Shown here in pieces: positions 1 through 64,000 of a stretch of DNA of 64,000 nucleotides. The stretch is taken from contig NZ_FNZR01000002.1 of the NCBI RefSeq assembly GCF_900109365.1, forward strand, positions 310,001-374,000, given 5' to 3'. Below the pieces are notes generated by a model. It was not told the DNA's origin. It ran no database searches and saw only the letters and a list, made by a program, of their open reading frames with translations. The DNA is from Parapedobacter koreensis (lineage in GTDB: Bacteria; Bacteroidota; Bacteroidia; Sphingobacteriales; Sphingobacteriaceae). The stretch's first letter is position 1. Each line of letters starts with the position of its first letter. The position numbers and the translations under genes are program-made.

Positions 1-565
1 CCACGGCTCCCAATTGTTCGCAGAAGTCGCATTTTTCACGGGTTCCCGCCGTTGCATATACCCGTGCACCGAAGGCTGTACCCAGCTGGATGGCCGTGGT
101 GCCGATACCTCCGCTGCCACCGTGCACCAGCAACGTTTCACCGCATTGTAGTTTTCCCCGCTGGAAGACATTGTGCCAAACGGTAAATACCGTTTCCGGC
201 AAGCAGGCAGCTTCCACAAAATCAAGGTTTGCCGGTATGGGCAGGCAATGCGCCTCATCTGCCGCCGCGAATTCGGCATATCCACCGCCCCCCAACAAAG
301 CGCACACGCGGTCGCCGGGTACCCATCGCTTCACCTCAGCACCACAAGCTTCCACAACACCAGCCACTTCCAAGCCCGGAATATCCGCCACTACGCCCGG
401 TGGAGCGGGGTAATTGCCTTTCCGCTGAAAGATGTCAGGGCGATTGATACCAGCAGCATGTACCCGGATAAGGACTTCCTTGGCACGGGGTGTCGGCACA
501 GGACGTCGCTGGATGGACAGCCCATCCGCATCGCCATATTGGGTAATGGAGGCAGCTTGCATCAT
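1..565 (-). CDS. NAD(P)H:quinone oxidoreductase (PIG3-like, MDR superfamily), 3' part cut by window edge
   Basis: The gene runs off the left edge; about 188 N-terminal residues are visible. They show the GroES-like half typical of zinc-free medium-chain reductases (AAGINRPDIFQRKGNYP, then IPGLEVAGVV) and the start of the Rossmann domain with LLVHGGSGGIGTTAIQLG, the nucleotide-binding glycine motif of quinone oxidoreductases. Family members reduce quinones or enones with NADPH in the cytosol and are about 325 residues long, so roughly 40% is missing. The ATG at 565 overlaps the stop of the upstream outer-membrane gene as ATGA, so the two are probably translationally coupled. A second ATG follows directly and is an alternative start. 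The exact substrate cannot be told. Confidence 0.9.
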   Translation of the reverse strand, partial: MMQAASITQYGDADGLSIQRRPVPTPRAKEVLIRVHAAGINRPDIFQRKGNYPAPPGVVADIPGLEVAGVVEACGAEVKRWVPGDRVCALLGGGGYAEFAAADEAHCLPIPANLDFVEAACLPETVFTVWHNVFQRGKLQCGETLLVHGGSGGIGTTAIQLGTAFGARVYATAGTREKCDFCEQLGAV

Positions 566-3291
566 GATTTTTTCGAAGGATATTTTTGCAGCCGGATATT
601 GAGTGACAGCATAAAGTACCTGGCCAACCGGTTATTCCGGACATCGAGGATGTCCGTGCCCAACACTTCGCGCGTAATCCCGGTATTTTGGTTAAACAAG
701 TCAAATCCTTGAAAACGCAACAATGCCATATTATTGTTCAAAAACGTACATTCAATATAAGCGTTCAGCAAGGTCGGGTTTGCGTTGACAAAGCTGCTGT
801 ATCCCGTATTGAGCCGATGGGAAAGGTCGAAGCCAAATGCCCAATTATCCGACAGATAGCCTTTACCAGCCAATCCAAATAATACGGAATTGGCATCGAT
901 ACCATCCCGGTTTTCCCAGTTGCGCAGCGAGTAGCGTGTACGGTTAAAGGTGTAACTGCTGTTCAATTCGGTTTCGATGACGTCTTCCAGGGTATACCGC
1001 ATTTGTACGGCCTGCGAATAGATAAAGTTCCGCCCAAAATTTTTCTCGTCATTGATGTACGAAATATTGTTTACGTAATCCGTCGTCCCGTTGAGATTTA
1101 ATTGCAGGTTGTCATTGAATACCGGCGTACTGAACATATAATATCCCCGGGCATCAAAGTACCCTGAAGAATTGCGGAAGCTCGTTTCCTGTACCGTGCT
1201 GCTGGGGTTCGAACGATTGGTCACGATTTTATTCTGGATTTGATTGAGCGCGAGCTGTGCTTCGAAAAATTGATTCCGCCCCATTTTGGTTTGCCGGAAA
1301 CGTGTGGTAATCCGATTAACAAATTCAGCCTTCAAATCCGCGTTGCCGATGATGATGTTCTGCGAATTGGTCAGATCCCGGATAGGTTGTATCTGGGAAA
1401 AATTAGGCTGGTTATTCGTGCCCAGGTATTCGATGGACCATTCGGTTTCGTCATTGATGCGGAAACGGAAACCCGCACTGGGAATTAAATTGACATTGCG
1501 GTGTTGTGTCGTGGTATCTGCATCAAGTGTACGCCCCTCCAGCAAGAGCGGTTGCACACCAAAACCTAAGGTATACCTAAAACGTTTGCTTTGCTCCATT
1601 TGATAAATCAATCCCACCCGATTACTCTCGAAAAAATACGCATAATCTACGCTTAACGAGTCTACAAATAGTTCCTTGCCCGTGTCCCAAACGCTACGGC
1701 GGCTATCAATGGCTGTATAATTATATTCATAGCTGACCTCCAGAATGCTTTTATCATCAATGGGTTCGACGTAAGACGCCTTCAACCTTCCCACGCGGTT
1801 CTGATTGTCGCTTTCCACTTCTTGCGAGAATGCATAGGACCCGTCCTGAACGGGCTGCCCTGTAATTGCATTTATACTTTCAAACACATCATTGATGTCT
1901 TCCAACTTATCCCTGCCTGCATACTTGCCTTGCATATTCAGCACAAATTTACGCCCGGGCTTGTGAAAATTTCTGGAGTACAACACATCCATATCAAAAT
2001 TAGGTGATGACATTTCTTCTCCAGCCCGGTATGCCCGTTCGCTTACAATCCCCCGATTCCTGATGGTATCATTGCTGTGATGCAAGGAATTAATCGTGCT
2101 GTAGGAGATGTTGGGGCTTATTTTCAAGTAATTCTGTGCGTCCAATTGGGCTTCGATGTCCCAAGCCATCAAATGATTGATATTGTCTGTGTTGACTTCC
2201 CGTGCTTCTTGGTTGACAATGGTATAAGAATCGAACACACTCTGCAATACCGAATTCCCTACTGTGCTGTTCTTTCTATTCGTAAAGGTATATTTTCCAT
2301 ATACACTCACCTTGTCGGAAATATCGTCTGAATAACTGATTCCCGCTGAATTGGTCGTATTTACGCCGTCCACCGGATCCATCATTCCCGTCAAATCCGC
2401 ATTGCCCCGATCCCGGACACCCGCGCCAGTCGGGGCTCCGTAGCTGAATAGGCTGGTATTCGTGTTATTGAACGATCCGATGACTGAAAACTCCTGTCCA
2501 TCGTTGTAATTGTTTACCCCCATACTGCCGATATACCGCTCTTTCGTGCCACCCCCTCCCGTCACCTGGCCAAAAAGCACACGCTTTTTATCTTCTTTTA
2601 ATACGATGTTCAGTATTTTCTCAGGTTCCGTGTCCTTTATCCCTGTACTATTGGCCATATCGCCGTAGTAGTCAATAACCTGTATGGATTGGATAAATTC
2701 AGCCGGAAGGTTACGTGTAGCGGTGAGCACTTCGCCACCGAAAAAATTCTTGCTATCCACCTGTACCCTGCTGATTTGCTTCCCGTGGGCAATTACCGTC
2801 CCGTCCCGCCGCACCTGCACATTGGGCAATAACTTCAGCGCCTCCTCCAGCAGCGAATTTTCACGCACATGGTAGGCATCCATGTTATACTGCACGGTAT
2901 CTTCTTTAAGAATGATGGGTTGTATCCGGTTGATGACAATCTCCTTGAGCAACGTCTGCTGCGGTGGTAGCACCATGGGAAGCAATTGCATTGCAGCACC
3001 CGGGAAGGTAGCCGGGTAAGACCGCTCCAGGATTTTGTAACCAATCATGCTATAGGTAAGTCGGAATTCAGGCCCGATAATGTTCGAAAACCGGAACGTT
3101 CCATCATTACCGCTAACGGTCAACGAGGTATCCAATATGGACGTAAGGCGCACATTCACACCAGCTAAAGGTGTGCCCGCTGTATCAATTACAATGCCGC
3201 TTATCTCTTTTCGCCGAGGCTGGCCCAATGCCTGCAACGACACAAAAAGAAATACGAAAACGAGGAGCCTATGTATAGCTATCGATGGCAA
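562..3291 (-). CDS. Outer membrane beta-barrel protein, TonB-receptor-like, with N-terminal CarboxypepD_reg-like domain
   Basis: 909 residues. A signal peptide (hydrophobic residues 8-23, cut near AIG/QA-LGQ) is followed by a carboxypeptidase-regulatory-like domain at about residues 27-110 (KEISGIVIDTAGTPLAGVNV), a plug-like domain at about 115-220 (LLEEALKLLPNVQVRRDG is typical of this subfamily), and a long barrel with alternating aromatic strands ending in RYFMLSLNIRLQKYPSKKS. This architecture is common in Bacteroidota; such proteins act in the outer membrane, often in uptake or export of unknown compounds. No SusD-like partner is next to it. It shares a four-base ATGA overlap with the quinone reductase downstream. 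Confidence 0.9.
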   Translation of the reverse strand: MPSIAIHRLLVFVFLFVSLQALGQPRRKEISGIVIDTAGTPLAGVNVRLTSILDTSLTVSGNDGTFRFSNIIGPEFRLTYSMIGYKILERSYPATFPGAAMQLLPMVLPPQQTLLKEIVINRIQPIILKEDTVQYNMDAYHVRENSLLEEALKLLPNVQVRRDGTVIAHGKQISRVQVDSKNFFGGEVLTATRNLPAEFIQSIQVIDYYGDMANSTGIKDTEPEKILNIVLKEDKKRVLFGQVTGGGGTKERYIGSMGVNNYNDGQEFSVIGSFNNTNTSLFSYGAPTGAGVRDRGNADLTGMMDPVDGVNTTNSAGISYSDDISDKVSVYGKYTFTNRKNSTVGNSVLQSVFDSYTIVNQEAREVNTDNINHLMAWDIEAQLDAQNYLKISPNISYSTINSLHHSNDTIRNRGIVSERAYRAGEEMSSPNFDMDVLYSRNFHKPGRKFVLNMQGKYAGRDKLEDINDVFESINAITGQPVQDGSYAFSQEVESDNQNRVGRLKASYVEPIDDKSILEVSYEYNYTAIDSRRSVWDTGKELFVDSLSVDYAYFFESNRVGLIYQMEQSKRFRYTLGFGVQPLLLEGRTLDADTTTQHRNVNLIPSAGFRFRINDETEWSIEYLGTNNQPNFSQIQPIRDLTNSQNIIIGNADLKAEFVNRITTRFRQTKMGRNQFFEAQLALNQIQNKIVTNRSNPSSTVQETSFRNSSGYFDARGYYMFSTPVFNDNLQLNLNGTTDYVNNISYINDEKNFGRNFIYSQAVQMRYTLEDVIETELNSSYTFNRTRYSLRNWENRDGIDANSVLFGLAGKGYLSDNWAFGFDLSHRLNTGYSSFVNANPTLLNAYIECTFLNNNMALLRFQGFDLFNQNTGITREVLGTDILDVRNNRLARYFMLSLNIRLQKYPSKKS

Positions 3292-3410
3292 CTTTTCGTC
3301 AAGATATGATGAATGGGTTTGGAATGTCTTCTATATGAAATCCGAATCCGCTCCTTATTTTATAATTAACAACGAAAGATAGTACTTAATCCGTACGTGT
3401 GCAAAAAAAA

Positions 3411-3442
3411 ATCGGGCTGCCTTCTCAAAAAGACAGCCCGAT
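3411..3442 (-). terminator. Rho-independent terminator of the ferritin gene
   Basis: A perfect 9-bp stem (ATCGGGCTG at 3411-3419, CAGCCCGAT at 3434-3442) with a 14-nt loop. Read on the minus strand it is followed by a run of about nine T, so it terminates transcription leaving the ferritin gene. Confidence 0.85.
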
Positions 3443-3467
3443 TGTATGGTGATCCCCTATCGATAAA

Positions 3468-3992
3468 TCACCCTTCGTAACTTACTTTCGGCACATGTTT
3501 GTCGATTTCCCAACGGCCTGTTCCATCCTCGCCAATCACGTCAAACATTTCCAGGATGCGCCGGGCCACGTATTCCTCTTCAATTTGCTCAGCGAGGAAC
3601 CACTGGATAAATTGAAACGTCACAAAATCCTTCAATTTGATACATTTATCAGCAATGTTGTTGAATTGTTGTGTCACATACATTTCCTGCTCCAACATTT
3701 GTTCGAACACACTGCGGAATGACTCAAAATCTGCAGGAATATTCACGATTTCCGGAGAAATCGCCTTCCCGCCCCTGTCGTTTACATAATTGAAAAGCTT
3801 CATCATGTGTTTCCGCTCTTCTTCCGACTGCTTGGAAAAAAAATCGGCACTGAAGTCATAGCCTTGGTCATCGCACCACGATGACATGGCCAAATAGATA
3901 GACGAAGAATGCGCTTCCACCTTGATTTGTGCATTCAATATGTTTTCTATCTCTTCGTTTAACGACGTTTTTAATCGCAATAAATCTTTCAT
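3468..3992 (-). CDS. ftn: Ferritin (non-haem iron storage)
   Basis: 174 residues, the usual length of bacterial FtnA. The four-helix ferritin fold is recognisable from EAHSSSIYLAMSSWCDDQGYD, EEERKHMMKLFNYVNDRGG and FIQWFLAEQIEEEYVARRIL, which carry the Glu/His ligands of the ferroxidase centre. It should oxidise Fe(II) and store iron as ferrihydrite in a 24-subunit cytosolic shell. The start at 3992 is chosen because a strong Shine-Dalgarno sequence (AAAGGAGG) lies just upstream; the upstream in-frame extension to 4043 has no such support. The gene is monocistronic, ending in a clear terminator. Confidence 0.95.
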   Translation of the reverse strand: MKDLLRLKTSLNEEIENILNAQIKVEAHSSSIYLAMSSWCDDQGYDFSADFFSKQSEEERKHMMKLFNYVNDRGGKAISPEIVNIPADFESFRSVFEQMLEQEMYVTQQFNNIADKCIKLKDFVTFQFIQWFLAEQIEEEYVARRILEMFDVIGEDGTGRWEIDKHVPKVSYEG

Positions 3993-3999
3993 ATTTATA

Positions 4000-4010
4000 C
4001 CTCCTTTGTT
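4000..4010 (-). promoter_or_regulatory. Strong Shine-Dalgarno site of ferritin
   Basis: Minus-strand AAAGGAGG sits a few bases before the ATG at 3992. Strong SD sites are not the rule in Bacteroidota, so it helps decide the start and suggests high expression. Confidence 0.7.
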
Positions 4011-4089
4011 GTACAAAAATACACAAACTAAGTGGCAAAACACTCAACGTAAACGCAATACAAATTCAGTCTAAATTATGGGTAATGAT

Positions 4090-4452
4090 TCAAGCTACCC
4101 GGCAGGGAGTTCCTTTCAGGCAAGTTTGGACGACGCTATTCAATGTGATCATAAACTTAGCCCCATTTAAAAGCTCACGGAGATTCAATACGTCATTGAT
4201 GTCCAACACAAAACAACGGGAAGTGCGGTAAGGCATCACAATGGTAAAATCAGCCGTACGCGACGAATCGATAATCATCGCTGAAATATCGATCGCATCA
4301 ATCTTCTTTTTGAAACTGAAGAAATCACTCACCTTGAACGCCGTCGTGCTGCCGGCAAACTCCAACCAGTAACAATTCTGCCTGCTGCATTGATACACAG
4401 CGCCATGGTCAGTTTTATAAACGTCTTCGAAATTAGCTAACGGACAGATCAT
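4090..4452 (-). CDS. Conserved hypothetical protein, DUF6686-like
   Basis: 120 residues, no signal peptide and no membrane segment. The N-terminus has several Cys/His residues (CPLANF, DHGAVYQC, RQNCYWLEF) followed by a mixed alpha/beta segment ending QTCLKGTPC. The pattern resembles small Bacteroidota proteins grouped as DUF6686; that assignment is from memory and uncertain. It lies downstream of the efflux adaptor on the same strand with a 73-bp gap. No function is known to me. Confidence 0.55.
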   Translation of the reverse strand: MICPLANFEDVYKTDHGAVYQCSRQNCYWLEFAGSTTAFKVSDFFSFKKKIDAIDISAMIIDSSRTADFTIVMPYRTSRCFVLDINDVLNLRELLNGAKFMITLNSVVQTCLKGTPCRVA

Positions 4453-4525
4453 TTGCTGATAACATGTATGAATCGGATGCGAATATACATATTATTTATA
4501 ATCAGTCCAACTAAATTTTCGAAAG

Positions 4526-5878
4526 CTACAACAAACTATTCTTATCTACCTTATCTACCTTACTGCCATCCTTCAGCGTCTTACTGATGGCGTTGAACGG
4601 ACGGGATACCACTTCATCCCCTTCGCTAAGGCCGGTCAGGATACGGATGTACATGTCGTCTTGAATCCCGGTAGTCACTTCCACTTGCTTCACGGTGCCG
4701 TTGCTAAATACGAATACATATTCTTTCATCTTTGGTGTCCCTGCCACCGTACTGACGGCATTGGTATCAACTGTGCCAGCTGCTGTAGTATCGCTTCCAT
4801 TTGGCTCCCGTGTAGTCACGGCCTGTATCGGCACGGCCAGTCCCGTATCCGCTTGGGTATGTATATCCACCGTAGCCGACAAGCCTGGACGGAATGGCGA
4901 AGGATTCAGTTGATCCTTTTTTAGCAAGTCTTCATAAGATTCTTGCAGGATTCGCACTTTCACGTTAAAATTGGTTACCTGATCCGTACCCGCCGTCGTG
5001 GTCGTAGTCGTTGCAGCGGTGGTAGACGAGCTGGCTATCTCCGTGACGATACCCTTGAACTCCCTGCCTTGAAAAGCATCTACCTCAATGGTTGCTTCAT
5101 TATTAAGTGCTACACGGGTAATGTCGTTTTCGTTGACCTCCACAACCACTTCCATGGAGTTCATATTGGCGATGCGCATGATTTCGGTACCAGCCATTTG
5201 GGCCGTTCCTACCACACGTTCGCCCAGCTCCACCTGCAATAGAGAGACTACGCCATCCACTGGCGCATAAATGGTTGTGCGTGCGAGGTTATCACCAGCT
5301 TCTTTTACCGAAGCCTGCGACTGGTCGATACCATACCGCGTCGCCAATACGTTTTGCCGTTGGGCTTCCAAACTTGCCCTTGCACTTTCATAGTCCGCCC
5401 GGACTTTATCAAATTCCGCTGCCGATACGACTTTCTTGTCAAACAATTCCTTATTCCGGTTAAAAATGGCCTCCGTATTAACAAAGTTGGCTTCCTGCTG
5501 CTTCAATTGCTGTTCGGCCATGGCTAAGCTAGCACGTTGGGCATTGAGCGAGGCCACCGCCCGTTCGTATCCCGATTGTAAAATATCGGGCCGTATACGG
5601 CAAAGCACCTGTCCTTTGGTCACCACGTCGCCTTCCTTCACGTTGAGTTCCACAATCTCACCCGAAACCTCTGAACTGAGCTTTACCTCTACTTCAGGAT
5701 GGATTTTCCCACTGGCAGATACCTGCTCATTCACCGTCCTTTTTTCCGCTTTGTCCGTGGCTACCTTGATGACATCGCCCTGGCCAATCCAACCCATTTT
5801 ATTGGCGACGATGACCAGCACCAATAGGATTACTGCACCAATCACTACATATTTCAGTGTGTTTTTTTTCTTTGCCAT
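4526..5878 (-). CDS. Periplasmic adaptor of an efflux pump (HlyD/MacA/RND family)
   Basis: 450 residues. One N-terminal membrane anchor (residues 10-25) is followed by a biotinyl-lipoyl half (VSGEIVELNVKEGDVVTKGQVLCRI), an alpha-helical hairpin (about residues 105-195), the second lipoyl half (TIYAPVDGVVSLLQVELGERV), a beta-barrel and a membrane-proximal domain. Adaptors of this type bridge an inner-membrane pump and TolC. A Thr/Ala-rich low-complexity stretch (SSSTTAATTTTTTAGT, about residues 285-300) interrupts the barrel domain. The TolC gene lies 29 bp upstream in the same orientation. The expected pump (ABC permease/ATPase or RND) is not adjacent downstream, so the partner is encoded elsewhere. 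Confidence 0.92.
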   Translation of the reverse strand: MAKKKNTLKYVVIGAVILLVLVIVANKMGWIGQGDVIKVATDKAEKRTVNEQVSASGKIHPEVEVKLSSEVSGEIVELNVKEGDVVTKGQVLCRIRPDILQSGYERAVASLNAQRASLAMAEQQLKQQEANFVNTEAIFNRNKELFDKKVVSAAEFDKVRADYESARASLEAQRQNVLATRYGIDQSQASVKEAGDNLARTTIYAPVDGVVSLLQVELGERVVGTAQMAGTEIMRIANMNSMEVVVEVNENDITRVALNNEATIEVDAFQGREFKGIVTEIASSSTTAATTTTTTAGTDQVTNFNVKVRILQESYEDLLKKDQLNPSPFRPGLSATVDIHTQADTGLAVPIQAVTTREPNGSDTTAAGTVDTNAVSTVAGTPKMKEYVFVFSNGTVKQVEVTTGIQDDMYIRILTGLSEGDEVVSRPFNAISKTLKDGSKVDKVDKNSLL

Positions 5879-5907
5879 AGTCTATCTATGATTTGCTATT
5901 TAATTGT

Positions 5908-7263
5908 TCAGTTTTCAAAATTAATTTCGTTGCCCAGGTAAAAGTCTATCACTTTGCTGCGGAATAGCAGGTCATACCGGGCCTGGATGTGATCAAACTC
6001 TGCCCTGTTCATCGTCGTCTGTGCAGTGAAAAGCTCTACCGAATTGGCCAAGCCCACTTCATAGCGCTGGTTAATCACTTCAAACGCATCCTTAGCCGAT
6101 GCAAAGGCAGCCTCCGTAGAAGAATAACGTTTCTCTGCCGATCGCAGGTCGAGCACCGCCTGGTTAATGATCTTATTCAAATTATTCTTGGCAAGTTGTT
6201 CGCTTGCCAACGCATTTTCATAACCGATCTTCGCCCTGGCCAGGCTGATCCGGGTACGCATGTTATTAAAAATCGGAATGCTCAACGTGAACGCCAGTGA
6301 TTCGCTCCTGTTTCGCCGCAACTGCTCACCAAAAGGACCGAAAAAATCCACCGCTTGCGACGAAAAGTTGGTGCCGAGGCCACCGCTCATTGACAACGTA
6401 GGATAAAAAGCACCTCGTGCAATACTGATATTCTGCTTGGCAACAAGCGACAATAGCTCAGCTTGTTTGATATCCGGAAAACTGGATACTGCTTCCTGAT
6501 AGATTTGACTGGCGATATAATTACGCTCAATAGCGTCGACATCAGGCAATGCAGGATTCTCAAGTGCAATAGCTACAGCTGGATCCATTTCCATCAGTTG
6601 CTTTAAGTTGAGTATGGAAAGTTCGAATGCATTTTGGGCGGAGGTCACATTCAATTCATCCGTAGCCACTTGGTTTTTTGCCTGCGAGAGGTCGGCCAAC
6701 GTATTGTTTCCCACCTCATAGTTTGCTTCGGCTACGCCCAATTGCTGCTGCGACAAAGACAGTTGTTGTTCGCTGGCCTTTAACAGCCCCTGATTAGTCA
6801 ACGCTTCGAGGTAAGTGGTTACCACAGAAAGCACCAAATCATTTTTCATCCGTTCCACGTTACTTTCGTCGGCCATCAGTTGGTACCGGTTGGCCCTTAT
6901 CTGGTTTATCCGTTGGAAGCCGGTAAATAAATCGGCATTCGCATTGATTCGCCCCCCGGCAGAGCTGACCGACTGGGTCACCAGCCTACCGGCAGTCTGG
7001 TCGAACGAAAGACCCCAGTTGAATCCACCGTTTACTCCCGCATTGAGCGTCGGATACAGGTTCATCTTAGCTTGCCTGAGATCTTGTTCAGACAATGATT
7101 GTTGAAACTGGGCTTGCCTCACTTGTAAGTTTTTTTCGAGTGCTTGCGAAATTGCCGTTCTTACCGAGATTACCTGTTGGGCCGAACCCTCCAGCGAAGT
7201 AAGTAGCATTGTACATAAACAAGCGACGAAATACGTTAGGTGTAAAAACTTCTTCTTCATCAA
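5908..7263 (-). CDS. TolC-family outer membrane efflux protein
   Basis: 451 residues with a signal peptide (MMKKKFLHLT... to SLEGSAQQ). Two OEP repeats are visible: the first from ISQALEKNLQVRQAQFQQSLSEQDLRQAKMNLYPTLN and the second from ASQIYQEAVSSFPDIKQAELLSLVAKQNISIARGAFYPTLS, each with the coiled-coil helices and YPTL turn of TolC proteins. It forms a trimeric outer-membrane and periplasmic tunnel. It is first in a two-gene operon with the adaptor, and diverges from the deacetylase gene on the plus strand. Confidence 0.95.
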   Translation of the reverse strand: MMKKKFLHLTYFVACLCTMLLTSLEGSAQQVISVRTAISQALEKNLQVRQAQFQQSLSEQDLRQAKMNLYPTLNAGVNGGFNWGLSFDQTAGRLVTQSVSSAGGRINANADLFTGFQRINQIRANRYQLMADESNVERMKNDLVLSVVTTYLEALTNQGLLKASEQQLSLSQQQLGVAEANYEVGNNTLADLSQAKNQVATDELNVTSAQNAFELSILNLKQLMEMDPAVAIALENPALPDVDAIERNYIASQIYQEAVSSFPDIKQAELLSLVAKQNISIARGAFYPTLSMSGGLGTNFSSQAVDFFGPFGEQLRRNRSESLAFTLSIPIFNNMRTRISLARAKIGYENALASEQLAKNNLNKIINQAVLDLRSAEKRYSSTEAAFASAKDAFEVINQRYEVGLANSVELFTAQTTMNRAEFDHIQARYDLLFRSKVIDFYLGNEINFEN

Positions 7264-7334
7264 AATATATTACGATTAAACAACAGTGAGCTTGTTACGA
7301 GAATCTGATTAATATTTGTTTCTTTTGTAAATCC

Positions 7335-7943
7335 ATGTACACAGTCAGCGCCCCCATCATCTTAAAGTGGCTTTACCCCACACTCACTTGGCACCGCAGC
7401 CGTGCTGAAAAACGCATTTTTCTCACCTTTGACGACGGCCCGATACCGGATGTTACACCGGCCATCATAAATACCTTGAAAAAATATGGCATCAAAGCCA
7501 CCTTCTTCTGTGTTGGCGAAAATATTAAAAAACATCCTGATTTATTCGATGACCTACTGGAAAACGGGCATCGTATTGGCAATCATACCTATAACCACCT
7601 CAATGGTTGGAAAATACCCAACGAAACATACGTCCGGAATGTAGCCCAATGCCAGCAACTGGTACAGACAAACCTTTTCAGGCCACCGTATGGACGAGGT
7701 ACACGTGCGCAATATGCAACGCTACGGGCAGCTTACGAAATCATCATGTGGGATGTCCTCAGTGGTGACTTTGACACCAACCTCGCTCCCCAAAAATGCT
7801 TGCAAAACGTCATCAGCCATACAAGGAATGGATCCATCGTAGTTTTCCACGATAACATCAAAGCTATTCCCCGTGTCACGTATGCCCTTCCGCGTGCCAT
7901 AGAGCACTGGCTGGACAAGGGATTTGAGTTCGGTGTATTATAG
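7335..7943 (+). CDS. Polysaccharide deacetylase (NodB-homology, CE4) family protein
   Basis: 202 residues. All three NodB motifs are present: TFDDGP (catalytic base and metal Asp), HTYNH (metal His pair) and RPPYGRG, followed by MWDVLSGDFD and VVFHDN. The enzyme would be a metal-dependent de-N-acetylase of peptidoglycan, chitin-like oligomers or another surface glycan. The N-terminus has only a weak hydrophobic stretch, so membrane anchoring is possible but unclear. It stands alone between the divergent TolC operon and the convergent DUF4249 gene. Confidence 0.93.
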   Translation: MYTVSAPIILKWLYPTLTWHRSRAEKRIFLTFDDGPIPDVTPAIINTLKKYGIKATFFCVGENIKKHPDLFDDLLENGHRIGNHTYNHLNGWKIPNETYVRNVAQCQQLVQTNLFRPPYGRGTRAQYATLRAAYEIIMWDVLSGDFDTNLAPQKCLQNVISHTRNGSIVVFHDNIKAIPRVTYALPRAIEHWLDKGFEFGVL

Positions 7944-7961
7944 CTTCGGTCTCCGGACGCC

Positions 7962-8741
7962 TTACTGCACCACCGTAGCTATCTCGGACATCGCACAGGC
8001 ACTAAAGTAACCAAGCGCCCCTATCCCAAATGCAGCAGGTGGGTTGGCCGGAGCAGCGCTGCCCGGATTAGTAGACTCCACCGCATTCCAGAAATCAAAC
8101 GTCGCCTTGTCGATACATTGCATCTGGACCATCACGGAATCACCGGTAACCAGTTCAATATCAAAATCGATCAGATCCTCACTCACATATTTCCCGTCGT
8201 TGAACTTATCTTGTGCCAGGTGCACCATTTCAAAAGGTGCGCCATTCACACTCCAGAGGTAACGGTAGTAATTGGGCATAAAGGGTGGGTCTTGGAATTT
8301 AAGCGTAATCAGTTTCTCTTCCTCGCCGAATAGGTTTCGTATGGACGTGCCAATGGAATCCGCAATGACCAAGGGGGGCATGGTAGACACTGCCGTAAAC
8401 AGGACCCCATCCACCCGTACATGCAATTCATACCATTCATTCTCCCTTCCACGAAAATGATCCGCAACGTATATGCCAGGCTCCTGCTCATCGAAATGGA
8501 ATACCTGCCCGCTTCCGGTCAGCACCTCCACATCAGCTCCGGATACTGGATCAAAAGGATTGTCCGAACCAAAAGCTACCGTACGGCCAATGGTTACCTG
8601 CTGGCGGTTCGTCTGGTTGCTTACTTCACCAATGATCACCAGTTGTGGATTGGCATCGTTCAAGTTGATATCGATGACATCTTCGCATGACGACCACAGA
8701 AAGCCGACAATTAAAAAAATAGGAGTACAGTACCTACGCAT
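7962..8741 (-). CDS. DUF4249 family lipoprotein
   Basis: 259 residues. The N-terminus RRYCTPIFLIVGFLWSSCEDVIDINL is a lipoprotein signal with the lipid-carrying Cys followed by E-D, and the continuation NPQLVIIGEVSNQTNRQQVTIGRT is characteristic of DUF4249. The family is nearly always encoded next to a TonB-dependent receptor, as here: its ATG lies 3 bp after the receptor stop. A role as surface-exposed partner of the receptor is inferred from this pairing; ligand unknown. Confidence 0.9.
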   Translation of the reverse strand: MRRYCTPIFLIVGFLWSSCEDVIDINLNDANPQLVIIGEVSNQTNRQQVTIGRTVAFGSDNPFDPVSGADVEVLTGSGQVFHFDEQEPGIYVADHFRGRENEWYELHVRVDGVLFTAVSTMPPLVIADSIGTSIRNLFGEEEKLITLKFQDPPFMPNYYRYLWSVNGAPFEMVHLAQDKFNDGKYVSEDLIDFDIELVTGDSVMVQMQCIDKATFDFWNAVESTNPGSAAPANPPAAFGIGALGYFSACAMSEIATVVQ

Positions 8742-8744
8742 CGT

Positions 8745-11084
8745 TCAAAATTTAAAATTCCATGTAACAGACGGAATAATGCCGAATAAGGCTATCCGGT
8801 AAGCCTCCGTAACGTTCGGATTATGTTCGTTTTCCCTGAAATCAATAATATAGGCGTTTTTGCGGTTGTATGCATTATAAACACCGAAGGTCCAGCTCGA
8901 TGTAAAACGTTTGCTTACGCTGGATTCCCATGTCGCCCCCAAATCCAGCCGATGGTAATCCGGCATCCGGTATCCATTGCGCTCGGTATAGTACCAAAGC
9001 GTACGGCCCTCCACACTGTATTTACCGCTGGGGAAGGTCACTGCATTACCCGTGCTGTATATAAAGGTCGCAGAAAGGTTCCATTTGGGAGATAATTGGT
9101 ACATTCCTACCACAGCCACATCGTGTGTACGATCCTGCCGTGCTGTAAACCAATTCCCTTGATTGATATCGTCAAAGCGGCGCTCGCTCCTCGAAAGGGT
9201 ATAACTCAGCCAGCCGTTGAGCCTGCCTTCCCTTTTTTTCAGGAACAATTCCACACCGTAAGCCCGGCCAATACCATAAAGCAATTCGGCCTCGATATGC
9301 TCATTGGCTTGCAAATCAGCCGCATTCCGGTAATCTATCTGATTCTGCATGTACTTATAATACGATTCCACCGAAAACTCATAGGTATCGCTCAAGAAGT
9401 TTTGGTAATACCCCACGGCCGCCTGATCGGCTATTTGCGGTTTGATGTTGTTGCTGCTCATTACCCACGTGTCGGTAGGCAGGCTGGACGTCGAGTTGGA
9501 CAATTGGTGCAAATGCTGTGTATTGCGGTTGTACGACAGTTTAAGGCTATTATTACGCGGCAGCTGATAGCTCATTGACAGACGGGGTTCTAAATTGAAG
9601 TAATTTTGCACAACATCGCCACGTTCATACTGCCGGCCTTCCACGATATCCCCGCCAGCGTCATATTCGTAAAACATACCCGGGCCAAACAACAGGAAAT
9701 TAGTAGCCCGCACGCCATAGACCAAGTTCAATCTATCCAGGGGTTTCCATTCATGCGAAAGGTATCCGGCCAGTTCCATTCCCTTCCTCTGCTCAAGACG
9801 AAGGCTGTTTACCGATGTATTTTCATCGGCATCGATGTTTGCGGGGGAAATGTTTTGCCGAAGCAGGTTAATGCCGAAACGCCATGTGCTTTTGTTGGAT
9901 TGAAAAAACTGGAAATCCTGCTTTACGTTATAGTTAAGGATACGCGAGGCGATTACGAAATTAAGATCGTCATTATCGATATTGACGTTGTAGTTGAAAT
10001 TGCTGTATATAAACGAAGTATTGGAGAATAACCGGCTATTGAGCACGTGGTTCCAGCGTAATGTCGTTGTGGTATTCCCCCAGTCAAAACCAAAAAGCGT
10101 GGAATACCCCATGACGTCCCTGCCGAAGTAACCCGAAAGGAAAAGCGCATTTTTTTCATTTATCCGGTAATTGGCTTTCGCATTCAAATCATAGAAGTAC
10201 AGGCGGCTGCTGTTGATGCTTTCATCGTTGGCCAATTTCAGGAACAAGTCGGCATACGTCCTCCGCCCGCTCACCATGAACGATCCCTTGTCCTTCACGA
10301 TTGGCCCATCTATCTTTAATCTCGATGCAATGAGCCCTACTCCTCCTTCCGCACCCAAGCGCTTTTTATTCCCATCCAGCATGGCAATGTCAAGCACGGA
10401 TGCCAGCCGTCCGCCATACTGGGCAGGCATCCCCCCTTTGAAAAGATTCACATCTTTAATGGCATCCGAATTAAACGTGGAGAAAAAACCAAAGAGATGG
10501 GAAGCATTGTACACCATCGCTTCATCGAGCAAGATCAAATTTTGGTCACCCGCACCGCCCCGTACGAAAAAATTGCTACTCCCTTCACCTCCAGCCAGCA
10601 CACCGGGCAGCAATTGGATGGTTTTCAACACGTCCTTTTCTCCCATCAATACCGGCACATGCTTAATTTCATTAACGCCAACACGTGCCACGCCCATCTG
10701 TGGACTCCGCACATTTTCACTGATTGCCGATTGGCTAATCACCACTTCATCCAGCAGTTCGCCACTGGGCAAATCAATATCAACACGCTTATCTTCGCCC
10801 AGGCTGATGGTCGTTTCATACGATTGATAGCCCACATGTGACACGACCAGTACATACGTACCCTCGGCAAGGGTAAGTGAATAAAAACCATAATTATTGG
10901 TCCGTGTACCCACCGTTGCATCGGTTTTCAGCCGAAGGCTTGCCCCCACCAGCGTTTCTCCTGTACGTGCATCACGGACATGTCCACTGACCGTATATGT
11001 TGGCTGGGCGAATGCACGGCATGGTATACCAGTAAGCACTACGAATAGAAAAAAACGGAATTTGCAAAGCAGCTTAGCGGACAT
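8745..11084 (-). CDS. TonB-dependent receptor with CarboxypepD_reg-like domain
   Basis: 779 residues. A signal peptide ending in RAFAQP is followed by a carboxypeptidase-regulatory-like beta-sandwich (TYTVSGHVRDARTGETLVGASL), a plug domain (MGEKDVLKTIQLLPGV, then FFVRGGAGDQNLILLDEAMVYN) and a 22-strand-type barrel ending in the aromatic residue F (SVTWNFKF), as needed for BAM assembly. It should take up a ligand through the outer membrane using TonB energy. It forms an operon with the DUF4249 lipoprotein. No sigma/anti-sigma pair is adjacent. Confidence 0.95.
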   Translation of the reverse strand: MSAKLLCKFRFFLFVVLTGIPCRAFAQPTYTVSGHVRDARTGETLVGASLRLKTDATVGTRTNNYGFYSLTLAEGTYVLVVSHVGYQSYETTISLGEDKRVDIDLPSGELLDEVVISQSAISENVRSPQMGVARVGVNEIKHVPVLMGEKDVLKTIQLLPGVLAGGEGSSNFFVRGGAGDQNLILLDEAMVYNASHLFGFFSTFNSDAIKDVNLFKGGMPAQYGGRLASVLDIAMLDGNKKRLGAEGGVGLIASRLKIDGPIVKDKGSFMVSGRRTYADLFLKLANDESINSSRLYFYDLNAKANYRINEKNALFLSGYFGRDVMGYSTLFGFDWGNTTTTLRWNHVLNSRLFSNTSFIYSNFNYNVNIDNDDLNFVIASRILNYNVKQDFQFFQSNKSTWRFGINLLRQNISPANIDADENTSVNSLRLEQRKGMELAGYLSHEWKPLDRLNLVYGVRATNFLLFGPGMFYEYDAGGDIVEGRQYERGDVVQNYFNLEPRLSMSYQLPRNNSLKLSYNRNTQHLHQLSNSTSSLPTDTWVMSSNNIKPQIADQAAVGYYQNFLSDTYEFSVESYYKYMQNQIDYRNAADLQANEHIEAELLYGIGRAYGVELFLKKREGRLNGWLSYTLSRSERRFDDINQGNWFTARQDRTHDVAVVGMYQLSPKWNLSATFIYSTGNAVTFPSGKYSVEGRTLWYYTERNGYRMPDYHRLDLGATWESSVSKRFTSSWTFGVYNAYNRKNAYIIDFRENEHNPNVTEAYRIALFGIIPSVTWNFKF

Positions 11085-11379
11085 GTCTTATATATACGAA
11101 TCAAAAATGGCAGATACACGCTGTAAGTTAAACTCCATTTCGGCCCACAATATTACCTATTTTGCATTAATTAATGCTATAAGGCATCATATTTTGCGCC
11201 GCATTGCTTATTTATTAGAGAAAAATAAACATATGCTTAACACCAACAGCGAAATTTCAGGCTTTGTAACATTTACCTGTTTATAAAAATAATGTTTCAA
11301 AACGCCCGTTTTTGAAAATAAGTTCGTAGTATTGACACCAAACAAACTTATAAATCATAAACATCACAGAATATTAAAC

Positions 11380-12120
11380 ATGGAAAATTTAAAAAAATCG
11401 TTATCGGTTGGTTTAGCAGTTGCAATGCTTACGGCATGCGGGTCTGGGCAAAAGACCGACGAAGGGCAAGACAGCACAGCCACGGCTACCACTACTGAAA
11501 ATGACGGATGGGTATCGCTATTCGACGGACAGACCACCAACGGGTGGCACACCTACTTACGGGATACCGTTTCGGCTGCCTGGATCGTACAAAATGGCGA
11601 GTTGCAGTTCAATCCCGAAGTATCGCGCGAGCAACGCGGCGACATCGTGACGGATGGTGAGTATGAAAATTATGAGCTTGAATTGGAATGGAAGATTTCA
11701 TCCGGGGGCAATAGCGGCATCATTTTCGGTGTGCATGAAGATCCCAAATTCAGTGCAACTTATCAAACAGGCATTGAAGCACAAGTACTTGACAACATCG
11801 ATGCCGGGGACAATAAAATCGAAAATCACCTCGCAGGCTCACTGTATGACATGATTGGCAGCAAGGAAGTTTCACAGCCCAAGCCCGTCGGCGAATGGAA
11901 CAAAGCCCGTATCCGCAAAAACAACGGGCAGATTACCCTTTGGCTCAATGATATCCAAACTGCAGATGTCACCATTGGCACCCCCGAATGGGAGCAGGTA
12001 TTGAGCGCCAGCAAGTTCAAAGACTGGGAAGGATTTGCAAAATATCCGAAAGGCAAAATCGCCTTGCAGGATCACGGCAATGGCGTAGCCTTCCGCAATA
12101 TCCGCATTAAGGAACTTTAA
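11380..12120 (+). CDS. DUF1080 (3-keto-disaccharide hydrolase-like) lipoprotein
   Basis: 246 residues. The start at 11380 gives a lipoprotein signal (VGLAVAMLTACGSGQ); the in-frame upstream extension from 11332 would place charged residues before it and is not used. After a Ser/Thr-rich linker the DUF1080 fold begins with WVSLFDGQTTNGWHTY and contains GDIVTDGEYENYELELEWKISSGGNSGIIFG, hallmarks of the concanavalin-like family that includes 3-keto-glycoside hydrolases. It acts on the periplasmic or outer-membrane face. It is isolated and convergent with the CLC gene. Confidence 0.9.
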   Translation: MENLKKSLSVGLAVAMLTACGSGQKTDEGQDSTATATTTENDGWVSLFDGQTTNGWHTYLRDTVSAAWIVQNGELQFNPEVSREQRGDIVTDGEYENYELELEWKISSGGNSGIIFGVHEDPKFSATYQTGIEAQVLDNIDAGDNKIENHLAGSLYDMIGSKEVSQPKPVGEWNKARIRKNNGQITLWLNDIQTADVTIGTPEWEQVLSASKFKDWEGFAKYPKGKIALQDHGNGVAFRNIRIKEL

Positions 12121-12133
12121 TTGGTGATCAGTG

Positions 12134-12210
12134 ATTAAAGCCGTTGCTCCTCAACTGGATCCGGTTCGCTTCGCTGCCGTCTCCTAGGTTTCGTCTGCAA
12201 CGGCTTTAAT
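12134..12210. repeat. 14-bp perfect inverted repeat with 49-nt interior between convergent genes
   Basis: ATTAAAGCCGTTGC at 12134-12147 is exactly complementary to GCAACGGCTTTAAT at 12197-12210. The element fills the gap between the stop of the DUF1080 gene (12120) and the stop of the CLC gene (12225). It could act as a bidirectional transcription end or be a small mobile repeat; neither arm is followed by a clean T tract. Confidence 0.6.
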
Positions 12211-12224
12211 CTTCCACCAGCAAC

Positions 12225-14018
12225 CTACTCCAAGTAAGCACCCTGCCTCATCAATAACGCGCGGTACTTATTGAAAACCGCCGATTTGGACACAAAGCCC
12301 ATATAATTCCCACTGCCATCCACCACGGGCAATATCCAGATATCTTCCCGGTTCATCTTCTGCATCACAGCTTCCATATTGGCGTCCAGGCTGATGATAT
12401 CCATTGGTTTCTCGGCCAGTTGGCGCATGGTCTTGCCTTCCTTTTCCGGGCTTTCGCCCAGCAATATTTCAAAGAGCCGCTCGCTGTAGATAATCCCCAG
12501 CAGCTTACCATCGGTATCCACCACCGGAAAAATATTGCGTTTGGTGTGGATAATATCATGCCGCCTATCGGCAGGCCGCTCGTCGGGCCGCAAAATGGTA
12601 AAATTACGTTCCAGTACATAACGGAGTTTCATCATGCTCAGCACGGTACGATCCTTGTCCTCATGGGTAAGCAGGTCGCCTTGTTCAGCCAATACTTTGG
12701 TGTAGATAGAATACCTCAGTGCCGCCCGGTTGATCAAGTACGAGATGGCGGTCACCAGCATCAACGGCACCATCAATGCATACCCCCCGGTGATTTCCGC
12801 AATAAGGAAAATGGCGGTCAGCGGCGCATGCATGATGCCACTGAGCGCCGCAGCCATACCCGCCACCACAAAGTTGGCCACATTCAGCTCAATCCACCCA
12901 GTCAGGTTAATACCGTAGGAAAATGCAAAGCCCAACAATCCACCCATCACCAAACTAGGGCCGAATACACCGCCATTTCCCCCGCTATTGAGCGTCACGA
13001 GCGCTGCCAAGGATTTGGCAAATACGGTAATCACGGCATATACGACTATCAACACACCGATATGCCGGTAATCCGCAAAAATGCTATTGGCCAGCAACGC
13101 ATCCATACGTCCGTCAAGGATTTGCTGTATCGCCAGGTAACCTTCGCCATAAAGAGCCGGAAAGAGAAAAATCAATATCCCTAAGCTTATTCCGCTTATT
13201 CCTACTTTTTGGTAGGGATTCGTAATCCTTGCAAACACGGCCTTGGCCCACGTACTGACTTTGGCAAAATATATGGAAAACCCCCCGATGATGACAGCCA
13301 GCAAGACGTAGAAAAACAGCGCATGGAATACCCAATCTTCCGTGACCAAGTGAAAAAGCGGCTCGCTGTATACCAATCTCGACACCACGGAAGCCGTCGC
13401 CGCGGCCATCAGCAACGGAATGAATGCCGGGATGGAAAATTCGGGTAACAAAATTTCTATGGCAAAAATCATCCCCGCCACCGGGCTATTGAACGCACCA
13501 GCAATGCCCGCGGCAGCCCCGCAAGCCAGCAGCATGGTTACTTCGCGGTAGTTGAGGCCAAAGAAACGCCCGGCATTGGCACCAATGGCCGAACCGCTGT
13601 AGGCAATCGGTGCCTCCAACCCGGCAGAGCCGCCGAAACCAACTGTGAGGGCACTGGTAATGATCTGGGAATAGATATTATGCGATTGTATACGGCTCGA
13701 CTTGCGTGAAATGGCGTAAATAATCGGTGTCATGCCGTGTTCGAAGGTGCCTTTGCGAATAAAGCGGCGTACGTATAGGACACTCAACAATATCCCGATG
13801 AGCGGGAAGAAGAGATACAAGTAATATTTATATTGTCCTTGCACATCGTCCTGCAAGAACGCCGCTATGGAATGGGTGAGCCCTTTGAGGGCGGCAGCCG
13901 CCAATCCACCGATGACGCCTACTATTACGGCCAAGATGACAAGAAAATTCCGATTGGAAATTTTCTGCATTCGCCATTGGTTGAGCCGGTGAACAAACTG
14001 TTGGGTCTTTCGCTGCAT
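12225..14018 (-). CDS. CLC-type chloride channel / H+-Cl- antiporter with C-terminal CBS pair
   Basis: 597 residues. A CLC membrane core of about 18 helices (residues 25-440) carries GLEAP (E135, matching the gating Glu of GxEGP) and GGVFGPS (the GxFxP motif); the first selectivity motif is degenerate (HGMTP in place of GSGIP). The tail holds two CBS domains (about residues 465-585; YVLERNFTILRPDE, VVDTDGKLLGIIYSERLF, PVVDGSGNYMGFVS), which usually bind adenine nucleotides and gate transport. The retained gating Glu suits an antiporter or gated channel. It follows oxyR by 6 bp and is probably co-transcribed. Confidence 0.93.
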   Translation of the reverse strand: MQRKTQQFVHRLNQWRMQKISNRNFLVILAVIVGVIGGLAAAALKGLTHSIAAFLQDDVQGQYKYYLYLFFPLIGILLSVLYVRRFIRKGTFEHGMTPIIYAISRKSSRIQSHNIYSQIITSALTVGFGGSAGLEAPIAYSGSAIGANAGRFFGLNYREVTMLLACGAAAGIAGAFNSPVAGMIFAIEILLPEFSIPAFIPLLMAAATASVVSRLVYSEPLFHLVTEDWVFHALFFYVLLAVIIGGFSIYFAKVSTWAKAVFARITNPYQKVGISGISLGILIFLFPALYGEGYLAIQQILDGRMDALLANSIFADYRHIGVLIVVYAVITVFAKSLAALVTLNSGGNGGVFGPSLVMGGLLGFAFSYGINLTGWIELNVANFVVAGMAAALSGIMHAPLTAIFLIAEITGGYALMVPLMLVTAISYLINRAALRYSIYTKVLAEQGDLLTHEDKDRTVLSMMKLRYVLERNFTILRPDERPADRRHDIIHTKRNIFPVVDTDGKLLGIIYSERLFEILLGESPEKEGKTMRQLAEKPMDIISLDANMEAVMQKMNREDIWILPVVDGSGNYMGFVSKSAVFNKYRALLMRQGAYLE

Positions 14019-14024
14019 CGCTTA

Positions 14025-14963
14025 TCAATCAATTTCCATGATGTCCTTTTTCTTCTTCGATTTGAACCGTTTCGGTACAGCTGCAATAATCTCGCGTTCC
14101 AATGCCTCTATCGCTTGCTTTTTCAGGAAATTATGCGTGGTCACCAGACTGATTTCACGTACCGGCTCAGGAGATCTGAAATACCGTACACGGCCAAGCT
14201 GGTCTTCGTCAAAATCGTCGATGCTCAATTCCGGAAGGATGGTACTGCCCGAATTGCTATCGACCATCCGCTTAAGCGTTTCCACACTTCCCGTGTTGTA
14301 TTCAAACGTACCATGCGGATCCATGCTCCGTTTTCGCTGACAAATATTCAATACCTGGCCACGCATGCAATGGCCTTCGGTAAGCAGCCACAGTTTATCT
14401 CCCAACACATCTTCAGCCGTCACCTCTTTTTTCTTGATCAAGGCGCTTTGGGGAGAGACATAAGTCACGAAGGGCTCGTAAAATAGCGGACGTTCAATCA
14501 ATGCCGAATCATACACCGGGGTAGACAGCACGCCACAGTCCAACAAATTGACCTTTAGCTCCCGGACAATCTTTTCAGTAGTGTATTCCCATATTTGCAG
14601 TTGCAGCTTGGGAAATTTCTGCATGAAACTGCCCAGCACGCGGGGCAGCAAATAAGGAGCAATCGTAGGAATCACCCCAATACGCAACTCGCCTTCCAAC
14701 TCGCCCTTTTTCAGTTGCACCAGTTCATTTATTTTGCGGCTCTCGGTCAGCACGACCCGTGCCTGCTTGATGATTTCCACACCTACCTCCGTGGGTACGA
14801 TAGGCTGCCTGCTCCGGTCGAAAACACGCGCGCCGATAGATTCCTCCAGTTTCTGGATTTGCATGCTTAGCGTTGGCTGGGTCACAAAACATTTTTCGGC
14901 AGCGGCTACGAAACTTCTGTAGGTGTCTACAGCGATAATATATTCTAATTGCACAAGGGTCAT
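14025..14963 (-). CDS. oxyR: OxyR-type LysR-family peroxide sensor
   Basis: 312 residues. An N-terminal LysR helix-turn-helix (EYIIAVDTYRSFVAAAEKCFVTQPTLSMQIQKLE) is followed by a periplasmic-binding-like sensor domain. The redox motif EGHCMRGQVLNIC places cysteines at residues 199 and 208, the same numbering as the disulfide-forming pair of E. coli OxyR, so peroxide sensing is very likely. It probably activates antioxidant genes; no catalase or peroxidase gene is adjacent, but the CLC gene 6 bp downstream is probably in its operon. The C-terminus is Lys-rich. A phased ATCGTA array lies about 130-190 bp upstream. Confidence 0.93.
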   Translation of the reverse strand: MTLVQLEYIIAVDTYRSFVAAAEKCFVTQPTLSMQIQKLEESIGARVFDRSRQPIVPTEVGVEIIKQARVVLTESRKINELVQLKKGELEGELRIGVIPTIAPYLLPRVLGSFMQKFPKLQLQIWEYTTEKIVRELKVNLLDCGVLSTPVYDSALIERPLFYEPFVTYVSPQSALIKKKEVTAEDVLGDKLWLLTEGHCMRGQVLNICQRKRSMDPHGTFEYNTGSVETLKRMVDSNSGSTILPELSIDDFDEDQLGRVRYFRSPEPVREISLVTTHNFLKKQAIEALEREIIAAVPKRFKSKKKKDIMEID

Positions 14964-15280
14964 GATATCAATAAAATTGATGCAAAGATAGGGAAAGCCC
15001 CGGATTTAAACCATTTAAAGGTTTTTTGCCAACAATTTTCCTTCTAAATTTTATTTAAAAATTATTCAATTATTATAATTACTTTAATAATCATCGTATC
15101 GCCATCGTAAATCTATCGTAAATTTATCGTATTTGATACGATAAATTTACGATAAAATTTATATTATTTATTGATATAAGTTAAAAATATATTATGGATA
15201 TTATAATTTTTATTTAAAATTTATTATGGATTTTGCTTTAAATTTTGTACGCTTGTAAGGAAAACGTAACGCATATCGCC
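14964..15280. other. AT-rich intergenic region between oxyR and the DUF6266-like gene
   Basis: About 317 bp separate the divergent genes. It should hold both promoters and contains the phased ATCGTA array described separately. No further gene is visible. Confidence 0.6.
15093..15153. repeat. Phased 11-bp array of ATCGTA / TACGAT ending in an 18-bp perfect palindrome
   Basis: ATCGTA starts at 15093, 15104, 15115 and 15126, and its reverse complement TACGAT starts at 15137 and 15148: six half-sites spaced exactly 11 bp. The inner part forms an 18-bp perfect inverted repeat (15115-15132 and 15136-15153) around TTG. The spacing of one helical turn puts all sites on one face of the DNA, as expected for cooperative binding by a regulator or a structural protein. 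The binding protein is unknown. Confidence 0.75.
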
Positions 15281-15937
15281 ATGGGTATCATTGAGCAAGG
15301 TATTAACGGACCATTCAAAGGAAAAGCGGGGAGCGTAGTCGGCAGTAGCTGGAAAAAGATAAACTACATCAAGGGGCTTCGACGCGATAAGGGCCTGAAA
15401 CGCCCCCCAACCTCCGAGCAGGCTGTTCAACGACAAAAATTCAAGCTGCTCAACACCTTTTTTATTCCGTTAAAAACGGTGTTGAATGCGGGTTTCAGGT
15501 CGTTTACTGAAAAGTCAACCGGTGTCAATTCGGCATTCCGATACAATTACGACCACGCATTTACGACCGATGGCGATAATATCTCCCTCGACTACGCTGC
15601 CCTGAAATTCAGTCACGGGTCGCTATGCACCGCCGGCGCAGAACAAGCATGGCTGGATAACGGTGGCATCCATGTAACTTGGAATCCCAAGACTTACGGC
15701 ATGGGTGGTGAGGTGGACGATATTTCATATGCCATCGCCTACAGCCCGAAATTTCACATGTTCTTTGTTAATTCCAAGGAAAACCGCCAGGCTGGATCGG
15801 CACGTATTGATCTCCCGAGCAAGATTAGGGGTACGGAAATCCATGCTTGGTTGTTCTTTGCTGACAAACAAAGAAAACGCGTTTCAAAAACGGTTTATGT
15901 ACCGGTGTCTACCCCGGATTTGGCTCTCCAATCTTGA
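15281..15937 (+). CDS. DUF6266 family protein
   Basis: 218 residues. The N-terminus GIIEQGINGPFKGKAGSVVG followed by SSWKKINYIKG is the signature of DUF6266, a family found mainly in Bacteroidota. The rest is a mixed region (residues about 50-130) and a beta-rich C-terminal half (DISYAIAYSPKFHMFFVNS, EIHAWLFFAD). The ATG at 15281 is used because the motif starts there; the extension from 15245 is not supported. The following gene, related in its C-terminal half, begins just after. Function unknown; no signal peptide is seen. Confidence 0.85.
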   Translation: MGIIEQGINGPFKGKAGSVVGSSWKKINYIKGLRRDKGLKRPPTSEQAVQRQKFKLLNTFFIPLKTVLNAGFRSFTEKSTGVNSAFRYNYDHAFTTDGDNISLDYAALKFSHGSLCTAGAEQAWLDNGGIHVTWNPKTYGMGGEVDDISYAIAYSPKFHMFFVNSKENRQAGSARIDLPSKIRGTEIHAWLFFADKQRKRVSKTVYVPVSTPDLALQS

Positions 15938-15942
15938 CGATC

Positions 15943-16497
15943 ATGGATTTCTTTTACGACATTAATAAACCCAAAACCAACGAAAAATCATATGGCAAGC
16001 TTGCCGTCCAGCAGCGGATGCGGATCGCCATGGTCTTCCTCAATCCGCTGCGGCCAGTCATCGCCGAAAGCTGGTTGAACCAGGGCAAGGGAAGCAAGAA
16101 GAAAGCCTTTGGGCAAGCGCTGAAAAAGCTGATGGAGGACGCGCTGGAAGGCGAATACCCCGAACAGCGGGTAGTGCCTGAGCGCGTGAGCATCAGTATG
16201 GGCATATTGCCGGCCGTGCAGATCAGCGACGTCATCTTCCATGAACAGGAACTGGAAGTCTATTTTTCCAGTGCCGAAAATCCGATGGCCCGCTCCAATG
16301 ACGAGGTGGTGCTGGTGGTGTACAGCCCTGAAGCGGGTATCGCCGGACGCAACACCCACTCCTGCACACGAACGGGCGGGCATATCGTTGTGGAGCTGCC
16401 TCCGCAGCTGTGGGCGGCACCGTTTCATGCCTACCTGTTCGTACACAGCGCCAACAAAAAACAGTATAGCAAGAGCAGCTATCTTGGAAAGAAATAA
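15943..16497 (+). CDS. DUF6266-like paralogue lacking the canonical N-terminal motif
   Basis: 184 residues from the ATG at 15943; a TTG at 15934 overlapping the previous stop is an alternative. It lacks the GxxGPFKGKxGSVVGSSW start, but MRIAMVFLNPLRPVIAESW matches the position of FFIPLKTVLNAGF in the upstream gene, and the C-terminal half (DEVVLVVYSPEAGI, FHAYLFVHSANKKQYSKSSYLG) aligns with the end of DUF6266 proteins. It is therefore read as a diverged tandem copy in the same operon. Function unknown. Confidence 0.75.
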   Translation: MDFFYDINKPKTNEKSYGKLAVQQRMRIAMVFLNPLRPVIAESWLNQGKGSKKKAFGQALKKLMEDALEGEYPEQRVVPERVSISMGILPAVQISDVIFHEQELEVYFSSAENPMARSNDEVVLVVYSPEAGIAGRNTHSCTRTGGHIVVELPPQLWAAPFHAYLFVHSANKKQYSKSSYLGKK

Positions 16498-16529
16498 ATT
16501 GATATATTAGCGACCGATAACAATCGGAT

Positions 16530-17099
16530 ATGCGACTCGATTTGGCTGAGGACTATATTTTAAGCAGGTTAAACGATGAACTTTCGCCTGATTTGACCTA
16601 CCATAATGCTGTTCATACCTTTGATGTGTACAATGCGGCAAGGCAAATCGGCCAGCAGGAAGGCCTATCGGACGTACAACTCCAATGGCTCCTCACCGCG
16701 GCGCTTTTCCACGATGCAGGTTTTCTGGTTAATGCCAAAGCGCATGAGGTTTCGTCATGCACTATTGCGCAGGAAGTGTTACCTGGTTTCGGTTATACCG
16801 ATGCGGACATCGCCATGGTTTGCCGCCTTATCATGGCTACGGAGATCCCTCAGCGGCCACGGCAGCACCTGGAAGAAATCATTTGCGATGCCGACCTGGA
16901 TTACCTCGGCCGCGATGATTTTTTTGATCGGAGCCAACTACTCTACCAAGAGATGCGCCATTTGGGCACCGTCGCCTCCCGCGACGAATACAGTAAGATA
17001 CAAATCGCGTTTCTGGACAACCACCAATACTTTACGGCAACGTCCAAACGGCTCAGGGATTCCAAAAAAGAAGAAAATTATAATAAGCTATTAACCTAA
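16530..17099 (+). CDS. HD-domain phosphohydrolase
   Basis: 189 residues. The metal ligands of the HD superfamily are in place: H25/H29 region (TYHNAVHTFDV), the HD pair in AALFHDAGFL, the later His in AKAHEVSS, and Asp in ICDADLDYLGRDDF. Such proteins hydrolyse nucleotides or cyclic nucleotides; this subfamily is often found near cyclase genes in Bacteroidota. It lies 20 bp before the YitT gene on the same strand, so the two are likely co-transcribed, and about 0.9 kb from a receiver-cyclase gene. A role in cyclic nucleotide turnover is only inferred. Confidence 0.88.
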   Translation: MRLDLAEDYILSRLNDELSPDLTYHNAVHTFDVYNAARQIGQQEGLSDVQLQWLLTAALFHDAGFLVNAKAHEVSSCTIAQEVLPGFGYTDADIAMVCRLIMATEIPQRPRQHLEEIICDADLDYLGRDDFFDRSQLLYQEMRHLGTVASRDEYSKIQIAFLDNHQYFTATSKRLRDSKKEENYNKLLT

Positions 17100-17119
17100 T
17101 CATTGATAATAGGCGAACC

Positions 17120-17992
17120 ATGATAACTAACCAATGGCGGGCCGTGGCCCAAGACATCATTTATGTGATATGCGGCGTGTTGTTTTGCGGATTTGCACTG
17201 AAGGGATTCCTGATCCCCAATCATTTTTTTGATGGCGGCGTGACGGGCATCGCACTCCTTATCCATGAAATCTATAATTTCAATATCGCCTACGTCATTG
17301 TATTGGCCAATCTGCCGCTGATTATCATGGGTGCGTTCCAGATAAATGCCAAATTTGCATGGAAAACCCTGGGCTGTGTCATGCTATTAGGGATTTGCCT
17401 ATTATATGTGCCTTATCCGCCCATCACGTCGGATAAATTGCTGGTTTCCATCTTCGGCGGTGTATTCATGGGGTTAGGCGTGGGCCTTTCTATGCGGGGC
17501 GGGTGCGCGCTTGATGGCATTGAAGTATTGGCGTTATATACGCTCAGACGAAGCAGCTTTACCATCAGCGAAATCATCCTGGGCATCAACATCATCATCT
17601 TTCTTATTGCCGCGATACAACTCGGCCTTCCCACGGCACTCTATTCAATTCTGACCTATTATACCGCTTCGCGTACCATCAGTTTCGTCATTGAGGGCTT
17701 GGAGGAATATACCGCCGTAAACATCATATCTTCCAAGAGTGATACCATCAAAGATCGGCTGGTCAATGAAATGGGCAAGGGCATCACGGTGTATAAGGGT
17801 GAGCGGGGATTCCTCAAAGGCAGCTTTGACGTGAGCCATCCCGTGGATATTGTGTTTACCGTGGTGACCCGATTTGAGGTAAGGCGACTGAAAGCGATGG
17901 TCAGGGAGATAGACCCCCAGGCATTTATATACACCAACACGATCAAGGAAGTGGCTGGCGGGGTGTTGAAAAAACGTGCCCGATCCCATTAA
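17120..17992 (+). CDS. YitT family membrane protein (DUF161 + DUF2179)
   Basis: 290 residues. Five to six membrane helices (residues 10-190; GFALKGFLIPNHFFDGGVTGIALL is the YitT signature) precede a cytosolic DUF2179 domain (residues about 205-285; GKGITVYKGERGFLKG, KEVAGGVLKKR). The family is widespread; its transport substrate is not established. It follows the HD gene and converges with the receiver-cyclase gene. Confidence 0.93.
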   Translation: MITNQWRAVAQDIIYVICGVLFCGFALKGFLIPNHFFDGGVTGIALLIHEIYNFNIAYVIVLANLPLIIMGAFQINAKFAWKTLGCVMLLGICLLYVPYPPITSDKLLVSIFGGVFMGLGVGLSMRGGCALDGIEVLALYTLRRSSFTISEIILGINIIIFLIAAIQLGLPTALYSILTYYTASRTISFVIEGLEEYTAVNIISSKSDTIKDRLVNEMGKGITVYKGERGFLKGSFDVSHPVDIVFTVVTRFEVRRLKAMVREIDPQAFIYTNTIKEVAGGVLKKRARSH

Positions 17993-18005
17993 ATGCCCCC
18001 GTTGG

Positions 18006-19049
18006 CTATTCGAGTACTTCGTAGACAGCTACTGGCTGCGCCTTATTTTTCAAGGCCATGGAACCCAACGCTTTAAAACCAAACGACTGCTTGGCCTGTT
18101 CGTAGATGTGTTCGGCCACCAAAATCTGGCCGGGTTTGGCGACCGATTGCAGTCGCTGCGCCACATTGACGGTGTCCCCTATCACGGTGTAATCCAATCG
18201 TTTCAATGAAGCCGAACCAATATTTCCCGAAATCATTTCCCCGGAATTGACGCCGATGGACACCATCGGTTCAAATCCATGCTCGCTCAAATCTGCGGCA
18301 GCTATGCGCGTAATGCTATCTTTAACGGCCAGCGCCGCATCGATGGCCCGGTCGATGTGGTAGTCGCCCTTGAATACGGCCATCACGGCATCCCCCATGA
18401 ACTTATCGATATGGCCGTTGTGATTGATGATTTCTTTTACGATCACGTCAAAGAGGGTGTTGAGCATTTTCACCACGCTATCGGCACCTACGTGTTCGGT
18501 GATGGCGGTAAATCCACAGATATCGACAAATACCACCGTGCCTTCAATGGTTTCATTATCCATCAGGCTTTTTTCAAACTCCTGGTGGGTCATGAAATTG
18601 AGCACATTTTCATCAACATACATTTTGAGGATATCGTTTTCTTTAATTGCCCGCAATGTTGTTTTTAGCTGTTCGACGTGCTGCAGCGTCTTTTCAATGG
18701 TGGTGCCCAAATCATCGAAATTCACCGGCTTGAAAACAAAGTCGAATGCGCCGCGGTTCATGGCCGTGCGGATGTTGTCCATATCGCCGTAGGCCGACAC
18801 CATGACCGCTTTGATCACCGGATTGGCCTCGGGAAGTTTGGTCAGCAGCGTCAGGCCGTCCATTCCGGGCATATTGATATCGGTCAGGATGATATCGATA
18901 TCATCCTGCTCTTTCAGCGCGGCTAATGCCTCGTTGCCATCTCGGGCAAATGCAAACGAGTAGGTATTCTCCCTGATTTTTTTCCTGAATTTCTGACGGA
19001 TGAGTGCTTCCAAATCAGCCTCGTCATCTACCACCAATATCTTAGCCAT
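18006..19049 (-). CDS. Response regulator with class III adenylate/guanylate cyclase output
   Basis: 347 residues. An N-terminal receiver domain (residues 1-125; ILVVDDEADL, phospho-acceptor Asp in IILTDINMPGMDG, Lys in VFKPVNF) is joined by a helical linker to a class III cyclase domain (residues 165-347). Metal-binding aspartates occur in VVFVDICGFTAITEH and in MGDAVMAVF, and GDTVNVAQRLQ carries the transition-state Asn. Catalysis therefore looks intact; adenylate rather than guanylate cyclase is the usual activity but is not proven here. Its start overlaps the upstream receiver gene by 8 bp, the last member of a three-gene signalling operon. Confidence 0.92.
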   Translation of the reverse strand: MAKILVVDDEADLEALIRQKFRKKIRENTYSFAFARDGNEALAALKEQDDIDIILTDINMPGMDGLTLLTKLPEANPVIKAVMVSAYGDMDNIRTAMNRGAFDFVFKPVNFDDLGTTIEKTLQHVEQLKTTLRAIKENDILKMYVDENVLNFMTHQEFEKSLMDNETIEGTVVFVDICGFTAITEHVGADSVVKMLNTLFDVIVKEIINHNGHIDKFMGDAVMAVFKGDYHIDRAIDAALAVKDSITRIAAADLSEHGFEPMVSIGVNSGEMISGNIGSASLKRLDYTVIGDTVNVAQRLQSVAKPGQILVAEHIYEQAKQSFGFKALGSMALKNKAQPVAVYEVLE

Positions 19050-19425
19050 GCGTATCGAGGTGTTTTAGTTTATCCTTTAATAAATTAAAATCCAATGGCT
19101 TGCTCAGGAAATCATCAGCACCAAGCTGCATGGATTGCTGGTAGTTTGCCTCGTCGCCATACGCGGTAATCATCATGACAAATGGGGGTGCAGTACCATG
19201 GGATTCCCTGATGTGTTGCAGGAGTTCCAATCCGCTCATTCCCGGCATGTTGATATCCGAAAGGATAAGCACCACCTCAGACTCCTCGGATGCCAAATAA
19301 TGTACGGCATCCTCTCCCGAGAGCGCAAACTCAAATGCGAGCTCACCGTTTTTGATTTCCCGACGGAACCGTTGCTTAAACAGCGGTTGGATATCCGCTT
19401 CGTCATCTACTACTAATATCTTCAT
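19042..19425 (-). CDS. Stand-alone response regulator receiver protein
   Basis: 127 residues: a single receiver domain with acidic pocket (KILVVDDEADIQPLF), phospho-acceptor Asp in LILSDINMPGMSG, conserved Thr/Ser in MMITAYGDE, and Lys in DDFLSKPLDF. The start at 19425 follows the kinase stop by one base; the extension to 19458 would lie inside the kinase gene. It probably relays phosphate from the kinase, perhaps onward to the cyclase receiver. Confidence 0.92.
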   Translation of the reverse strand: MKILVVDDEADIQPLFKQRFRREIKNGELAFEFALSGEDAVHYLASEESEVVLILSDINMPGMSGLELLQHIRESHGTAPPFVMMITAYGDEANYQQSMQLGADDFLSKPLDFNLLKDKLKHLDTHG

Positions 19426-19426
19426 C

Positions 19427-20794
19427 TCATGCTGGTATCGTGATGATAAATGTGGCATATTGGCCTTCTACCGTGTCTACGACCATTTCACCGCCATGCA
19501 TTTTATGGACGATGTCGTAGCTCATTGACAACCCCAAGCCCGTGCCTTCCCCGGTCGGTTTGGTCGTAAAGAAAGGCTGGTAAATCTTATCCACAATAGC
19601 TTGAGGAATACCCAAACCATTGTCATGAACGGTGATTTCGATGGCTGCATCGCCATCCGTTCCTTGCGTATTGCGGGTGGTTACCCGCACAACGGGCGTA
19701 TAATCCCCGGAGGTACGTTTTTTCTTTTCGCTCACCGCGTAAAACGCATTGTTAAACAAGTTCAGCAATACCCTCCCCAAATCCTGCGGGACAACGGCTA
19801 TCCGGTGCAGATCCGTAGCGAAATCCGTTTCCATCGTCGCGTTGAAGGTCTTGTCCTTGGCGCGTAGGCCATGGTAACTCAGGCGCAGGTATTCGTCAGC
19901 CAGCGCATTGATGTCTACTTCTTCCTTTTTTCCCGAGCTGCTCCGCGAGTGCTGCAGCATACTCTTCACGATCCCGTCGGCACGCTTGCCATGCAGGTTG
20001 ATCTTTTCCAGATTCTGGGTAAGATCACTGATGATATCCTCGGCTTCTTCGACGCCTTCGGGCGCGATCCGACTTGAAAGTTCGGTTTTCAGTTCGTCAA
20101 GCAATTCGATGCTCACTTCCGAAAAATTGTTCACAAAATTGAGCGGATTCTGTATTTCATGGGCGATGCCTGCGGTCAATTCACCCAGTGATGCCATTTT
20201 TTCAGATTGGATAAGTTGGGTCTGCGTGCGCTTGAGTTCGTCCAGCGTGCCTTCCAGTTCTTCTTTCTGTTTCACCAACTCTGCCGTGCGTTCGGCAACC
20301 TGTACCTCCAGGCTCTCCTTCATCTCCGCCATGATGCGGCTACGGGTTTCCTCGGCTTCCCGTTTTGTGCGTTCCTGCTCCAATGCCCGGCGTTGGTTGC
20401 GATTGACAAACCACATCGCTGCAAACCAGAGTACGCCGAAAAGGCCGATGCTTTCAAAGACCTGACTATATTCGTCATAAAACTCCGGACTGACGAGCTC
20501 TACGATGTCGGCCAGCAGTGAAAAAATCACATAAGGAAGCGCCGCGTACACCAAACTCCGGGCCACGCGCAACTCCGGGCGCTTGTAGACAACCCACATC
20601 AGCGCAATTACCGCAAGCCTGATCACATTGGAGATGATTTCCGAATCGGTAAGCAAATCCACGACCATAAGCATGATGACTACGTACCTTCCCTTGGTGA
20701 TATATTGGAGAAGATCATAGTTCGCCTGCGCAGGATCGGCCTTTTTGCCGAGGTAATTAAGTATAAAAAACGCAAATAAAAGCTCTATTAACAT
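19427..20794 (-). CDS. Membrane sensor histidine kinase
   Basis: 455 residues. Four predicted membrane helices (residues 1-140) form the sensor part, followed by a coiled coil (EQERTKREAEETRSRIMAEMK...) and a kinase core: H-box HEIQNPLNFVNNFSE with phospho-acceptor His212, N-box (LFNNAFYAVSEKKK), G1 DNGLGIPQ and G2 TGLGLSMSYDIVHKMHGGE. It heads the operon and should phosphorylate the receiver proteins downstream. There is no periplasmic sensor domain of note, so the signal may be membrane-borne. Confidence 0.93.
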   Translation of the reverse strand: MLIELLFAFFILNYLGKKADPAQANYDLLQYITKGRYVVIMLMVVDLLTDSEIISNVIRLAVIALMWVVYKRPELRVARSLVYAALPYVIFSLLADIVELVSPEFYDEYSQVFESIGLFGVLWFAAMWFVNRNQRRALEQERTKREAEETRSRIMAEMKESLEVQVAERTAELVKQKEELEGTLDELKRTQTQLIQSEKMASLGELTAGIAHEIQNPLNFVNNFSEVSIELLDELKTELSSRIAPEGVEEAEDIISDLTQNLEKINLHGKRADGIVKSMLQHSRSSSGKKEEVDINALADEYLRLSYHGLRAKDKTFNATMETDFATDLHRIAVVPQDLGRVLLNLFNNAFYAVSEKKKRTSGDYTPVVRVTTRNTQGTDGDAAIEITVHDNGLGIPQAIVDKIYQPFFTTKPTGEGTGLGLSMSYDIVHKMHGGEMVVDTVEGQYATFIITIPA

Positions 20795-20895
20795 TCAGTA
20801 TTGGGCTTGGGACTGTTGAATCCTTTTTTTTCTACCTGCCTTATCGGTTAATCATGCCAAACATAGGCAAATTTGCTTTCAGAAACAACAAAAAA

Positions 20896-20920
20896 ACTCC
20901 GAAACGGACAGTTCCGGAGT
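20896..20920 (-). terminator. Terminator downstream of the AraC-family gene
   Basis: A 10-bp stem with one wobble pair (ACTCCGAAAC at 20896-20905, GTTCCGGAGT at 20911-20920) and a 5-nt loop; on the minus strand it is followed by TTTTTTTGTTG. It ends the AraC/DoxX/SDR operon. Confidence 0.75.
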
Positions 20921-20968
20921 CGCTTTTGGAGCCGAAGACGGTGTTTGGAAGACGCTTTGTTTTTCTTT

Positions 20969-21886
20969 TTATATAACCTGATTAAACGATTGTCTGAACC
21001 TCAAAGGCGAAACGTTGGTCTTTGTCTTGAAAAGCTTGCTGAATGATTGCGGGTGTTCAAAGCCCAATCCATAAGCAATTTCGCTGACTGACAGGTCGGT
21101 TGTCGATAGTTTTTCTTTGGCTTTTTCAATCAATTTATCATGAATGTGTTGCTGGGTGCTTTGTCCTGTCAGCATGTTGAGCAGGCTCCGCAAATAATTA
21201 GGCGAAATGTTTAGCTGCTGCGCAATATATTGAACGGTAGGCAATCCTTTTGTCACTAAATCATCGTTATTGAAATAGTCCGAAAGCAGTTTTTCCAATC
21301 GGTCAAGAATGTGATGATTGGCTATTTTCCGGGTGATGAACTGGCGTTGGTAAAAGCGTTCCGCATAGTTCAGCAACGTTTCCAGGTACGAAATAATAAT
21401 ATCCTGGCTAAACTTATCAATGTTTGCGTAGTATTCATTTTTGATGTTTTCCACTATTCCGTTGATGATAGTTTCTTCTTTGTCGGAAAGGAACAAGGCC
21501 TCATTTGTGGAGTAACCAAAATATTCGTATTGCTTAATTTTTCTGGCAAGCGGGGTGTTCCATAAAAAATCGGGGTGTATGAACAACATCCAACCTTCAA
21601 GGTTCGCAGGTACGCCGTTTTCTTCACCACGCAAAATTTGTCCGGGCGACATAAAAGCCATTAAGCCCTCGTCAAAATCGTATCGCTGTTGTCCGTAATG
21701 AAGTTTATCGCACCCCCTTTTCAGCGATATGACATAAAGATCAAATAGCACGGCATTTATAGCGGAATCATTTTTCAGCCCTGATACATCAACGATACCA
21801 ATGAGCGGATGATGAGGCTTTGGGAGCCGCATTAAACGATGTATTTCCGTTATGGACTTTATTCGATAGGGCTTTGCATTTGCCAT
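20969..21886 (-). CDS. AraC-family transcriptional regulator
   Basis: 305 residues. An N-terminal cupin-like sensing region (residues 15-150) is followed by two helix-turn-helix units (VQYIAQQLNISPNYLRSLLNMLTG and LSVSEIAYGLGFEHPQSFSKLFKTKTNVSPLRFR), the hallmark of AraC/XylS regulators. The ATG at 21886 is chosen; an upstream TTG at 21895 would abut the DoxX gene. It is the last gene of the SDR / small membrane protein / DoxX / AraC operon and likely controls it. Confidence 0.92.
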   Translation of the reverse strand: MANAKPYRIKSITEIHRLMRLPKPHHPLIGIVDVSGLKNDSAINAVLFDLYVISLKRGCDKLHYGQQRYDFDEGLMAFMSPGQILRGEENGVPANLEGWMLFIHPDFLWNTPLARKIKQYEYFGYSTNEALFLSDKEETIINGIVENIKNEYYANIDKFSQDIIISYLETLLNYAERFYQRQFITRKIANHHILDRLEKLLSDYFNNDDLVTKGLPTVQYIAQQLNISPNYLRSLLNMLTGQSTQQHIHDKLIEKAKEKLSTTDLSVSEIAYGLGFEHPQSFSKLFKTKTNVSPLRFRQSFNQVI

Positions 21887-21895
21887 AGCACACAA

Positions 21896-22249
21896 TTAAT
21901 TTTTAAACGGATATTTAAGCCAAATCAACATCAAAGGCAATGCTAAAAACGGAATTTCTATCAACGCCGTTTTGTAATTTCCTGCTTTCAGCGATAAGGC
22001 CATGATGAGTAGAATCGACATGGCGTTCAATACATTCCCCAAGAAGAAAGTTTTAGGTATCAGCAGTAATACCCCAATCGCAATGGTCAACACGCCAAAG
22101 AACGGAATGACCGGCTCGCTAATGCCCAATTCAGCCATCATTTTAACGGATTGCGGATTGTTTTTGTAATTGAATGCGTCCCAACCGTGTTTGAAACTTA
22201 GCGATACGGATACGATCAATAAGACTAATGAAAGGATGATCTTTACCAT
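21896..22249 (-). CDS. DoxX-like small membrane protein
   Basis: 117 residues with four hydrophobic segments (residues 3-18, 45-63, 70-86, 95-112) in the arrangement of the DoxX family (SFKHGWDAFNYKNN after helix 1). DoxX proteins are often co-encoded with oxidoreductases and linked to redox stress. It lies 1 bp after the preceding small gene in a tight operon. Confidence 0.75.
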   Translation of the reverse strand: MVKIILSLVLLIVSVSLSFKHGWDAFNYKNNPQSVKMMAELGISEPVIPFFGVLTIAIGVLLLIPKTFFLGNVLNAMSILLIMALSLKAGNYKTALIEIPFLALPLMLIWLKYPFKN

Positions 22250-22250
22250 G

Positions 22251-22454
22251 TTAATTAAGGATATAAGTGTTCATGATGTATCCTGCTATTAACGCCATGG
22301 GGATGCCGATTATTGCGCTTGTCAAAGCGCTTTTAGCTTTATTGGGATATTGTTGCCTGTGCTTGAAATACAGTAAAAATCCAATTGGCGGAACAGCATT
22401 GGAACGTATAAACCAACGTCTTGATAGTCCGTCTTTGTTGTTTTCGTTGTTCAT
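22251..22454 (-). CDS. Small hypothetical membrane protein
   Basis: 67 residues with a hydrophilic N-terminus (NNENNKDGLSRRWF), a short hydrophobic patch (PPIGFLLYF) and a C-terminal membrane helix (ALTSAIIGIPMALIAGYIM). Its ATG overlaps the SDR stop as ATGA, and it abuts the DoxX gene, so it is a genuine operon member. I do not recognise a family. Confidence 0.65.
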   Translation of the reverse strand: MNNENNKDGLSRRWFIRSNAVPPIGFLLYFKHRQQYPNKAKSALTSAIIGIPMALIAGYIMNTYILN

Positions 22455-23230
22455 TTCTTATTCAGTTCTTTAAATTTTTTAAATTCCCGATGCCCAAACT
22501 TCAAAAGTGTATTGGGCACCATTCTGCTTGCGAACTTTATCACGCTCACCATCGTCGGTTTGAGTTCCGGTTTATCTCTCAAAAGTCCTTTGATGACAAC
22601 GTTGATCATTTTATCCACATCCATCATCATCCTGGGATTCGGTTGCAGCACCCAGTCATTTTGCAGATTTGTATTGACGCCCGGGGGTATCATTTCAAAC
22701 ACTTTCACACTCGTGTTTTCCAATTGCAAACGCAAGGCTTGTGTATACGCCCGAACGCCGGCTTTTGTAGCGCTGTAAACAGGTGCGGAAGAATAGGACA
22801 TAAATGCAATGCCCGAGGAAACATTGACAATCGCAGCCGATTTCTTTGTCAGCAAATGCGGCAAAAACTGATGCACCATTTGGATAGTTCCCGAAAGGTT
22901 GGTGACAATTTCACGGTTGATGTTTTCCAAATCCAATGTGGTGTCCTGCAAATCGATCAGCCGCATAAGTCCTGCGTTGTTGACAATGATGTTCAATTCA
23001 GGAAATTGCGATGTAACCTCCGCGTATAGCTGTTCAATGGCTGCCGGATTGCTCACGTCACTTTGAAAGGTATGAACTTTTGGAAACCGTTTTCTTGTTT
23101 CGTTCAGTGTGTCAAGGTTACGTCCGGTGGCAATGACATTCGCGCCCTGTTCGGTCAGTTGTTTTACAAGCTCCAACCCGATTCCGCTGGTTCCGCCTGT
23201 GATGAGGACGGTACTGTTTTTTAATTCCAT
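22451..23230 (-). CDS. SDR-family oxidoreductase (DltE-like)
   Basis: 259 residues. Rossmann motif TVLITGGTSGIG at the N-terminus, NNAGLM, catalytic Ser in VNVSSGIAF and YSATKAG (YxxxK) identify a classical short-chain dehydrogenase; the NADP-type Arg follows in IATGRN. The start at 23230 directly precedes the Rossmann strand; the extension to 23266 is unsupported. It is the first gene of a four-gene operon. Substrate unknown. Confidence 0.92.
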   Translation of the reverse strand: MELKNSTVLITGGTSGIGLELVKQLTEQGANVIATGRNLDTLNETRKRFPKVHTFQSDVSNPAAIEQLYAEVTSQFPELNIIVNNAGLMRLIDLQDTTLDLENINREIVTNLSGTIQMVHQFLPHLLTKKSAAIVNVSSGIAFMSYSSAPVYSATKAGVRAYTQALRLQLENTSVKVFEMIPPGVNTNLQNDWVLQPNPRMMMDVDKMINVVIKGLLRDKPELKPTMVSVIKFASRMVPNTLLKFGHREFKKFKELNKK

Positions 23231-23332
23231 CTTTCTGTTTTCTAATGTCACAAAGATCAGCAACACGCAAAAAACAGATTTAGCCTAAACGCTTTTTGTT
23301 GTAGTCAAAAATAAGTTGCCCTTGAAATGAAA

Positions 23333-23361
23333 AAGCCCCGAAACGTATCGTTCCGGGGCTT
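23333..23361 (-). terminator. Terminator of the tRNA-Thr transcript
   Basis: A 13-bp stem with one wobble (AAGCCCCGAAACG and CGTTCCGGGGCTT, loop of three) just downstream of tRNA-Thr on the minus strand, followed by TTTCATTT. Confidence 0.75.
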
Positions 23362-23369
23362 AAAACGGG

Positions 23370-23442
<73 letters not shown>

Positions 23443-23459
23443 ATCGGTAAAATCGGACG

Positions 23460-23488
23460 CAAATATAAAATAAGCTTGGCAATTGCAA
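23460..23488 (-). promoter_or_regulatory. Promoter of tRNA-Thr
   Basis: The minus strand reads TTG, an 18-nt spacer, then TATATTTG, matching the Bacteroidota -33/-7 consensus (TAnnTTTG). The -7 box occupies 23460-23467. Confidence 0.8.
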
Positions 23489-23523
23489 AAATTGGCCACG
23501 CTTTTTTTAACCCCTATTGCTTA

Positions 23524-23940
23524 TTAAGCCAATGCGACGGTCAGCTCAACGTTTGCCTTCAGCAATTTGGATACTGGGCAGATTTCCTTGGCTTTTTCGG
23601 CAATTTCCGTAAACTCGGCTTCGGAAATGCCATCCACCTCCCCGGTCAGCTTCAGCTGCACGGTCGTGATGCTTCCGTCTTCAAAAACTACTTTAGCCTC
23701 GGTATCCAAGTTGGTCGGATCATACCCTTTTTCGCTGAGCAAAAAACTGAGCTGCATGGTGAAGCAGCCCGCATGTGCTGCCCCGATCAGCTCTTCCGGA
23801 TTGGTACCCACGCCATCTTCAAACCGCGTTTTATATGAATATTGGGTATGATCCAATACCGTGCTTTGCGTGGTGAGCGTACCACTGCCATCTTTTCCAG
23901 TGCCTTTCCAATTGGCACTTGCATTTCTGGTAAACTTCAT
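23524..23940 (-). CDS. osmC: OsmC-family peroxiredoxin-like protein
   Basis: 138 residues, usual length. The two redox cysteines sit in [12 protein letters not shown] and EICPVSKLL, and [14 protein letters not shown] is the family signature. OsmC reduces organic hydroperoxides in the cytosol as a dimer. It stands alone between tRNA-Thr and the divergent cysteine desulfurase gene. Confidence 0.93.
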
Positions 23941-24014
23941 GGTGTTCGTGATTTTTATGTAAAGTTATAAAAGGGAAACAAGCTTTGCGCTAAAATTGTT
24001 TATAAATTCGCAAC

Positions 24015-25202
24015 ATGGACAGGCTCATCTACTTTGACAACAACGCCACTACCCCGCTCGATCCGCAGGTGCTGGAGGCTATGATGCCTTACTTCACCAC
24101 GCAGTATGCCAATGCCTCCAGCGTGACGCATCGCGCAGGACGGCAGGTTGCCGCCACGGTGGAAAAAGCCAGGGAGCAGGTAGCTGCCCTCATCGGGGCT
24201 ACCCCAAAGGAAATCACGTTCACTTCCGGAGCCACTGAGGCGATCAATATGGTCCTGAAAGGGGTATTCGAACACTACGCCATCAAAGGCAGGCACTTCA
24301 TCACGTGCCGCACGGAGCACAAGGCGGTGCTGGACACCTTTGCCTACCTGGAGCGGAAAGGGGCCGAAGTCACCTATTTGGCCGTAGCGCCGGATGGCAG
24401 TCTCGATCTGGCGGAGCTGGAAGCCGCTATCCGCAAGGATACGGTGTTGATTGCACTGATGTATGCCAACAACGAGACCGGCGTCATCCACCCCGTCCAG
24501 CAAATTGCCGATATTGCCAACAGACATGACGTGTTGTTTTTTTGTGACGCCACGCAAGCTGTGGGCAAAGTGCCGATAGCCGTTGGCGATATGCAGCTTG
24601 ACATGCTTTGCCTCAGTGCGCACAAGCTCTACGGCCCCAAAGGCGTGGGTGCGCTGTACATCAGGCGCAGGAGCAAACGGATACAGACCGGTGCGCTGCT
24701 GCATGGTGGCGGACAGGAAAACAAGCTCCGCGCGGGCACACTCAATGTGCCGGGTATCGTCGGGCTTGGCCAGGCTGCGGTAATTGCCCAGCAACAGCTT
24801 GCCCCGGAGTCGTTGCGCCTGGCGCAGCTACGGGACAGCTTGGAAGCCGGATTATTAGCGCTGCCTGCCACCTTTGCCAACGGGCAAACCGCTCCCCGCC
24901 TGCCCCATGTAAGCAACATCACCTTCAGGCACCTTAAGGCAGACCAAATCATGGTCGCGGTACCCGATATCGCGCTGGCATCCGGCTCAGCCTGTGTGAG
25001 CGGCACGCGTGACCCATCGCATGTGCTCAAAGCTATGGGGCTTTCCGATACCGATGCCCATTCCGCGCTGCGATTCAGCCTCGGCCGGTTCAACACCGAG
25101 GAAGACATCCGCACAGGCATCACACAGATCACATCAGCGGTACAGCGACTGCGGGCCTCCTCGCCGATTTGGCAGCTATACGAAGCAGGGGTAATGGATT
25201 AA
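24015..25202 (+). CDS. Cysteine desulfurase (IscS/NifS family)
   Basis: 395 residues. PLP-dependent class V aminotransferase fold: FDNNATTPLDPQVLEAM at the start, TSGATEAINM, the PLP Lys in SAHKLYGPKG (K204), and the catalytic Cys loop SGSACVSGTRDPSHVLKAMG near residue 325. It removes sulfur from cysteine for Fe-S clusters or tRNA thiolation. No Isc/Suf scaffold gene is adjacent; the next gene is a pyruvyl transferase, and the grouping looks positional rather than functional. Confidence 0.93.
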   Translation: MDRLIYFDNNATTPLDPQVLEAMMPYFTTQYANASSVTHRAGRQVAATVEKAREQVAALIGATPKEITFTSGATEAINMVLKGVFEHYAIKGRHFITCRTEHKAVLDTFAYLERKGAEVTYLAVAPDGSLDLAELEAAIRKDTVLIALMYANNETGVIHPVQQIADIANRHDVLFFCDATQAVGKVPIAVGDMQLDMLCLSAHKLYGPKGVGALYIRRRSKRIQTGALLHGGGQENKLRAGTLNVPGIVGLGQAAVIAQQQLAPESLRLAQLRDSLEAGLLALPATFANGQTAPRLPHVSNITFRHLKADQIMVAVPDIALASGSACVSGTRDPSHVLKAMGLSDTDAHSALRFSLGRFNTEEDIRTGITQITSAVQRLRASSPIWQLYEAGVMD

Positions 25203-25233
25203 ATAAATTAACTATTAAAAAAACGTTCAACGA

Positions 25234-26442
25234 TTGGCGACAACAACGAAAAACAACATTTTGATCATCGGCGCATTTGACCGCTACAACTACGGGGATT
25301 TACTATTCCCACTGGTCATCGAAGCCCAGTTGAAGACCTATGGCCAACCCTTCGAGGCTTCCTACTTTGGCCTCGTAAAAAGTGACCTCAGTGCATTGGG
25401 CGGCAAGCCAACGGAGGATATCCGGGCATTTTACCGCAAATGCAATGAAGAAGCGGGCCATACCAGCGTTATCGTAGCGGGCGGTGAGGCCGTGGCCGTC
25501 ACGTGGAGTTCGTTGCTGCTGGCGCTCAACAGCCTCTACAAACGCACGCACCGTTTCCATGGCCGCATAAACAAGGTATTTGATCTCAATGCCTTCGCCA
25601 AACGGGCGCTGCATGGCAAGACCGACCTGCCCTTTGTATTCACGAAGTCCGATTTCAAGGGCGTAGACCGTGTCATCTTCAATTCACTTGGCGGCTCGGA
25701 GCTGAATCCGGCTATTTTCGATCAGCTTCCCGGCCTCCGCGACAAGCTGCGGCAAATTGACTACTTTGCGGTGCGTGATGAAGCCACGCAGCGCAACCTC
25801 ACCGCACAGGAAGTACAGACACACCTTTATCCCGACTCGGCGATCCTGATGTCTACGTTTTACCCCACCACGCTATTGGCCGAGCAGGTATCCCCTGCCG
25901 TTAGGCAATATGTCGCTGCCAAACGGGGAACGTATGTGTTTTTCCAGATCAAAAACAACCACGCTAAAAATAACGAACAGCGCATTGCGCAGCAGTTGGA
26001 TTTGATTGCCGCGCAGACCGGCATGGATCTCTGCTTTTGCCCGATTGGCAAGGCGCTCAACCACGACGACCATTTGGCACTGGGCCGCATTGCCCCGTTG
26101 CTGAAACACCCCTGCACGGTATTTGACGAGGTCGGTATCTGGGACATCATGTACCTCATCGCCAATGCGCGGGTATACATCGGCACCAGCCTGCACGGCG
26201 CGATTACCGCCATGAGCTATGCCGTGCCGTACGTTGGTGTGGCCGTGCCCAAGCTCCACAGCTACCTCCAGACGTGGGGCATCGCCGGCATAAACCGTAC
26301 CGTAGCACTTGATGGTCTATCCGAAGGTTTCCAGCGCGCGCTTAATGCCGATCAAGCCGCGCTTGATGAATCCCGCAGCAAGCAGCTGGCAGCCGCCCAA
26401 GCCTCTTTTTCGCGTATCCGGCAGCTCGTCTTCGCATCATGA
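25234..26442 (+). CDS. Polysaccharide pyruvyl transferase family protein, TTG start
   Basis: 402 residues. The N-terminal strand NILIIGAFDRYNYGDLLFPLV and the motif YIGTSLHGAITAMSYAVPYV (substrate His) are typical of the pyruvyl transferase superfamily, which adds ketal pyruvate from PEP to sugars of surface polymers. No ATG lies before the first conserved strand, so TTG at 25234 is the likely start. Its stop overlaps the next gene as ATGA. The family also contains members of other function, so the acceptor is unknown. Confidence 0.88.
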   Translation: MATTTKNNILIIGAFDRYNYGDLLFPLVIEAQLKTYGQPFEASYFGLVKSDLSALGGKPTEDIRAFYRKCNEEAGHTSVIVAGGEAVAVTWSSLLLALNSLYKRTHRFHGRINKVFDLNAFAKRALHGKTDLPFVFTKSDFKGVDRVIFNSLGGSELNPAIFDQLPGLRDKLRQIDYFAVRDEATQRNLTAQEVQTHLYPDSAILMSTFYPTTLLAEQVSPAVRQYVAAKRGTYVFFQIKNNHAKNNEQRIAQQLDLIAAQTGMDLCFCPIGKALNHDDHLALGRIAPLLKHPCTVFDEVGIWDIMYLIANARVYIGTSLHGAITAMSYAVPYVGVAVPKLHSYLQTWGIAGINRTVALDGLSEGFQRALNADQAALDESRSKQLAAAQASFSRIRQLVFAS

Positions 26443-27629
26443 CGGCGATAAACCCCCATGTCCTCGCACCCGAAGTGCAGCACTACCTGCATGCCCACGA
26501 AACCATGCCCCCCGCCGATATGGCGCTACGCAAAAGCCCGTTTCCCGGTGTTTCCCCGCTGGAACTGGCCCAGCAACTGGACGGCAGGCAACGTTGCCGG
26601 AAAAAACTACCGCTTTGGCACGGTACACCGGGCATCTATTATCCCGAAAAGCTATCCGTGGAACAGGCCTCCTCGCAGGCCACGGCCCAGTATAAGGCCA
26701 GCCTCATCCCCCGGCAAGCCCGCGTCATCGACCTTACCGGAGGGCTGGGCATAGACGCTTATTTTTTCGCCCAGCGGGCGAACACCGTGGTCCATTGCGA
26801 AAAAAATGAAGCCTTATCACAAATTGCCGCACACAACGCCTTCGTACTGGGCACTACCAATATTGCTTTTATCGCCTCCGATGGCATCGCCTACCTGCAT
26901 AGCCAGCCCGACAATGCGTTTGACTACGTGTATGTCGACCCTTCGCGCCGGGTGGAAAGCCGGAAGGTCTTCCGGCTGGAGGACTGCGAACCGAATGTCG
27001 TGGAAGCGCAGCAGGAACTGCTGCAAAAAGCGGGGAACGTAGTCATCAAATCTGCGCCCTTGCTCGATATCTCCGCTGCTCTCCAAGCGCTTGAAAACGT
27101 CAGCGAAGTGCACATCGTCAGCATAGACAATGAATGCAAGGAGTTGCTGTTTGTCCTTGACCGGGCATATACCGGTACAGCCCAATTTACCGCCGCATTA
27201 TTGAAAGATGAAAGCGTACGTACTTTTTCATTTACGGCAACCGAGGAAAAGACAGCTGTTTCCGAGTTTGGCCAACCCGCGCACTACCTGTACGAGCCCG
27301 ATGCGGCACTGCTCAAGTCCGGTGCGTTCAAACTCATCGGCCAGCGGTATGGCCTGAAAAAACTCCACCAGCATACCCACCTTTACTCATCGGAGACACC
27401 GGTGCCTGACTTCCCGGGCAAGGCATTTGCCATTGGCAAAGTGATGTCCTATGGCGATTTCAAAAAGGACAAAGCGGTATGGCATGCTGCTGTAAGCACC
27501 CGGAATTTCCCGCTGAAAGCCGAAGACCTACGCAAGCGCCACCGCATACGCGAGGGCGAAGACCTGTACTTGTTTTTCTGCACCGGCATCGACGGTATGC
27601 TTTTGGTCATCTTTGCATCAAAATGCTGA
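26439..27629 (+). CDS. Class I SAM-dependent methyltransferase with THUMP-like domain
   Basis: 396 residues. A helical N-terminal region is followed by a Rossmann methyltransferase domain ([19 protein letters not shown] binds [27 protein letters not shown] is the DPxR-type active site) and a C-terminal THUMP-like domain (about residues 290-390). The family probably modifies RNA. It is coupled to the pyruvyl transferase by an ATGA overlap. Confidence 0.88.
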
Positions 27630-27672
27630 CGCCTGCTTGCGCATCCTGCACTTAATGCGGTACTTTGCAGCC

Positions 27673-28695
27673 ATGTCCAAGCAAGTAAAGCTTTCCGCAC
27701 TTGACCTCTCCGTCGTCGTCGCAGGTGGTGATGCCTCATCGGCCATCGCCCGCACGGTAGAGGCTGCCCGCCATGTCGAACAATTAGGGTATGAACGCAT
27801 CTGGCTCGCCGAGCACCACAACATGGAATTTATCGCCAGTTCGGCCACATCGGTGCTTATTGGCCATGTAGCCGGCAAAACGGAGCACATCCGTGTCGGT
27901 TCGGGCGGCATCATGTTGCCCAACCATGCCCCGCTGGCCATTGCCGAACAATTCGGCACGCTGGAAACGCTCTATCCGGGCCGTATTGACCTGGGCTTGG
28001 GCCGCGCACCGGGTACAGACCAGCTGACCGCCATGGCACTGCGCCGCAACAACCTCAATACCGCTTACCATTTCCCTTCGGAAATCCGCGAATTGCAGTT
28101 GTACTTCAGCAACGACAACGTCGACGGGCGCGTGCGGGCATTTCCGGGCGAAGGGCTCGATATCCCGTTTTGGATACTCGGCTCCAGTACCGACAGCGCT
28201 TACCTGGCTGCCGAGATGGGACTTCCCTATGCTTTTGCTGCACATTTCGCGCCAGCACAATTCCGCGCAGCTATCGCCCTGTACCGCCAGCATTTCAAAC
28301 CGTCTGCCCAATTGGACAAACCTTATGTGTTGGCTTGCGTGAATGTCATCGCGGCCGATACGGATGAAGAAGCCCACATACTGGCGACGAGCATGTACCG
28401 CATGTTCCTCGGCATCCTTACGAACACGCGCAAGCCGCTGCAGCCGCCCGTTCCGTCCATGGAACCTTACTGGTCGCCCGATGTGGAAAATGCCGTCAAG
28501 CAGATGACTGCCTGTACCTTCATCGGAAGCCACGAAACGCTGGCTGCGCAACTTTCCAGGTTCATTGAAGAGACCGGTATTGACGAGCTGATGACCACGG
28601 GAAATATCTATGATCAGGGGGCAAGGTTGAAATCGTACCGCATCCTCAAAGAGGTGTTGTCTCAACCCTTATTCCAAGCCGCTCACACCGCCTGA
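27673..28695 (+). CDS. LLM-class flavin-dependent oxidoreductase
   Basis: 340 residues. A luciferase-like TIM barrel: [45 protein letters not shown], then [42 protein letters not shown], the signature of the YhbW-type group of unknown function. It would use F420-independent reduced FMN. The ATG at 27673 is used; the longer in-frame start overlaps the previous gene. Its 3' end overlaps the convergent DUF502 gene by 27 bp. Confidence 0.92.
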
Positions 28696-29265
28696 CACGA
28701 CCAGTTTCATCGCGTCCGTGGCGCTCATGTTGAGCCGTCTCACCCGTTCGGTTTTCACCACAACAACCTGCCCGGCAAAGGAGTACGAGTAGGGAAAGTA
28801 AACGATTACTTCATCCTCCAAGCCTATTTTGCTGAGGTCCCGCTGGGTGAGGAAGCCAATTTTCTTCAAACCCGTTTCATTGACCTCCACGAGTACAGGT
28901 TCGTTGAACTTCTTGGCATCCCCCACGAATGCTTCCGTAAAATCCTTGATGGAAGAATACAAGGTATTAAACAGCGGAATACGGTTGAGCAGGCCATTGA
29001 GCCAATTGGTTATCGGCTCGGTGACGACGTTGGTAAATACCATCCCGACGATGACCAGCACCGTGATGACGGTAAGGATACCCAAGCCGGGCACATAAAG
29101 TGGTTTTCCTAAGTCATCCTCCCAAAACCAGCTGCTCAGGTTGAGGGCCGAATCGACGCTCGCAACAATCCAGACAATCAGGAATAACGCCCCTGCAAGC
29201 GGCACCACCACCAAGGTACCCTTGATGAGGTAATTAAAAAATAAACGTATTGTTCTGTTTTTCAT
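28669..29265 (-). CDS. DUF502 family membrane protein
   Basis: 198 residues. Two membrane helices (residues 10-35 and 60-85) are followed by a cytosolic or periplasmic beta-domain; the signature [21 protein letters not shown] and [18 protein letters not shown] identify DUF502. The function is unknown. It follows the MurF-Alr gene on another transcript and overlaps the LLM gene tail to tail. Confidence 0.9.
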
Positions 29266-29308
29266 TTATTAGCTATTAGACGTTAGACAACAGATTTTAG
29301 TCTCCGGA

Positions 29309-31765
29309 CTACCCGTAATGGTAGACTCTTTTGACACGCTGGGATATTCCCGTCAGCAGTTCATAAGGGATGGTGCCGATGGCTTTCGCCAGCTGATCCA
29401 CATCGCCAAACACGATGACCTCATCGCCTTCCCGTGCATCCACTCCGCTAATATCCAGCATGGCCATATCCATGCAGATATCCCCCACGGTGGGCACCTT
29501 TTCGCCCCGTACGACCATGTGGCCCACGCCATTGCCAAACCGGCGGTCATAGCCATCCGCATAGCCAATGTTTACCGTAGCGATGGTACTATCCTTGGTA
29601 AGCATGCCGCTGCGGCTATATCCCACACTTTCCCCTGCGGGCACTTGCCTGATTTGCGTGATGATAGTTTTCAACGTGCTTGCCTGCTGTAGCTGCAAGG
29701 TGGTAGATCGTTTGCTACCAGCCCCATATAACCCGATACCTAAACGCACCATATCCAGGTGTGCCTGCGGCCATCGCCGGATACCTGCGGTATTGGCGAT
29801 ATGGCGGATAAACGGGTAGTCCAATGCTTCGCGCAAACGCTCGGCAAATCCATGGAAAGCAGTCAGTTGCTTTTCCGTAAATGCATCGTGAACCGTATCG
29901 CCTGCTGCAGCCAAATGCGAAAACACCGACTGTACTTTTACGGCAGTTGTCTCCTGCAAGCTGCTTATTACCTGTTCGATATCGCCAGCACCAAAACCCA
30001 GCCGATGCATGCCTGTGTCGACCTTGATATGGATAGGATAACCACTCATCCGTTTGCCTGCTAATAGGCGAACAAAATCATCCAGTATACTAAAACTATA
30101 TATTTCCGGTTCCAGCTCATGCGCCAGCAGCGCGTCAAACGATGCCGCCGTGGGACTCATCACCATAATGGGCAGCCGAATGCCCGACTTGCGCAACTCC
30201 ACACCTTCATCCGCGTAAGCTACAGCGAGGTAATCCACTTTGTTGAACTGAAGCAGATTGGCCACTTCAAAACTGCCGCTACCATAGGAAAACGCCTTCA
30301 CCATGGCCATCAGTTTTACCTGTTTGGGCAACAGCGACTTATATTGGTTCAGGTTATGCTCCACGGCATTGAGATTCGTCTCCAACACCGTATCATGCAA
30401 TTTGGCCGTAAGCAGCTGGCTAATGCGCTCGAAGGCATATTTCCGCGCCCCTTTCAAAAGGATGGTTTCGTCGTGAAAGGCCAGTTCGTCAAACGAGGCC
30501 AGAAATGCCGCCGTATCCGGAAACCCCTCATGTTTTACGAATCCGAATTTGCCCTGTTGTTCAAGCAGTGCAGCCCCTATGGTCACCAATCGATTAACTT
30601 TACTGTCAGCAAGCAGCTTCGCTACATTCGAATAAACTTCTTCTTCACGTCCAGAAGCACCGGGGATGTCCGACAAAATTAATGTACGTGTAGCATGCTG
30701 CTGCTGTTGCCGGAGAAAATCCAACGCAATAGCCAGCGACGATAGGTCATTGCTGTAGCTATCGTCCACCACCGTACAATTGTTGATACCTCTTTTCATT
30801 TCCAACCGCATCTCCACCGATTGCAGCATCGCCATCCTCTCAGTGATGACGGCTTGTCCATACCCCATGGCCAGCATTACTGTCCAGCAACATGCGGCAT
30901 TTTCCCTTGCAGCGGCATCGGTAAACGGGATGGTAAGCTGCACCGGCCTCCCTTCATACTCCGCGTGTATCCGGCACTTGTGGCCGTCTACCAGCTCATG
31001 ACCCGTGACCTTCAAAGACACCTCGCCATCACCCCACGTCACATGCCTCCCTGCCGAAGGCATCGGTATGCCTTGCAGGTGATCCGGTGAATAAATAGCC
31101 TGTGCGGTTCCTTCAAACAATCGGAGCTTTTCCCGGATTTTGTCCCCGCGTGAGGCAAATCCATCATCATGCGCAGGGCCGATGTTGGTGAGCACAGCGA
31201 TGTCCGGCCGGATCATCGCATGCAATGCATCCATTTCTCCCGGTTTGCTAATGCCAGCTTCAATGATGGCGAGATCATAGCTGCCGTCCAACTGCCACAA
31301 CGACAAGGCCACCCCTATCTGCGAGTTATAGCTTTTGGGACTACGGGCAATGCGGTATTCCGGAGCCAGCAATTGTGCCAGCCATTCCTTCACGATGGTT
31401 TTGCCGTTGCTCCCCGTGATGCCGATGACCGGATAGGCAAACTGGCTGCGGTGATAAGCAGCAAGCGCCTGTAAGGCTTCCAATGTATCCTTTACAACAA
31501 TGAAATTGGCGCCTGGAAATCCGGTGGTATCCGTTTTGCCATCGGCTACCACGAAATTGCGCACCCCCCCAGCATACACATCCCGGATATATTGGTGACC
31601 ATCGCGCCGCCCTTCCAACGCAAAAAATAAACCGTGCAAGGTATCCGACAGCTTCCTGCTGTCATACAACAACGTGCGCACCTCAGCCCCTTCATCGCTG
31701 AAAGAGACCGTTATGGCAGGCATAAGCTCGGAAATCCGGCGGATGGTGTAAGACCGTTCGTACAT
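29309..31765 (-). CDS. murF-alr: Bifunctional MurF (UDP-MurNAc-tripeptide:D-Ala-D-Ala ligase) / alanine racemase
   Basis: 818 residues. The N-terminal half (residues 1-440) is a Mur ligase: VIGITGSNGKTIVKEWLAQLL is its P-loop, followed by EAGISKPGEMDAL and VVDDSYSNDLSSL. The C-terminal half (about 450-818) is a fold-type III alanine racemase with PLP Lys in MAMVKAFSYGSG, HIKVDTGMHRLGF and GDICMDMAMLDIS. It supplies D-Ala and adds D-Ala-D-Ala to the peptidoglycan precursor. The fusion is typical of Bacteroidota. The start at 31765 (YERSYTIRRISELM) is preferred to the upstream ATG at 31888, which would overlap recX. Confidence 0.95.
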   Translation of the reverse strand: MYERSYTIRRISELMPAITVSFSDEGAEVRTLLYDSRKLSDTLHGLFFALEGRRDGHQYIRDVYAGGVRNFVVADGKTDTTGFPGANFIVVKDTLEALQALAAYHRSQFAYPVIGITGSNGKTIVKEWLAQLLAPEYRIARSPKSYNSQIGVALSLWQLDGSYDLAIIEAGISKPGEMDALHAMIRPDIAVLTNIGPAHDDGFASRGDKIREKLRLFEGTAQAIYSPDHLQGIPMPSAGRHVTWGDGEVSLKVTGHELVDGHKCRIHAEYEGRPVQLTIPFTDAAARENAACCWTVMLAMGYGQAVITERMAMLQSVEMRLEMKRGINNCTVVDDSYSNDLSSLAIALDFLRQQQQHATRTLILSDIPGASGREEEVYSNVAKLLADSKVNRLVTIGAALLEQQGKFGFVKHEGFPDTAAFLASFDELAFHDETILLKGARKYAFERISQLLTAKLHDTVLETNLNAVEHNLNQYKSLLPKQVKLMAMVKAFSYGSGSFEVANLLQFNKVDYLAVAYADEGVELRKSGIRLPIMVMSPTAASFDALLAHELEPEIYSFSILDDFVRLLAGKRMSGYPIHIKVDTGMHRLGFGAGDIEQVISSLQETTAVKVQSVFSHLAAAGDTVHDAFTEKQLTAFHGFAERLREALDYPFIRHIANTAGIRRWPQAHLDMVRLGIGLYGAGSKRSTTLQLQQASTLKTIITQIRQVPAGESVGYSRSGMLTKDSTIATVNIGYADGYDRRFGNGVGHMVVRGEKVPTVGDICMDMAMLDISGVDAREGDEVIVFGDVDQLAKAIGTIPYELLTGISQRVKRVYHYG

Positions 31766-31821
31766 GGCACGAATTTCAGCATTTTTTGGGTACTCCAAGA
31801 ATTTTTTACCATTTTGGATCC

Positions 31822-32283
31822 ATGGAAGTGTCGAAGGAAAACGCTCGGGCCAAAGCCGAACATTACTGTGCCTATCAGGAGCGATCACAACAGGAAGTAC
31901 GGGATAAATTATACAGTTGGGGGTTACACCAGTTGGACGTGGAAAACCTCATCGCTGATTTAATTGCGGCCGGCTTCCTGAATGAAGAGCGGTTTGCACT
32001 GGCTTATGCTTCGGGCAAGTTCCGGCTGAAAAGCTGGGGCAAGCACAAAATCAAGCAGGGCCTACAGCAAAAGTCCGTATCGAAGCCGCTGATTAAGATG
32101 GCGCTGGCCAGCTTGGATGACCAGGCCTATCGCGAAAAATTACATGAATTGCTGCAAGCCAAAGCCCGGCTGGAAAAGGAAAAACACCCCTATAAACGGA
32201 AACACAAACTGCTCCGATATGCCATCAGCAAGGGATATGAAAGTGAATTAGCCCTTGAACTACTGAATGACAACGACTTGTGA
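31822..32283 (+). CDS. recX: RecX family regulatory protein
   Basis: 153 residues. Three-helix repeats of RecX are seen: AKAEHYCAYQERSQQEVRDKLYSWGL, then ADLIAAGFLNEERFALAYASGKFRLKSWGKHKIKQGL. RecX inhibits RecA filaments. Start at 31822, 56 bp from the divergent murF-alr; the 31786 start would reach into that promoter. tRNA-Gly follows about 60 bp later. Confidence 0.9.
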   Translation: MEVSKENARAKAEHYCAYQERSQQEVRDKLYSWGLHQLDVENLIADLIAAGFLNEERFALAYASGKFRLKSWGKHKIKQGLQQKSVSKPLIKMALASLDDQAYREKLHELLQAKARLEKEKHPYKRKHKLLRYAISKGYESELALELLNDNDL

Positions 32284-32300
32284 TTTTTTTGAAAAAATTG

Positions 32301-32330
32301 TTGACAGAAGCCGAAAACTCCCTATATTTG
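32301..32330 (+). promoter_or_regulatory. Promoter of tRNA-Gly
   Basis: TTG (32301-32303), a 19-nt spacer, then TATATTTG (32323-32330): an exact Bacteroidota sigma-70 promoter just before the tRNA. Confidence 0.85.
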
Positions 32331-32346
32331 CATCCACAAACAGCAA

Positions 32347-32422
32347 GCGAAAGTAGCTCAGTTGGTAGAGCGCAACCTTGCCAAGGTTGAGGTCGCGAGT
32401 TCGAACCTCGTCTTTCGCTCCA
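32347..32422 (+). tRNA. tRNA-Gly(GCC), insertion target of the island
   Basis: Cloverleaf with acceptor GCGAAAG/CTTTCGC, D-stem GCTC/GAGC, anticodon stem CAACC/GGTTG, loop TTGCCAA (anticodon GCC), T-loop TTCGAAC, and an encoded CCA. The last 27 bases belong to the direct repeat that recurs at 47190, so the 3' end here was contributed by the island and the tRNA stays intact. Confidence 0.97.
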
Positions 32423-32458
32423 CAGGAACCCCTTCTAATAATGTTAGAGGGGGTTTTT
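32396..32458 (+). repeat. attL: left copy of the island's direct repeat
   Basis: The repeat starts in the T-arm of tRNA-Gly (CGAGTTCGAACCTCG...) and includes the tRNA terminator. It matches 47190-47252 with one difference (G at 32425, T at 47219), at an offset of 14794 bp. The 29 bp before the mismatch are identical and likely contain the crossover site. Confidence 0.9.
32427..32458 (+). terminator. Terminator of tRNA-Gly
   Basis: Stem AACCCCTTCTAA / TTAGAGGGGGTT with one wobble, loop TAATG, followed by TTTTT. A second copy is carried by the attR repeat. Confidence 0.85.
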
Positions 32459-32481
32459 CGTGTTCGAGGGGTTCGGAAGGG

Positions 32482-32505
32482 AAACTCCCACCAAAACTCC
32501 CACCA
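32482..32505 (+). repeat. Two tandem 12-bp arm-type repeats beside attL
   Basis: AAACTCCCACCA occurs twice head to tail (32482-32493, 32494-32505), followed by a looser copy (GAAACCCCACCG). The same 12-mer recurs inside the right end at 47029-47040. Position and recurrence fit arm-type binding sites for a tyrosine integrase. Confidence 0.65.
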
Positions 32506-32534
32506 GAAACCCCACCGGCACGAGGATAAAAAAG

Positions 32535-33230
32535 ATGGCAAGGACGGTCGAACGCTACAGGGAGCCTAAGATCGTCCGCGCCAAGCGGGGCTGGTTCATC
32601 GCGCTCTATTACCAATGGCCGGAAAACCACCCGGAGAAAAAGGCACCCACAAAAAATTTGAAATTTCCGCAGGGCTGAACCGAATCCAAGACCTCGCCAG
32701 GCGGGAGCGGGAAATGCGGGCATTGCTCGACGAAGTGAAGGATATTCTCGCTAAAGGATTCGATCCGCTCTTTGAAAATGCGGAAACCGACTTCATAGCA
32801 GAAATTAAGGAAAAGAAAGACCACGTTGCCGAAATTCAGCAGGCAGAATTTGAGGTTAAAATTGCTGAATCCCCGCAAAATACCTCCGAAGTTACAGGAA
32901 TCCAAACAGCCGCTAAAGATCAGACAGAACTGCAGGGCTGGACTCTGAAAGAAGGTATTGAACAATACCGGAAATACTGCAAGGGCCGGAACTATTCGGA
33001 GCGCACCATAACCACCTACGACACCTACATTAACAACTTCACCGATTGGCTGGTGGATGCCGAGCTCCTTGACTCCCCATGCAGCAGGTTTGACGAGTTC
33101 AAAGCCAAGGAGTTCCTCGATGAGTATTTCGACGAGGAAGGCTGGTCGCCATGGACATACAACAACCACCTTGATTTCCTATTAACGCTTTTCAACTGCG
33201 TCCTGAAACTGGAAAAAGAGGAAAACAAAC
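32535..33230 (+). pseudogene. Tyrosine-type integrase, frameshifted and truncated
   Basis: Translation from the ATG at 32535 gives an integrase N-terminus (MARTVERYREPKIVRAKRGW, then FIALYYQWPENHPEK) but hits a stop at 32676-32678. A shift in the A-rich stretch near 32637-32660 restores KKFEISAGLNRIQDLARRE and a SAM-like core-binding domain (GRNYSERTITTYDTYINNFTDWL... WSPWTYNNHLDFLLTLFNC) in another frame. The reading then passes into unrelated AT-rich sequence near 33230, so the catalytic domain (R, HxxR, Y) is missing. About 230 of the usual 440 or so codons remain. The island cannot excise with this enzyme. Confidence 0.88.
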
Positions 33231-33299
33231 GAAGTATAAAACCAAATTTTTTAGCAATTAATCTTGCAGGTCTTTTGATTTTTTTATTAATTTGGAGGC

Positions 33300-33455
33300 A
33301 TGAATTTTTTGCTGTTCATATTTGTTGCCATTGTGGTTTTTGTCGCGTCTTATTCCTCTTTGGGAAGTGACCACCCGTATGTTGGGTTAGGCATTGCGGC
33401 GCTTGTGACTTTCTGGTACTTTTTCCATGTTACCAAACCAAAGAGAAAGGCTTGA
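33300..33455 (+). CDS. Small two-helix membrane protein, candidate immunity protein
   Basis: 51 codons. ATG at 33300 follows GGAGG by one base. The protein has two membrane helices (about residues 2-18 and 29-43; FLLFIFVAIVVFVASYSSL and GIAALVTFWYFF) and a basic tail (TKPKRKA). It is the first gene of the island after the dead integrase. No family is recognised. Small membrane proteins often give bacteriocin immunity, but it is 8.4 kb from the precursor, so this is only a suggestion. The clear SD site and clean hydrophobic pattern argue that it is a real gene. Confidence 0.55.
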   Translation: MNFLLFIFVAIVVFVASYSSLGSDHPYVGLGIAALVTFWYFFHVTKPKRKA

Positions 33456-33804
33456 GTATTTGCCGCCAAGCGTTTTCTTTCTTAGGTAGCTGAACCACCT
33501 TGCATCTTTTGTGTTTTTCCTTTAAGGCCGTTTCACCTTGTTGGCGAAATTTACTTTGGTTGAATGAAAGCCAATTTGAAATTTTTGGTTACGGTGACAA
33601 CATTCCATAAGGATTGGTTGGGGTTCCACAAAAAGTACAACAAAATAAAAAATTTCTTTTATTTAATATTCTCCTGTAAATCAATCGGATAAACTGTACG
33701 CTAAAAAAAGTGTTGAAACAAAGGATTATTGCTGTCCTATGTCACCACTTGTTTACTTTTTTGTACCTATCTTTTCCGCCAAAAAAGAACAAACTAAAAC
33801 TATT
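33456..33804. other. Intergenic stretch upstream of the alpha-oxoamine synthase
   Basis: 349 bp of AT-rich sequence with no convincing gene (one 42-codon frame from 33564 has no family signal). It presumably holds the promoter of the synthase. Confidence 0.4.
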
Positions 33805-35058
33805 ATGATTGATTTCAACCAAGCGACATTCAAGGATTTCGAGAACATTCCGAGGATGGACATCCGACAACGCTCCGCGATATTCTGCCAATTCCTTGAA
33901 TTTATGGAAGAGAATGGGCACATGAATTACCGCCTGCTCAATGAAACAGGATGTGCACCCGAAATGAAAACCAGGCTTACCGGATCGGATAACGGTGAAA
34001 CCTACATCAGTCTTGTATCAAACGACTATCTTGGTTTCACGCAGCACCCGAAAGTCAAGCAAGCCGCAAAAGATGGCATTGAGAAATACGGCACCGGAGC
34101 GGGTGCATCTCCCTTAATCGGGGGCCATTTCGAATACCATGAATTACTTGAAAAGAAAATTGCGGCCTTTTTTAGAAAACCTGCCGATCACTCTGTAATA
34201 TTCACTACCGGATATACAGCAAACAGCGCATCCCTTCTTTGCCTTTTGCAAAAGGAAGACCTTGCCATTATAGACATGGCCGTACATGCCTCGGTGCACG
34301 AAGGTTGCATCCTCACCAACAAAAAAACTTTCCCGCACAACAACCTTGAGTCCCTTGAACATATCCTGAAAATCTCCAAAGATAAGTACCGCACAAAGAT
34401 GGTCATCACCGATGGTGTATTTTCGCAGGATGGGGACGTCGCGCCCATTGCGGACATTTTATACCTAACGAGGAAATACGGTGCCTATCTAATGGTGGAT
34501 GATGCCCACGGTGTGGGGGTAATCGGACAAACCGGCAGGGGCGTACTTGAACGTACCGGCCTGCTTGACCAAGTGGATTTCCTCACCGGCACATTCAGCA
34601 AAACGTTCGCAAGCATCGGCGGGTATGTGATAGCTAACCCGGACGATATAAAATTCCTGAAATTCCAGTCGAGGCAACAGATATTTTCGGCGACTTCAGC
34701 CCCTTCAGCATTGGGCATTGTAAAGGCCATCGAACTGATTGACGAAGAACCAAAATGGAAAGATGACCTTAATAAAAACATGGATTACCTAAAAAAGGGG
34801 CTGACAAAACTTGGGCTGAATGTCGGCACGACCGAATCTGCAATCATACCGGTCAAAATAGGCGATCCACATAAGACCGGAGATGCAGGAAGGATGCTGC
34901 TGGAGCGCGGCATCAATGCAAATCCCATCCTGTATCCCGCAGTAGCAAAAAAAGACGCGCGGATACGCATGAGCCTCTCTGCAACACACACCAAAGAACA
35001 ACTTGACAAAGTTCTTGATGCATTTGACTATATTAGTAAAAAATTAAACCTTGTATAA
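33805..35058 (+). CDS. Alpha-oxoamine synthase family PLP enzyme (KBL/BioF/SPT/CqsA-like)
   Basis: 417 residues. Fold-type I PLP enzyme: SNDYLGFTQHPKVKQAAKDG, GTGAGASPLIGGHFEYHELLE, PLP-stacking His in VHASVHEG, DDAHGVGVIG (D232, H235) and the Schiff-base Lys266 in TGTFSKTFASIGGY. Family members condense an amino acid with an acyl-CoA (serine palmitoyltransferase, BioF, KBL, CqsA). With a TetR gene 56 bp downstream, synthesis of a lipid or acyl signal is possible but unproven. The start at 33805 is preferred to 33739 because the upstream part does not resemble the family. AT-rich composition matches the island. Confidence 0.88.
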   Translation: MIDFNQATFKDFENIPRMDIRQRSAIFCQFLEFMEENGHMNYRLLNETGCAPEMKTRLTGSDNGETYISLVSNDYLGFTQHPKVKQAAKDGIEKYGTGAGASPLIGGHFEYHELLEKKIAAFFRKPADHSVIFTTGYTANSASLLCLLQKEDLAIIDMAVHASVHEGCILTNKKTFPHNNLESLEHILKISKDKYRTKMVITDGVFSQDGDVAPIADILYLTRKYGAYLMVDDAHGVGVIGQTGRGVLERTGLLDQVDFLTGTFSKTFASIGGYVIANPDDIKFLKFQSRQQIFSATSAPSALGIVKAIELIDEEPKWKDDLNKNMDYLKKGLTKLGLNVGTTESAIIPVKIGDPHKTGDAGRMLLERGINANPILYPAVAKKDARIRMSLSATHTKEQLDKVLDAFDYISKKLNLV

Positions 35059-35114
35059 AATCATTCTATGTATAAACTATCAACCTTTATTTGTAAACCA
35101 AAATTTAAATCATC

Positions 35115-35771
35115 ATGGCAAGAAAAATTGAGGGCGAACACCGGAACAAGGAACTCACCAAAAAGAAATTGATCGACAGTGTAGGGGAAGTCCTCCGCAG
35201 GGAAGGATACACCAAACTGGGCGTTAATAACATCGCCAACCACGCAGGTGTAAGTAAAAAACTGATTTACCGGTATTTTGAATCAGTTGACAACCTAATA
35301 GAAGCCTACATCAAGGAAATGGACTTTTGGATGACCCTGCGTTCGCAGGAAGACGAATTGGCGAATATACACAGCCATAACTTTGGAAGGGATCTCGCCT
35401 CGACGTTCCTCGGAAGCCTGTTCGAACACTTGGAAGACAGGCCGGAAGCCCAAAAGATCATCCTATATGAATTGTCTGAGAACAACAAGCTCCTGCATGA
35501 AATCAGTATGGTTCGTGAGATGTTCGGTTCCAAGCTTTTCAAAATGACTGATCCTATTTTTGAGGGGACAGGTATCGACTTGCGGGCAGTTTACGCAATT
35601 TTATTGGGCGGGGTTTACTACATGACGCTCCACGCGAACGGAGCTGGCGGTACGGTCTGCGAAATCGATTCCAAGAAAGACGAAGGAAAGCAGCGTCTCA
35701 TTAAGGCTATGGAAACCATCGTAGAAATGTGTTATAATGAAGCGGAAAGAGTAAAACTGGCTAAACTATAG
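35115..35771 (+). CDS. TetR/AcrR-family regulator, island copy 1
   Basis: 218 residues. N-terminal helix-turn-helix (GYTKLGVNNIANHAGVSKKLIYRYFESVDNLIEAYI) followed by an all-helical ligand domain. It is clearly paralogous to the TetR at the other end of the island: both share NLIEAYI, KIIL-E-SE-N, and a C-terminal IC/VC-x-ID ... CYN segment. It follows the oxoamine synthase in the same direction and may share its transcript. It likely controls the island genes, perhaps through the palindromes described; ligand unknown. Confidence 0.9.
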   Translation: MARKIEGEHRNKELTKKKLIDSVGEVLRREGYTKLGVNNIANHAGVSKKLIYRYFESVDNLIEAYIKEMDFWMTLRSQEDELANIHSHNFGRDLASTFLGSLFEHLEDRPEAQKIILYELSENNKLLHEISMVREMFGSKLFKMTDPIFEGTGIDLRAVYAILLGGVYYMTLHANGAGGTVCEIDSKKDEGKQRLIKAMETIVEMCYNEAERVKLAKL

Positions 35772-36342
35772 TTTCAACAACAGCCCATCCAACAGCCCAA
35801 GCCAAAAGCAACGTACAAACAAGAAAATCGAGAGACTGCCAATCAATAAAATTGTTTCCAGACACAGTGTACCTATAAACCACAACGAATACAGAAGCAT
35901 ACATGAACCAAGTATTTCACACTTTTATTTACGGTTTTAATACGATATGGCAATGGATTCAAGTCTTTAAACCGCAAATAACATAAACCGTTTACCTTAA
36001 TTGAAATTTCTTAACTACCGAAACAACCAGCTAATACGTTTAAAATAGATCTGCTATCAAATTTTTACCGGGATCTTACCCCTTAATATTAAACAAGTCG
36101 CAACCCTTTAAATCCGCTCGGAAATCTATTCTAACATGTAAATCGGGAAATCTTTCCGGTCCCAACCGTTGAATATATAAAATTTCACATATTTGTGATT
36201 TATTTATAAAAATTGTGAAATTTCAGTTTTTTATATCCATTTTTAACCTTTGAATCATTCGTTCAATTTTCGTCGATTGATTCCATACATAAACAAAGCT
36301 TTACCCTAAGTAAAACCTTTTATTAAGAATAGCGATTAAGGA
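35772..36342 (+). other. Long leader/promoter region before the exporter operon
   Basis: 571 bp without a supported gene (short frames such as 27 codons at 35904 lack any signal). Near its end are the palindrome at 36183-36200 and a 10-bp inverted repeat. It presumably contains the promoter of the exporter operon. Confidence 0.5.
36180..36223. promoter_or_regulatory. Operator-like palindrome cluster upstream of the exporter gene
   Basis: TTTCACATATTTGTGATT (36183-36200) has a TCAC-N6-GTGA core; it is nested in a 10-bp perfect inverted repeat AAATTTCACA (36180-36189) / TGTGAAATTT (36214-36223). The same core geometry recurs at 39807 and 45820. Binding by an island TetR is inferred. Confidence 0.55.
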
Positions 36343-38520
36343 GTGAAATCGTTTCCATTTTACGAACAGCAAGATCAGATGGATTGTGGGGCGACCTGTC
36401 TGCGAATGATCAGCAAATGTTTTGGTCGTAGCATTGGTATCCAAAGAATCCGTAAGTTGAGTTCTATGACGGATTCAGGGGTAAACATGCTCGGACTTAG
36501 TGAAGCGGCTGAAAAGCTTGGTTTCAGAAGTCTCGGCTTGCGCCTGACAATCGAACAGCTTCCGGAAATTTCGCTTCCTTGCATTCTGCATTGGAAACAG
36601 AACCATTTCGTGATTTTATACCGTATAAAAAACAACAGGTATTTCATTGCCGATCCGGGAATCGGTAAGGTAAACCTATCCGAAAAAGAATTCACGGATA
36701 ATTGGTATCCCGATAATGATCAGCGTTATGGGTTGGTTTTGATTTTATCACCGAGACCGGAGTTTTACAGCCAACAAGGGGATGATGATAACGCAATGAA
36801 ATGGAAGACCATATTGCTATATTTTTATGAGTATCGCAAACTGTTCGTACAATTGATTTTAGGCGTCATTATCGGCAGCTCTCTCCAATTAGTAACACCA
36901 TTTCTGACCCAATCGGTTGTTGATATCGGTATTAACACCAACAACCTGAATTTCATATATTTAGTATTGATTGCACAATTGATGTTGTTTATCGGCCAGT
37001 CATCGATCACATTCATCAGATCTTGGATATTACTTCATATAAGTACCCGTATAAATATTTCGATCCTTACCGACCTACTTATTAAGCTAATGAAGCTCCC
37101 AATGGAATTTTTTAGCACAAAGACAACCGGTGACATTATGCAAAGGATGCAGGATCAAGAAAGAATAGAGACTTTTCTCACAAGTTCGACATTGAACACA
37201 TTATTCTCATTTGTAAACCTGGTAGTTTTCGGAATCGTATTAGCTTTTTATCATTTGGGAATCTTTGTTGTATTCGCTGCCAGCAGTGTGCTTTACACAG
37301 GTTGGATACTTCTTTTCATGAAAAGAAGAAGAGAACTTGATTATCGAAACTTCACGATTGCATCCGATAACCAAACCAATGTTGTTGAGATCGTAAGTAG
37401 TATTCAAGAAATTAAACTGAACAATTTTGAGCGGCAAAAACGTTGGTCGTGGGAGAATATACAAGCCCGGCTTTTCCGTTTCAAGGTTAAGAGTCTTGCC
37501 CTTTCCCAGTACCAAGAATCTGGCGCGATGGCAATAGAGCAATTGAAAAACATATTAATAATCTTTATCAGCGCAAGGGCTGTGATAGATGGTGAATTAT
37601 CTTTGGGTACTATGATGGCCATTCAGTACATCGTAGGGATGGTAAGCAACCCAATACAACAACTGCTCGGCTTCATCCATTACTATCAAGATGCAAAGAT
37701 AAGCCTGGAGCGAATCAACGAAATATATCAGGAGCCGGACGAAGAGCCCGCAGAAAACGATTTGCTTACACAGCTTCCTCATGATAGAAGTATTACATTT
37801 AAGTCGGTCATTTTCCGTTATCCAGGCGCGGGAAACGAACCCGTATTGTCTGACATTGATTTAGTATTTCCAGGCGGGAAGACAACAGCAATCGTCGGCA
37901 TGAGCGGAAGCGGAAAGACTACGGTTTTGAAGCTGATACTCCGGTTTTTTATGCCAGAAAAAGGAGAATTGTATGTTGGCAATATAAAGCAAAAGAACAT
38001 TTCCTTCAGTACATGGAGAAATGACTGCGGCGTTGTAATGCAAGACGGGTTTATTTTCGCAGATACCATTGAGAACAATATTATTGTCGGAAAAGAGCCA
38101 GATAGAGAAAGACTTGAATTGGCACTGAAAATTGCTAACCTCACAGAATTTATTGACGAGCAGCCCTTTGGGCTAAAAACAAGAATTGGTATTGCGGGCA
38201 AGGGCATAAGCCAGGGTCAAAGGCAACGAATTCTGATTGCAAGGGCGGTTTACAAAGATCCCCATTACATAATTTTGGATGAGGCAACAAATTCCTTGGA
38301 TGCCAAAAACGAAAGAATAATCATTGAAAATCTTAAGAATTTTTTTGAAAATAGAACGGTTATTATAGTCGCCCATCGGCTAAGCACCGTAAGCTATGCG
38401 GACAATATCGTTGTATTAAGCAACGGAAGGGTAATTGAACAGGGAACACACCAAGATTTGGTCAATAAGCGAGGTCAATACTATAATCTTGTAAGAAATC
38501 AACTGGAATTAGGAAACTGA
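36343..38520 (+). CDS. Peptidase-containing ABC exporter (C39 protease, PCAT) for double-glycine peptides
   Basis: 725 residues from a GTG start; an in-frame TAA lies just upstream. The C39 peptidase domain (residues 1-130) has catalytic C15 in QMDCGATC, H88 in WKQNHFVIL and D104 in IADPGIG, so it is active-type. A six-helix ABC membrane domain (about 165-440) precedes the nucleotide-binding domain: Walker A GMSGSGKTT (near 520), signature ISQGQRQRILIARAV (near 622), Walker B YIILDEATNSLD and H-loop AHRLS. It should cut the leader after Gly-Gly and export the peptide across the inner membrane. The adaptor gene follows after 6 bp, and the double-glycine precursor is 3.4 kb downstream. Confidence 0.95.
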   Translation: MKSFPFYEQQDQMDCGATCLRMISKCFGRSIGIQRIRKLSSMTDSGVNMLGLSEAAEKLGFRSLGLRLTIEQLPEISLPCILHWKQNHFVILYRIKNNRYFIADPGIGKVNLSEKEFTDNWYPDNDQRYGLVLILSPRPEFYSQQGDDDNAMKWKTILLYFYEYRKLFVQLILGVIIGSSLQLVTPFLTQSVVDIGINTNNLNFIYLVLIAQLMLFIGQSSITFIRSWILLHISTRINISILTDLLIKLMKLPMEFFSTKTTGDIMQRMQDQERIETFLTSSTLNTLFSFVNLVVFGIVLAFYHLGIFVVFAASSVLYTGWILLFMKRRRELDYRNFTIASDNQTNVVEIVSSIQEIKLNNFERQKRWSWENIQARLFRFKVKSLALSQYQESGAMAIEQLKNILIIFISARAVIDGELSLGTMMAIQYIVGMVSNPIQQLLGFIHYYQDAKISLERINEIYQEPDEEPAENDLLTQLPHDRSITFKSVIFRYPGAGNEPVLSDIDLVFPGGKTTAIVGMSGSGKTTVLKLILRFFMPEKGELYVGNIKQKNISFSTWRNDCGVVMQDGFIFADTIENNIIVGKEPDRERLELALKIANLTEFIDEQPFGLKTRIGIAGKGISQGQRQRILIARAVYKDPHYIILDEATNSLDAKNERIIIENLKNFFENRTVIIVAHRLSTVSYADNIVVLSNGRVIEQGTHQDLVNKRGQYYNLVRNQLELGN

Positions 38521-38526
38521 CTTGCG

Positions 38527-39804
38527 ATGAAAAATCAATCATATCAAAAACATAGCGAGGCCATCCAGGAAATAATCGGAAAACCGCCATCCACATTGTT
38601 AAAATCTGGCACAACAATAGTTTTATTGGGTCTATTGCTAATCCTCGGACTATCAGCCATAATTAGGTATCCGGATATCATTCGAACGGAAATTAGAATA
38701 AACTCGTCTAACTCCCCTAAGCCGGTGGTAAATAGGATATCCGGAAATATTGTGAGAATCCTCTTTCCCGAAAACGAAAAGGTGGACGCCGGCCAACCAT
38801 TGGCTTGGTTGGAAAGCACTGCGGATCATAACCAAGTTCTGGAATTATCCAAACAACTTTACGAATTGAGAATCGCTACCAATTCAGGGGAACCTCTCTC
38901 ATCGGTAGGGTTTATACCACCAACGGAAGGAAGTTTGGGCGAGCTTCAAGAAGAATTCCAGGTTTTCTACCAATCTTACCTTTCCTATAAGGCGGCAACT
39001 GAAGGGGGGATATATTTAAGGCAGAGAACCTACATTAACAGAGATCTGGAAAACATAAAAACACAACAACTTCATTTAGAAAAGAGACTACAATTATATA
39101 GTGAAGAATTGAAATTAGCGGAGGAAGACTTTGAACGATACAAAGTCCTTGCCGAAAAAAAAGTCATATCCCCTTCCGAATATCAACAAAAGCAAAGCAT
39201 ACTGATTTCGAAACAATACCCACTTCAAGAAACACGTTCGGCAATTCTTTCAAACGAGTCCTCGTATACCTCGAAGATTCGGGAATTATCGGATTTGGAA
39301 AATACAATACAAGAAGAAAAATCTAAATTTATACAGGCTCTCAATAGTCTAATAAGTGCAACTGAACAATGGAAAAGCCAATATTTATTGACTGCCAGGC
39401 AGCAAGGCAGGGTTAGCTATGCCGGAATAATTCAGGAAAACCAACACATAGATCAAGGACAAACCGTGTTTTATATAAATCCAGGTAACACGGACTACTT
39501 TGGGGAAGCAGTGATTCCTCAATATAATATGGGGAAGGTTAGGGAAAACCAAAAAGTACATATTAAACTTCTTAGTTTCCCATTTGAGGAATATGGTATT
39601 ATTAAAGGAACAGTGGGACAGGTAAGTTCTGTACCACATCAAGACAGTCTATTTATCTCAAAAATAATTCTGGACCCCGTACCTACAAAACGGCCCGTTC
39701 AGTTGCGCACTGGATTGAAGGGGACGGCAGAAATCATTACTGAGGATGCTTCTTTATTAATGCGGCTTATCAGAAATTTAAAGCTGATAGCAAATCAAAA
39801 TTAA
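38527..39804 (+). CDS. HlyD-family adaptor of the peptide exporter
   Basis: 425 residues. One N-terminal membrane helix (residues 28-47), a split lipoyl domain (VNRISGNIVRILFPENEKVDAGQPLAWLES and ARQQGRVSYAGIIQENQHIDQGQTVFYI) and a long coiled-coil hairpin between them (about residues 160-270). It should connect the exporter to an outer-membrane TolC channel encoded elsewhere (the TolC at 5908-7263 is one candidate). It is cotranscribed with the exporter (6-bp gap). Confidence 0.93.
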   Translation: MKNQSYQKHSEAIQEIIGKPPSTLLKSGTTIVLLGLLLILGLSAIIRYPDIIRTEIRINSSNSPKPVVNRISGNIVRILFPENEKVDAGQPLAWLESTADHNQVLELSKQLYELRIATNSGEPLSSVGFIPPTEGSLGELQEEFQVFYQSYLSYKAATEGGIYLRQRTYINRDLENIKTQQLHLEKRLQLYSEELKLAEEDFERYKVLAEKKVISPSEYQQKQSILISKQYPLQETRSAILSNESSYTSKIRELSDLENTIQEEKSKFIQALNSLISATEQWKSQYLLTARQQGRVSYAGIIQENQHIDQGQTVFYINPGNTDYFGEAVIPQYNMGKVRENQKVHIKLLSFPFEEYGIIKGTVGQVSSVPHQDSLFISKIILDPVPTKRPVQLRTGLKGTAEIITEDASLLMRLIRNLKLIANQN

Positions 39805-39806
39805 TA

Positions 39807-39820
39807 TCACACATGCGTGA
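39807..39820. promoter_or_regulatory. TCAC-N6-GTGA palindrome after the adaptor gene
   Basis: TCACACATGCGTGA lies 3 bp after the adaptor stop, in the 163-bp gap before the VKOR fusion gene. It has the same core as the site upstream of the exporter. Confidence 0.45.
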
Positions 39821-39967
39821 ATTTTTTCGTTGAAATAATGTAGATTTGCTATCGCCGTTTAAGAATTTGTACAAACCGGCCACCATTATCCTTCATTAAA
39901 GACAGAAAATTAAGGGCGAACGCCCGTTGAAACATTTTTTTGTAAAAACCCTATTAAACCGTCAAGT

Positions 39968-41608
39968 ATGATAAACCTATTTAAGAAATCGACCATTTCC
40001 AGCGAAGAAAACATTAACAGTGTAGTATTAATATATTCGCAAATTCTCGAATTGCCCATCAGTAAAGAGGGATTAAGAAAAGCTATCGATGAGCATCCGG
40101 ATTACCCAAGCATGCTTGCGGTATACGATGTCTTTGCAAAGTTTGGGGCGAATGTCTATGCTGCGCAAATCGATGGCGATAAACTGAAGGAAATCAAACA
40201 GCCGTTTATTGCACAAATTGAATCTCCTAACACTTTCTATGAAATATTTACAGTTGTCAAAAATCTTGATGACAAGAAAGTTTGTTATTACGATCCGGAA
40301 AAAACCCTTTGGATAGAGACAGAAACCACATCATTCTTAGAAATATACAAAGGTGTTGGCTTAGTTGTCAATGGGGAGACTGTAACACCGGAAGCCGATT
40401 ATGAAAATAAACGCCGATCTGAAAAAAATAACGCGATAAGGGCTTGGGCTTCCATATTATCCTTTCCTCTGCTTTTTATAGTCATTGTCTTGTTCTATTG
40501 GATATTTCAAGGTGCAATTAACTATTGGTTTACGTTATATTCGTTGCTGTCATTTGCGGGGGCGATTATCTGCTGCCTTTTGATCTGGTTTGAAATAGAC
40601 AGCCATTCGCCCTTGTTAATGAGGGTATGCTCTGGAAAGCGGTCAAATTGTAATGCCATCCTAAACTCGGAAGCATCTAAGGTATTTGGCGTTAGCTGGA
40701 GCGCCATCGGGTTTACATTCTTTACCAGCCAATTGTTGACTTTTGTTTTTTCTTCTTTTGACATGGATATCTCCTGGTCAATGGGATGGCTTGGGCTATT
40801 AGGCACTCCTTATATAGTTTTTTCCATTTACTACCAATGGCGTGTAGCAAGGCAATGGTGCCCCTTATGCCTTTCCATACAAGCTGTTTTAGCCTTGCAA
40901 GCTATTATATTTATTGTCGCGGGTGGCTTGGCCACAAACCCAATTACTGCGCTTGCTGCAAATGATATTATTATCATTGTTTCTATATTTCTCCTGGTAT
41001 TTTTATTGGCGTATTGGGGTGTGCCGACATTAAGAACAGCCAAGGAAGCGGGGCATTTTAAGAACAATTTCCAGCGCCTCAAACACAATGGCGAAGTTTT
41101 CAATTCTCTACTAATGCGCCAGAAAGGCTTTAGCGGGGATATAGAAGGATTGGGGATAACTTTGGGAAAGCCGGATTCGCAAAATAAAATAATCAAAGTG
41201 TGCAGTCCTTATTGCGATCCCTGCGCCAAAGCACATCCCTCAATAGATGAGATATTAAGGTTAAATCCAGATGTGCAAGTGCAGATTGTTTTTACGTCGC
41301 GAAACAGTGAAAGGGACTACAAAGCTGTTCCGGTTAAGCATTTCATGGCAATTGCATCAAGAAACGACGAAGAGTTAACAAGAAGCGCATTACATTATTG
41401 GTATACCTCACCATCAAAAAATTATACAGAATTTGCCTCAAAATACCCTGTAAGTGATACGGATCTACAAGAGCAGGGCAAAAAATTGGATGAAATGTGG
41501 CTCTGGTGCAATCATGCAGGCATTTTGTATACACCGACTTTCTTCTTTAACGGACAACAACTGCCAGATATATATGATATTGACGATCTAAAATATATGC
41601 TAACCTAA
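39968..41608 (+). CDS. C39-like / vitamin K epoxide reductase / thioredoxin fusion (disulfide-forming enzyme)
   Basis: 546 residues in three parts. Residues 1-140 resemble a C39 peptidase without the catalytic Cys (HPDYPSMLAVYDVFAKFG, KQPFIAQIESPNTFYEIF), which may bind leader peptides. Residues about 155-345 form a VKOR membrane domain with the loop pair CSGKRSNC and the active CPLC. Residues about 365-546 form a thioredoxin-like domain with CSPYCDPC, facing the periplasm. VKOR moves electrons to quinones and oxidises the thioredoxin, which then makes disulfides. Next to a six-Cys peptide this is the likely disulfide catalyst. Confidence 0.92.
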   Translation: MINLFKKSTISSEENINSVVLIYSQILELPISKEGLRKAIDEHPDYPSMLAVYDVFAKFGANVYAAQIDGDKLKEIKQPFIAQIESPNTFYEIFTVVKNLDDKKVCYYDPEKTLWIETETTSFLEIYKGVGLVVNGETVTPEADYENKRRSEKNNAIRAWASILSFPLLFIVIVLFYWIFQGAINYWFTLYSLLSFAGAIICCLLIWFEIDSHSPLLMRVCSGKRSNCNAILNSEASKVFGVSWSAIGFTFFTSQLLTFVFSSFDMDISWSMGWLGLLGTPYIVFSIYYQWRVARQWCPLCLSIQAVLALQAIIFIVAGGLATNPITALAANDIIIIVSIFLLVFLLAYWGVPTLRTAKEAGHFKNNFQRLKHNGEVFNSLLMRQKGFSGDIEGLGITLGKPDSQNKIIKVCSPYCDPCAKAHPSIDEILRLNPDVQVQIVFTSRNSERDYKAVPVKHFMAIASRNDEELTRSALHYWYTSPSKNYTEFASKYPVSDTDLQEQGKKLDEMWLWCNHAGILYTPTFFFNGQQLPDIYDIDDLKYMLT

Positions 41609-41684
41609 TTAAAACATTTAAACTTATTAACTTTCTGGTTAACAAAAACGGCAAAAAAAGAAGCACCTTGACACACTAATTTTT

Positions 41685-41703
41685 TTTCTACATATGTGAG
41701 AAA
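41685..41703. promoter_or_regulatory. Operator-like imperfect palindrome upstream of the precursor promoter
   Basis: TTTCTACATATGTGAGAAA lies 16 bp before the -33 element. Its right half matches the site at 45818-45835 (ATATnnGAGAAA). Its place upstream of the promoter would suit an activator. Confidence 0.5.
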
Positions 41704-41718
41704 TTTTATAAGAAAATG

Positions 41719-41750
41719 TTTGCACCTAACTATTAATCTCTATATATTTG
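41719..41750 (+). promoter_or_regulatory. Promoter of the bacteriocin-like precursor gene
   Basis: TTTG (41719-41722), a 20-nt spacer and TATATTTG (41743-41750) match the Bacteroidota -33/-7 elements. Transcription would start near 41757. Confidence 0.75.
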
Positions 41751-41901
41751 ACTTCAAGCTAATTATTGAAGTACATTAAAGAACCAAATTATTTTTACCC
41801 GTCAAATTAATTTCGAGGATCTTGTTTTGACAAGTTGACGCCTCACTTAAGAAGGCAAAAAAAATGTTAAAAAAAGATATTTCACTAAAAATTCAAACAA
41901 C

Positions 41902-42075
41902 ATGCAAAGAGGAACTTTCAATTTCGGAAATGTTGGGCAGGTTTTGTCCAGAGATGAGTTACGTCAAATCAGCGGTGGTTATACGCCAACCTGTGTTTAT
42001 CGGTGCAACTATAAATGCAAATGCGAAAGAGCGGAAGATTGGTGCGTGAATGGATATTGCGACCAGCGGTGGTAA
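41902..42075 (+). CDS. Double-glycine leader precursor peptide with a six-cysteine core (candidate RiPP/bacteriocin)
   Basis: 57 codons. Residues 1-26 form a leader ending LSRDELRQISGG, the pattern of Bacteroidota double-glycine leaders; cleavage after G26 leaves a 31-residue core. The core has six Cys at core positions 5, 9, 13, 15, 22 and 27 (CX3CX3CXCX6CX4C), four Tyr, two Trp and a net charge near +1, and ends in Trp. It has only two Thr and no Ser, so lanthionine formation is unlikely and disulfides are favoured. Nearby C39 exporter, VKOR-thioredoxin and TlpA genes fit a disulfide-rich secreted peptide; the glycosyltransferase suggests possible glycosylation. A promoter lies upstream and a terminator downstream. 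A longer overlapping frame (41864-42049) has no such features. Confidence 0.85.
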   Translation: MQRGTFNFGNVGQVLSRDELRQISGGYTPTCVYRCNYKCKCERAEDWCVNGYCDQRW

Positions 42076-42171
42076 AACAAATAGAGTTGTATATGGCTTT
42101 TCAAAAACAATAAGGCCATTTATTGTTTTTGGAATACATTTTTCGCCATATTTAAGTTATGGTCGAAACAC

Positions 42172-42207
42172 AAAATAGATGGATTTGCTGTATCCATCTA
42201 TTTTTTC
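42172..42207 (+). terminator. Terminator after the precursor gene
   Basis: A perfect 13-bp stem (AAAATAGATGGAT at 42172-42184, ATCCATCTATTTT at 42192-42204), loop of seven, then a T run. It separates the precursor from the TlpA-like gene and would allow a short, abundant precursor mRNA. Confidence 0.85.
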
Positions 42208-42219
42208 ATTTTAGTTATT

Positions 42220-43335
42220 ATGAAGTTAATATTTATCGGATTATTTCTATTGTCCTTTTCTTCCGTAATCTGCCAGAATAGAAATTCCCTGCCATACAAG
42301 ATCTATGGGAGTGTGAACGTTGATTCAGGTTCCGTGGCACTCGTGCCTGTGGCAAACGAAAATTTGTATCCAGAATCTTTTAAAACGCTTGAAACAACGA
42401 TTAATAACGGAAGGTTTGAGTTTGCCGGTGAAATACCGTTTCCCCTCGGATATTACATTATTATTGATGAAATTTATATGTCTGACCTTGTTGTGGTTTA
42501 TGATGGTGACCAGCGTTACGAAATTAACATTGAAAACAATAGACAAGTCCCCCAAGTAGAAGGCCGTTTTAGCCAAGAATTTCGCACTTATAATGAGTAT
42601 TTCAAGGAAACCCTAAAGGCAAGGGAAAGTTATTACCGTTTGAGGGACAGCCTTGAATCAAAAGGGGAACTATCAAAAGACCAACAGGAAATGTTAAATT
42701 CCATGCTGGAAAAAAGTTACCAAATGCACGATTCAACACTATTGAAGTTTACAACCGATCATCCTTCTTCATTCCTTGGTTTGTGGAAGTTCGCCCAACT
42801 TACCAAATTCGGTTACCAACCGATTTTCGAAGATATAATGAATTCCCTTGACAAGAATGTCCAGAGTACATATGCTGGCAAACATTTGAATGAATCCTTG
42901 ATTTCTGCAAGAAGAACCAGTGTGGGCAGCTCCATGCCTCCTATTAACGCCAATAATATGGAAGGCAAGCCTCTGGAAAAAGATTATTTTAGTATGCACA
43001 GGTATACACTCATTGATTTTTGGTATGAGTCCTGTGCTCCCTGCATAGCGCAATTTCCTTATCTCAAAGAATTGTATGAGAAATATCAATCCCAGGGCTT
43101 TAACATTATTGGAATTTCCACGGACAGAACTGAGCAGCGCAGCCAATTGTTAGAAAGGATCAAAGAGCAAAACCTTCCTTGGCCACAATATTGGGATGAA
43201 AACGGACTGGCGGCTAATGAATTAGGCATTCATGCTTACCCATCTTCTTTTTTGGTTGATAATGACGGTAATATCGTACTGGTAAACGTTAGGCATGTGG
43301 CATTAGCAGAGTTCCTCCAAAAGACGTTAGAATGA
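42220..43335 (+). CDS. TlpA-like thiol-disulfide oxidoreductase with N-terminal DUF4369-like domain
   Basis: 371 residues. A signal peptide (LIFIGLFLLSFSSVICQ) exports it. A beta-rich domain (residues 25-115) resembling DUF4369, a helical linker (120-215) and a thioredoxin fold (from about 235) follow; the active site is WYESCAPCIAQFP (CAPC) and the cis-Pro loop is HAYPSSFLVD. It acts in the periplasm, reducing or isomerising disulfides. Together with the VKOR fusion it gives an oxidase and a possible isomerase for the six-Cys peptide. Confidence 0.92.
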   Translation: MKLIFIGLFLLSFSSVICQNRNSLPYKIYGSVNVDSGSVALVPVANENLYPESFKTLETTINNGRFEFAGEIPFPLGYYIIIDEIYMSDLVVVYDGDQRYEINIENNRQVPQVEGRFSQEFRTYNEYFKETLKARESYYRLRDSLESKGELSKDQQEMLNSMLEKSYQMHDSTLLKFTTDHPSSFLGLWKFAQLTKFGYQPIFEDIMNSLDKNVQSTYAGKHLNESLISARRTSVGSSMPPINANNMEGKPLEKDYFSMHRYTLIDFWYESCAPCIAQFPYLKELYEKYQSQGFNIIGISTDRTEQRSQLLERIKEQNLPWPQYWDENGLAANELGIHAYPSSFLVDNDGNIVLVNVRHVALAEFLQKTLE

Positions 43336-43398
43336 ATCGGGAAGGTTTAATCGATTTTAGAATCAATTGTCCTCTGGTCTTTGAAAACGCTCCAATAC

Positions 43399-43431
43399 CG
43401 GCTCCCTAAAATTTTGAAATTTCAGGAGCCG
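43399..43431. other. GC-rich hairpin between the TlpA-like and glycosyltransferase genes
   Basis: CGGCTCC (43399-43405) pairs with GGAGCCG (43425-43431) with a 19-nt AT-rich loop. It has no T tract, so it may be a processing site or attenuator rather than a terminator. Confidence 0.4.
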
Positions 43432-43464
43432 CATTGGAAATCTATACATGTTTAACAGATCCAA

Positions 43465-44523
43465 ATGAAAAAAGACCATCTTAAAATATCCTTTTGCACG
43501 GTGAGCATGAATAGATTGGATCACCTGAAAGCAACAATGGCAAGAAACATCGAAGATAATATTTCATATCCCAACCTTGAATTCGTTTTATTAAATTATA
43601 ATTCCTCTGACGATATCGACAGATGGGTTTTGGATAATCTTAGTCAATATCTTGATTCTGCAATATTAAAATATTACAAGACGACAGCATCTGAACATTT
43701 CAAGCGTAGTCATTCCCGGAATATGGCTTTTAAATTGGCTTCCGGAGATATTCTTTGCAATGTTGACGCAGATAATTTCCTCGGCTCTGAATTCGCGTTT
43801 TTCATAAATGAAACTTTCCAATCAAATGAAAACATCTTTATGGTTCCGGTCTTCACAAAAAGAGATTTTATGGGCAGGGTGTGCATACGAAAGGAAGACT
43901 TTGAATCAATGAATGGGTTTGATGAATCAATGCAAGGATATGGATTTGAAGACCTTGAACTATATGGACGGCTCAAAGCTGAAGGTTTCGTCCAATTTGA
44001 ATATGACGATCCCTCCTATTTAAATTTTATTTCTCATTCGCACATCGACAGATTCAACAATGATTACATCGGGAAAAATCTGGATTCGATACTAATTTCA
44101 TACATTCATCCAAATGAGACAAAAGCGGTCTACCTATTTAAAGATTCTAATTATGAAGAGGTTCACTTATTGGATGATGAATCAGTCGATTCGGATGGGT
44201 TGATCGAATTCAAGTCTGCCCCAACATTCGGAAAGTGGGTTGTAGATGGGAAAGGAATTCATCTGGAAAACAAAAAAGAAGGCAAGCGAATTTTGGGATT
44301 TTGTGAACATGTTGCAGTATTTCATTGTGATCAGGATAGACAAATATACTATATGGTTGACGACCAAGCTCTAAATCACAGCCTGATCCTAATTAAAACC
44401 GAAGTCGAAAACAGAAAAAAATACGAAAGGCATAAAAAAGGCGAAAAACTGGACATTCAAATCAACCCCCAGGGCTTCGGGCTTGGAGATGCAAATCGGA
44501 TACACAGCCGCAAAATTTATTAA
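43465..44523 (+). CDS. Family 2 (GT-A) glycosyltransferase
   Basis: 352 residues, no membrane segment. The GT-A core spans residues 5-190: ISFCTVSMNRLDHLKATM, FVLLNYNSSDDI, the metal motif in ILCNVDADNF, and a C-terminal catalytic block FDESMQGYGFEDLELYGRL as in the galactosyltransferase C-domain. The last 150 residues are a separate region I do not recognise. Being soluble and inside a RiPP-like locus, it could glycosylate the precursor on Cys or Thr, as SunS-type enzymes do in glycocins; this is inference. The next gene starts 12 bp later. Confidence 0.88.
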   Translation: MKKDHLKISFCTVSMNRLDHLKATMARNIEDNISYPNLEFVLLNYNSSDDIDRWVLDNLSQYLDSAILKYYKTTASEHFKRSHSRNMAFKLASGDILCNVDADNFLGSEFAFFINETFQSNENIFMVPVFTKRDFMGRVCIRKEDFESMNGFDESMQGYGFEDLELYGRLKAEGFVQFEYDDPSYLNFISHSHIDRFNNDYIGKNLDSILISYIHPNETKAVYLFKDSNYEEVHLLDDESVDSDGLIEFKSAPTFGKWVVDGKGIHLENKKEGKRILGFCEHVAVFHCDQDRQIYYMVDDQALNHSLILIKTEVENRKKYERHKKGEKLDIQINPQGFGLGDANRIHSRKIY

Positions 44524-44535
44524 AACCTTTAGATA

Positions 44536-45396
44536 ATGGAGCAACTTGCTACATCCGGCAAAGAATACATCGGTATTAAAATACATTACTCGAAGTCGAG
44601 CCAATCCAAGTTGATAACCGAGTGTATTCAAAAAATACTCTCGGAACATGAAAAAGACATTAATTATTCCCTGGTTTACATTTCAAATTTCAAAGGTGAA
44701 CAACTAAAATTGGTCATTTGCGTGAAAGCAATTTCCCTGGGTAGTATATATCAACAGTTTCATTCTTCATTGCAGGAATTTTTGAAACAAAACCCTTCCC
44801 CCGCTCCCCGAAACAATTTTATTCCAGGGAAAGACCTTTGGATGCATTATTCGAACAATTCTTTCCTTTGTGAAGTCTTAACCAGCTTTCCAGAGGATTG
44901 GTATACTGATTATTGCATAGCGATCAGTAAGGTTATGATCTACGATTCGTTACCATTTGTCAACGATGATGAAAACACGATTGCCGAAGCGATGCTATTG
45001 CATTTTTGCCTTTGCAGTGTTTTTCCTGATGAACTCTGCCGTAAAATCTACTCGTTTCTATTTTCGTATTATGAAGGTGCTACCGAAGCCAACATTGAAC
45101 ACGAGTTCTATTTTCGGTTAAAAGAAAATGCAAATTCTTTTGTACAACAAAACCGGGGACAATTGGACAATTATAGGGACAATGAAACTATTGAGGGGAA
45201 TTTCGGAGAATTCAGGGATTTAGCAAACAAAATTTTATTAGGTAATAGTGATGAAAAGGTCATATTCAGCAGATATTTACAACTTCAGGAGCTCTTACAA
45301 AATCACTATGGAATCGAGCCTATGGTTTGGCTATATCTTCTCAACATCATGAAATCATATTTCAACGAACGCTCCACCGAAAAAATCATATCGTAA
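44536..45396 (+). CDS. Uncharacterised RiPP-locus protein, possibly SpaB_C-like
   Basis: 286 residues, soluble. The order of features faintly matches the SpaB_C / thiopeptide-type biosynthesis domain of lantibiotic dehydratases: an N-terminal ferredoxin-like segment (YIGIKIHYSK, then EQLKLVICVK), helices, and IYDSLPFV near residue 140 in place of the usual aDS motif. No glutamylation domain is present here or nearby, so a dehydratase is not expected. It follows the glycosyltransferase by 12 bp and probably works with it. The family assignment is uncertain. Its 3' end overlaps the convergent gene by 11 bp. Confidence 0.6.
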   Translation: MEQLATSGKEYIGIKIHYSKSSQSKLITECIQKILSEHEKDINYSLVYISNFKGEQLKLVICVKAISLGSIYQQFHSSLQEFLKQNPSPAPRNNFIPGKDLWMHYSNNSFLCEVLTSFPEDWYTDYCIAISKVMIYDSLPFVNDDENTIAEAMLLHFCLCSVFPDELCRKIYSFLFSYYEGATEANIEHEFYFRLKENANSFVQQNRGQLDNYRDNETIEGNFGEFRDLANKILLGNSDEKVIFSRYLQLQELLQNHYGIEPMVWLYLLNIMKSYFNERSTEKIIS

Positions 45397-45721
45397 AAAT
45401 AAGATGTATAAAGTCGGCGTATTTCTTGTATTCGAATTTGTCCGATAAGCTGAGCGGGACATCTTTGGGATCAGTTAAACGTAGGTTGGAATCTTCAACC
45501 TTCATGATTGCCAGTTCCTTACCGATTACACCGTCATGCTTAAAATCCCAACCTTGCCATTCTTCATTTATCCAAATCCAAAACCTCACGCGTTCAATAA
45601 CCTTATACACTATTAGATACATGTTTGAGTGAACATACCCACCGTCCAATTCCCAATCAGTAATCGACAAATCTCCGTTTTGCTTAGCTTCTTTGTATTG
45701 TTCTGCTTTTGATTTCTTCAT
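45386..45721 (-). CDS. Hypothetical protein of the island
   Basis: 111 residues from the ATG at 45721 (an ATG at 45751 is also in frame). Charged N-terminus (KKSKAEQYKEAKQNGDLS), then a beta-rich middle with many aromatics (YLIVYKVIERVRFWIWINEEWQGWDF). No signal or membrane segment. Antisense to, and just overlapping, the last gene of the biosynthetic run. I do not recognise it; a regulatory or immunity role is conceivable only from position. Confidence 0.55.
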   Translation of the reverse strand: MKKSKAEQYKEAKQNGDLSITDWELDGGYVHSNMYLIVYKVIERVRFWIWINEEWQGWDFKHDGVIGKELAIMKVEDSNLRLTDPKDVPLSLSDKFEYKKYADFIHLIFTI

Positions 45722-45817
45722 AAAAATACCATCCCAAAAAAACATCCGCATTGCTATGAAACAGCACAGATTTAACTCAAATAACCTTATTAACTAACAG
45801 GTTACTAATATAGTAAA

Positions 45818-45835
45818 TTTCTCATATACGAGAAA
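45818..45835. promoter_or_regulatory. Operator-like palindrome TTTCTC-N6-GAGAAA
   Basis: A perfect inverted repeat with ATATAC between the arms, between the TetR stop and the hypothetical gene on the minus strand. It resembles the sites at 36183 and 41685. Confidence 0.55.
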
Positions 45836-45937
45836 TATAAACCTATTAGGGGATTTAAGGAAAATAAACAGATATCTATGCCACATTGTGTCACAAAAAC
45901 TTTACAGCAGGGAAAGACGCTTGCCTAATTTTTTAAG

Positions 45938-46612
45938 CTACTCTCCTATTGTATTATAGCAAAGATTTATCACTTGTTCGAATGCCCTTAGCACACGTTC
46001 CTCTCCTACATTTTCGTTGATATCAATGCCACATATCGTACTTCCATTATTTGTAGCATGAATAGGAAGATAATACGCACCACCTATTAATAGCGATACA
46101 ATGGCAGGAAGATCCACTTTTTCACTTATTAGTTTGGGATGCACAAATTGCACCAATTTATCAGAAATTTTATCTCGTTCAGACGCTATCTTTTGCATCA
46201 AAGCATTGCTTTCGCTAATCTCCCAAAGAATTATTTTTTGTAATTCTGGATTCTTAAAAACGGCTTTAAATTGATTTTTCAACAACATCAAAAGATCTTC
46301 TTGTCCTGTGTTCTTTTTCTCAAGAATTGATTCTATGCTGTTTTTTGCATCGAATTGCCAATAATCCTTTCCAAGAATATACGCCTCAATCAAATTCTCC
46401 GCATTTCCGAAGTAAAGATAAACAAGCTTGCGGTTTACTTTTGCTTCCTTGGCAATATTGGATACAGTTAAACCGGTATATCCCTTTCGATTTAACACTT
46501 TACCTACCGCCATAATCAATTTACTCATGGTACGTGCTTTGGACTTTACCGGGCCATTGGTTACTTTCCTTTCCTTGGCTTTAGTGTTACCAGTGGGATC
46601 TTTTCTTTTCAT
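45938..46612 (-). CDS. TetR/AcrR-family regulator, island copy 2
   Basis: 224 residues from the ATG at 46612 (an in-frame start at 46663 gives 241). After a basic N-terminal tail (KRKDPTGNTKAKERKV) comes a helix-turn-helix (GYTGLTVSNIAKEAKVNRKLVYLYFGNAENLIEAYI) and a helical ligand domain. It is a paralogue of the TetR at 35115: shared KIIL-E-SE-N, a C-terminal ICGID and CYN. It closes the right side of the island cargo. It may respond to a signal different from that of copy 1. Confidence 0.9.
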   Translation of the reverse strand: MKRKDPTGNTKAKERKVTNGPVKSKARTMSKLIMAVGKVLNRKGYTGLTVSNIAKEAKVNRKLVYLYFGNAENLIEAYILGKDYWQFDAKNSIESILEKKNTGQEDLLMLLKNQFKAVFKNPELQKIILWEISESNALMQKIASERDKISDKLVQFVHPKLISEKVDLPAIVSLLIGGAYYLPIHATNNGSTICGIDINENVGEERVLRAFEQVINLCYNTIGE

Positions 46613-47189
46613 TTCGCTTGATATATATTGGGAAAGAGTCTGGTTTCCTTTGCAGAAATCCAAAACAAGTATGGACGATTTATCAAAAACTGATCCGAAC
46701 CTGCTGGTTTAGTACAGCTTGCCCAAATGTACGTCATTCCATTGGATCGATCAATAAAACCTTGCAAATGTATAATTTATATTATATTTCAGTTAGGCTA
46801 ACTTACCGAATCCAAGAATAAGCTGTTTAAAAGTTCCCATAACCAATTCTTAAAGTCTTATTTATTAACTCATAATTTTATACATATTTGCATCTATAAA
46901 AGCGTATAAATTCTTATATTTATATCTATTAATCACAATCATTTTAATGAATATCATCGGGGCTTTACTCTGTTTTTTTAGATTGTATTATAATTTAACA
47001 CACTGACAACATGGATAAGTACTAACCAAAACTCCCACCAAAATTTGACAATTAGAGAATTTTTCGTTTTGGAAACTAAACCAGAAAAAAATCGCTTAGA
47101 ACATGACCTAAAAATGGCCATTTAAGCATTCTGAAAAAGACTCACCTGTTTCAACTAATCAACAAGGCAATTTAAAAAACGAAAATTTC
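46613..47189. other. AT-rich right end of the island without supported genes
   Basis: About 580 bp. Apart from the TetR promoter region and the arm-type repeat at 47029-47040 nothing is recognisable; short frames (for example 19 codons at 46947) are not supported. Confidence 0.5.
47029..47040 (+). repeat. Arm-type repeat near attR
   Basis: AAACTCCCACCA, the same 12-mer as the tandem pair beside attL, in the same orientation and about 150 bp inside the right repeat. Confidence 0.6.
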
Positions 47190-47252
47190 CGAGTTCGAAC
47201 CTCGTCTTTCGCTCCACATGAACCCCTTCTAATAATGTTAGAGGGGGTTTTT
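47190..47252 (+). repeat. attR: right copy of the island's direct repeat
   Basis: It repeats the T-arm to 3' end of tRNA-Gly plus its terminator (hairpin 47221-47252, then T). No 5' tRNA half is present, so this is the displaced end of the original host gene. It marks the right boundary of the island. Confidence 0.9.
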
Positions 47253-47378
47253 TCGTATGCAACAGACCGCTCCCATCATCTGATACTTATGAGCCACACA
47301 ACAAAGTGACTTTTGAGCCATACAGCAAACTTAGTACTTGAAATTCAACCGAACTTTGCATAATAAAATTTAATAACA
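47253..47378. other. Intergenic region right of the island
   Basis: It contains two similar tracts (GAGCCACACAACAAA and GAGCCATACAGCAAA) about 28 bp apart; no gene is visible. Confidence 0.35.
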
Positions 47379-48260
47379 ATGGCAAAAGTTTGGTTTATTA
47401 CAGGAAGCTCAAGGGGATTGGGCAAAAGCATTACAGAAGCGGTTTTAGCAAATGGCGATAAGGTTGCAGCAACAGCAAGAAACCCAAAACAATTAAATGA
47501 TTTGGCAGACAAATATCCAAATCAAATGCTGGCTTTACAGTTAGACGTAGCAGACAAATCACAAATCCATTCGGCAGTTGAACAGACAGTAAAGTACTTC
47601 GGACGAATTGATGTTTTGGTAAACAATGCAGGTTTCGGCATCACAGGTGCAATTGAAGAATTTACAGACGAACAGGTAACAAGCCAATTAGAAGTAAATC
47701 TGTATGGACCGATTGAAATTACAAGGGCCGTTTTACCGCATTTGCGCAAACAGCGTTCAGGTTACATATTCAACATCAGTTCCGTTGGCGGCAGGGTTGG
47801 TTCGGCAGGACTTTCTATGTATCAGGCAGCCAAATGGGGCATTGCCGGTTTCACAGAAGTATTAAGCAAAGAAGTTGCCGCATTAGGCATAAAAGTTACT
47901 TCTATCGAGCCGGGCGGGTTTCGCACCGATTGGGGTGGCGATTCTATGAGCTACGCCAAAGAAATTGAAGATTACAAACCTGTTTTAGATCCGTTGAAAG
48001 GTTATTTGGCAAGCGTTACAGCGTTGGGCAATCCCGACAAGGCTGCCAAAGTAATTCTTGATTTGGTTGAACACCCGGAACCACCTGTTCATCTGGTTTT
48101 AGGCTCAGACGCTGTTACGGTTTTAGAAACAGTTGATGCAGACCGAAAAACAGAGTTTGAAAAATGGAAAGCCGTAAGCAGGTCTACCGATTTTGATGAT
48201 GTAGAAAACCCCTATGCTTCGGAAGAAAGAAAACAAAGCATTCTTAGAAAAAACAATTAA
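47379..48260 (+). CDS. SDR-family oxidoreductase
   Basis: 293 residues. VWFITGSSRGLGKSITEAVL is the TGxxxGxG cofactor motif, followed by AATARNPKQL (NADP-type Arg), VNNAGFG, ISSVGG and YQAAKWG (YxxxK). Length and C-terminus fit the classical SDR group acting on unknown ketones. It is the first gene right of the island and heads an SDR / SnoaL-like / AraC cluster. Confidence 0.92.
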   Translation: MAKVWFITGSSRGLGKSITEAVLANGDKVAATARNPKQLNDLADKYPNQMLALQLDVADKSQIHSAVEQTVKYFGRIDVLVNNAGFGITGAIEEFTDEQVTSQLEVNLYGPIEITRAVLPHLRKQRSGYIFNISSVGGRVGSAGLSMYQAAKWGIAGFTEVLSKEVAALGIKVTSIEPGGFRTDWGGDSMSYAKEIEDYKPVLDPLKGYLASVTALGNPDKAAKVILDLVEHPEPPVHLVLGSDAVTVLETVDADRKTEFEKWKAVSRSTDFDDVENPYASEERKQSILRKNN

Positions 48261-48348
48261 AATGATCCCTGGAATTGGATAACAGAGGCGTGGAATTGTG
48301 GACGGCGTAAAGTTTGGCATCTAAACCATGAGCATATAAAAGTTAAAA

Positions 48349-48846
48349 ATGAAAAGATTACTTTTATTAATCCTTATTGCAGTATTGCCTTTTATCAATG
48401 CCTGCAATCAAAAATCAACAGCAATGCAAGACAGAATTGAAATACAAGATTTAATCAATGCTTATGCCCAATGTGCGGACAATCGGGAAGCACAGAAGCA
48501 GGCAGAACTTTTTACCGAAAATGCGGCTGTACACGTGTCTAACGGAAAAGAAAAACAGGCCGTGCAAACTTTACACGGACGTAAAGAATTAGCGGAAGCG
48601 TTTCAGGCATTGAAACAATATGACGTAACGACACATTTTAACGGGCAAAGTACCGTTTCAGTCAATGGTGATAAAGCCACAAATGAAAGCTATTGTTTGG
48701 CTCATCACATCAAATACGATAAAAAAATGTTATTGATTATGAGTATTCGCTACAAAGACATACTGGTAAAACAAAACGGAAAGTGGTTGTTTGCCGAGCG
48801 GAACTTGTCTATTGACTGGACAGACAACCGCGAACTGAAACAATAA
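48349..48846 (+). CDS. SnoaL/NTF2-like lipoprotein
   Basis: 165 residues. A lipoprotein signal (LILIAVLPFINACNQ) places it on a periplasmic membrane face. The rest is a cone-shaped NTF2-like fold (DRIEIQDLINAYAQCADNREAQKQAELF... ATNESYCLAHHI). Exported SnoaL-like proteins are common; substrate unknown. It ends 2 bp before the AraC gene. Confidence 0.85.
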   Translation: MKRLLLLILIAVLPFINACNQKSTAMQDRIEIQDLINAYAQCADNREAQKQAELFTENAAVHVSNGKEKQAVQTLHGRKELAEAFQALKQYDVTTHFNGQSTVSVNGDKATNESYCLAHHIKYDKKMLLIMSIRYKDILVKQNGKWLFAERNLSIDWTDNRELKQ

Positions 48847-48848
48847 AA

Positions 48849-49673
48849 ATGTACCTTTCAGACCAGATGAATAAGAACGAAACAACAGAGCTGATAAATT
48901 TTTCCTGCCACATTTCAGACTATCGGGAAGGCGAACATTTTAACGCCTTCCATAGTTTGGGCATCGTTCTTTCGGGCGTTATGGAATTGAATGACGGACA
49001 AAGGAAAAAACAATTCAAACAAGGAGATTTGTATTCGACAAGGAAAAATCACTTAATGAAGTTCGTAAAACATCCGCCTGAAAATGGAGCGTTTAAATCA
49101 TTGACGCTCTCTTTTGACGAAAAGTTGTTGCGTGATTTCAGTAAAGAATATGATTACAAATCCGAAGCAAAACAAAAATCTTCTGCATACATTTCCTTTC
49201 GTCCCAATAAAGCACTCACTTCTTTTATGCAGTCGTTGTTGGACTATGATGATATATTGAACAATAACAGCGATATGACGCTTATCCGGCTGAAACAAAA
49301 AGAAGCGTTGATACTGCTCCTTAAATACGACATTACGCTAAAAGACGTTTTGTTTGATTTTACCCCACCGTATAAAATAGATTTGGAAAGCTTTATGAAC
49401 AAAAACTTTCACTTTAATGTTCATCTTGACAGGTTTGCGTATTTGACAGGCAGAAGCCTGGCAACATTCAAACGGGATTTTCAAAAAACATTCAACACTT
49501 CGCCACGGAGCTGGCTACAACAAAGGCGTTTAGAGGAAGCTTATTATTTATTGACAGAGAAAGAACAGACTGTTTCGGATATTTATCTTGACTTAGGTTT
49601 TGAAAATCTTTCACATTTTTCCTATGCATTCAAAAAACATTTTGGATATCCTCCGAGAGAGCTGGGTAGTTAA
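48849..49673 (+). CDS. AraC-family transcriptional regulator
   Basis: 274 residues. A cupin-like N-terminal domain (YREGEHFNAFHSLGIVLSGVMEL) and two C-terminal helix-turn-helix units (LDRFAYLTGRSLATFKRDFQKTFNTSPRSWLQQRRLEEAY and VSDIYLDLGFENLSHFSYAFKKHFGYPPREL). ATG at 48849; a second ATG at 48867 is possible. It likely controls the SDR / SnoaL-like genes just upstream. Confidence 0.92.
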   Translation: MYLSDQMNKNETTELINFSCHISDYREGEHFNAFHSLGIVLSGVMELNDGQRKKQFKQGDLYSTRKNHLMKFVKHPPENGAFKSLTLSFDEKLLRDFSKEYDYKSEAKQKSSAYISFRPNKALTSFMQSLLDYDDILNNNSDMTLIRLKQKEALILLLKYDITLKDVLFDFTPPYKIDLESFMNKNFHFNVHLDRFAYLTGRSLATFKRDFQKTFNTSPRSWLQQRRLEEAYYLLTEKEQTVSDIYLDLGFENLSHFSYAFKKHFGYPPRELGS

Positions 49674-49855
49674 TAACGGCATAAATTTGCATATGCTGGT
49701 ATGCTCATTACATCTGGAAAAAGTTTTTGCTACAGGGAGCGGAACTGTTCCCCGGACTTGCTATTCCGATGCACTTCTTCCCCGTTTTGGCATTTTTTAC
49801 GCGCAGGCCTTTTTTCGAAAGTAAAAACGTTTATACGGCTGACCATTAAGGTGCA

Positions 49856-51289
49856 TTAAATTTTCATTTTCTCTTCAAGCCAGCCTTTTATGTCTATAAA
49901 ATCCTGCAACTGCCCGATATCGGACCGCGAAAACTTTGCATAAGATTTTTTGAAAATTGGCTCATATGCGGTTGGATATGCCCGGCTGAGCCCGGAGAAT
50001 AAATTTAAAACCTCCTTCACCGCCCCATTGTCAATCCTTCTCTTCTTCAGGAACCTGCGGCAGCTATCTACGGCATACCTGAGCACGATGATATTGTTCA
50101 GTTCAAAGTGTACGATAAGATTTAAGATCCGGGCATAGGCCTGTATATCTTCCCTTGCATTGCCAAAACCCGAATTTATGATTTCGTTCAGCCAGTGGAG
50201 GGATTGGGAATAGGCCTTCTTTTGGAAAAATATACTTGCGAACTGATAGTAGAACATCAGTATGTAATCATCCGGGATAGCCGTACGGCGGGCTGCTATG
50301 AATTTTTGGATCTGATGCATGAGCACTATTCCTTTTTCATGCTCTTTAGAGTCCCGGTACATCTCAAGCTCCACATTGAAAGTTCTTAACCACAACCTGA
50401 CCGTAAACTTGTTTTCATGCTCCAATTTATATTTCCGCGGTACTTCCCGGATCCTATCGATCAATGGCGGGATTTCCTCCCATCGTTTAACGGCAAGGAG
50501 TACACTGATCTTATTACTGATAGCTGTAACATAAGAATGTGGATCTTCCCTTATCCGGCCAGGGAATTTTTCCAGAAGTTCGATCAGATCCGTACTGTAC
50601 CTGATTGCTCCTTTGGTGTCGCCGCTGAAAAAATGGATCGTATAGGCAATGTGGATATGCAGGATTTTTGATTGAAGGGTAAAGTCATTTCCCGACGCCG
50701 CAGGCTTAATACTTTTTATATCCGTGTTATCCATGATAGCGGTCCGGATATTCATAATCTGCGCCCAATACGTATTTAGGATGTTCATCTGCTCAATAGC
50801 TTCACTTTCTTTTTCAAGTATGGCGTTTACGTCCGGAGGCGTACCGGAAATGGTTAAATTAAGTTTTCTTTTCCACGAAAGGACTTCAACCAGCAAGGGT
50901 AGTTTTTCATACTTATCTGCCAGCTCTTCCGCTTTCAGGATTCTGGAATGGCATAGGTCATAAAGTTCTTTGTTAAAGAGCAGTTCAGCATCTTTGATGA
51001 GGTCCAGAATCGTGGATTCCACTGATGAATCGGCGTGGTAGTTCCTCATTGCCTTCATGATGAGCTCCGTCAGGTATATTTTGGTGACATGCAGCTGGTT
51101 TAGGAATTTCTCGCCTTTGAACTTTTCCCGTACCGCTTCCTCATCATATTGTTCCTGTTTATCGATCACATCAAACAGTTGAAGGTAGTTGGCGTCCCTT
51201 CCACCCATGCCGGCGAAAATCCTGAAATACCTTTTTTCACTCTTTGAAAGTGATCTGATCAGTAAAAATAGATTGCCTTTTTTATTCAT
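49856..51289 (-). CDS. Helical-repeat (TPR-like) hypothetical protein of Bacteroidota type
   Basis: 477 residues, almost entirely helical, no signal or membrane segment. The start NKKGNLFLLIRSLSKSEKRYFRIFAG is typical of a Bacteroidota family of unknown function; paired helices (LFNKELYDLCHSRILKAEELADKY, FYYQFASIFFQKKAYSQSLHWLNEI) suggest a TPR-like scaffold for protein interaction. It diverges from the VOC/SnoaL cluster. Confidence 0.75.
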   Translation of the reverse strand: MNKKGNLFLLIRSLSKSEKRYFRIFAGMGGRDANYLQLFDVIDKQEQYDEEAVREKFKGEKFLNQLHVTKIYLTELIMKAMRNYHADSSVESTILDLIKDAELLFNKELYDLCHSRILKAEELADKYEKLPLLVEVLSWKRKLNLTISGTPPDVNAILEKESEAIEQMNILNTYWAQIMNIRTAIMDNTDIKSIKPAASGNDFTLQSKILHIHIAYTIHFFSGDTKGAIRYSTDLIELLEKFPGRIREDPHSYVTAISNKISVLLAVKRWEEIPPLIDRIREVPRKYKLEHENKFTVRLWLRTFNVELEMYRDSKEHEKGIVLMHQIQKFIAARRTAIPDDYILMFYYQFASIFFQKKAYSQSLHWLNEIINSGFGNAREDIQAYARILNLIVHFELNNIIVLRYAVDSCRRFLKKRRIDNGAVKEVLNLFSGLSRAYPTAYEPIFKKSYAKFSRSDIGQLQDFIDIKGWLEEKMKI

Positions 51290-51450
51290 TGAATCTTACG
51301 TTTTTCAGGCATAAAAATAAATAATTTAGAGCAATAGTAGGGAGTATAGATAATTATGAATACTACGTTTTTGATTTTTTAAATATTGCAAACTGCCCCA
51401 TGAACATCTACTTTTGCTATAAGAAAATCATCATAAAAAATTAATATATC

Positions 51451-51822
51451 ATGGCAAACGCAATCCATTGGTTTGAAATTCCATCAAAAAATTTCGACAG
51501 AGCCTGTGCTTTTTATAGCCGGATCATGGAATGGGATATACAGAAAATAAACCATGAAAATGGCATCAAGTATGGCTTCCTGCCAATTGGGACACAGGAT
51601 GAGGTTGGCGGGGCAATCGTACATGGACAGGGGTTTGCACCTTCCGGCAAGGGCAGTCTGGTTTACCTGAACGCCGGCCCGGATCTCAGCGTTGCCCTGT
51701 CAAAAGTGGAAAAAGCCGGAGGCAAGATCCTCACGCCCAAAACATCAATAGGAGAAAACGGCTATATGGCGCAGTTCATCGATACGGAAGGCAACAGGGT
51801 AGCATTGCACTCGATGAAATAA
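51451..51822 (+). CDS. VOC-family (glyoxalase/bleomycin-resistance-like) protein
   Basis: 123 residues. One VOC module pair: HWFEIPSKNFDRACAFYSRIMEW and GENGYMAQFIDTEGNRVALHS, with the metal-ligand positions of the family. Substrate unknown. It heads a run of small enzymes (VOC, SnoaL-like, SDR, double SnoaL-like). Confidence 0.9.
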   Translation: MANAIHWFEIPSKNFDRACAFYSRIMEWDIQKINHENGIKYGFLPIGTQDEVGGAIVHGQGFAPSGKGSLVYLNAGPDLSVALSKVEKAGGKILTPKTSIGENGYMAQFIDTEGNRVALHSMK

Positions 51823-51841
51823 CATTTAAAATCCGGGAAAT

Positions 51842-52204
51842 ATGACAGTACAGGAAATTGCTGACAGATTAGTTCAGCGCTGCCGTGAAGGCAGGAATTT
51901 ACAGGCTATAGACGAGCTATACGCAGATGACGTAATCAGCAGGGAGCCAGAAGGGCATCCGCATGAAGTGACCGAAGGTAAAGAAGCGGTAAAAACCAGC
52001 ACCAGAAATTGGGAAGCCAGCGTAGCGGAAATCCATCATGCTACCGTCTCTGATCCGATTGTAGCGGAAAACCATTTCGCCATTGTGATGGACATTGATG
52101 CCACTTATAAGGAAATCGGACGAAAGCGATTGGCCGAAATCTGTGTGTACGAAGTTAAAGACGGAAAAATTGTATCCGATCAGTTTTTCTTTAACCTGGG
52201 CTAA
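51842..52204 (+). CDS. SnoaL-like / NTF2-like protein
   Basis: 120 residues: VQEIADRLVQRCREGRNLQAIDELYADDVISREPEG followed by the beta-sheet of the NTF2 cone (HFAIVMDIDATYKEIGRKRLAEICVYEVKDGKI). No signal peptide. It lies 19 bp after the VOC gene. Confidence 0.87.
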   Translation: MTVQEIADRLVQRCREGRNLQAIDELYADDVISREPEGHPHEVTEGKEAVKTSTRNWEASVAEIHHATVSDPIVAENHFAIVMDIDATYKEIGRKRLAEICVYEVKDGKIVSDQFFFNLG

Positions 52205-52273
52205 AAATCAATTGCCCGATCTTTGTGCGGACGACAGGTCTGTAGCCCGCACAAATCATTCATCTGAACAGCT

Positions 52274-52936
52274 ATGGAAAACATCTTACTTACCGGTAGT
52301 ACCGGAAACTTAGCAACGTATGTTGTAGATTCACTCCTGCAAGGAGGTTATCATTTACACCTCCCTGTCAGGACAGCTATTGAGGGGCATGGAAAAAAGA
52401 CATCAACATCATACCACACAAACATCATTGATAGTGAACAGTCCGGGGCGCTTGTGCGTAAAATCATCAGTGATGGCAAAATTATCCATGCCGCTGTTTT
52501 TTTGGCCGGAGGATTCCACCCGGGCAATCTCGACAATACACAGCTGGAGGACATTAACCAAATGATCCAGGTAAATTTTGGAACGGCATATACATTAGCC
52601 CGGAAACTCATTGCCCATTTCAGGTCTGCCGGAGGGGGTAAACTTATTTTTATCGGTGCAAAGTCCGCTATGGATTTCAGTACAGCCCAATATAATCTGG
52701 CATATTCATTATCGAAACAGTTACTGTTTAATTTTTCAGCACTCATCAATGAATCCGAAAAGAGTTTTGGAATTACCTCGCATATCCTGTTGCCCGGCAC
52801 GATCCGGATCGAAAGGGACGGGCATGGTGACAATGCGGATTTCACAACCCCCTACACGATTGCGGACACCATACAGGATATCATTGAGGGCAAGGAAAAG
52901 AGGACTATCATTGATTTTAACATCAATGGAGGGTGA
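52274..52936 (+). CDS. Short-chain dehydrogenase-like protein with variant Rossmann motif
   Basis: 220 residues. ILLTGSTGNLATYVVDSLL replaces the usual TGxxxGIG, but a catalytic Ser (IGAKSAMDF) and YSLSK (YxxxK) remain, so it is probably an active SDR. Third gene of the cluster. Confidence 0.85.
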   Translation: MENILLTGSTGNLATYVVDSLLQGGYHLHLPVRTAIEGHGKKTSTSYHTNIIDSEQSGALVRKIISDGKIIHAAVFLAGGFHPGNLDNTQLEDINQMIQVNFGTAYTLARKLIAHFRSAGGGKLIFIGAKSAMDFSTAQYNLAYSLSKQLLFNFSALINESEKSFGITSHILLPGTIRIERDGHGDNADFTTPYTIADTIQDIIEGKEKRTIIDFNINGG

Positions 52937-52979
52937 AATTAATCCTCAAAAATCACAATCGGATTTAAAAAACAAAAAA

Positions 52980-53738
52980 ATGAAAACAAGTAACAGACAA
53001 AAAGCAATTGCCTTCACAGCAGGTTTTGAAACAGGGGCATTACATCTATTGGATTATCTCCATCCCACAAAATACATCGAACACGAGGTCGCTGCCCCTG
53101 ACGGTGTAGAAGGAATGGCAGGGCTGTTGAACATTCTTCCGGAGGGGTCGCCAAAACCCAATATCGTGCGTGCCATTGAAGACGGGGACACCGTATTCAC
53201 GCACACGGAATATAACTTCTTCGGACGCCAGGCGGCCATAGATATTTTCCGTTTCGAAGATGGGCTCATTGTGGAACATTGGGACAATATACAGGAGTTT
53301 GCCCTGCCAAATCCAAGCGGCAGGACCATGATAGACGGCACTACGGAAGTAAAAGACCCGGACAAAACAGATGAAAACAAAGCACTGGTCAGCAATTTTG
53401 TGAATGAAGTTTATGTACAGGGCAAAGTTGATAAGCTTGCTGGTTACTTTGATGGCGACAATTATATCCAACACAGTCCATCGGTTGCGGATGGCCTTTC
53501 CGGCTTTAAAAAACAATTGGGCGAATGGTCGGCAAAAGGGATAAAGTACGATACTATCCACAAGGTTCTGGGCGAAGGCAATTTTGTTCTCGTAATCAGC
53601 GAAGGTCAATCCAATGGAAAACATACCGCATTTTATGACCTGTTCAGCGTTGAGAACGGAAAAATAGCCGAGCATTGGGATATCATCATGGAAATTCCAC
53701 CAAGGGAGGCCTGGAAAAATGATAATGGTAAATTCTAA
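52980..53738 (+). CDS. Tandem SnoaL-like (NTF2-like) domain protein
   Basis: 252 residues. Two copies of the fold: residues about 5-115 (QKAIAFTAGFETGALHLLDYL, then FDIFRFEDGLIVEHWDNIQE) and 130-245 (VSNFVNEVYVQGKVDKLAGYFDGDNYIQHSP, FYDLFSVENGKIAEHWDIIME). The HWD motif is characteristic of predicted SnoaL-like aldol-condensation enzymes. ATG at 52980; a longer frame from 52611 reads through the SDR gene and is rejected. Confidence 0.88.
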   Translation: MKTSNRQKAIAFTAGFETGALHLLDYLHPTKYIEHEVAAPDGVEGMAGLLNILPEGSPKPNIVRAIEDGDTVFTHTEYNFFGRQAAIDIFRFEDGLIVEHWDNIQEFALPNPSGRTMIDGTTEVKDPDKTDENKALVSNFVNEVYVQGKVDKLAGYFDGDNYIQHSPSVADGLSGFKKQLGEWSAKGIKYDTIHKVLGEGNFVLVISEGQSNGKHTAFYDLFSVENGKIAEHWDIIMEIPPREAWKNDNGKF

Positions 53739-54015
53739 TACCGTGTTTCTAACCCAAAGCCAGATACAAATAGTTTCAATGGCTTTTAGTTAATATCTAT
53801 GGAGCAGTGGAAAACGATACAAAGTGATCCTGATAAGGGTTTCCAAATGCATCCCTGTTGGCTTCGCTATTGCTTTTGACTACCCTGCCATACCCGTCGT
53901 AAAACATCGTTACCCGCATAGGCCAACGCGGGTTCCCAAAAAGGACCAAACCTCATTAAAAAAAAGCGCTTGATCAAAAAAATCAAAATATACTTTATAA
54001 ATGCGCAAAACAACC
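53739..54015. other. Intergenic region upstream of tRNA-Leu
   Basis: About 280 bp up to the tRNA promoter, with no gene or repeat that I can support. Confidence 0.4.
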
Positions 54016-54023
54016 TATATTTG
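53994..54023 (+). promoter_or_regulatory. Promoter of tRNA-Leu
   Basis: TTT at 53994-53996, 19-nt spacer, and TATATTTG at 54016-54023, an exact -7 box. Confidence 0.75.
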
Positions 54024-54058
54024 CAGCCCGATAGGGTCTTAGTAAAAGACCGTCAGTT

Positions 54059-54144
54059 GCCTAGGTGGTGGAACTGGTAGACACGCAGGACTTAAAATCC
54101 TGTTCGCCCTAAAGCGAGTGCGGGTTCGATTCCCGCCCTAGGTA
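54059..54144 (+). tRNA. tRNA-Leu(TAA)
   Basis: Class II tRNA with long variable arm: acceptor GCCTAGG/CCTAGGT (terminal G-T pair), anticodon stem CAGGA/TCCTG with loop CTTAAAA (anticodon TAA), variable arm TTCGCCCTAAAGCGAGT, T-loop TTCGATT. CCA not encoded. Confidence 0.95.
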
Positions 54145-54156
54145 CGAAAATCACAG

Positions 54157-54193
54157 ACCGTATGTCCAACGTATGTTGGATATACGGTTTTTT
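54157..54193 (+). terminator. Terminator of tRNA-Leu
   Basis: 14-bp stem with one wobble (ACCGTATGTCCAAC / GTTGGATATACGGT), four-base loop, then TTTTTT. Confidence 0.85.
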
Positions 54194-54194
54194 G

Positions 54195-54490
54195 TTATAC
54201 ATCTGTCTTTGAGCACTGGTATTCCTGCACCAATACATCCGCCGGTATCTGCATCGCCTCATGAAGCCTCCGTATCATATTGATGGAAAGCTTACGTTTG
54301 CGGTTCAATATATATTGGGAAATGTTGTCTTCGGTTCGACCTCTATCCGGCTTAGTTATTTTCAAAGTGCATTTTCAGGCCCCCAAAGCCGATATTCTTC
54401 TCAAATCTTTTACAAAGCGGTTCGATTGTGTCGACTAAAACGTGCTATCGCTACCTGATCGTATTTTTTTGCCTGCGCAGTCATCTTTAT
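54195..54490 (-). pseudogene. Decayed HigA-like helix-turn-helix antitoxin
   Basis: On the minus strand 54195-54374 encodes NISQYILNRKRKLSINMIRRL followed by HEAMQIPADVLVQ, closely resembling the DNA-binding half of HigA-type antitoxins (recognition helix then LH-x-x-x-IPA-x-VLI). The frame is blocked by TGA at 54375-54377. Upstream in other frames lie an ATG start near 54488 (TAQAKKYDQVAIARF) and DTIEPLCKRFEKNIGFGG, consistent with one antitoxin gene broken by two frameshifts. No toxin partner is seen. Remains of toxin-antitoxin genes next to a tRNA suggest a former mobile insertion. Confidence 0.5.
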
Positions 54491-54588
54491 CATTTTTTTT
54501 GCGACATTTGCTCTACGTCCTGCTTTCAGGGCAGCCAAGTTTTATAAACTGTTATCAGATTGCTAAATCAATTTACCAATTCGCTATT

Positions 54589-57192
54589 ATGAAAATCCCA
54601 AACTGTCTGCGTACCTTGCTGCTTGTATTTCCCCTGCTGTTGTCCCATGCCCGTGCGGTTTCGGCAGATCCGGATATATCGATTATTACGGATGCCCAGC
54701 TAAGTCCGGTGGCGAGCCATGGATTAACCAAGTTGATCGGCATACTTGAGCGCAAACAGCTAACGTTTGAGACATTGACATCTACCGATGCGGCCAAAGG
54801 CCGGATTATACTGGTAACCGGCATTGCTCATGGGGACGGTTTGGCGGCAAGCCTGTTGAAAGCAGGCAACCATGCGGTGCCAAAAATGAAAGAGGCGCTG
54901 ACTATCTGGAACACCAGCTGGCAAAACAAGCCAGCCACCGTTGTCAGCGGATATGACGATACAGGCTTGATGTATGGGCTGCTTGATGTTGCCAACCGCA
55001 TCAGTTGGAGCACAGACCCTTCGGATCCACTGCATTTCGTAAAAGAAGTTACGTCATCGCCTGACATCAAAGAGCGCGGCATTGCGATGTACACGATGAA
55101 CCGCGCATACTGGGAAAGCCGTTTTTACGACGAGAACTTTTGGGCGCAATATTTCGACATGATGGCACAGAATCGGCTGAACATGCTCGAAATTCTATTT
55201 GGATATGAGAATGGTGGCTTTATGGCACCCTGTTACCCCTATTTTTTTAACGTGGACCAATATCCGGACGTAAAAATGGCCGATATCACCACGGAGCAAC
55301 AGCAACGGAATGTAACCACCATGCACCAAGTGATCAAGATGGCGCATGACCGTGGCATTGCCATTCGGCTCGGCATATGGGATCATGTATATCGAGGGGG
55401 TGTGCAGGCCGGTGGAAATCCGGATTTTGAATACCGTGAAGGCCATCCCTTGCCTTGGCAGGTGACCGGACTTGATTCTACCAACCTAAACCTGTATACC
55501 AAAGCGGCATTTGCCAAGTTCCTGAAGACATTCCCCGAGCTGGATGCCATCCTGTTTAAAACCAACAATGAATCCGGGCTCAAGGAAAGCGAATTGCATG
55601 CGTTCAGCCTGAATTTCTTCGAGACGGTCAAGGAAACGGCTCCGGATATGTTTATCGATATTCATGCGAAAGGCCTTACCGACGCATTGATAAAAAGTGC
55701 GACCGACATGGGTATCAAGTTCCGCATCGCACCCAAATTCTGGATGGAACAGATGGGGCTTCCTTTCAGCCCGACCCACATTAACCGGGAGGATCAGAAA
55801 AACCGGCGTCATGGGTACGCTGATCTATTGCGCTATCCGCAGCATTATCAAATGCTATGGAAACTATGGAACGGGGGCTCAACCCGGGTGTTCCTATGGG
55901 GCGACCCGGAATATGTGAGGCGCTTTGCGGCCAGCAGCCATTTGTATAACAGCGATGCTTATTCCGTGTATGAGCCCATGGCCACCAAAATGGAATCGCA
56001 AATGCATGATGCTGTACCTTTCCAACTGCTCAACCCCTCCTATTCGTATTATGAGTATGAATTTGAACGTTATTGGAACTTCTACCAGACCTTTGGATTG
56101 ATCGGGTACGACCCGAACACGCCGGATGAGGTGTGGGACAAGGAATTCGAGAAACGATTTGGAGAAAAGGCGGGGCCGCTGATCCGATCCGCCTTAAATG
56201 AAGCCAGCTGGGTATTGCCACGGATCGTGGGGGCCTGTTATCCCTACAGCTTTTTCCCGACGACCAGCGCTTGGCCTGAAAAGCAGCGTTTAGGGGATTT
56301 GCCGCTGTATGCGAAAGCGGAGGGCAGCGACCTACAGCAATTTGCCAGCTTTGACGAGGAAGCACGGGTCCTCTTGGGCGAGCTGGAAACGGCTAAAACG
56401 CTACCATCAACGACCAGCATGTGGCTGGCGCAGTTGGCTGCGGATATTAACCAAAAAGTCGCGGAAGCGGAAACCTTCATCGGAAGCCAAGACAACAAAG
56501 AGTTTAATTCGACGGTCACCGATCTCAGGATGCTCGCAAACTTAGCGCTTTACCATTCGCGCAGGATTCCAGCAGCGATAAGTTACTGTTTGTTCCTCCA
56601 TACGCAGGATGCTTCGGCGCTGGACGAAGCAATCAACCACGAAGCAAACGCGATCGAAGCGTGGTCGCAGCTGGTAAACGCTGCCGGCGATGTGTATGCG
56701 GATCCGATACTGATCGGTAAAAAACCGCTTTCGGGACACTGGAAAGATGAACTGGTATTACTAAACGGGGGACTGGAAAAATTGCAAGCAGAACGTTCGG
56801 CTTTTAAACCAAACGGACCGGCAACCACATCGCCCAGCTATAAGCCTACCGACGATCCGGAAAACAGCAAGTACTTTGCCATCAGCCACCGAGCTCCAGA
56901 CACTGCGGCCGTGGGGCTGCCCATCACCATACAGGTCCGCGTGCATGCGCCCGCAGGATTAAAATGGGTACACCTGCAATACCGCGCCATGAATCAATAT
57001 AAGGACTTTGAGATGTTGCCCATGTCTGCGACCGGCGAAAAAGATCTGTTCCAGGCAATTATACCCGCTGACCAGGTTGACCCACAGTACGACTTGATGT
57101 ATTTAATAGAAATGATGGACATGAACGGTAAAGGATTCATTTACCCCGACCTCAACAAAGAAACACCGTATAAAATAATCCACTTCAGATAA
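54589..57192 (+). CDS. Large secreted glycosidase-like protein
   Basis: 867 residues. A signal peptide (LRTLLLVFPLLLSHARAVSA) leads to a GH67/GH20-type N-terminal domain (IILVTGIAHGDGLAASLL, SGYDDTGLMYGLLDVANRI), then a TIM-barrel-like region (ERGIAMYTMNRAYWESRFYDE, NRLNMLEILFGY, DAILFKTNNESGLKE with acidic residues that could be catalytic), a helical region and a C-terminal beta-sandwich (PITIQVRVHAPAGLKWVHLQYR). I cannot assign a CAZy family. The start at 54589 gives the signal peptide; the frame extends upstream to 54442 without support. It is alone, ending convergent with, and 8 bp into, the acyl-CoA dehydrogenase gene. Confidence 0.75.
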   Translation: MKIPNCLRTLLLVFPLLLSHARAVSADPDISIITDAQLSPVASHGLTKLIGILERKQLTFETLTSTDAAKGRIILVTGIAHGDGLAASLLKAGNHAVPKMKEALTIWNTSWQNKPATVVSGYDDTGLMYGLLDVANRISWSTDPSDPLHFVKEVTSSPDIKERGIAMYTMNRAYWESRFYDENFWAQYFDMMAQNRLNMLEILFGYENGGFMAPCYPYFFNVDQYPDVKMADITTEQQQRNVTTMHQVIKMAHDRGIAIRLGIWDHVYRGGVQAGGNPDFEYREGHPLPWQVTGLDSTNLNLYTKAAFAKFLKTFPELDAILFKTNNESGLKESELHAFSLNFFETVKETAPDMFIDIHAKGLTDALIKSATDMGIKFRIAPKFWMEQMGLPFSPTHINREDQKNRRHGYADLLRYPQHYQMLWKLWNGGSTRVFLWGDPEYVRRFAASSHLYNSDAYSVYEPMATKMESQMHDAVPFQLLNPSYSYYEYEFERYWNFYQTFGLIGYDPNTPDEVWDKEFEKRFGEKAGPLIRSALNEASWVLPRIVGACYPYSFFPTTSAWPEKQRLGDLPLYAKAEGSDLQQFASFDEEARVLLGELETAKTLPSTTSMWLAQLAADINQKVAEAETFIGSQDNKEFNSTVTDLRMLANLALYHSRRIPAAISYCLFLHTQDASALDEAINHEANAIEAWSQLVNAAGDVYADPILIGKKPLSGHWKDELVLLNGGLEKLQAERSAFKPNGPATTSPSYKPTDDPENSKYFAISHRAPDTAAVGLPITIQVRVHAPAGLKWVHLQYRAMNQYKDFEMLPMSATGEKDLFQAIIPADQVDPQYDLMYLIEMMDMNGKGFIYPDLNKETPYKIIHFR

Positions 57193-58684
57193 AAGCAGAC
57201 CATTCGCTGGCTTCGCCAAACTCTTCTACAAGATGCGCATAGCCTTCAAGCGAGAGGTTTGAAGAAAGGTGGGCAATATCCATCCGGATATTCGTCAGGC
57301 AATTATCCACCAGATCGCTCCGGAAGCCTTTTTCGCCAAGGTCCAGGACATATCCTACACTTACCAGCCGGGCAATTATTTTGCCGAGATCCACCAGCCT
57401 TCTTTGGAGAATGTGTTCTCCCGATACGGAGCTGAGCTGCTCCTTGAAGTGAGGGGCCGACTTCTTTGTGAGCTCAAAGTGGGAAAGGAACGTATAAAAT
57501 CCGGATTCTTTCTGCTTTTTCATGAGCTTTAAGATGATTTCAGCAATCTGTGTGTAAAGCATTTCATTCGATCCTTCAAAAATCTGGAAGGGCCTGCTGT
57601 CCACGATTCCCCGCCCCGCGATGTGGCTGATTTTGTAGCCATTCGCGCCGGAAACTTGCAAGCACAGCTGGGCAGACTCCTGCATCAGATCGGTGACGAG
57701 CGCTTTCATACTGTTGGCTTCCAACCCTTCTGTTGCTAGGTTGTGCTGGATGCCACTGATGTTGCTGCTCCGGGCGCACATACCTGAGCAAATCGTATAA
57801 GCCGTCTGTATCCTTGACAGCTGGAATTGTACGGAATCTAATGTCAATAGGTTGCCGGCACCGACAATCCGGTTTTTACAATGCAGCAGCGCCTCGTCAA
57901 GCATCCGTTTGATAAAGCCCATTCCCATTCCCGGGAATTGCATCCGGCTCCTGTGCAGAATGTCCAACATCATTTTTATGCCCGTACTTTCCGGCTCCAG
58001 CCGATGGTAGCTGGGTACTTCGACGTCAATGCTGTTCAAGCCATACGGGATCATGTACAGTCCCAGGTTGCTGTATAGTGATTCTACCTTGATCTGTTGC
58101 TTGGCTATGGCATCATTTGTCAAAAAGAAGTCGACATCCCGGGACAAATTTCCATCGCCCAGATCTTTCCGCGCCGCTACCAGCCAGTAATCGGCCTGCC
58201 CTGTCAACCCCTGCCAATGTTTGCGCCCTTGTATCGTATACATTCCACCGGCTTCTTTATAGGCCGTCCGCATATTCAGCGCATCACTTCCAAAATCGGG
58301 CTCTGTGATCATCAATCCGCCCATATGCTGCCCTTTGAGAAATGCGGATAATACCTCCTCTTTTAGCCGCACATTGCCATATTTCGCAAGCGGCTCCAGA
58401 AATAGGGCGATATTAATGCCGAAAGTCAACGATAAGGACAGGGATTCATACGATGCGGCCGACAGCAGACTAAGGCACTCTTTCACAATACATCCTCTAC
58501 CACCGTATGCTTTGGGAATAGCTACGGAAAGTGGCTGCGTGTCCATGATATCTATCCAGATGTGCGGAGGCAATCCCCGCTCCAGGCTCAACTCATTGAT
58601 ATCATGCTGTTCATGGAAGACCTTTTTAAGTGCTTGCTTAAATTTAGAGATGAATATAAGTAAATCAGCATCGTAGTCGCCCAT
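57185..58684 (-). CDS. Acyl-CoA dehydrogenase family protein
   Basis: 499 residues, somewhat longer than typical (380-400). MITEPDFGSDALNMRT and HWQGLTGQADYWLVAARK are the FAD-binding middle-domain motifs; IFEGSNEMLYTQIAEIIL holds the C-terminal helical-domain signature, with the usual Glu position near it. Extra C-terminal helices (residues 400-499) account for the length. It should oxidise an acyl-CoA, substrate unknown. No beta-oxidation partners adjoin it. Confidence 0.9.
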   Translation of the reverse strand: MGDYDADLLIFISKFKQALKKVFHEQHDINELSLERGLPPHIWIDIMDTQPLSVAIPKAYGGRGCIVKECLSLLSAASYESLSLSLTFGINIALFLEPLAKYGNVRLKEEVLSAFLKGQHMGGLMITEPDFGSDALNMRTAYKEAGGMYTIQGRKHWQGLTGQADYWLVAARKDLGDGNLSRDVDFFLTNDAIAKQQIKVESLYSNLGLYMIPYGLNSIDVEVPSYHRLEPESTGIKMMLDILHRSRMQFPGMGMGFIKRMLDEALLHCKNRIVGAGNLLTLDSVQFQLSRIQTAYTICSGMCARSSNISGIQHNLATEGLEANSMKALVTDLMQESAQLCLQVSGANGYKISHIAGRGIVDSRPFQIFEGSNEMLYTQIAEIILKLMKKQKESGFYTFLSHFELTKKSAPHFKEQLSSVSGEHILQRRLVDLGKIIARLVSVGYVLDLGEKGFRSDLVDNCLTNIRMDIAHLSSNLSLEGYAHLVEEFGEASEWSAFI

Positions 58685-58769
58685 GTTTTCTGCCCGTTGT
58701 TTAATGAAAGGTGGACAAATTTATGTATTCAATTTGGAAAAGACACCATGCAGCGTGGGAAAAATAACG

Positions 58770-58777
58770 TACCTTTG
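58770..58777 (+). promoter_or_regulatory. -7 box upstream of the DEAD-box helicase
   Basis: TACCTTTG matches TAnnTTTG. A transcript starting just after it could not include an ATG at 58683, which supports the TTG start at 58854. Confidence 0.5.
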
Positions 58778-58853
58778 CGCCGTCCTTTCTAATCATCCGT
58801 ATTCGACGGGATGCTGGTGTTGTCATACATTCAACACGTTAAATTTATATAAT

Positions 58854-60104
58854 TTGCAATTTTCATCATTCAATCTTTCTGAGCCCCTATTATCGGCTCT
58901 GGAAAAAGCGGGATACCACACCCCTACCCCTATACAGGCGCAGGCTATCCCGACCATCATGCAGAAACGGGATGTTTTGGCATGTGCACAAACCGGAACG
59001 GGCAAGACGGCTTCGTTTGCCTTACCCCTTATCGAACTGCTTTTGCATCAGGGCACAGGGAGGCCTGCAGGTCCTAAGGCACTTATCTTAGCCCCTACAC
59101 GTGAACTCGCCATTCAAATAGGCGAAAATATTGGCATATATGCTGCACTGACCCGCATTAAACACGCCGTCGTATTCGGTGGGGTTTCCATCAATAATCA
59201 GATTGGTGAACTCCGCAAGCGGCCGGAAATCCTCGTGGCTACTCCGGGCAGGCTGCTGGACTTGTTAAACCAGGGTGCAGTTTCCCTTAGTGCCATCGGC
59301 TTTCTGGTACTCGATGAAGCAGACCGCATGCTGGACATGGGTTTTATCAAAGACATCAAAAAAATCATCAGCTTGGTTCCCGACAGGCGGCAGACACTGC
59401 TATTTTCGGCTACCATGCCCAAAAACATCGAGGATTTTGCCCAAGCTATCCTGACTAATCCCGAACGGATTGCGGTGACTCCTGTATCTTCAACGGCTGA
59501 AAAAATCGAACAACTGGTCTTTCCGGTCGCCAAATCAGATAAGCCGGGGTTGCTGGAGCACCTCATCAAGCAGGAGAAAGACGGCTACATCCTTGTCTTT
59601 TCCCGCACCAAGCACGGTGCGGACCGCATCGTCCGGAAATTGAAGCAGTCCCGCATCACCGCAGAGGCCATACATGGCAACAAGTCGCAGCAGGCGAGGC
59701 AAAAGGCGCTGAAACAATTTAAGGATGGAACGATCAAGGTTTTGGTCGCCACGGATATTGCCGCCCGTGGCATCGATGTGGATAACCTCCACCTGGTGAT
59801 TAATTATGATCTGCCCAATGAACCGGAAACCTATGTACACCGCATCGGGCGTACCGGCAGGGCCGGTGCGAGCGGACGGGCATGGTCTTTTTGCGATATC
59901 GAAGAACGTGAATACTTGTGGGATATCCAACAACTGATAGGCAGGGAAATCGACCGGAATACGGATCATCCGTTTCCCATGGATGGCACGGTATCATTCG
60001 CGAAACCGCAAAAGCAGCAGCCAGCACGCTCCGCAAATCATCCGCAAAAAAACAAGCGGAATAAAAACAAAAGGAAAACAAAACGGGCCTATTCAGCGGC
60101 ATAA
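58854..60104 (+). CDS. DEAD-box RNA helicase (RhlE-like)
   Basis: 416 residues from a TTG start. All helicase motifs are in order: Q motif (FSSFNLSEPLLSALEKAGYHTPTPIQAQA), I AQTGTGKT, Ia PTRELAIQ, II DEAD, III SAT, IV VFSRTKHGAD, V ATDIAARGIDVDN, VI HRIGRTGRAG, and a basic tail (KNKRNKNKRKTKRAYSAA) for RNA binding. It unwinds RNA during ribosome assembly, decay or cold adaptation. The TTG at 58854 is chosen because residues before the Q motif do not resemble the family and a -7 box lies at 58770. Confidence 0.93.
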   Translation: MQFSSFNLSEPLLSALEKAGYHTPTPIQAQAIPTIMQKRDVLACAQTGTGKTASFALPLIELLLHQGTGRPAGPKALILAPTRELAIQIGENIGIYAALTRIKHAVVFGGVSINNQIGELRKRPEILVATPGRLLDLLNQGAVSLSAIGFLVLDEADRMLDMGFIKDIKKIISLVPDRRQTLLFSATMPKNIEDFAQAILTNPERIAVTPVSSTAEKIEQLVFPVAKSDKPGLLEHLIKQEKDGYILVFSRTKHGADRIVRKLKQSRITAEAIHGNKSQQARQKALKQFKDGTIKVLVATDIAARGIDVDNLHLVINYDLPNEPETYVHRIGRTGRAGASGRAWSFCDIEEREYLWDIQQLIGREIDRNTDHPFPMDGTVSFAKPQKQQPARSANHPQKNKRNKNKRKTKRAYSAA

Positions 60105-60122
60105 GATCGCTGGATAGGCCCG
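60084..60122 (-). terminator. Terminator of the desaturase gene, overlapping the helicase stop
   Basis: 15-bp stem with one wobble (CGGGCCTATTCAGCG / CGCTGGATAGGCCCG), 9-nt loop. On the minus strand it is followed by TTTTGTTTTCC, so it mainly serves the desaturase gene while lying over the helicase stop codon. Confidence 0.75.
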
Positions 60123-60147
60123 CATGGGTCGGCATGCTTGTTTCGTA

Positions 60148-61215
60148 CTATGCGATACCGAGCCGGTAGATATGCCGTAGGTGGGACATGAAGGCATGTC
60201 CCATGGTACGGTGTTCGAGATAAACGACACCGAATTCCTTGCAGGTTTCTTTGACCAGTTTGTTTATGGCGGGGTAATGCACGTGACTGATGCGGGGGAA
60301 AAGATGGTGCTCTACTTGAAAATTAAGCCCGCCGAGTAACCAAGATACCAACCGATTGTCCGTCGAAAAATTGGATGTCGTGCTGAGCTGGTGTATCATC
60401 CATTCCTGTTCGATCTTACCTGATGTGGTATCAATTGCCGGAAACTGGGTTCCCTCGACCACGTGTGCCAACTGGAATACCACCGCTAAGCAGAATCCGC
60501 AGGATATCCCGACAACGAGCCACCCAAGCAGGGCTGGGAGCCATCCAACCATGGTAATGGGAATGATCAGGTAAATGCCCACATAACCTATTTTGGTTGC
60601 CCAGAAAATCAGGTGTTCGCGCAATGGCATCGATTTCCGTTCGGCTTTGATACCCATTTTTCCGCTAAAGTATTTTTCAAAATCTTGAAAAAACACCCAG
60701 GCAATATAGGATATGCCATACAGCACAAACCAATAGGCAAACTGAAACCGATGGTACCACCGATGTGGTTGGTCGGCATGCGTGCGCATGAACTTAATGT
60801 CGATATCGTGGTCCAGGCCATCCACATTCGTGTAGGTGTGGTGGCTAATGTTATGTTTCTGTTTCCAGAAATAAATCGTGCCACCAAGCATGTTTAGCGA
60901 GTAAGCGGATATGGTATTAAGCCAGGTTTTCTTGGAGAAACTCTGGTGCCCCCCTTCATGCATGATGTTAAATCCGATGGCAGCGAGGTTTGCCCCCAAT
61001 AGGGCACAAATAAAAATGCATCCCCATATAGGCATGGGAAGGAAAAGCAGCACGGCGTAAAATCCGATGGCTCCCGCTAATAAGGCGATGCTTTTGATAT
61101 ACAACCTGGTATTACCGGTATTGGATAGGTTATTGGTTTTAAAATATTGATTAACGCGTGAACGAAGCGCCGCTGAAAAGGCTTTGTTGCAGTTATTGAA
61201 ACTGGTTTTGGACAT
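60148..61215 (-). CDS. Membrane fatty acid desaturase
   Basis: 355 residues. Membrane helices at about residues 45-90 and 175-240 flank histidine clusters: HEGGHQ, HNISHH, and QVEHHLFP, the three-box di-iron signature of acyl-lipid desaturases. It would introduce a double bond into membrane fatty acids using O2. Start at 61215 is preferred to 61272, which lies inside the cold-shock terminator. It follows the cold-shock gene; the pairing hints at cold adaptation of membranes. Confidence 0.93.
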   Translation of the reverse strand: MSKTSFNNCNKAFSAALRSRVNQYFKTNNLSNTGNTRLYIKSIALLAGAIGFYAVLLFLPMPIWGCIFICALLGANLAAIGFNIMHEGGHQSFSKKTWLNTISAYSLNMLGGTIYFWKQKHNISHHTYTNVDGLDHDIDIKFMRTHADQPHRWYHRFQFAYWFVLYGISYIAWVFFQDFEKYFSGKMGIKAERKSMPLREHLIFWATKIGYVGIYLIIPITMVGWLPALLGWLVVGISCGFCLAVVFQLAHVVEGTQFPAIDTTSGKIEQEWMIHQLSTTSNFSTDNRLVSWLLGGLNFQVEHHLFPRISHVHYPAINKLVKETCKEFGVVYLEHRTMGHAFMSHLRHIYRLGIA

Positions 61216-61236
61216 AAAAATGGGTATTAAAAACAA

Positions 61237-61265
61237 AACCACCCGGTGAGTAACACCGGATGGTT
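61237..61265 (-). terminator. Terminator of the cold-shock gene
   Basis: 12-bp stem with one imperfect pair (AACCACCCGGTG / CACCGGATGGTT), loop AGTAA, followed on the minus strand by TTTTGTTTTTA. Confidence 0.8.
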
Positions 61266-61291
61266 TACACAATATCTGAAAAAAAGAAAAT

Positions 61292-61483
61292 TTATATCAA
61301 TTTGACATTTACCGCGTTCGGGCCCTTTTGGCCGTGGGCTACTTCAAATGAAACTTCGCTTGCCTCGTGGATATTATCAACCAATCCCGATGAATGGACA
61401 AAAATATCACGTCCACCGTCATTAGGAGTGATGAATCCGAAACCCTTGGTTTCATTGAAAAATTTAACTTTGCCTTGTTGCAT
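61292..61483 (-). CDS. Cold-shock domain protein (CspA family)
   Basis: 63 residues, a single cold-shock domain. RNP1 KGFGFI and RNP2 DIFVH are both present, giving the nucleic-acid-binding surface. It probably acts as an RNA chaperone. It ends at a clear terminator; the desaturase follows on the same strand. Confidence 0.95.
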   Translation of the reverse strand: MQQGKVKFFNETKGFGFITPNDGGRDIFVHSSGLVDNIHEASEVSFEVAHGQKGPNAVNVKLI

Positions 61484-61592
61484 GGCTACTTTATAAAATA
61501 AAAAACTTAATTAATTGCCATAAAGATAGCAATAAAATATTGAAAATCAGTATTTTTTTCCAATCTATCTCGCAGCAACCGAAAACTATCCC

Positions 61593-62696
61593 TTAATACC
61601 CCTTTGCCAGGTTGATGAACACATTGAACCAATTGGCCTTCACTTTGTGCCCCAGGCGCACGATGATCAAGTTTTTAGCTGGATTGACGTAGATATACTG
61701 CCCGAGGATGCCTTGGGCAAGAAAATCACCCTGAAATGTAGGCAGCCACCACTGGTATTGGTAGCGTTTATTACTCCCCGCTGTGCTATCCACCTTGGTC
61801 GATTGGCGCACCCAATCAGCTGGTACCAACTGTTTCCCTTCCCAATTGCCGTGATGCAGGTATAGCCGGCCCAGTTTGGCAAAGTCACGTGCCCGCGCAT
61901 TCAGGCAGCAGAAGGTCTTTTCCAGCCCCTCTTTTTTGCGATCGATGCTCCATGTAGCGTCGTACTCCATACCTATCGGTTGCCAAATCTTCTCATCAAG
62001 GTATTGGGTGATGGTCTTGTCGCCCAAGGCCCGATCCAGCACCAAGCCCAGTACCTGGCTGTTGCCGCTGGCGTAGGCGAAACGGGTGCCGGGTTCGGTC
62101 TCCAACTTCAACTTGGTGGTAGCTTTGCGGAGGCGACGGCCGTAATAGAAGGTGGCCACCTCCCCGAAGGGATTGCTGTACCCTTCATTAAATTGAAGGC
62201 CGGAAGTCATCTGGAGCAAGTGTTCGATGGTGACTTTGTCAAACCCGTTCTTGGCCATTTCGGGTACGTACCGGCTTACCGGGTCTTGCACAGCGCCGAT
62301 CAACCCATCTTCAATGGCACAACCGATGAGCATGGAAAGGACGGACTTGGCCATTGAAAACGAAGGCACAATGGACGCCTGATCGTAGTCGTCAAAATAG
62401 CGCTCGTAGAGGATGCTGTCATTGCGGATAACCAGGAAAGCCACGGATTCCGTCTGCTGGAGAAAATCATCGAAAGCGACTGCGCCACTGCCGAGATCGA
62501 TGGTTTTGGGTCCTTTTTCTTCCACGGCCGTATGAAACAGGAAGGGATCGGATGCACCGTGGAGTTCCCGCGCCGGGAAGATCTTGTAGTCACCGATGCC
62601 TGCAAAATTAAACCATACGAAGCGGCCCAGCTTGCAGCCAGACAGGGTCGCCGTGGCCAACAATAGCGGGATTAAGAAATAGCGTGTTTTCATCAT
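61593..62696 (-). CDS. Serine hydrolase (class C beta-lactamase-like) lipoprotein
   Basis: 367 residues. The signal LIPLLLATATLSGCKLG carries a lipobox with Cys. The catalytic SxxK occurs as SMAK, the Tyr motif as YAS (FAYASGN), and HLLQMTSGL follows as in esterase/DD-peptidase-like members. The family includes EstB-type esterases and peptide hydrolases; antibiotic resistance is not implied. It acts outside the cytosol. Confidence 0.9.
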   Translation of the reverse strand: MMKTRYFLIPLLLATATLSGCKLGRFVWFNFAGIGDYKIFPARELHGASDPFLFHTAVEEKGPKTIDLGSGAVAFDDFLQQTESVAFLVIRNDSILYERYFDDYDQASIVPSFSMAKSVLSMLIGCAIEDGLIGAVQDPVSRYVPEMAKNGFDKVTIEHLLQMTSGLQFNEGYSNPFGEVATFYYGRRLRKATTKLKLETEPGTRFAYASGNSQVLGLVLDRALGDKTITQYLDEKIWQPIGMEYDATWSIDRKKEGLEKTFCCLNARARDFAKLGRLYLHHGNWEGKQLVPADWVRQSTKVDSTAGSNKRYQYQWWLPTFQGDFLAQGILGQYIYVNPAKNLIIVRLGHKVKANWFNVFINLAKGY

Positions 62697-62758
62697 GTAG
62701 CGGTTGTAGTTTTAGCTTGTCTGCTAAAATACAATTTTTTTCCGACCCTGATAAGGGG

Positions 62759-62944
62759 CTACTGACGGAAGAACGCCCGCCCATGCTTGACCATGGCATA
62801 TAAAGGGATGCCCAAGGCTATCCAGGAAAGGGCGTACCAGGCAATGCCTGTACCCATAATGGCAAACAACAGCCCGGCGATGGTAATCAAAAACAACCAA
62901 ATCGGCTTGCCCCAGACCTTGACAAATTTATGCTTATCCAACAT
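62759..62944 (-). CDS. Small two-helix membrane protein of the PepSY operon
   Basis: 61 residues with two membrane helices (residues 15-29, 33-51; PIWLFLITIAGLLFAIMGTG and WYALSWIALGIPLYAMV). Its start overlaps the end of the PepSY gene by 11 bp, so coupled expression is likely. Similar small proteins accompany PepSY genes in Bacteroidota. Function unknown. Confidence 0.7.
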   Translation of the reverse strand: MLDKHKFVKVWGKPIWLFLITIAGLLFAIMGTGIAWYALSWIALGIPLYAMVKHGRAFFRQ

Positions 62945-64000
62945 GCTCCTGCTCGCTTGATAGGGTAAGTGATTCCACTTGCCGGATGGCCCTTTTCAAC
63001 TGCGCCTGCCGTGCTTTGCGCCTGGCAAACCACAGGTATAATCCGGAAATAAGTACGGCAATCGTAAAAAGGTCAAAAACCACCCACATGATTTTCATGG
63101 GGATCCCCCCATAATCACCGAAATGGAAGGGCTGGGAGATAAAAATCGTTTTCAGGTACCACGGCATGTCACGCATATCCGTCAGCTGCCCGGTCTTGGC
63201 ATCAATGAGAGCCGGCTTGATAATGCGCGAAGTGAGCGGTGTGGTACCTATCATGTACACGGCGTAATGATGGCCACTGGAATACAATGTACCCGGATAG
63301 GCTACAAACGAGACGTCCATCCCCGGAGCCGCCGCTTTCGCGCTGTCAAGGGCAGCCTGTAGCGAGCCAAGCGACCCTTTGGCTTTGGGTTGGTCTTTAT
63401 AATCAGCCACCATTTCGGCAAGCTGCCCTTCCCGCCACGCCTCCAGTGCGGGATCGGCCAACGTGTTGATGACACCGGAAAGACCGACAACGGCTGCCCA
63501 TGCCAGTGTCACGATGCCCAACAGGTTATGCAGGTCCAGCCACCGCAGCCGCCGTGATTTTTCGGTGCGGATCATCCCGAAGTCAAACCGCTTCATGATG
63601 GGACCATACAGTACCACACCTGACACCATGGACAGGGTGAATAACAACCCCATAAAGCCCAGGAAGAGCTTGCCCGGTATGCCGGCGAGCATCTCCACAT
63701 GAAGGTAATACATCACGAGCATGAAATCCATTTCGTTGGGCGGAGCTTCCAGCACATTGGCCGTATACTCATCCATCGTCAGGTAATGGTCGGCCGTGAT
63801 GGGCGCTTCCGCCGAATCGGCCAGCGTGACAAACATTTGGCCGGGGTGGTGGTCCTCATCCCAGAAAATGTATTTGGCCACCTTGCCGGGCAATTGTTCC
63901 ATCGCGGCCTGAAGCACCACGTCTTTGGACAAACGGGCAGCCTCCGCCGATGGCGCGGCCTCGATCTCGTCGTGCATAAGGTGGTCTATTTCCTCATAGA
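62934..64000 (-). CDS. PepSY-associated membrane protein, 5' end cut by window edge
   Basis: The open frame continues to the right edge (YEEIDHLMHDEIEAA...), so the ATG at 63977 is internal and the N-terminal helix lies outside. Visible are a PepSY-like region (KYIFWDEDHHPGQMFV), helices (LFLGFMGLLFTLSMVSGVVLYG, HNLLGIVTLAWAAVVGLSGV), a second PepSY region, and a last helix (IMWVVFDLFTIAVLISGLYLWFA). PepSY-TM proteins are frequently near siderophore receptors and may reduce ferric siderophores at the inner membrane; this role is inferred from the family. Confidence 0.9.
   Translation of the reverse strand, partial: YEEIDHLMHDEIEAAPSAEAARLSKDVVLQAAMEQLPGKVAKYIFWDEDHHPGQMFVTLADSAEAPITADHYLTMDEYTANVLEAPPNEMDFMLVMYYLHVEMLAGIPGKLFLGFMGLLFTLSMVSGVVLYGPIMKRFDFGMIRTEKSRRLRWLDLHNLLGIVTLAWAAVVGLSGVINTLADPALEAWREGQLAEMVADYKDQPKAKGSLGSLQAALDSAKAAAPGMDVSFVAYPGTLYSSGHHYAVYMIGTTPLTSRIIKPALIDAKTGQLTDMRDMPWYLKTIFISQPFHFGDYGGIPMKIMWVVFDLFTIAVLISGLYLWFARRKARQAQLKRAIRQVESLTLSSEQEHVG

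What the first reader, a model, noticed from the sequence alone, without database searches (positions are those of the whole stretch)
41902..42075. Unannotated double-glycine precursor with a six-Cys core, probable product of a new RiPP/bacteriocin system
A 57-codon gene encodes a leader ending LSRDELRQISGG and a 31-residue core with Cys spacing CX3CX3CXCX6CX4C. It has its own TTTG-N20-TATATTTG promoter and a 13-bp terminator. It is short enough to be missed by gene callers, and a longer overlapping frame hides it. The locus encodes a C39 exporter, adaptor, two thiol enzymes, a GT2 and an unknown protein. I know of no characterised peptide with this Cys pattern.
Basis: partly seen in the sequence, partly recalled or inferred. 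Interest (0 to 1): 0.93.

Follow-up and report, generated by a model that had tools for sequence, protein, structure and literature searches.

The report
Six-cysteine peptide with paired tailoring enzymes
The window holds a real gene for a small secreted peptide with three likely disulfide bonds, one of a large family made by Bacteroidota, and beside it sits an odd enzyme pair (a sugar transferase and a relative of an antibiotic-making enzyme) whose presence goes with a tyrosine at the very start of the mature peptide.

Summary
The ORF is real and in the right frame: 57 codons, 26-residue leader ending GG, 31-residue core, Cys spacing as stated. A leader profile built without the window ranks it first of 1,449 frames (E 8.5e-6). 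It is one of a large family: 43 of 60 relatives of the neighbouring C39-like/VKOR/thioredoxin gene have such a precursor downstream on the same strand, 0 antisense; 42 of 59 precursors have exactly six Cys, 56 an even number.

The 'unknown protein' is a stand-alone relative of the LanB elimination domain / thiopeptide pyridine synthase. It recurs beside this GT2 (56 of 80 named loci) and is fused to glycosyltransferases twice. No LanB or LanC was found in this genome, so a lanthipeptide is unlikely.

New here: with the GT2 + LanB_C-like pair present, the core starts with Tyr in 17 of 24 precursors, without it in 9 of 101 (noticed post hoc). Best explanation: a three-disulfide GG peptide, exported, oxidised in the envelope, and tailored, probably glycosylated, by the pair. 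It works like a bacteroidetocin with a glycocin-like step; a new variant of a known kind. Product, sugar and activity are unproven.

The parts
36343..38520 (+). peptidase C39 ABC exporter, catalytic QMDCG and Walker A present (GTG start)
   Evidence: Pfam Peptidase_C39 3.4e-34, ABC_membrane, ABC_tran; motifs
38527..39804 (+). HlyD-family adaptor of the exporter
   Evidence: Pfam HlyD_3 1.7e-11; TIGR01843 3.6e-25, below its cut-off
39968..41608 (+). C39-like (non-catalytic) + VKOR + thioredoxin fusion, a likely peptide-thiol oxidase; CPLC and CDPC motifs
   Evidence: Pfam VKOR 1.3e-14, Peptidase_C39 6.9e-8, Thioredoxin_4 5.4e-5; no D[C/S]G motif in the N-terminal 110 residues of 60 of 60 relatives, at least two CxxC in 60 of 60; window N-terminus likewise
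41719..41750 (+). Bacteroidota-type promoter-like motif TTTG-N20-TATATTTG
   Evidence: not shared by the family
41902..42075 (+). precursor peptide: leader 41902-41979 (26 aa, ends GG), core 41980-42072 (31 aa, six Cys, Tyr at position 1)
42099..42134 (+). 16-bp RNA hairpin just after the precursor; strong hairpins there in 40 of 49 loci
42172..42204 (+). 13-bp intrinsic-terminator-like stem with T tract
42220..43335 (+). DUF4369-like (just under cut-off) + AhpC/TSA, TlpA-like thiol-disulfide protein, CAPC motif, N-terminus that reads like a signal peptide
43465..44523 (+). GT-A glycosyltransferase (GT2/GT7C type), DAD motif at residues 101-103
   Evidence: Pfam Glyco_tranf_2_2 5e-11, Glyco_transf_7C 1.2e-8; conserved residues; model pLDDT 93.7, mannosyltransferase / GalNAc-T / chondroitin synthase neighbours
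   Evidence: 10 of 27 family members match PF14028 at E <= 1, best 1.5e-8; leave-one-out E 1.2e-26 to its family; model pLDDT 89.7; Foldseek ranks 1-21 all LanB/pyridine-synthase type

Best explanation
A seven-gene operon makes a secreted, disulfide-locked and probably glycosylated small peptide. Steps: (1) the 57-aa precursor is translated; the hairpin and terminator behind it probably let it be made in excess of the downstream enzymes (inferred; that a strong hairpin follows most family precursors is shown). (2) In the cytosol the GT2, working with the stand-alone LanB_C/TbtD-like protein as substrate-binding or catalytic partner, modifies the N-terminal end of the core; Tyr1 is the leading candidate acceptor, Thr2 and Thr4 next (inferred from the pair's co-occurrence with Tyr1). 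(3) The C39-ABC/HlyD exporter cuts after GG and exports the core (inferred from intact family motifs). (4) The C39-like/VKOR/thioredoxin fusion, its dead C39 domain perhaps gripping the GG leader, and the TlpA-like protein form three disulfides in the envelope (inferred from the nearly always even Cys count and from the redox motifs). (5) The product acts outside the cell, most likely as a narrow bacteriocin against related Bacteroidota (weakest step; no immunity gene was recognised among the operon genes).
For: Precursor frame and start: leader profile without the window E 8.5e-6; leader length 26 aa as in 19 of 59 precursors, the window included. Linkage: 43 of 60 relatives plus the window have a GG precursor downstream of the VKOR fusion, 43 of these 44 within 300 nt; 3 of 61 upstream, 0 of 61 antisense on either side, 0 in shuffles. 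Disulfides: 42 of 59 cores with six Cys, 56 of 59 even; two or more CxxC in 60 of 60 VKOR relatives. Pair: LanB_C-like gene in 56 of 80 GT2 loci; fusions L098 (GT2 + LanB_C-like) and L052 (Lant_dehydr_C + GT11 + GT7C); fold. Tyr1: 17 of 24 with the pair (16 of 23 without the window) against 9 of 101 without it, Fisher 1.5e-9; without the Flavobacteriaceae and Bacteroidales rows and the phylum-wide set 9 of 13 against 7 of 84, p 4e-6; position 1 only, 71% against 9%.
Against: No expression, mass or activity data. The Tyr1 association was noticed on part of the same data, and the sets fetched afterwards (0 of 14, 2 of 17) test only the 'without' side; 7 of 24 paired precursors lack Tyr1; related sequences are not independent, and in the Flavobacteriaceae rows leader type and Tyr1 cannot be separated. 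For the 56 'without' rows that come from 5.7-kb stretches, absence of the GT2 rests on the genome search (GT2 only in G316 and G241 of those genomes, on other contigs), not on the stretch itself. 24 of 80 GT2 loci show no LanB_C-like gene (some end at a contig end). 17 of 60 VKOR relatives show no precursor by the pattern used. Most VKOR-linked loci do without the pair, so it is not needed for the basic peptide. Sugar donor and acceptor are unknown.
Confidence: 0.6

Rival explanations
1. Plain disulfide peptide of the bacteroidetocin kind (GG leader, C39 exporter, thiol oxidoreductase, no other modification); the GT2 and LanB_C-like protein act on another molecule, such as a cell-surface glycan or a second peptide.
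For: GT2 (E <= 1e-20) in 30 of 400 genomes against VKOR fusion (E <= 1e-30) in 148 of 390, so most such loci lack it. Bacteroidetocin loci have GG leader, C39-type ABC transporter and thiol oxidoreductase (PMC6671954 passages).
Against: GT2 and LanB_C-like genes follow the precursor on the same strand and recur with C39 exporters (52 of 80); a LanB_C/TbtD fold is a peptide-modifying fold; Tyr1 association.
Confidence: 0.22
2. Same biosynthesis, but the product is a signalling peptide rather than an antimicrobial.
For: Some precursors match the ComC model weakly (4 of 59, best E 0.016); no immunity gene recognised among the operon genes; two TetR regulators flank the operon.
Against: 13 of 59 match the Bacteriocin_IIc model weakly (best E 0.0014); no receptor or histidine kinase among the operon genes; the diversity of cores between genomes is more typical of arms-race peptides (inference).
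Confidence: 0.13
3. Class I lanthipeptide or thiopeptide-like product made with the LanB_C-like protein.
For: The protein has the LanB_C/pyridine-synthase fold; 11 of 80 GT2 loci carry LanB-type dehydratase sequence and 12 LanC.
Against: No Lant_dehydr_N in this genome while two control genomes give 10 and 6 matched stretches; no LanC; core has no Ser and two Thr; Arg in 0 of 55 rows at the column matching NisB R786 (residue role recalled).
Confidence: 0.03
4. The ORF is a chance frame; the overlapping 41864 frame or no protein is the real product.
For: No close orthologue: best match to the whole peptide outside its own genome has E 8.9e-4 in 400 genomes, hardly better than the rival frame's 1.2e-3 in 96.
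Against: Leader profile, position, six Cys, hairpin; the rival frame matches no family, and 4 of its 7 outside matches contain stops.
Confidence: 0.02

Closest known systems
Bacteroidetocins (class IIf bacteriocins proposed in PMC6671954)
   Same: GG leader, Cys-rich core, C39-type ABC transporter and thiol oxidoreductase in one cluster, Bacteroidota
   Different: Those have 15-16 aa leaders, 42-48 aa cores and four Cys; the four-gene clusters in the passages seen have no GT2 or LanB_C-like protein; no direct sequence comparison was made here
Glycocins, notably three-disulfide glycocin-F-like thermoglycocin/orniglycocin (PMC12457901)
   Same: Leader cut by a C39 ABC transporter, dedicated glycosyltransferase, thioredoxin-like proteins, several disulfides (abstract, passages and section 17)
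   Different: Known ones have five Cys, the new ones seven or eight, with sugar on Cys/Ser; here six Cys; the 50 listed structure rows for the window GT2 hold no S-glycosyltransferase entry; extra LanB_C-like partner; glycocins are reported from Bacillota (PMC9576775 passage)
Stand-alone LanB elimination-domain proteins in class I lanthipeptide clusters (PMC7268733, section 8)
   Same: Same fold family; stand-alone; the paper suggests a reaction other than elimination
   Different: There beside full LanB and often fused to PCMT methyltransferases; here beside or fused to glycosyltransferases, and in 69 of 80 GT2 loci no LanB sequence was seen in the stretch held
Thiopeptide pyridine synthases TbtD / PbtD
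   Same: Closest solved fold, TM-score 0.72 by query length
   Different: Their [4+2] reaction needs dehydrated Ser (recalled); the core has no Ser and no LanB was found in the genome
NCBIfam TIGR04149 / NF047798 Bacteroidota GG leaders
   Same: Leader family; many relatives match
   Different: Window peptide below both cut-offs; no radical SAM gene in the operon although TIGR04149 is named for it

Membership tests
VKOR-fusion-linked Bacteroidota GG six-Cys precursors (family defined here) | GG leader ORF directly downstream of the C39-like/VKOR/Trx gene, same strand | tested here: met
   294 nt downstream in the window; 43 of 60 relatives likewise, all but one within 300 nt
VKOR-fusion-linked Bacteroidota GG six-Cys precursors (family defined here) | even number of core Cys, mostly six | tested here: met
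   six; 56 of 59 even, 42 of 59 six
NCBIfam TIGR04149 rSAM-modified RiPP | score above curated cut-off 25 bits | tested here: not met
   18.9 bits, E 0.001
NCBIfam TIGR04149 rSAM-modified RiPP | radical SAM enzyme in the cluster | tested here: not met
   none among the operon proteins or the two flanking TetR genes
Bacteroidetocin (class IIf) | four Cys at similar places, 42-48 aa core, 15-16 aa leader | tested here: not met
   six Cys, 31 aa, 26-aa leader against PMC6671954 passages
Glycocin | precursor with C39-type leader, C39 ABC transporter and glycosyltransferase | tested here: met
Glycocin | glycosyltransferase of the SunS/GccA type | tested here: inconclusive
   no such entry in the 50 rows listed, of 271 structure matches with E <= 0.001; no direct comparison made
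Glycocin | sugar actually attached to Cys/Ser/Thr of the core | not testable with these tools
   needs mass spectrometry
Class I lanthipeptide | LanB dehydratase with Lant_dehydr_N | tested here: not met
   0 in own genome; controls G218 and G271 ring
Class I lanthipeptide | LanC cyclase | tested here: not met
   0 in own genome; the control rang in 1 of 14 genomes
LanB_C / SpaB_C (PF14028) superfamily, for 44536-45396 | fold and profile relationship | tested here: met
   10 of 27 family members hit PF14028; hhalign to LanB C-termini E 9e-6 but probability only 83%; Foldseek; the window protein alone has no Pfam hit
LanB_C glutamate-eliminating enzymes | elimination arginines (NisB R786, R826; recalled) | tested here: not met
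   R786 column: Arg in 0 of 55; probable R826 column: Arg in 3 of 55; window has Val and Leu; the second alignment is less sure

The most novel reading that the evidence does not exclude
The GT2 and the stand-alone LanB_C/TbtD-fold protein form a dedicated two-component enzyme that modifies the first residue of the core, O-glycosylating Tyr1 of GG-leader disulfide peptides (with the pyridine-synthase fold recycled as a leader-gripping or catalytic subunit): a new RiPP tailoring module spread over Bacteroidota.
Probability: 0.3. Interest if true: 0.8.

Novelty: new variant of a known kind. Interest (0 to 1): 0.6.

Why it matters
It gives a function-linked handle on stand-alone LanB elimination-domain proteins, which PMC7268733 noted in class I clusters and left open: here they pair with a glycosyltransferase, mostly without a dehydratase nearby, and a sequence signature (Tyr1) points to the site of action. 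It also defines a large GG-peptide family of Bacteroidota with a nearly always even Cys count, from which the window's peptide can be made and tested. If the Tyr1 prediction holds, it would add tyrosine O-glycosylation by a partnered GT2 to a RiPP field where it is rare (cacaoidin is the example found, PMC8068269 passages).

Tried and rejected
Lanthipeptide or thiopeptide reading: rejected (no LanB or LanC found, no Ser in core). Radical-SAM RiPP (TIGR04149 name): no such gene in the operon. Overlapping frame 41864: no family; 4 of 7 weak matches in other genomes contain stops; but plain pairwise search does not favour 41902 either, so the case rests on profile, position, Cys count and hairpin. 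Own promoter as a family trait: not supported (1 of 49). Sequence search of the LanB_C-like profile against solved structures gave only weak matches to unrelated proteins (best E 1.8e-4, a designed protein); the fold search settled it. The first strict leader pattern found precursors in only 9 of 80 named loci, so a leader profile was used afterwards. In one search precursors with fewer than three Cys were dropped and identical sequences counted once; L133, seen with the strict pattern and starting with Tyr, was missed by the profile and is not counted. L055 entered the LanB_C-like profile as a spurious match (it reads like a transposase) and was left out of the alignments. The 60 relatives are the top of the capped list, leaving out the window itself, one partial match and one already held. 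The first check of the fused C39-like domain looked only from the start of each aligned stretch; I repeated it from the start of the open frame with the same result. The synonymous-bias test could not be made: no close orthologue. Papers: passages only, except the abstract and section 17 of PMC12457901 and section 8 of PMC7268733. The ten library searches, several with cut listings, listed no paper whose title or abstract start describes this GT2 + LanB_C-like pair in GG disulfide-peptide loci; that is not proof of absence.

Full report
WHAT IS THERE. The ORF at 41902-42075 is as described: a 26-residue leader ending in GG and a 31-residue core with six Cys in the spacing 3-3-1-6-4. It is the only leader-pattern ORF in the window; 100 shuffled windows gave 5 such ORFs in all, none with six Cys. 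A leader profile built from 58 relatives without the window ranks its frame first of 1,449 stop-to-stop frames, E 8.5e-6, the next at E 1.3. The operon on the + strand is C39-ABC exporter, HlyD adaptor, C39-like/VKOR/thioredoxin fusion, precursor, TlpA-like protein, GT2, and the 'unknown' 286-aa protein. The G+C of the operon is 38.5% against 48.9% to the left, with a tRNA-Gly at 32347-32422 and an ORF that looks like a cut tyrosine recombinase beside it (from reading the translation; not tested), so the operon was probably acquired.

A FAMILY, NOT A SINGLETON. The whole peptide has no close orthologue: best match outside its own genome E 8.9e-4 in 400 genomes of the order. But the neighbouring VKOR fusion occurs in 148 of 390 genomes at E <= 1e-30. 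Of 60 of those places fetched, 43 have a GG-leader precursor within 1.6 kb downstream on the same strand; with the window 44 of 61, and 43 of the 44 within 300 nt. Upstream: 3 of 61. Antisense: 0 of 61 on either side. Shuffled: 0. The search did not ask for Cys, yet of 59 distinct precursors (49 with the window, 10) 42 have exactly six Cys and 56 an even number; the odd ones have 1, 5 and 7. No other shares the window's spacing, but spacings differ between nearly all members. A strong hairpin (-12 kcal/mol or better in 45 nt) lies within 110 nt after the precursor in 40 of 49 loci, against 4% of shuffles. The promoter motif is found only in the window (1 of 49). NCBIfam leader models NF047798 and TIGR04149 match 53 and 41 of 59 at E <= 1; the window peptide is under both cut-offs.

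THE OXIDASE. The window's fused C39-like domain lacks the catalytic Cys motif, as do 60 of 60 relatives in the first 110 residues of the open frame, while at least two CxxC motifs are present in 60 of 60. This fits a domain that holds the GG leader, without cutting it, next to a disulfide-forming VKOR/thioredoxin pair (inference).

THE 'UNKNOWN PROTEIN'. The window protein has no Pfam or NCBIfam hit alone. Of 27 family members, 10 match PF14028 Lant_dehydr_C (best 1.5e-8) and 6 the TbtD/PbtD pyridine-synthase model (best 2.9e-6) at E <= 1. A profile without the window protein finds it at E 1.2e-26 (search size set to 20,000). Profile comparison with LanB C-terminal domains gives E 9e-6 over 191 columns with probability 83%, and with a smaller alignment E 9e-5, 59%: suggestive, not decisive. 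The AlphaFold2 model (pLDDT 89.7) is: TbtD, a [4+2] aza-cyclase, PbtD, MadB, TsrL, NisB and MibB fill ranks 1-21; from rank 22 on E is 0.086 or worse. At the column of NisB R786 (second Arg of HIRLR, position read; its role recalled from the literature) Arg is found in 0 of 55 rows; at the likely R826 column in 3 of 55. So it has the fold without the glutamate-elimination residues. No LanB was found in the genome (control genomes give 10 and 6 matched stretches) and no LanC, and the core has no Ser, so neither lanthionine nor pyridine formation fits.

THE PAIR. A scan of the genome collection with the GT2 alignment returned 80 named loci (the best of 111 confirmed): LanB_C-like gene in 56, C39 exporter in 52, HlyD 40, VKOR fusion 18, LanB-type dehydratase sequence (whole or split) 11, LanC 12, TlpA-like 8; stretches are cut at contig ends, so these are lower bounds. 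Two fusions join this fold to glycosyltransferases: L098 (GT2 + LanB_C-like) and L052 (Lant_dehydr_C + GT11 + GT7C). In the GT2 alignment of 56 sequences D103 is invariant and D101 is kept in 90% or more; its model (pLDDT 93.7) resembles mannosyltransferase PcManGT, polypeptide GalNAc-transferases and chondroitin synthases.

THE TYROSINE SIGNATURE. Precursors (three or more Cys) in loci with GT2 and LanB_C-like gene within 10 kb and no LanB within 12 kb start with Tyr right after GG in 17 of 24 (15 of 19 loci); those without the pair in 9 of 101 (7 of 73 loci); Fisher 1.5e-9. In loci with LanB 0 of 3; with GT2 alone 0 of 1. Leaving out the rows of Flavobacteriaceae and Bacteroidales and the phylum-wide set: 9 of 13 against 7 of 84, p 4e-6. 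The excess is at position 1 alone (71% against 9%). In L140 the precursor next to the pair begins with Tyr, and the two next to a second VKOR fusion with Ser (all three are counted in the paired class). Cautions: I noticed this on part of the same data; the sets fetched afterwards (0 of 14; 2 of 17) test only the side without the pair; for the 56 rows from 5.7-kb stretches the absence of the GT2 rests; sequences are related, and in Flavobacteriaceae leader type and Tyr1 go together.

MECHANISM AND COMPARISON. I propose a GG-leader, three-disulfide peptide, tailored by the pair in the cytosol, cut and exported by C39-ABC/HlyD, and oxidised by the VKOR fusion and TlpA-like protein. It works like a bacteroidetocin (PMC6671954, passages) with a glycocin-like sugar step (PMC12457901, abstract, passages and section 17), but it is not a member of the first by Cys number and leader, and membership of the second awaits chemistry. 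Characterised glycocins have five Cys and the newer ones seven or eight; six here suggests an O-linked rather than S-linked sugar (inference). PMC7268733 section 8 already reports stand-alone LanB elimination-domain proteins of unknown reaction in class I clusters, and cacaoidin (PMC8068269, passages) gives a precedent for O-glycosyl tyrosine in a RiPP. What I did not find in print are the pairing with GT2 outside lanthipeptide clusters, the size and Cys parity of the precursor family, and the Tyr1 signature (searches named in Tried and rejected). The host family is Sphingobacteriaceae by inference: genome G146, of the same family, has a contig of the length of one of Pedobacter duraquae.

Noticed in passing
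32347-33370: tRNA-Gly followed by what reads like a truncated tyrosine recombinase; with the low G+C of about 36-50 kb this suggests an integrated island.
   Followed up: partly
35115-35771 and 45938-46663 (-): Two TetR-family regulators flank the operon, one on either side.
   Followed up: no
L052:6540-8981 (-): One protein joins a Lant_dehydr_C domain, a GT11 glycosyltransferase and a GT7C domain.
   Followed up: partly
L098:9606-11291: GT2 and LanB_C-like protein fused in one frame, next to two Tyr1 precursors with four and five Cys.
   Followed up: partly
L119: A same-genus genome carries five different GG six-Cys precursors within about 8 kb.
   Followed up: no
L152, L159, L163, L170, L200, L145: The GT2, in 4 of these 6 with the LanB_C-like gene, also occurs in Bacteroidales records (Bacteroides, Parabacteroides, Tannerella and others), an order where LanB is reported absent (PMC10352776 passages).
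   Followed up: no
L201-L203: Relatives of the GT2 without LanB_C-like partner in records labelled Alphaproteobacteria MAGs.
   Followed up: no
42099-42134 and relatives: A strong hairpin follows the precursor in 40 of 49 loci; possibly an attenuator or mRNA stabiliser.
   Followed up: partly
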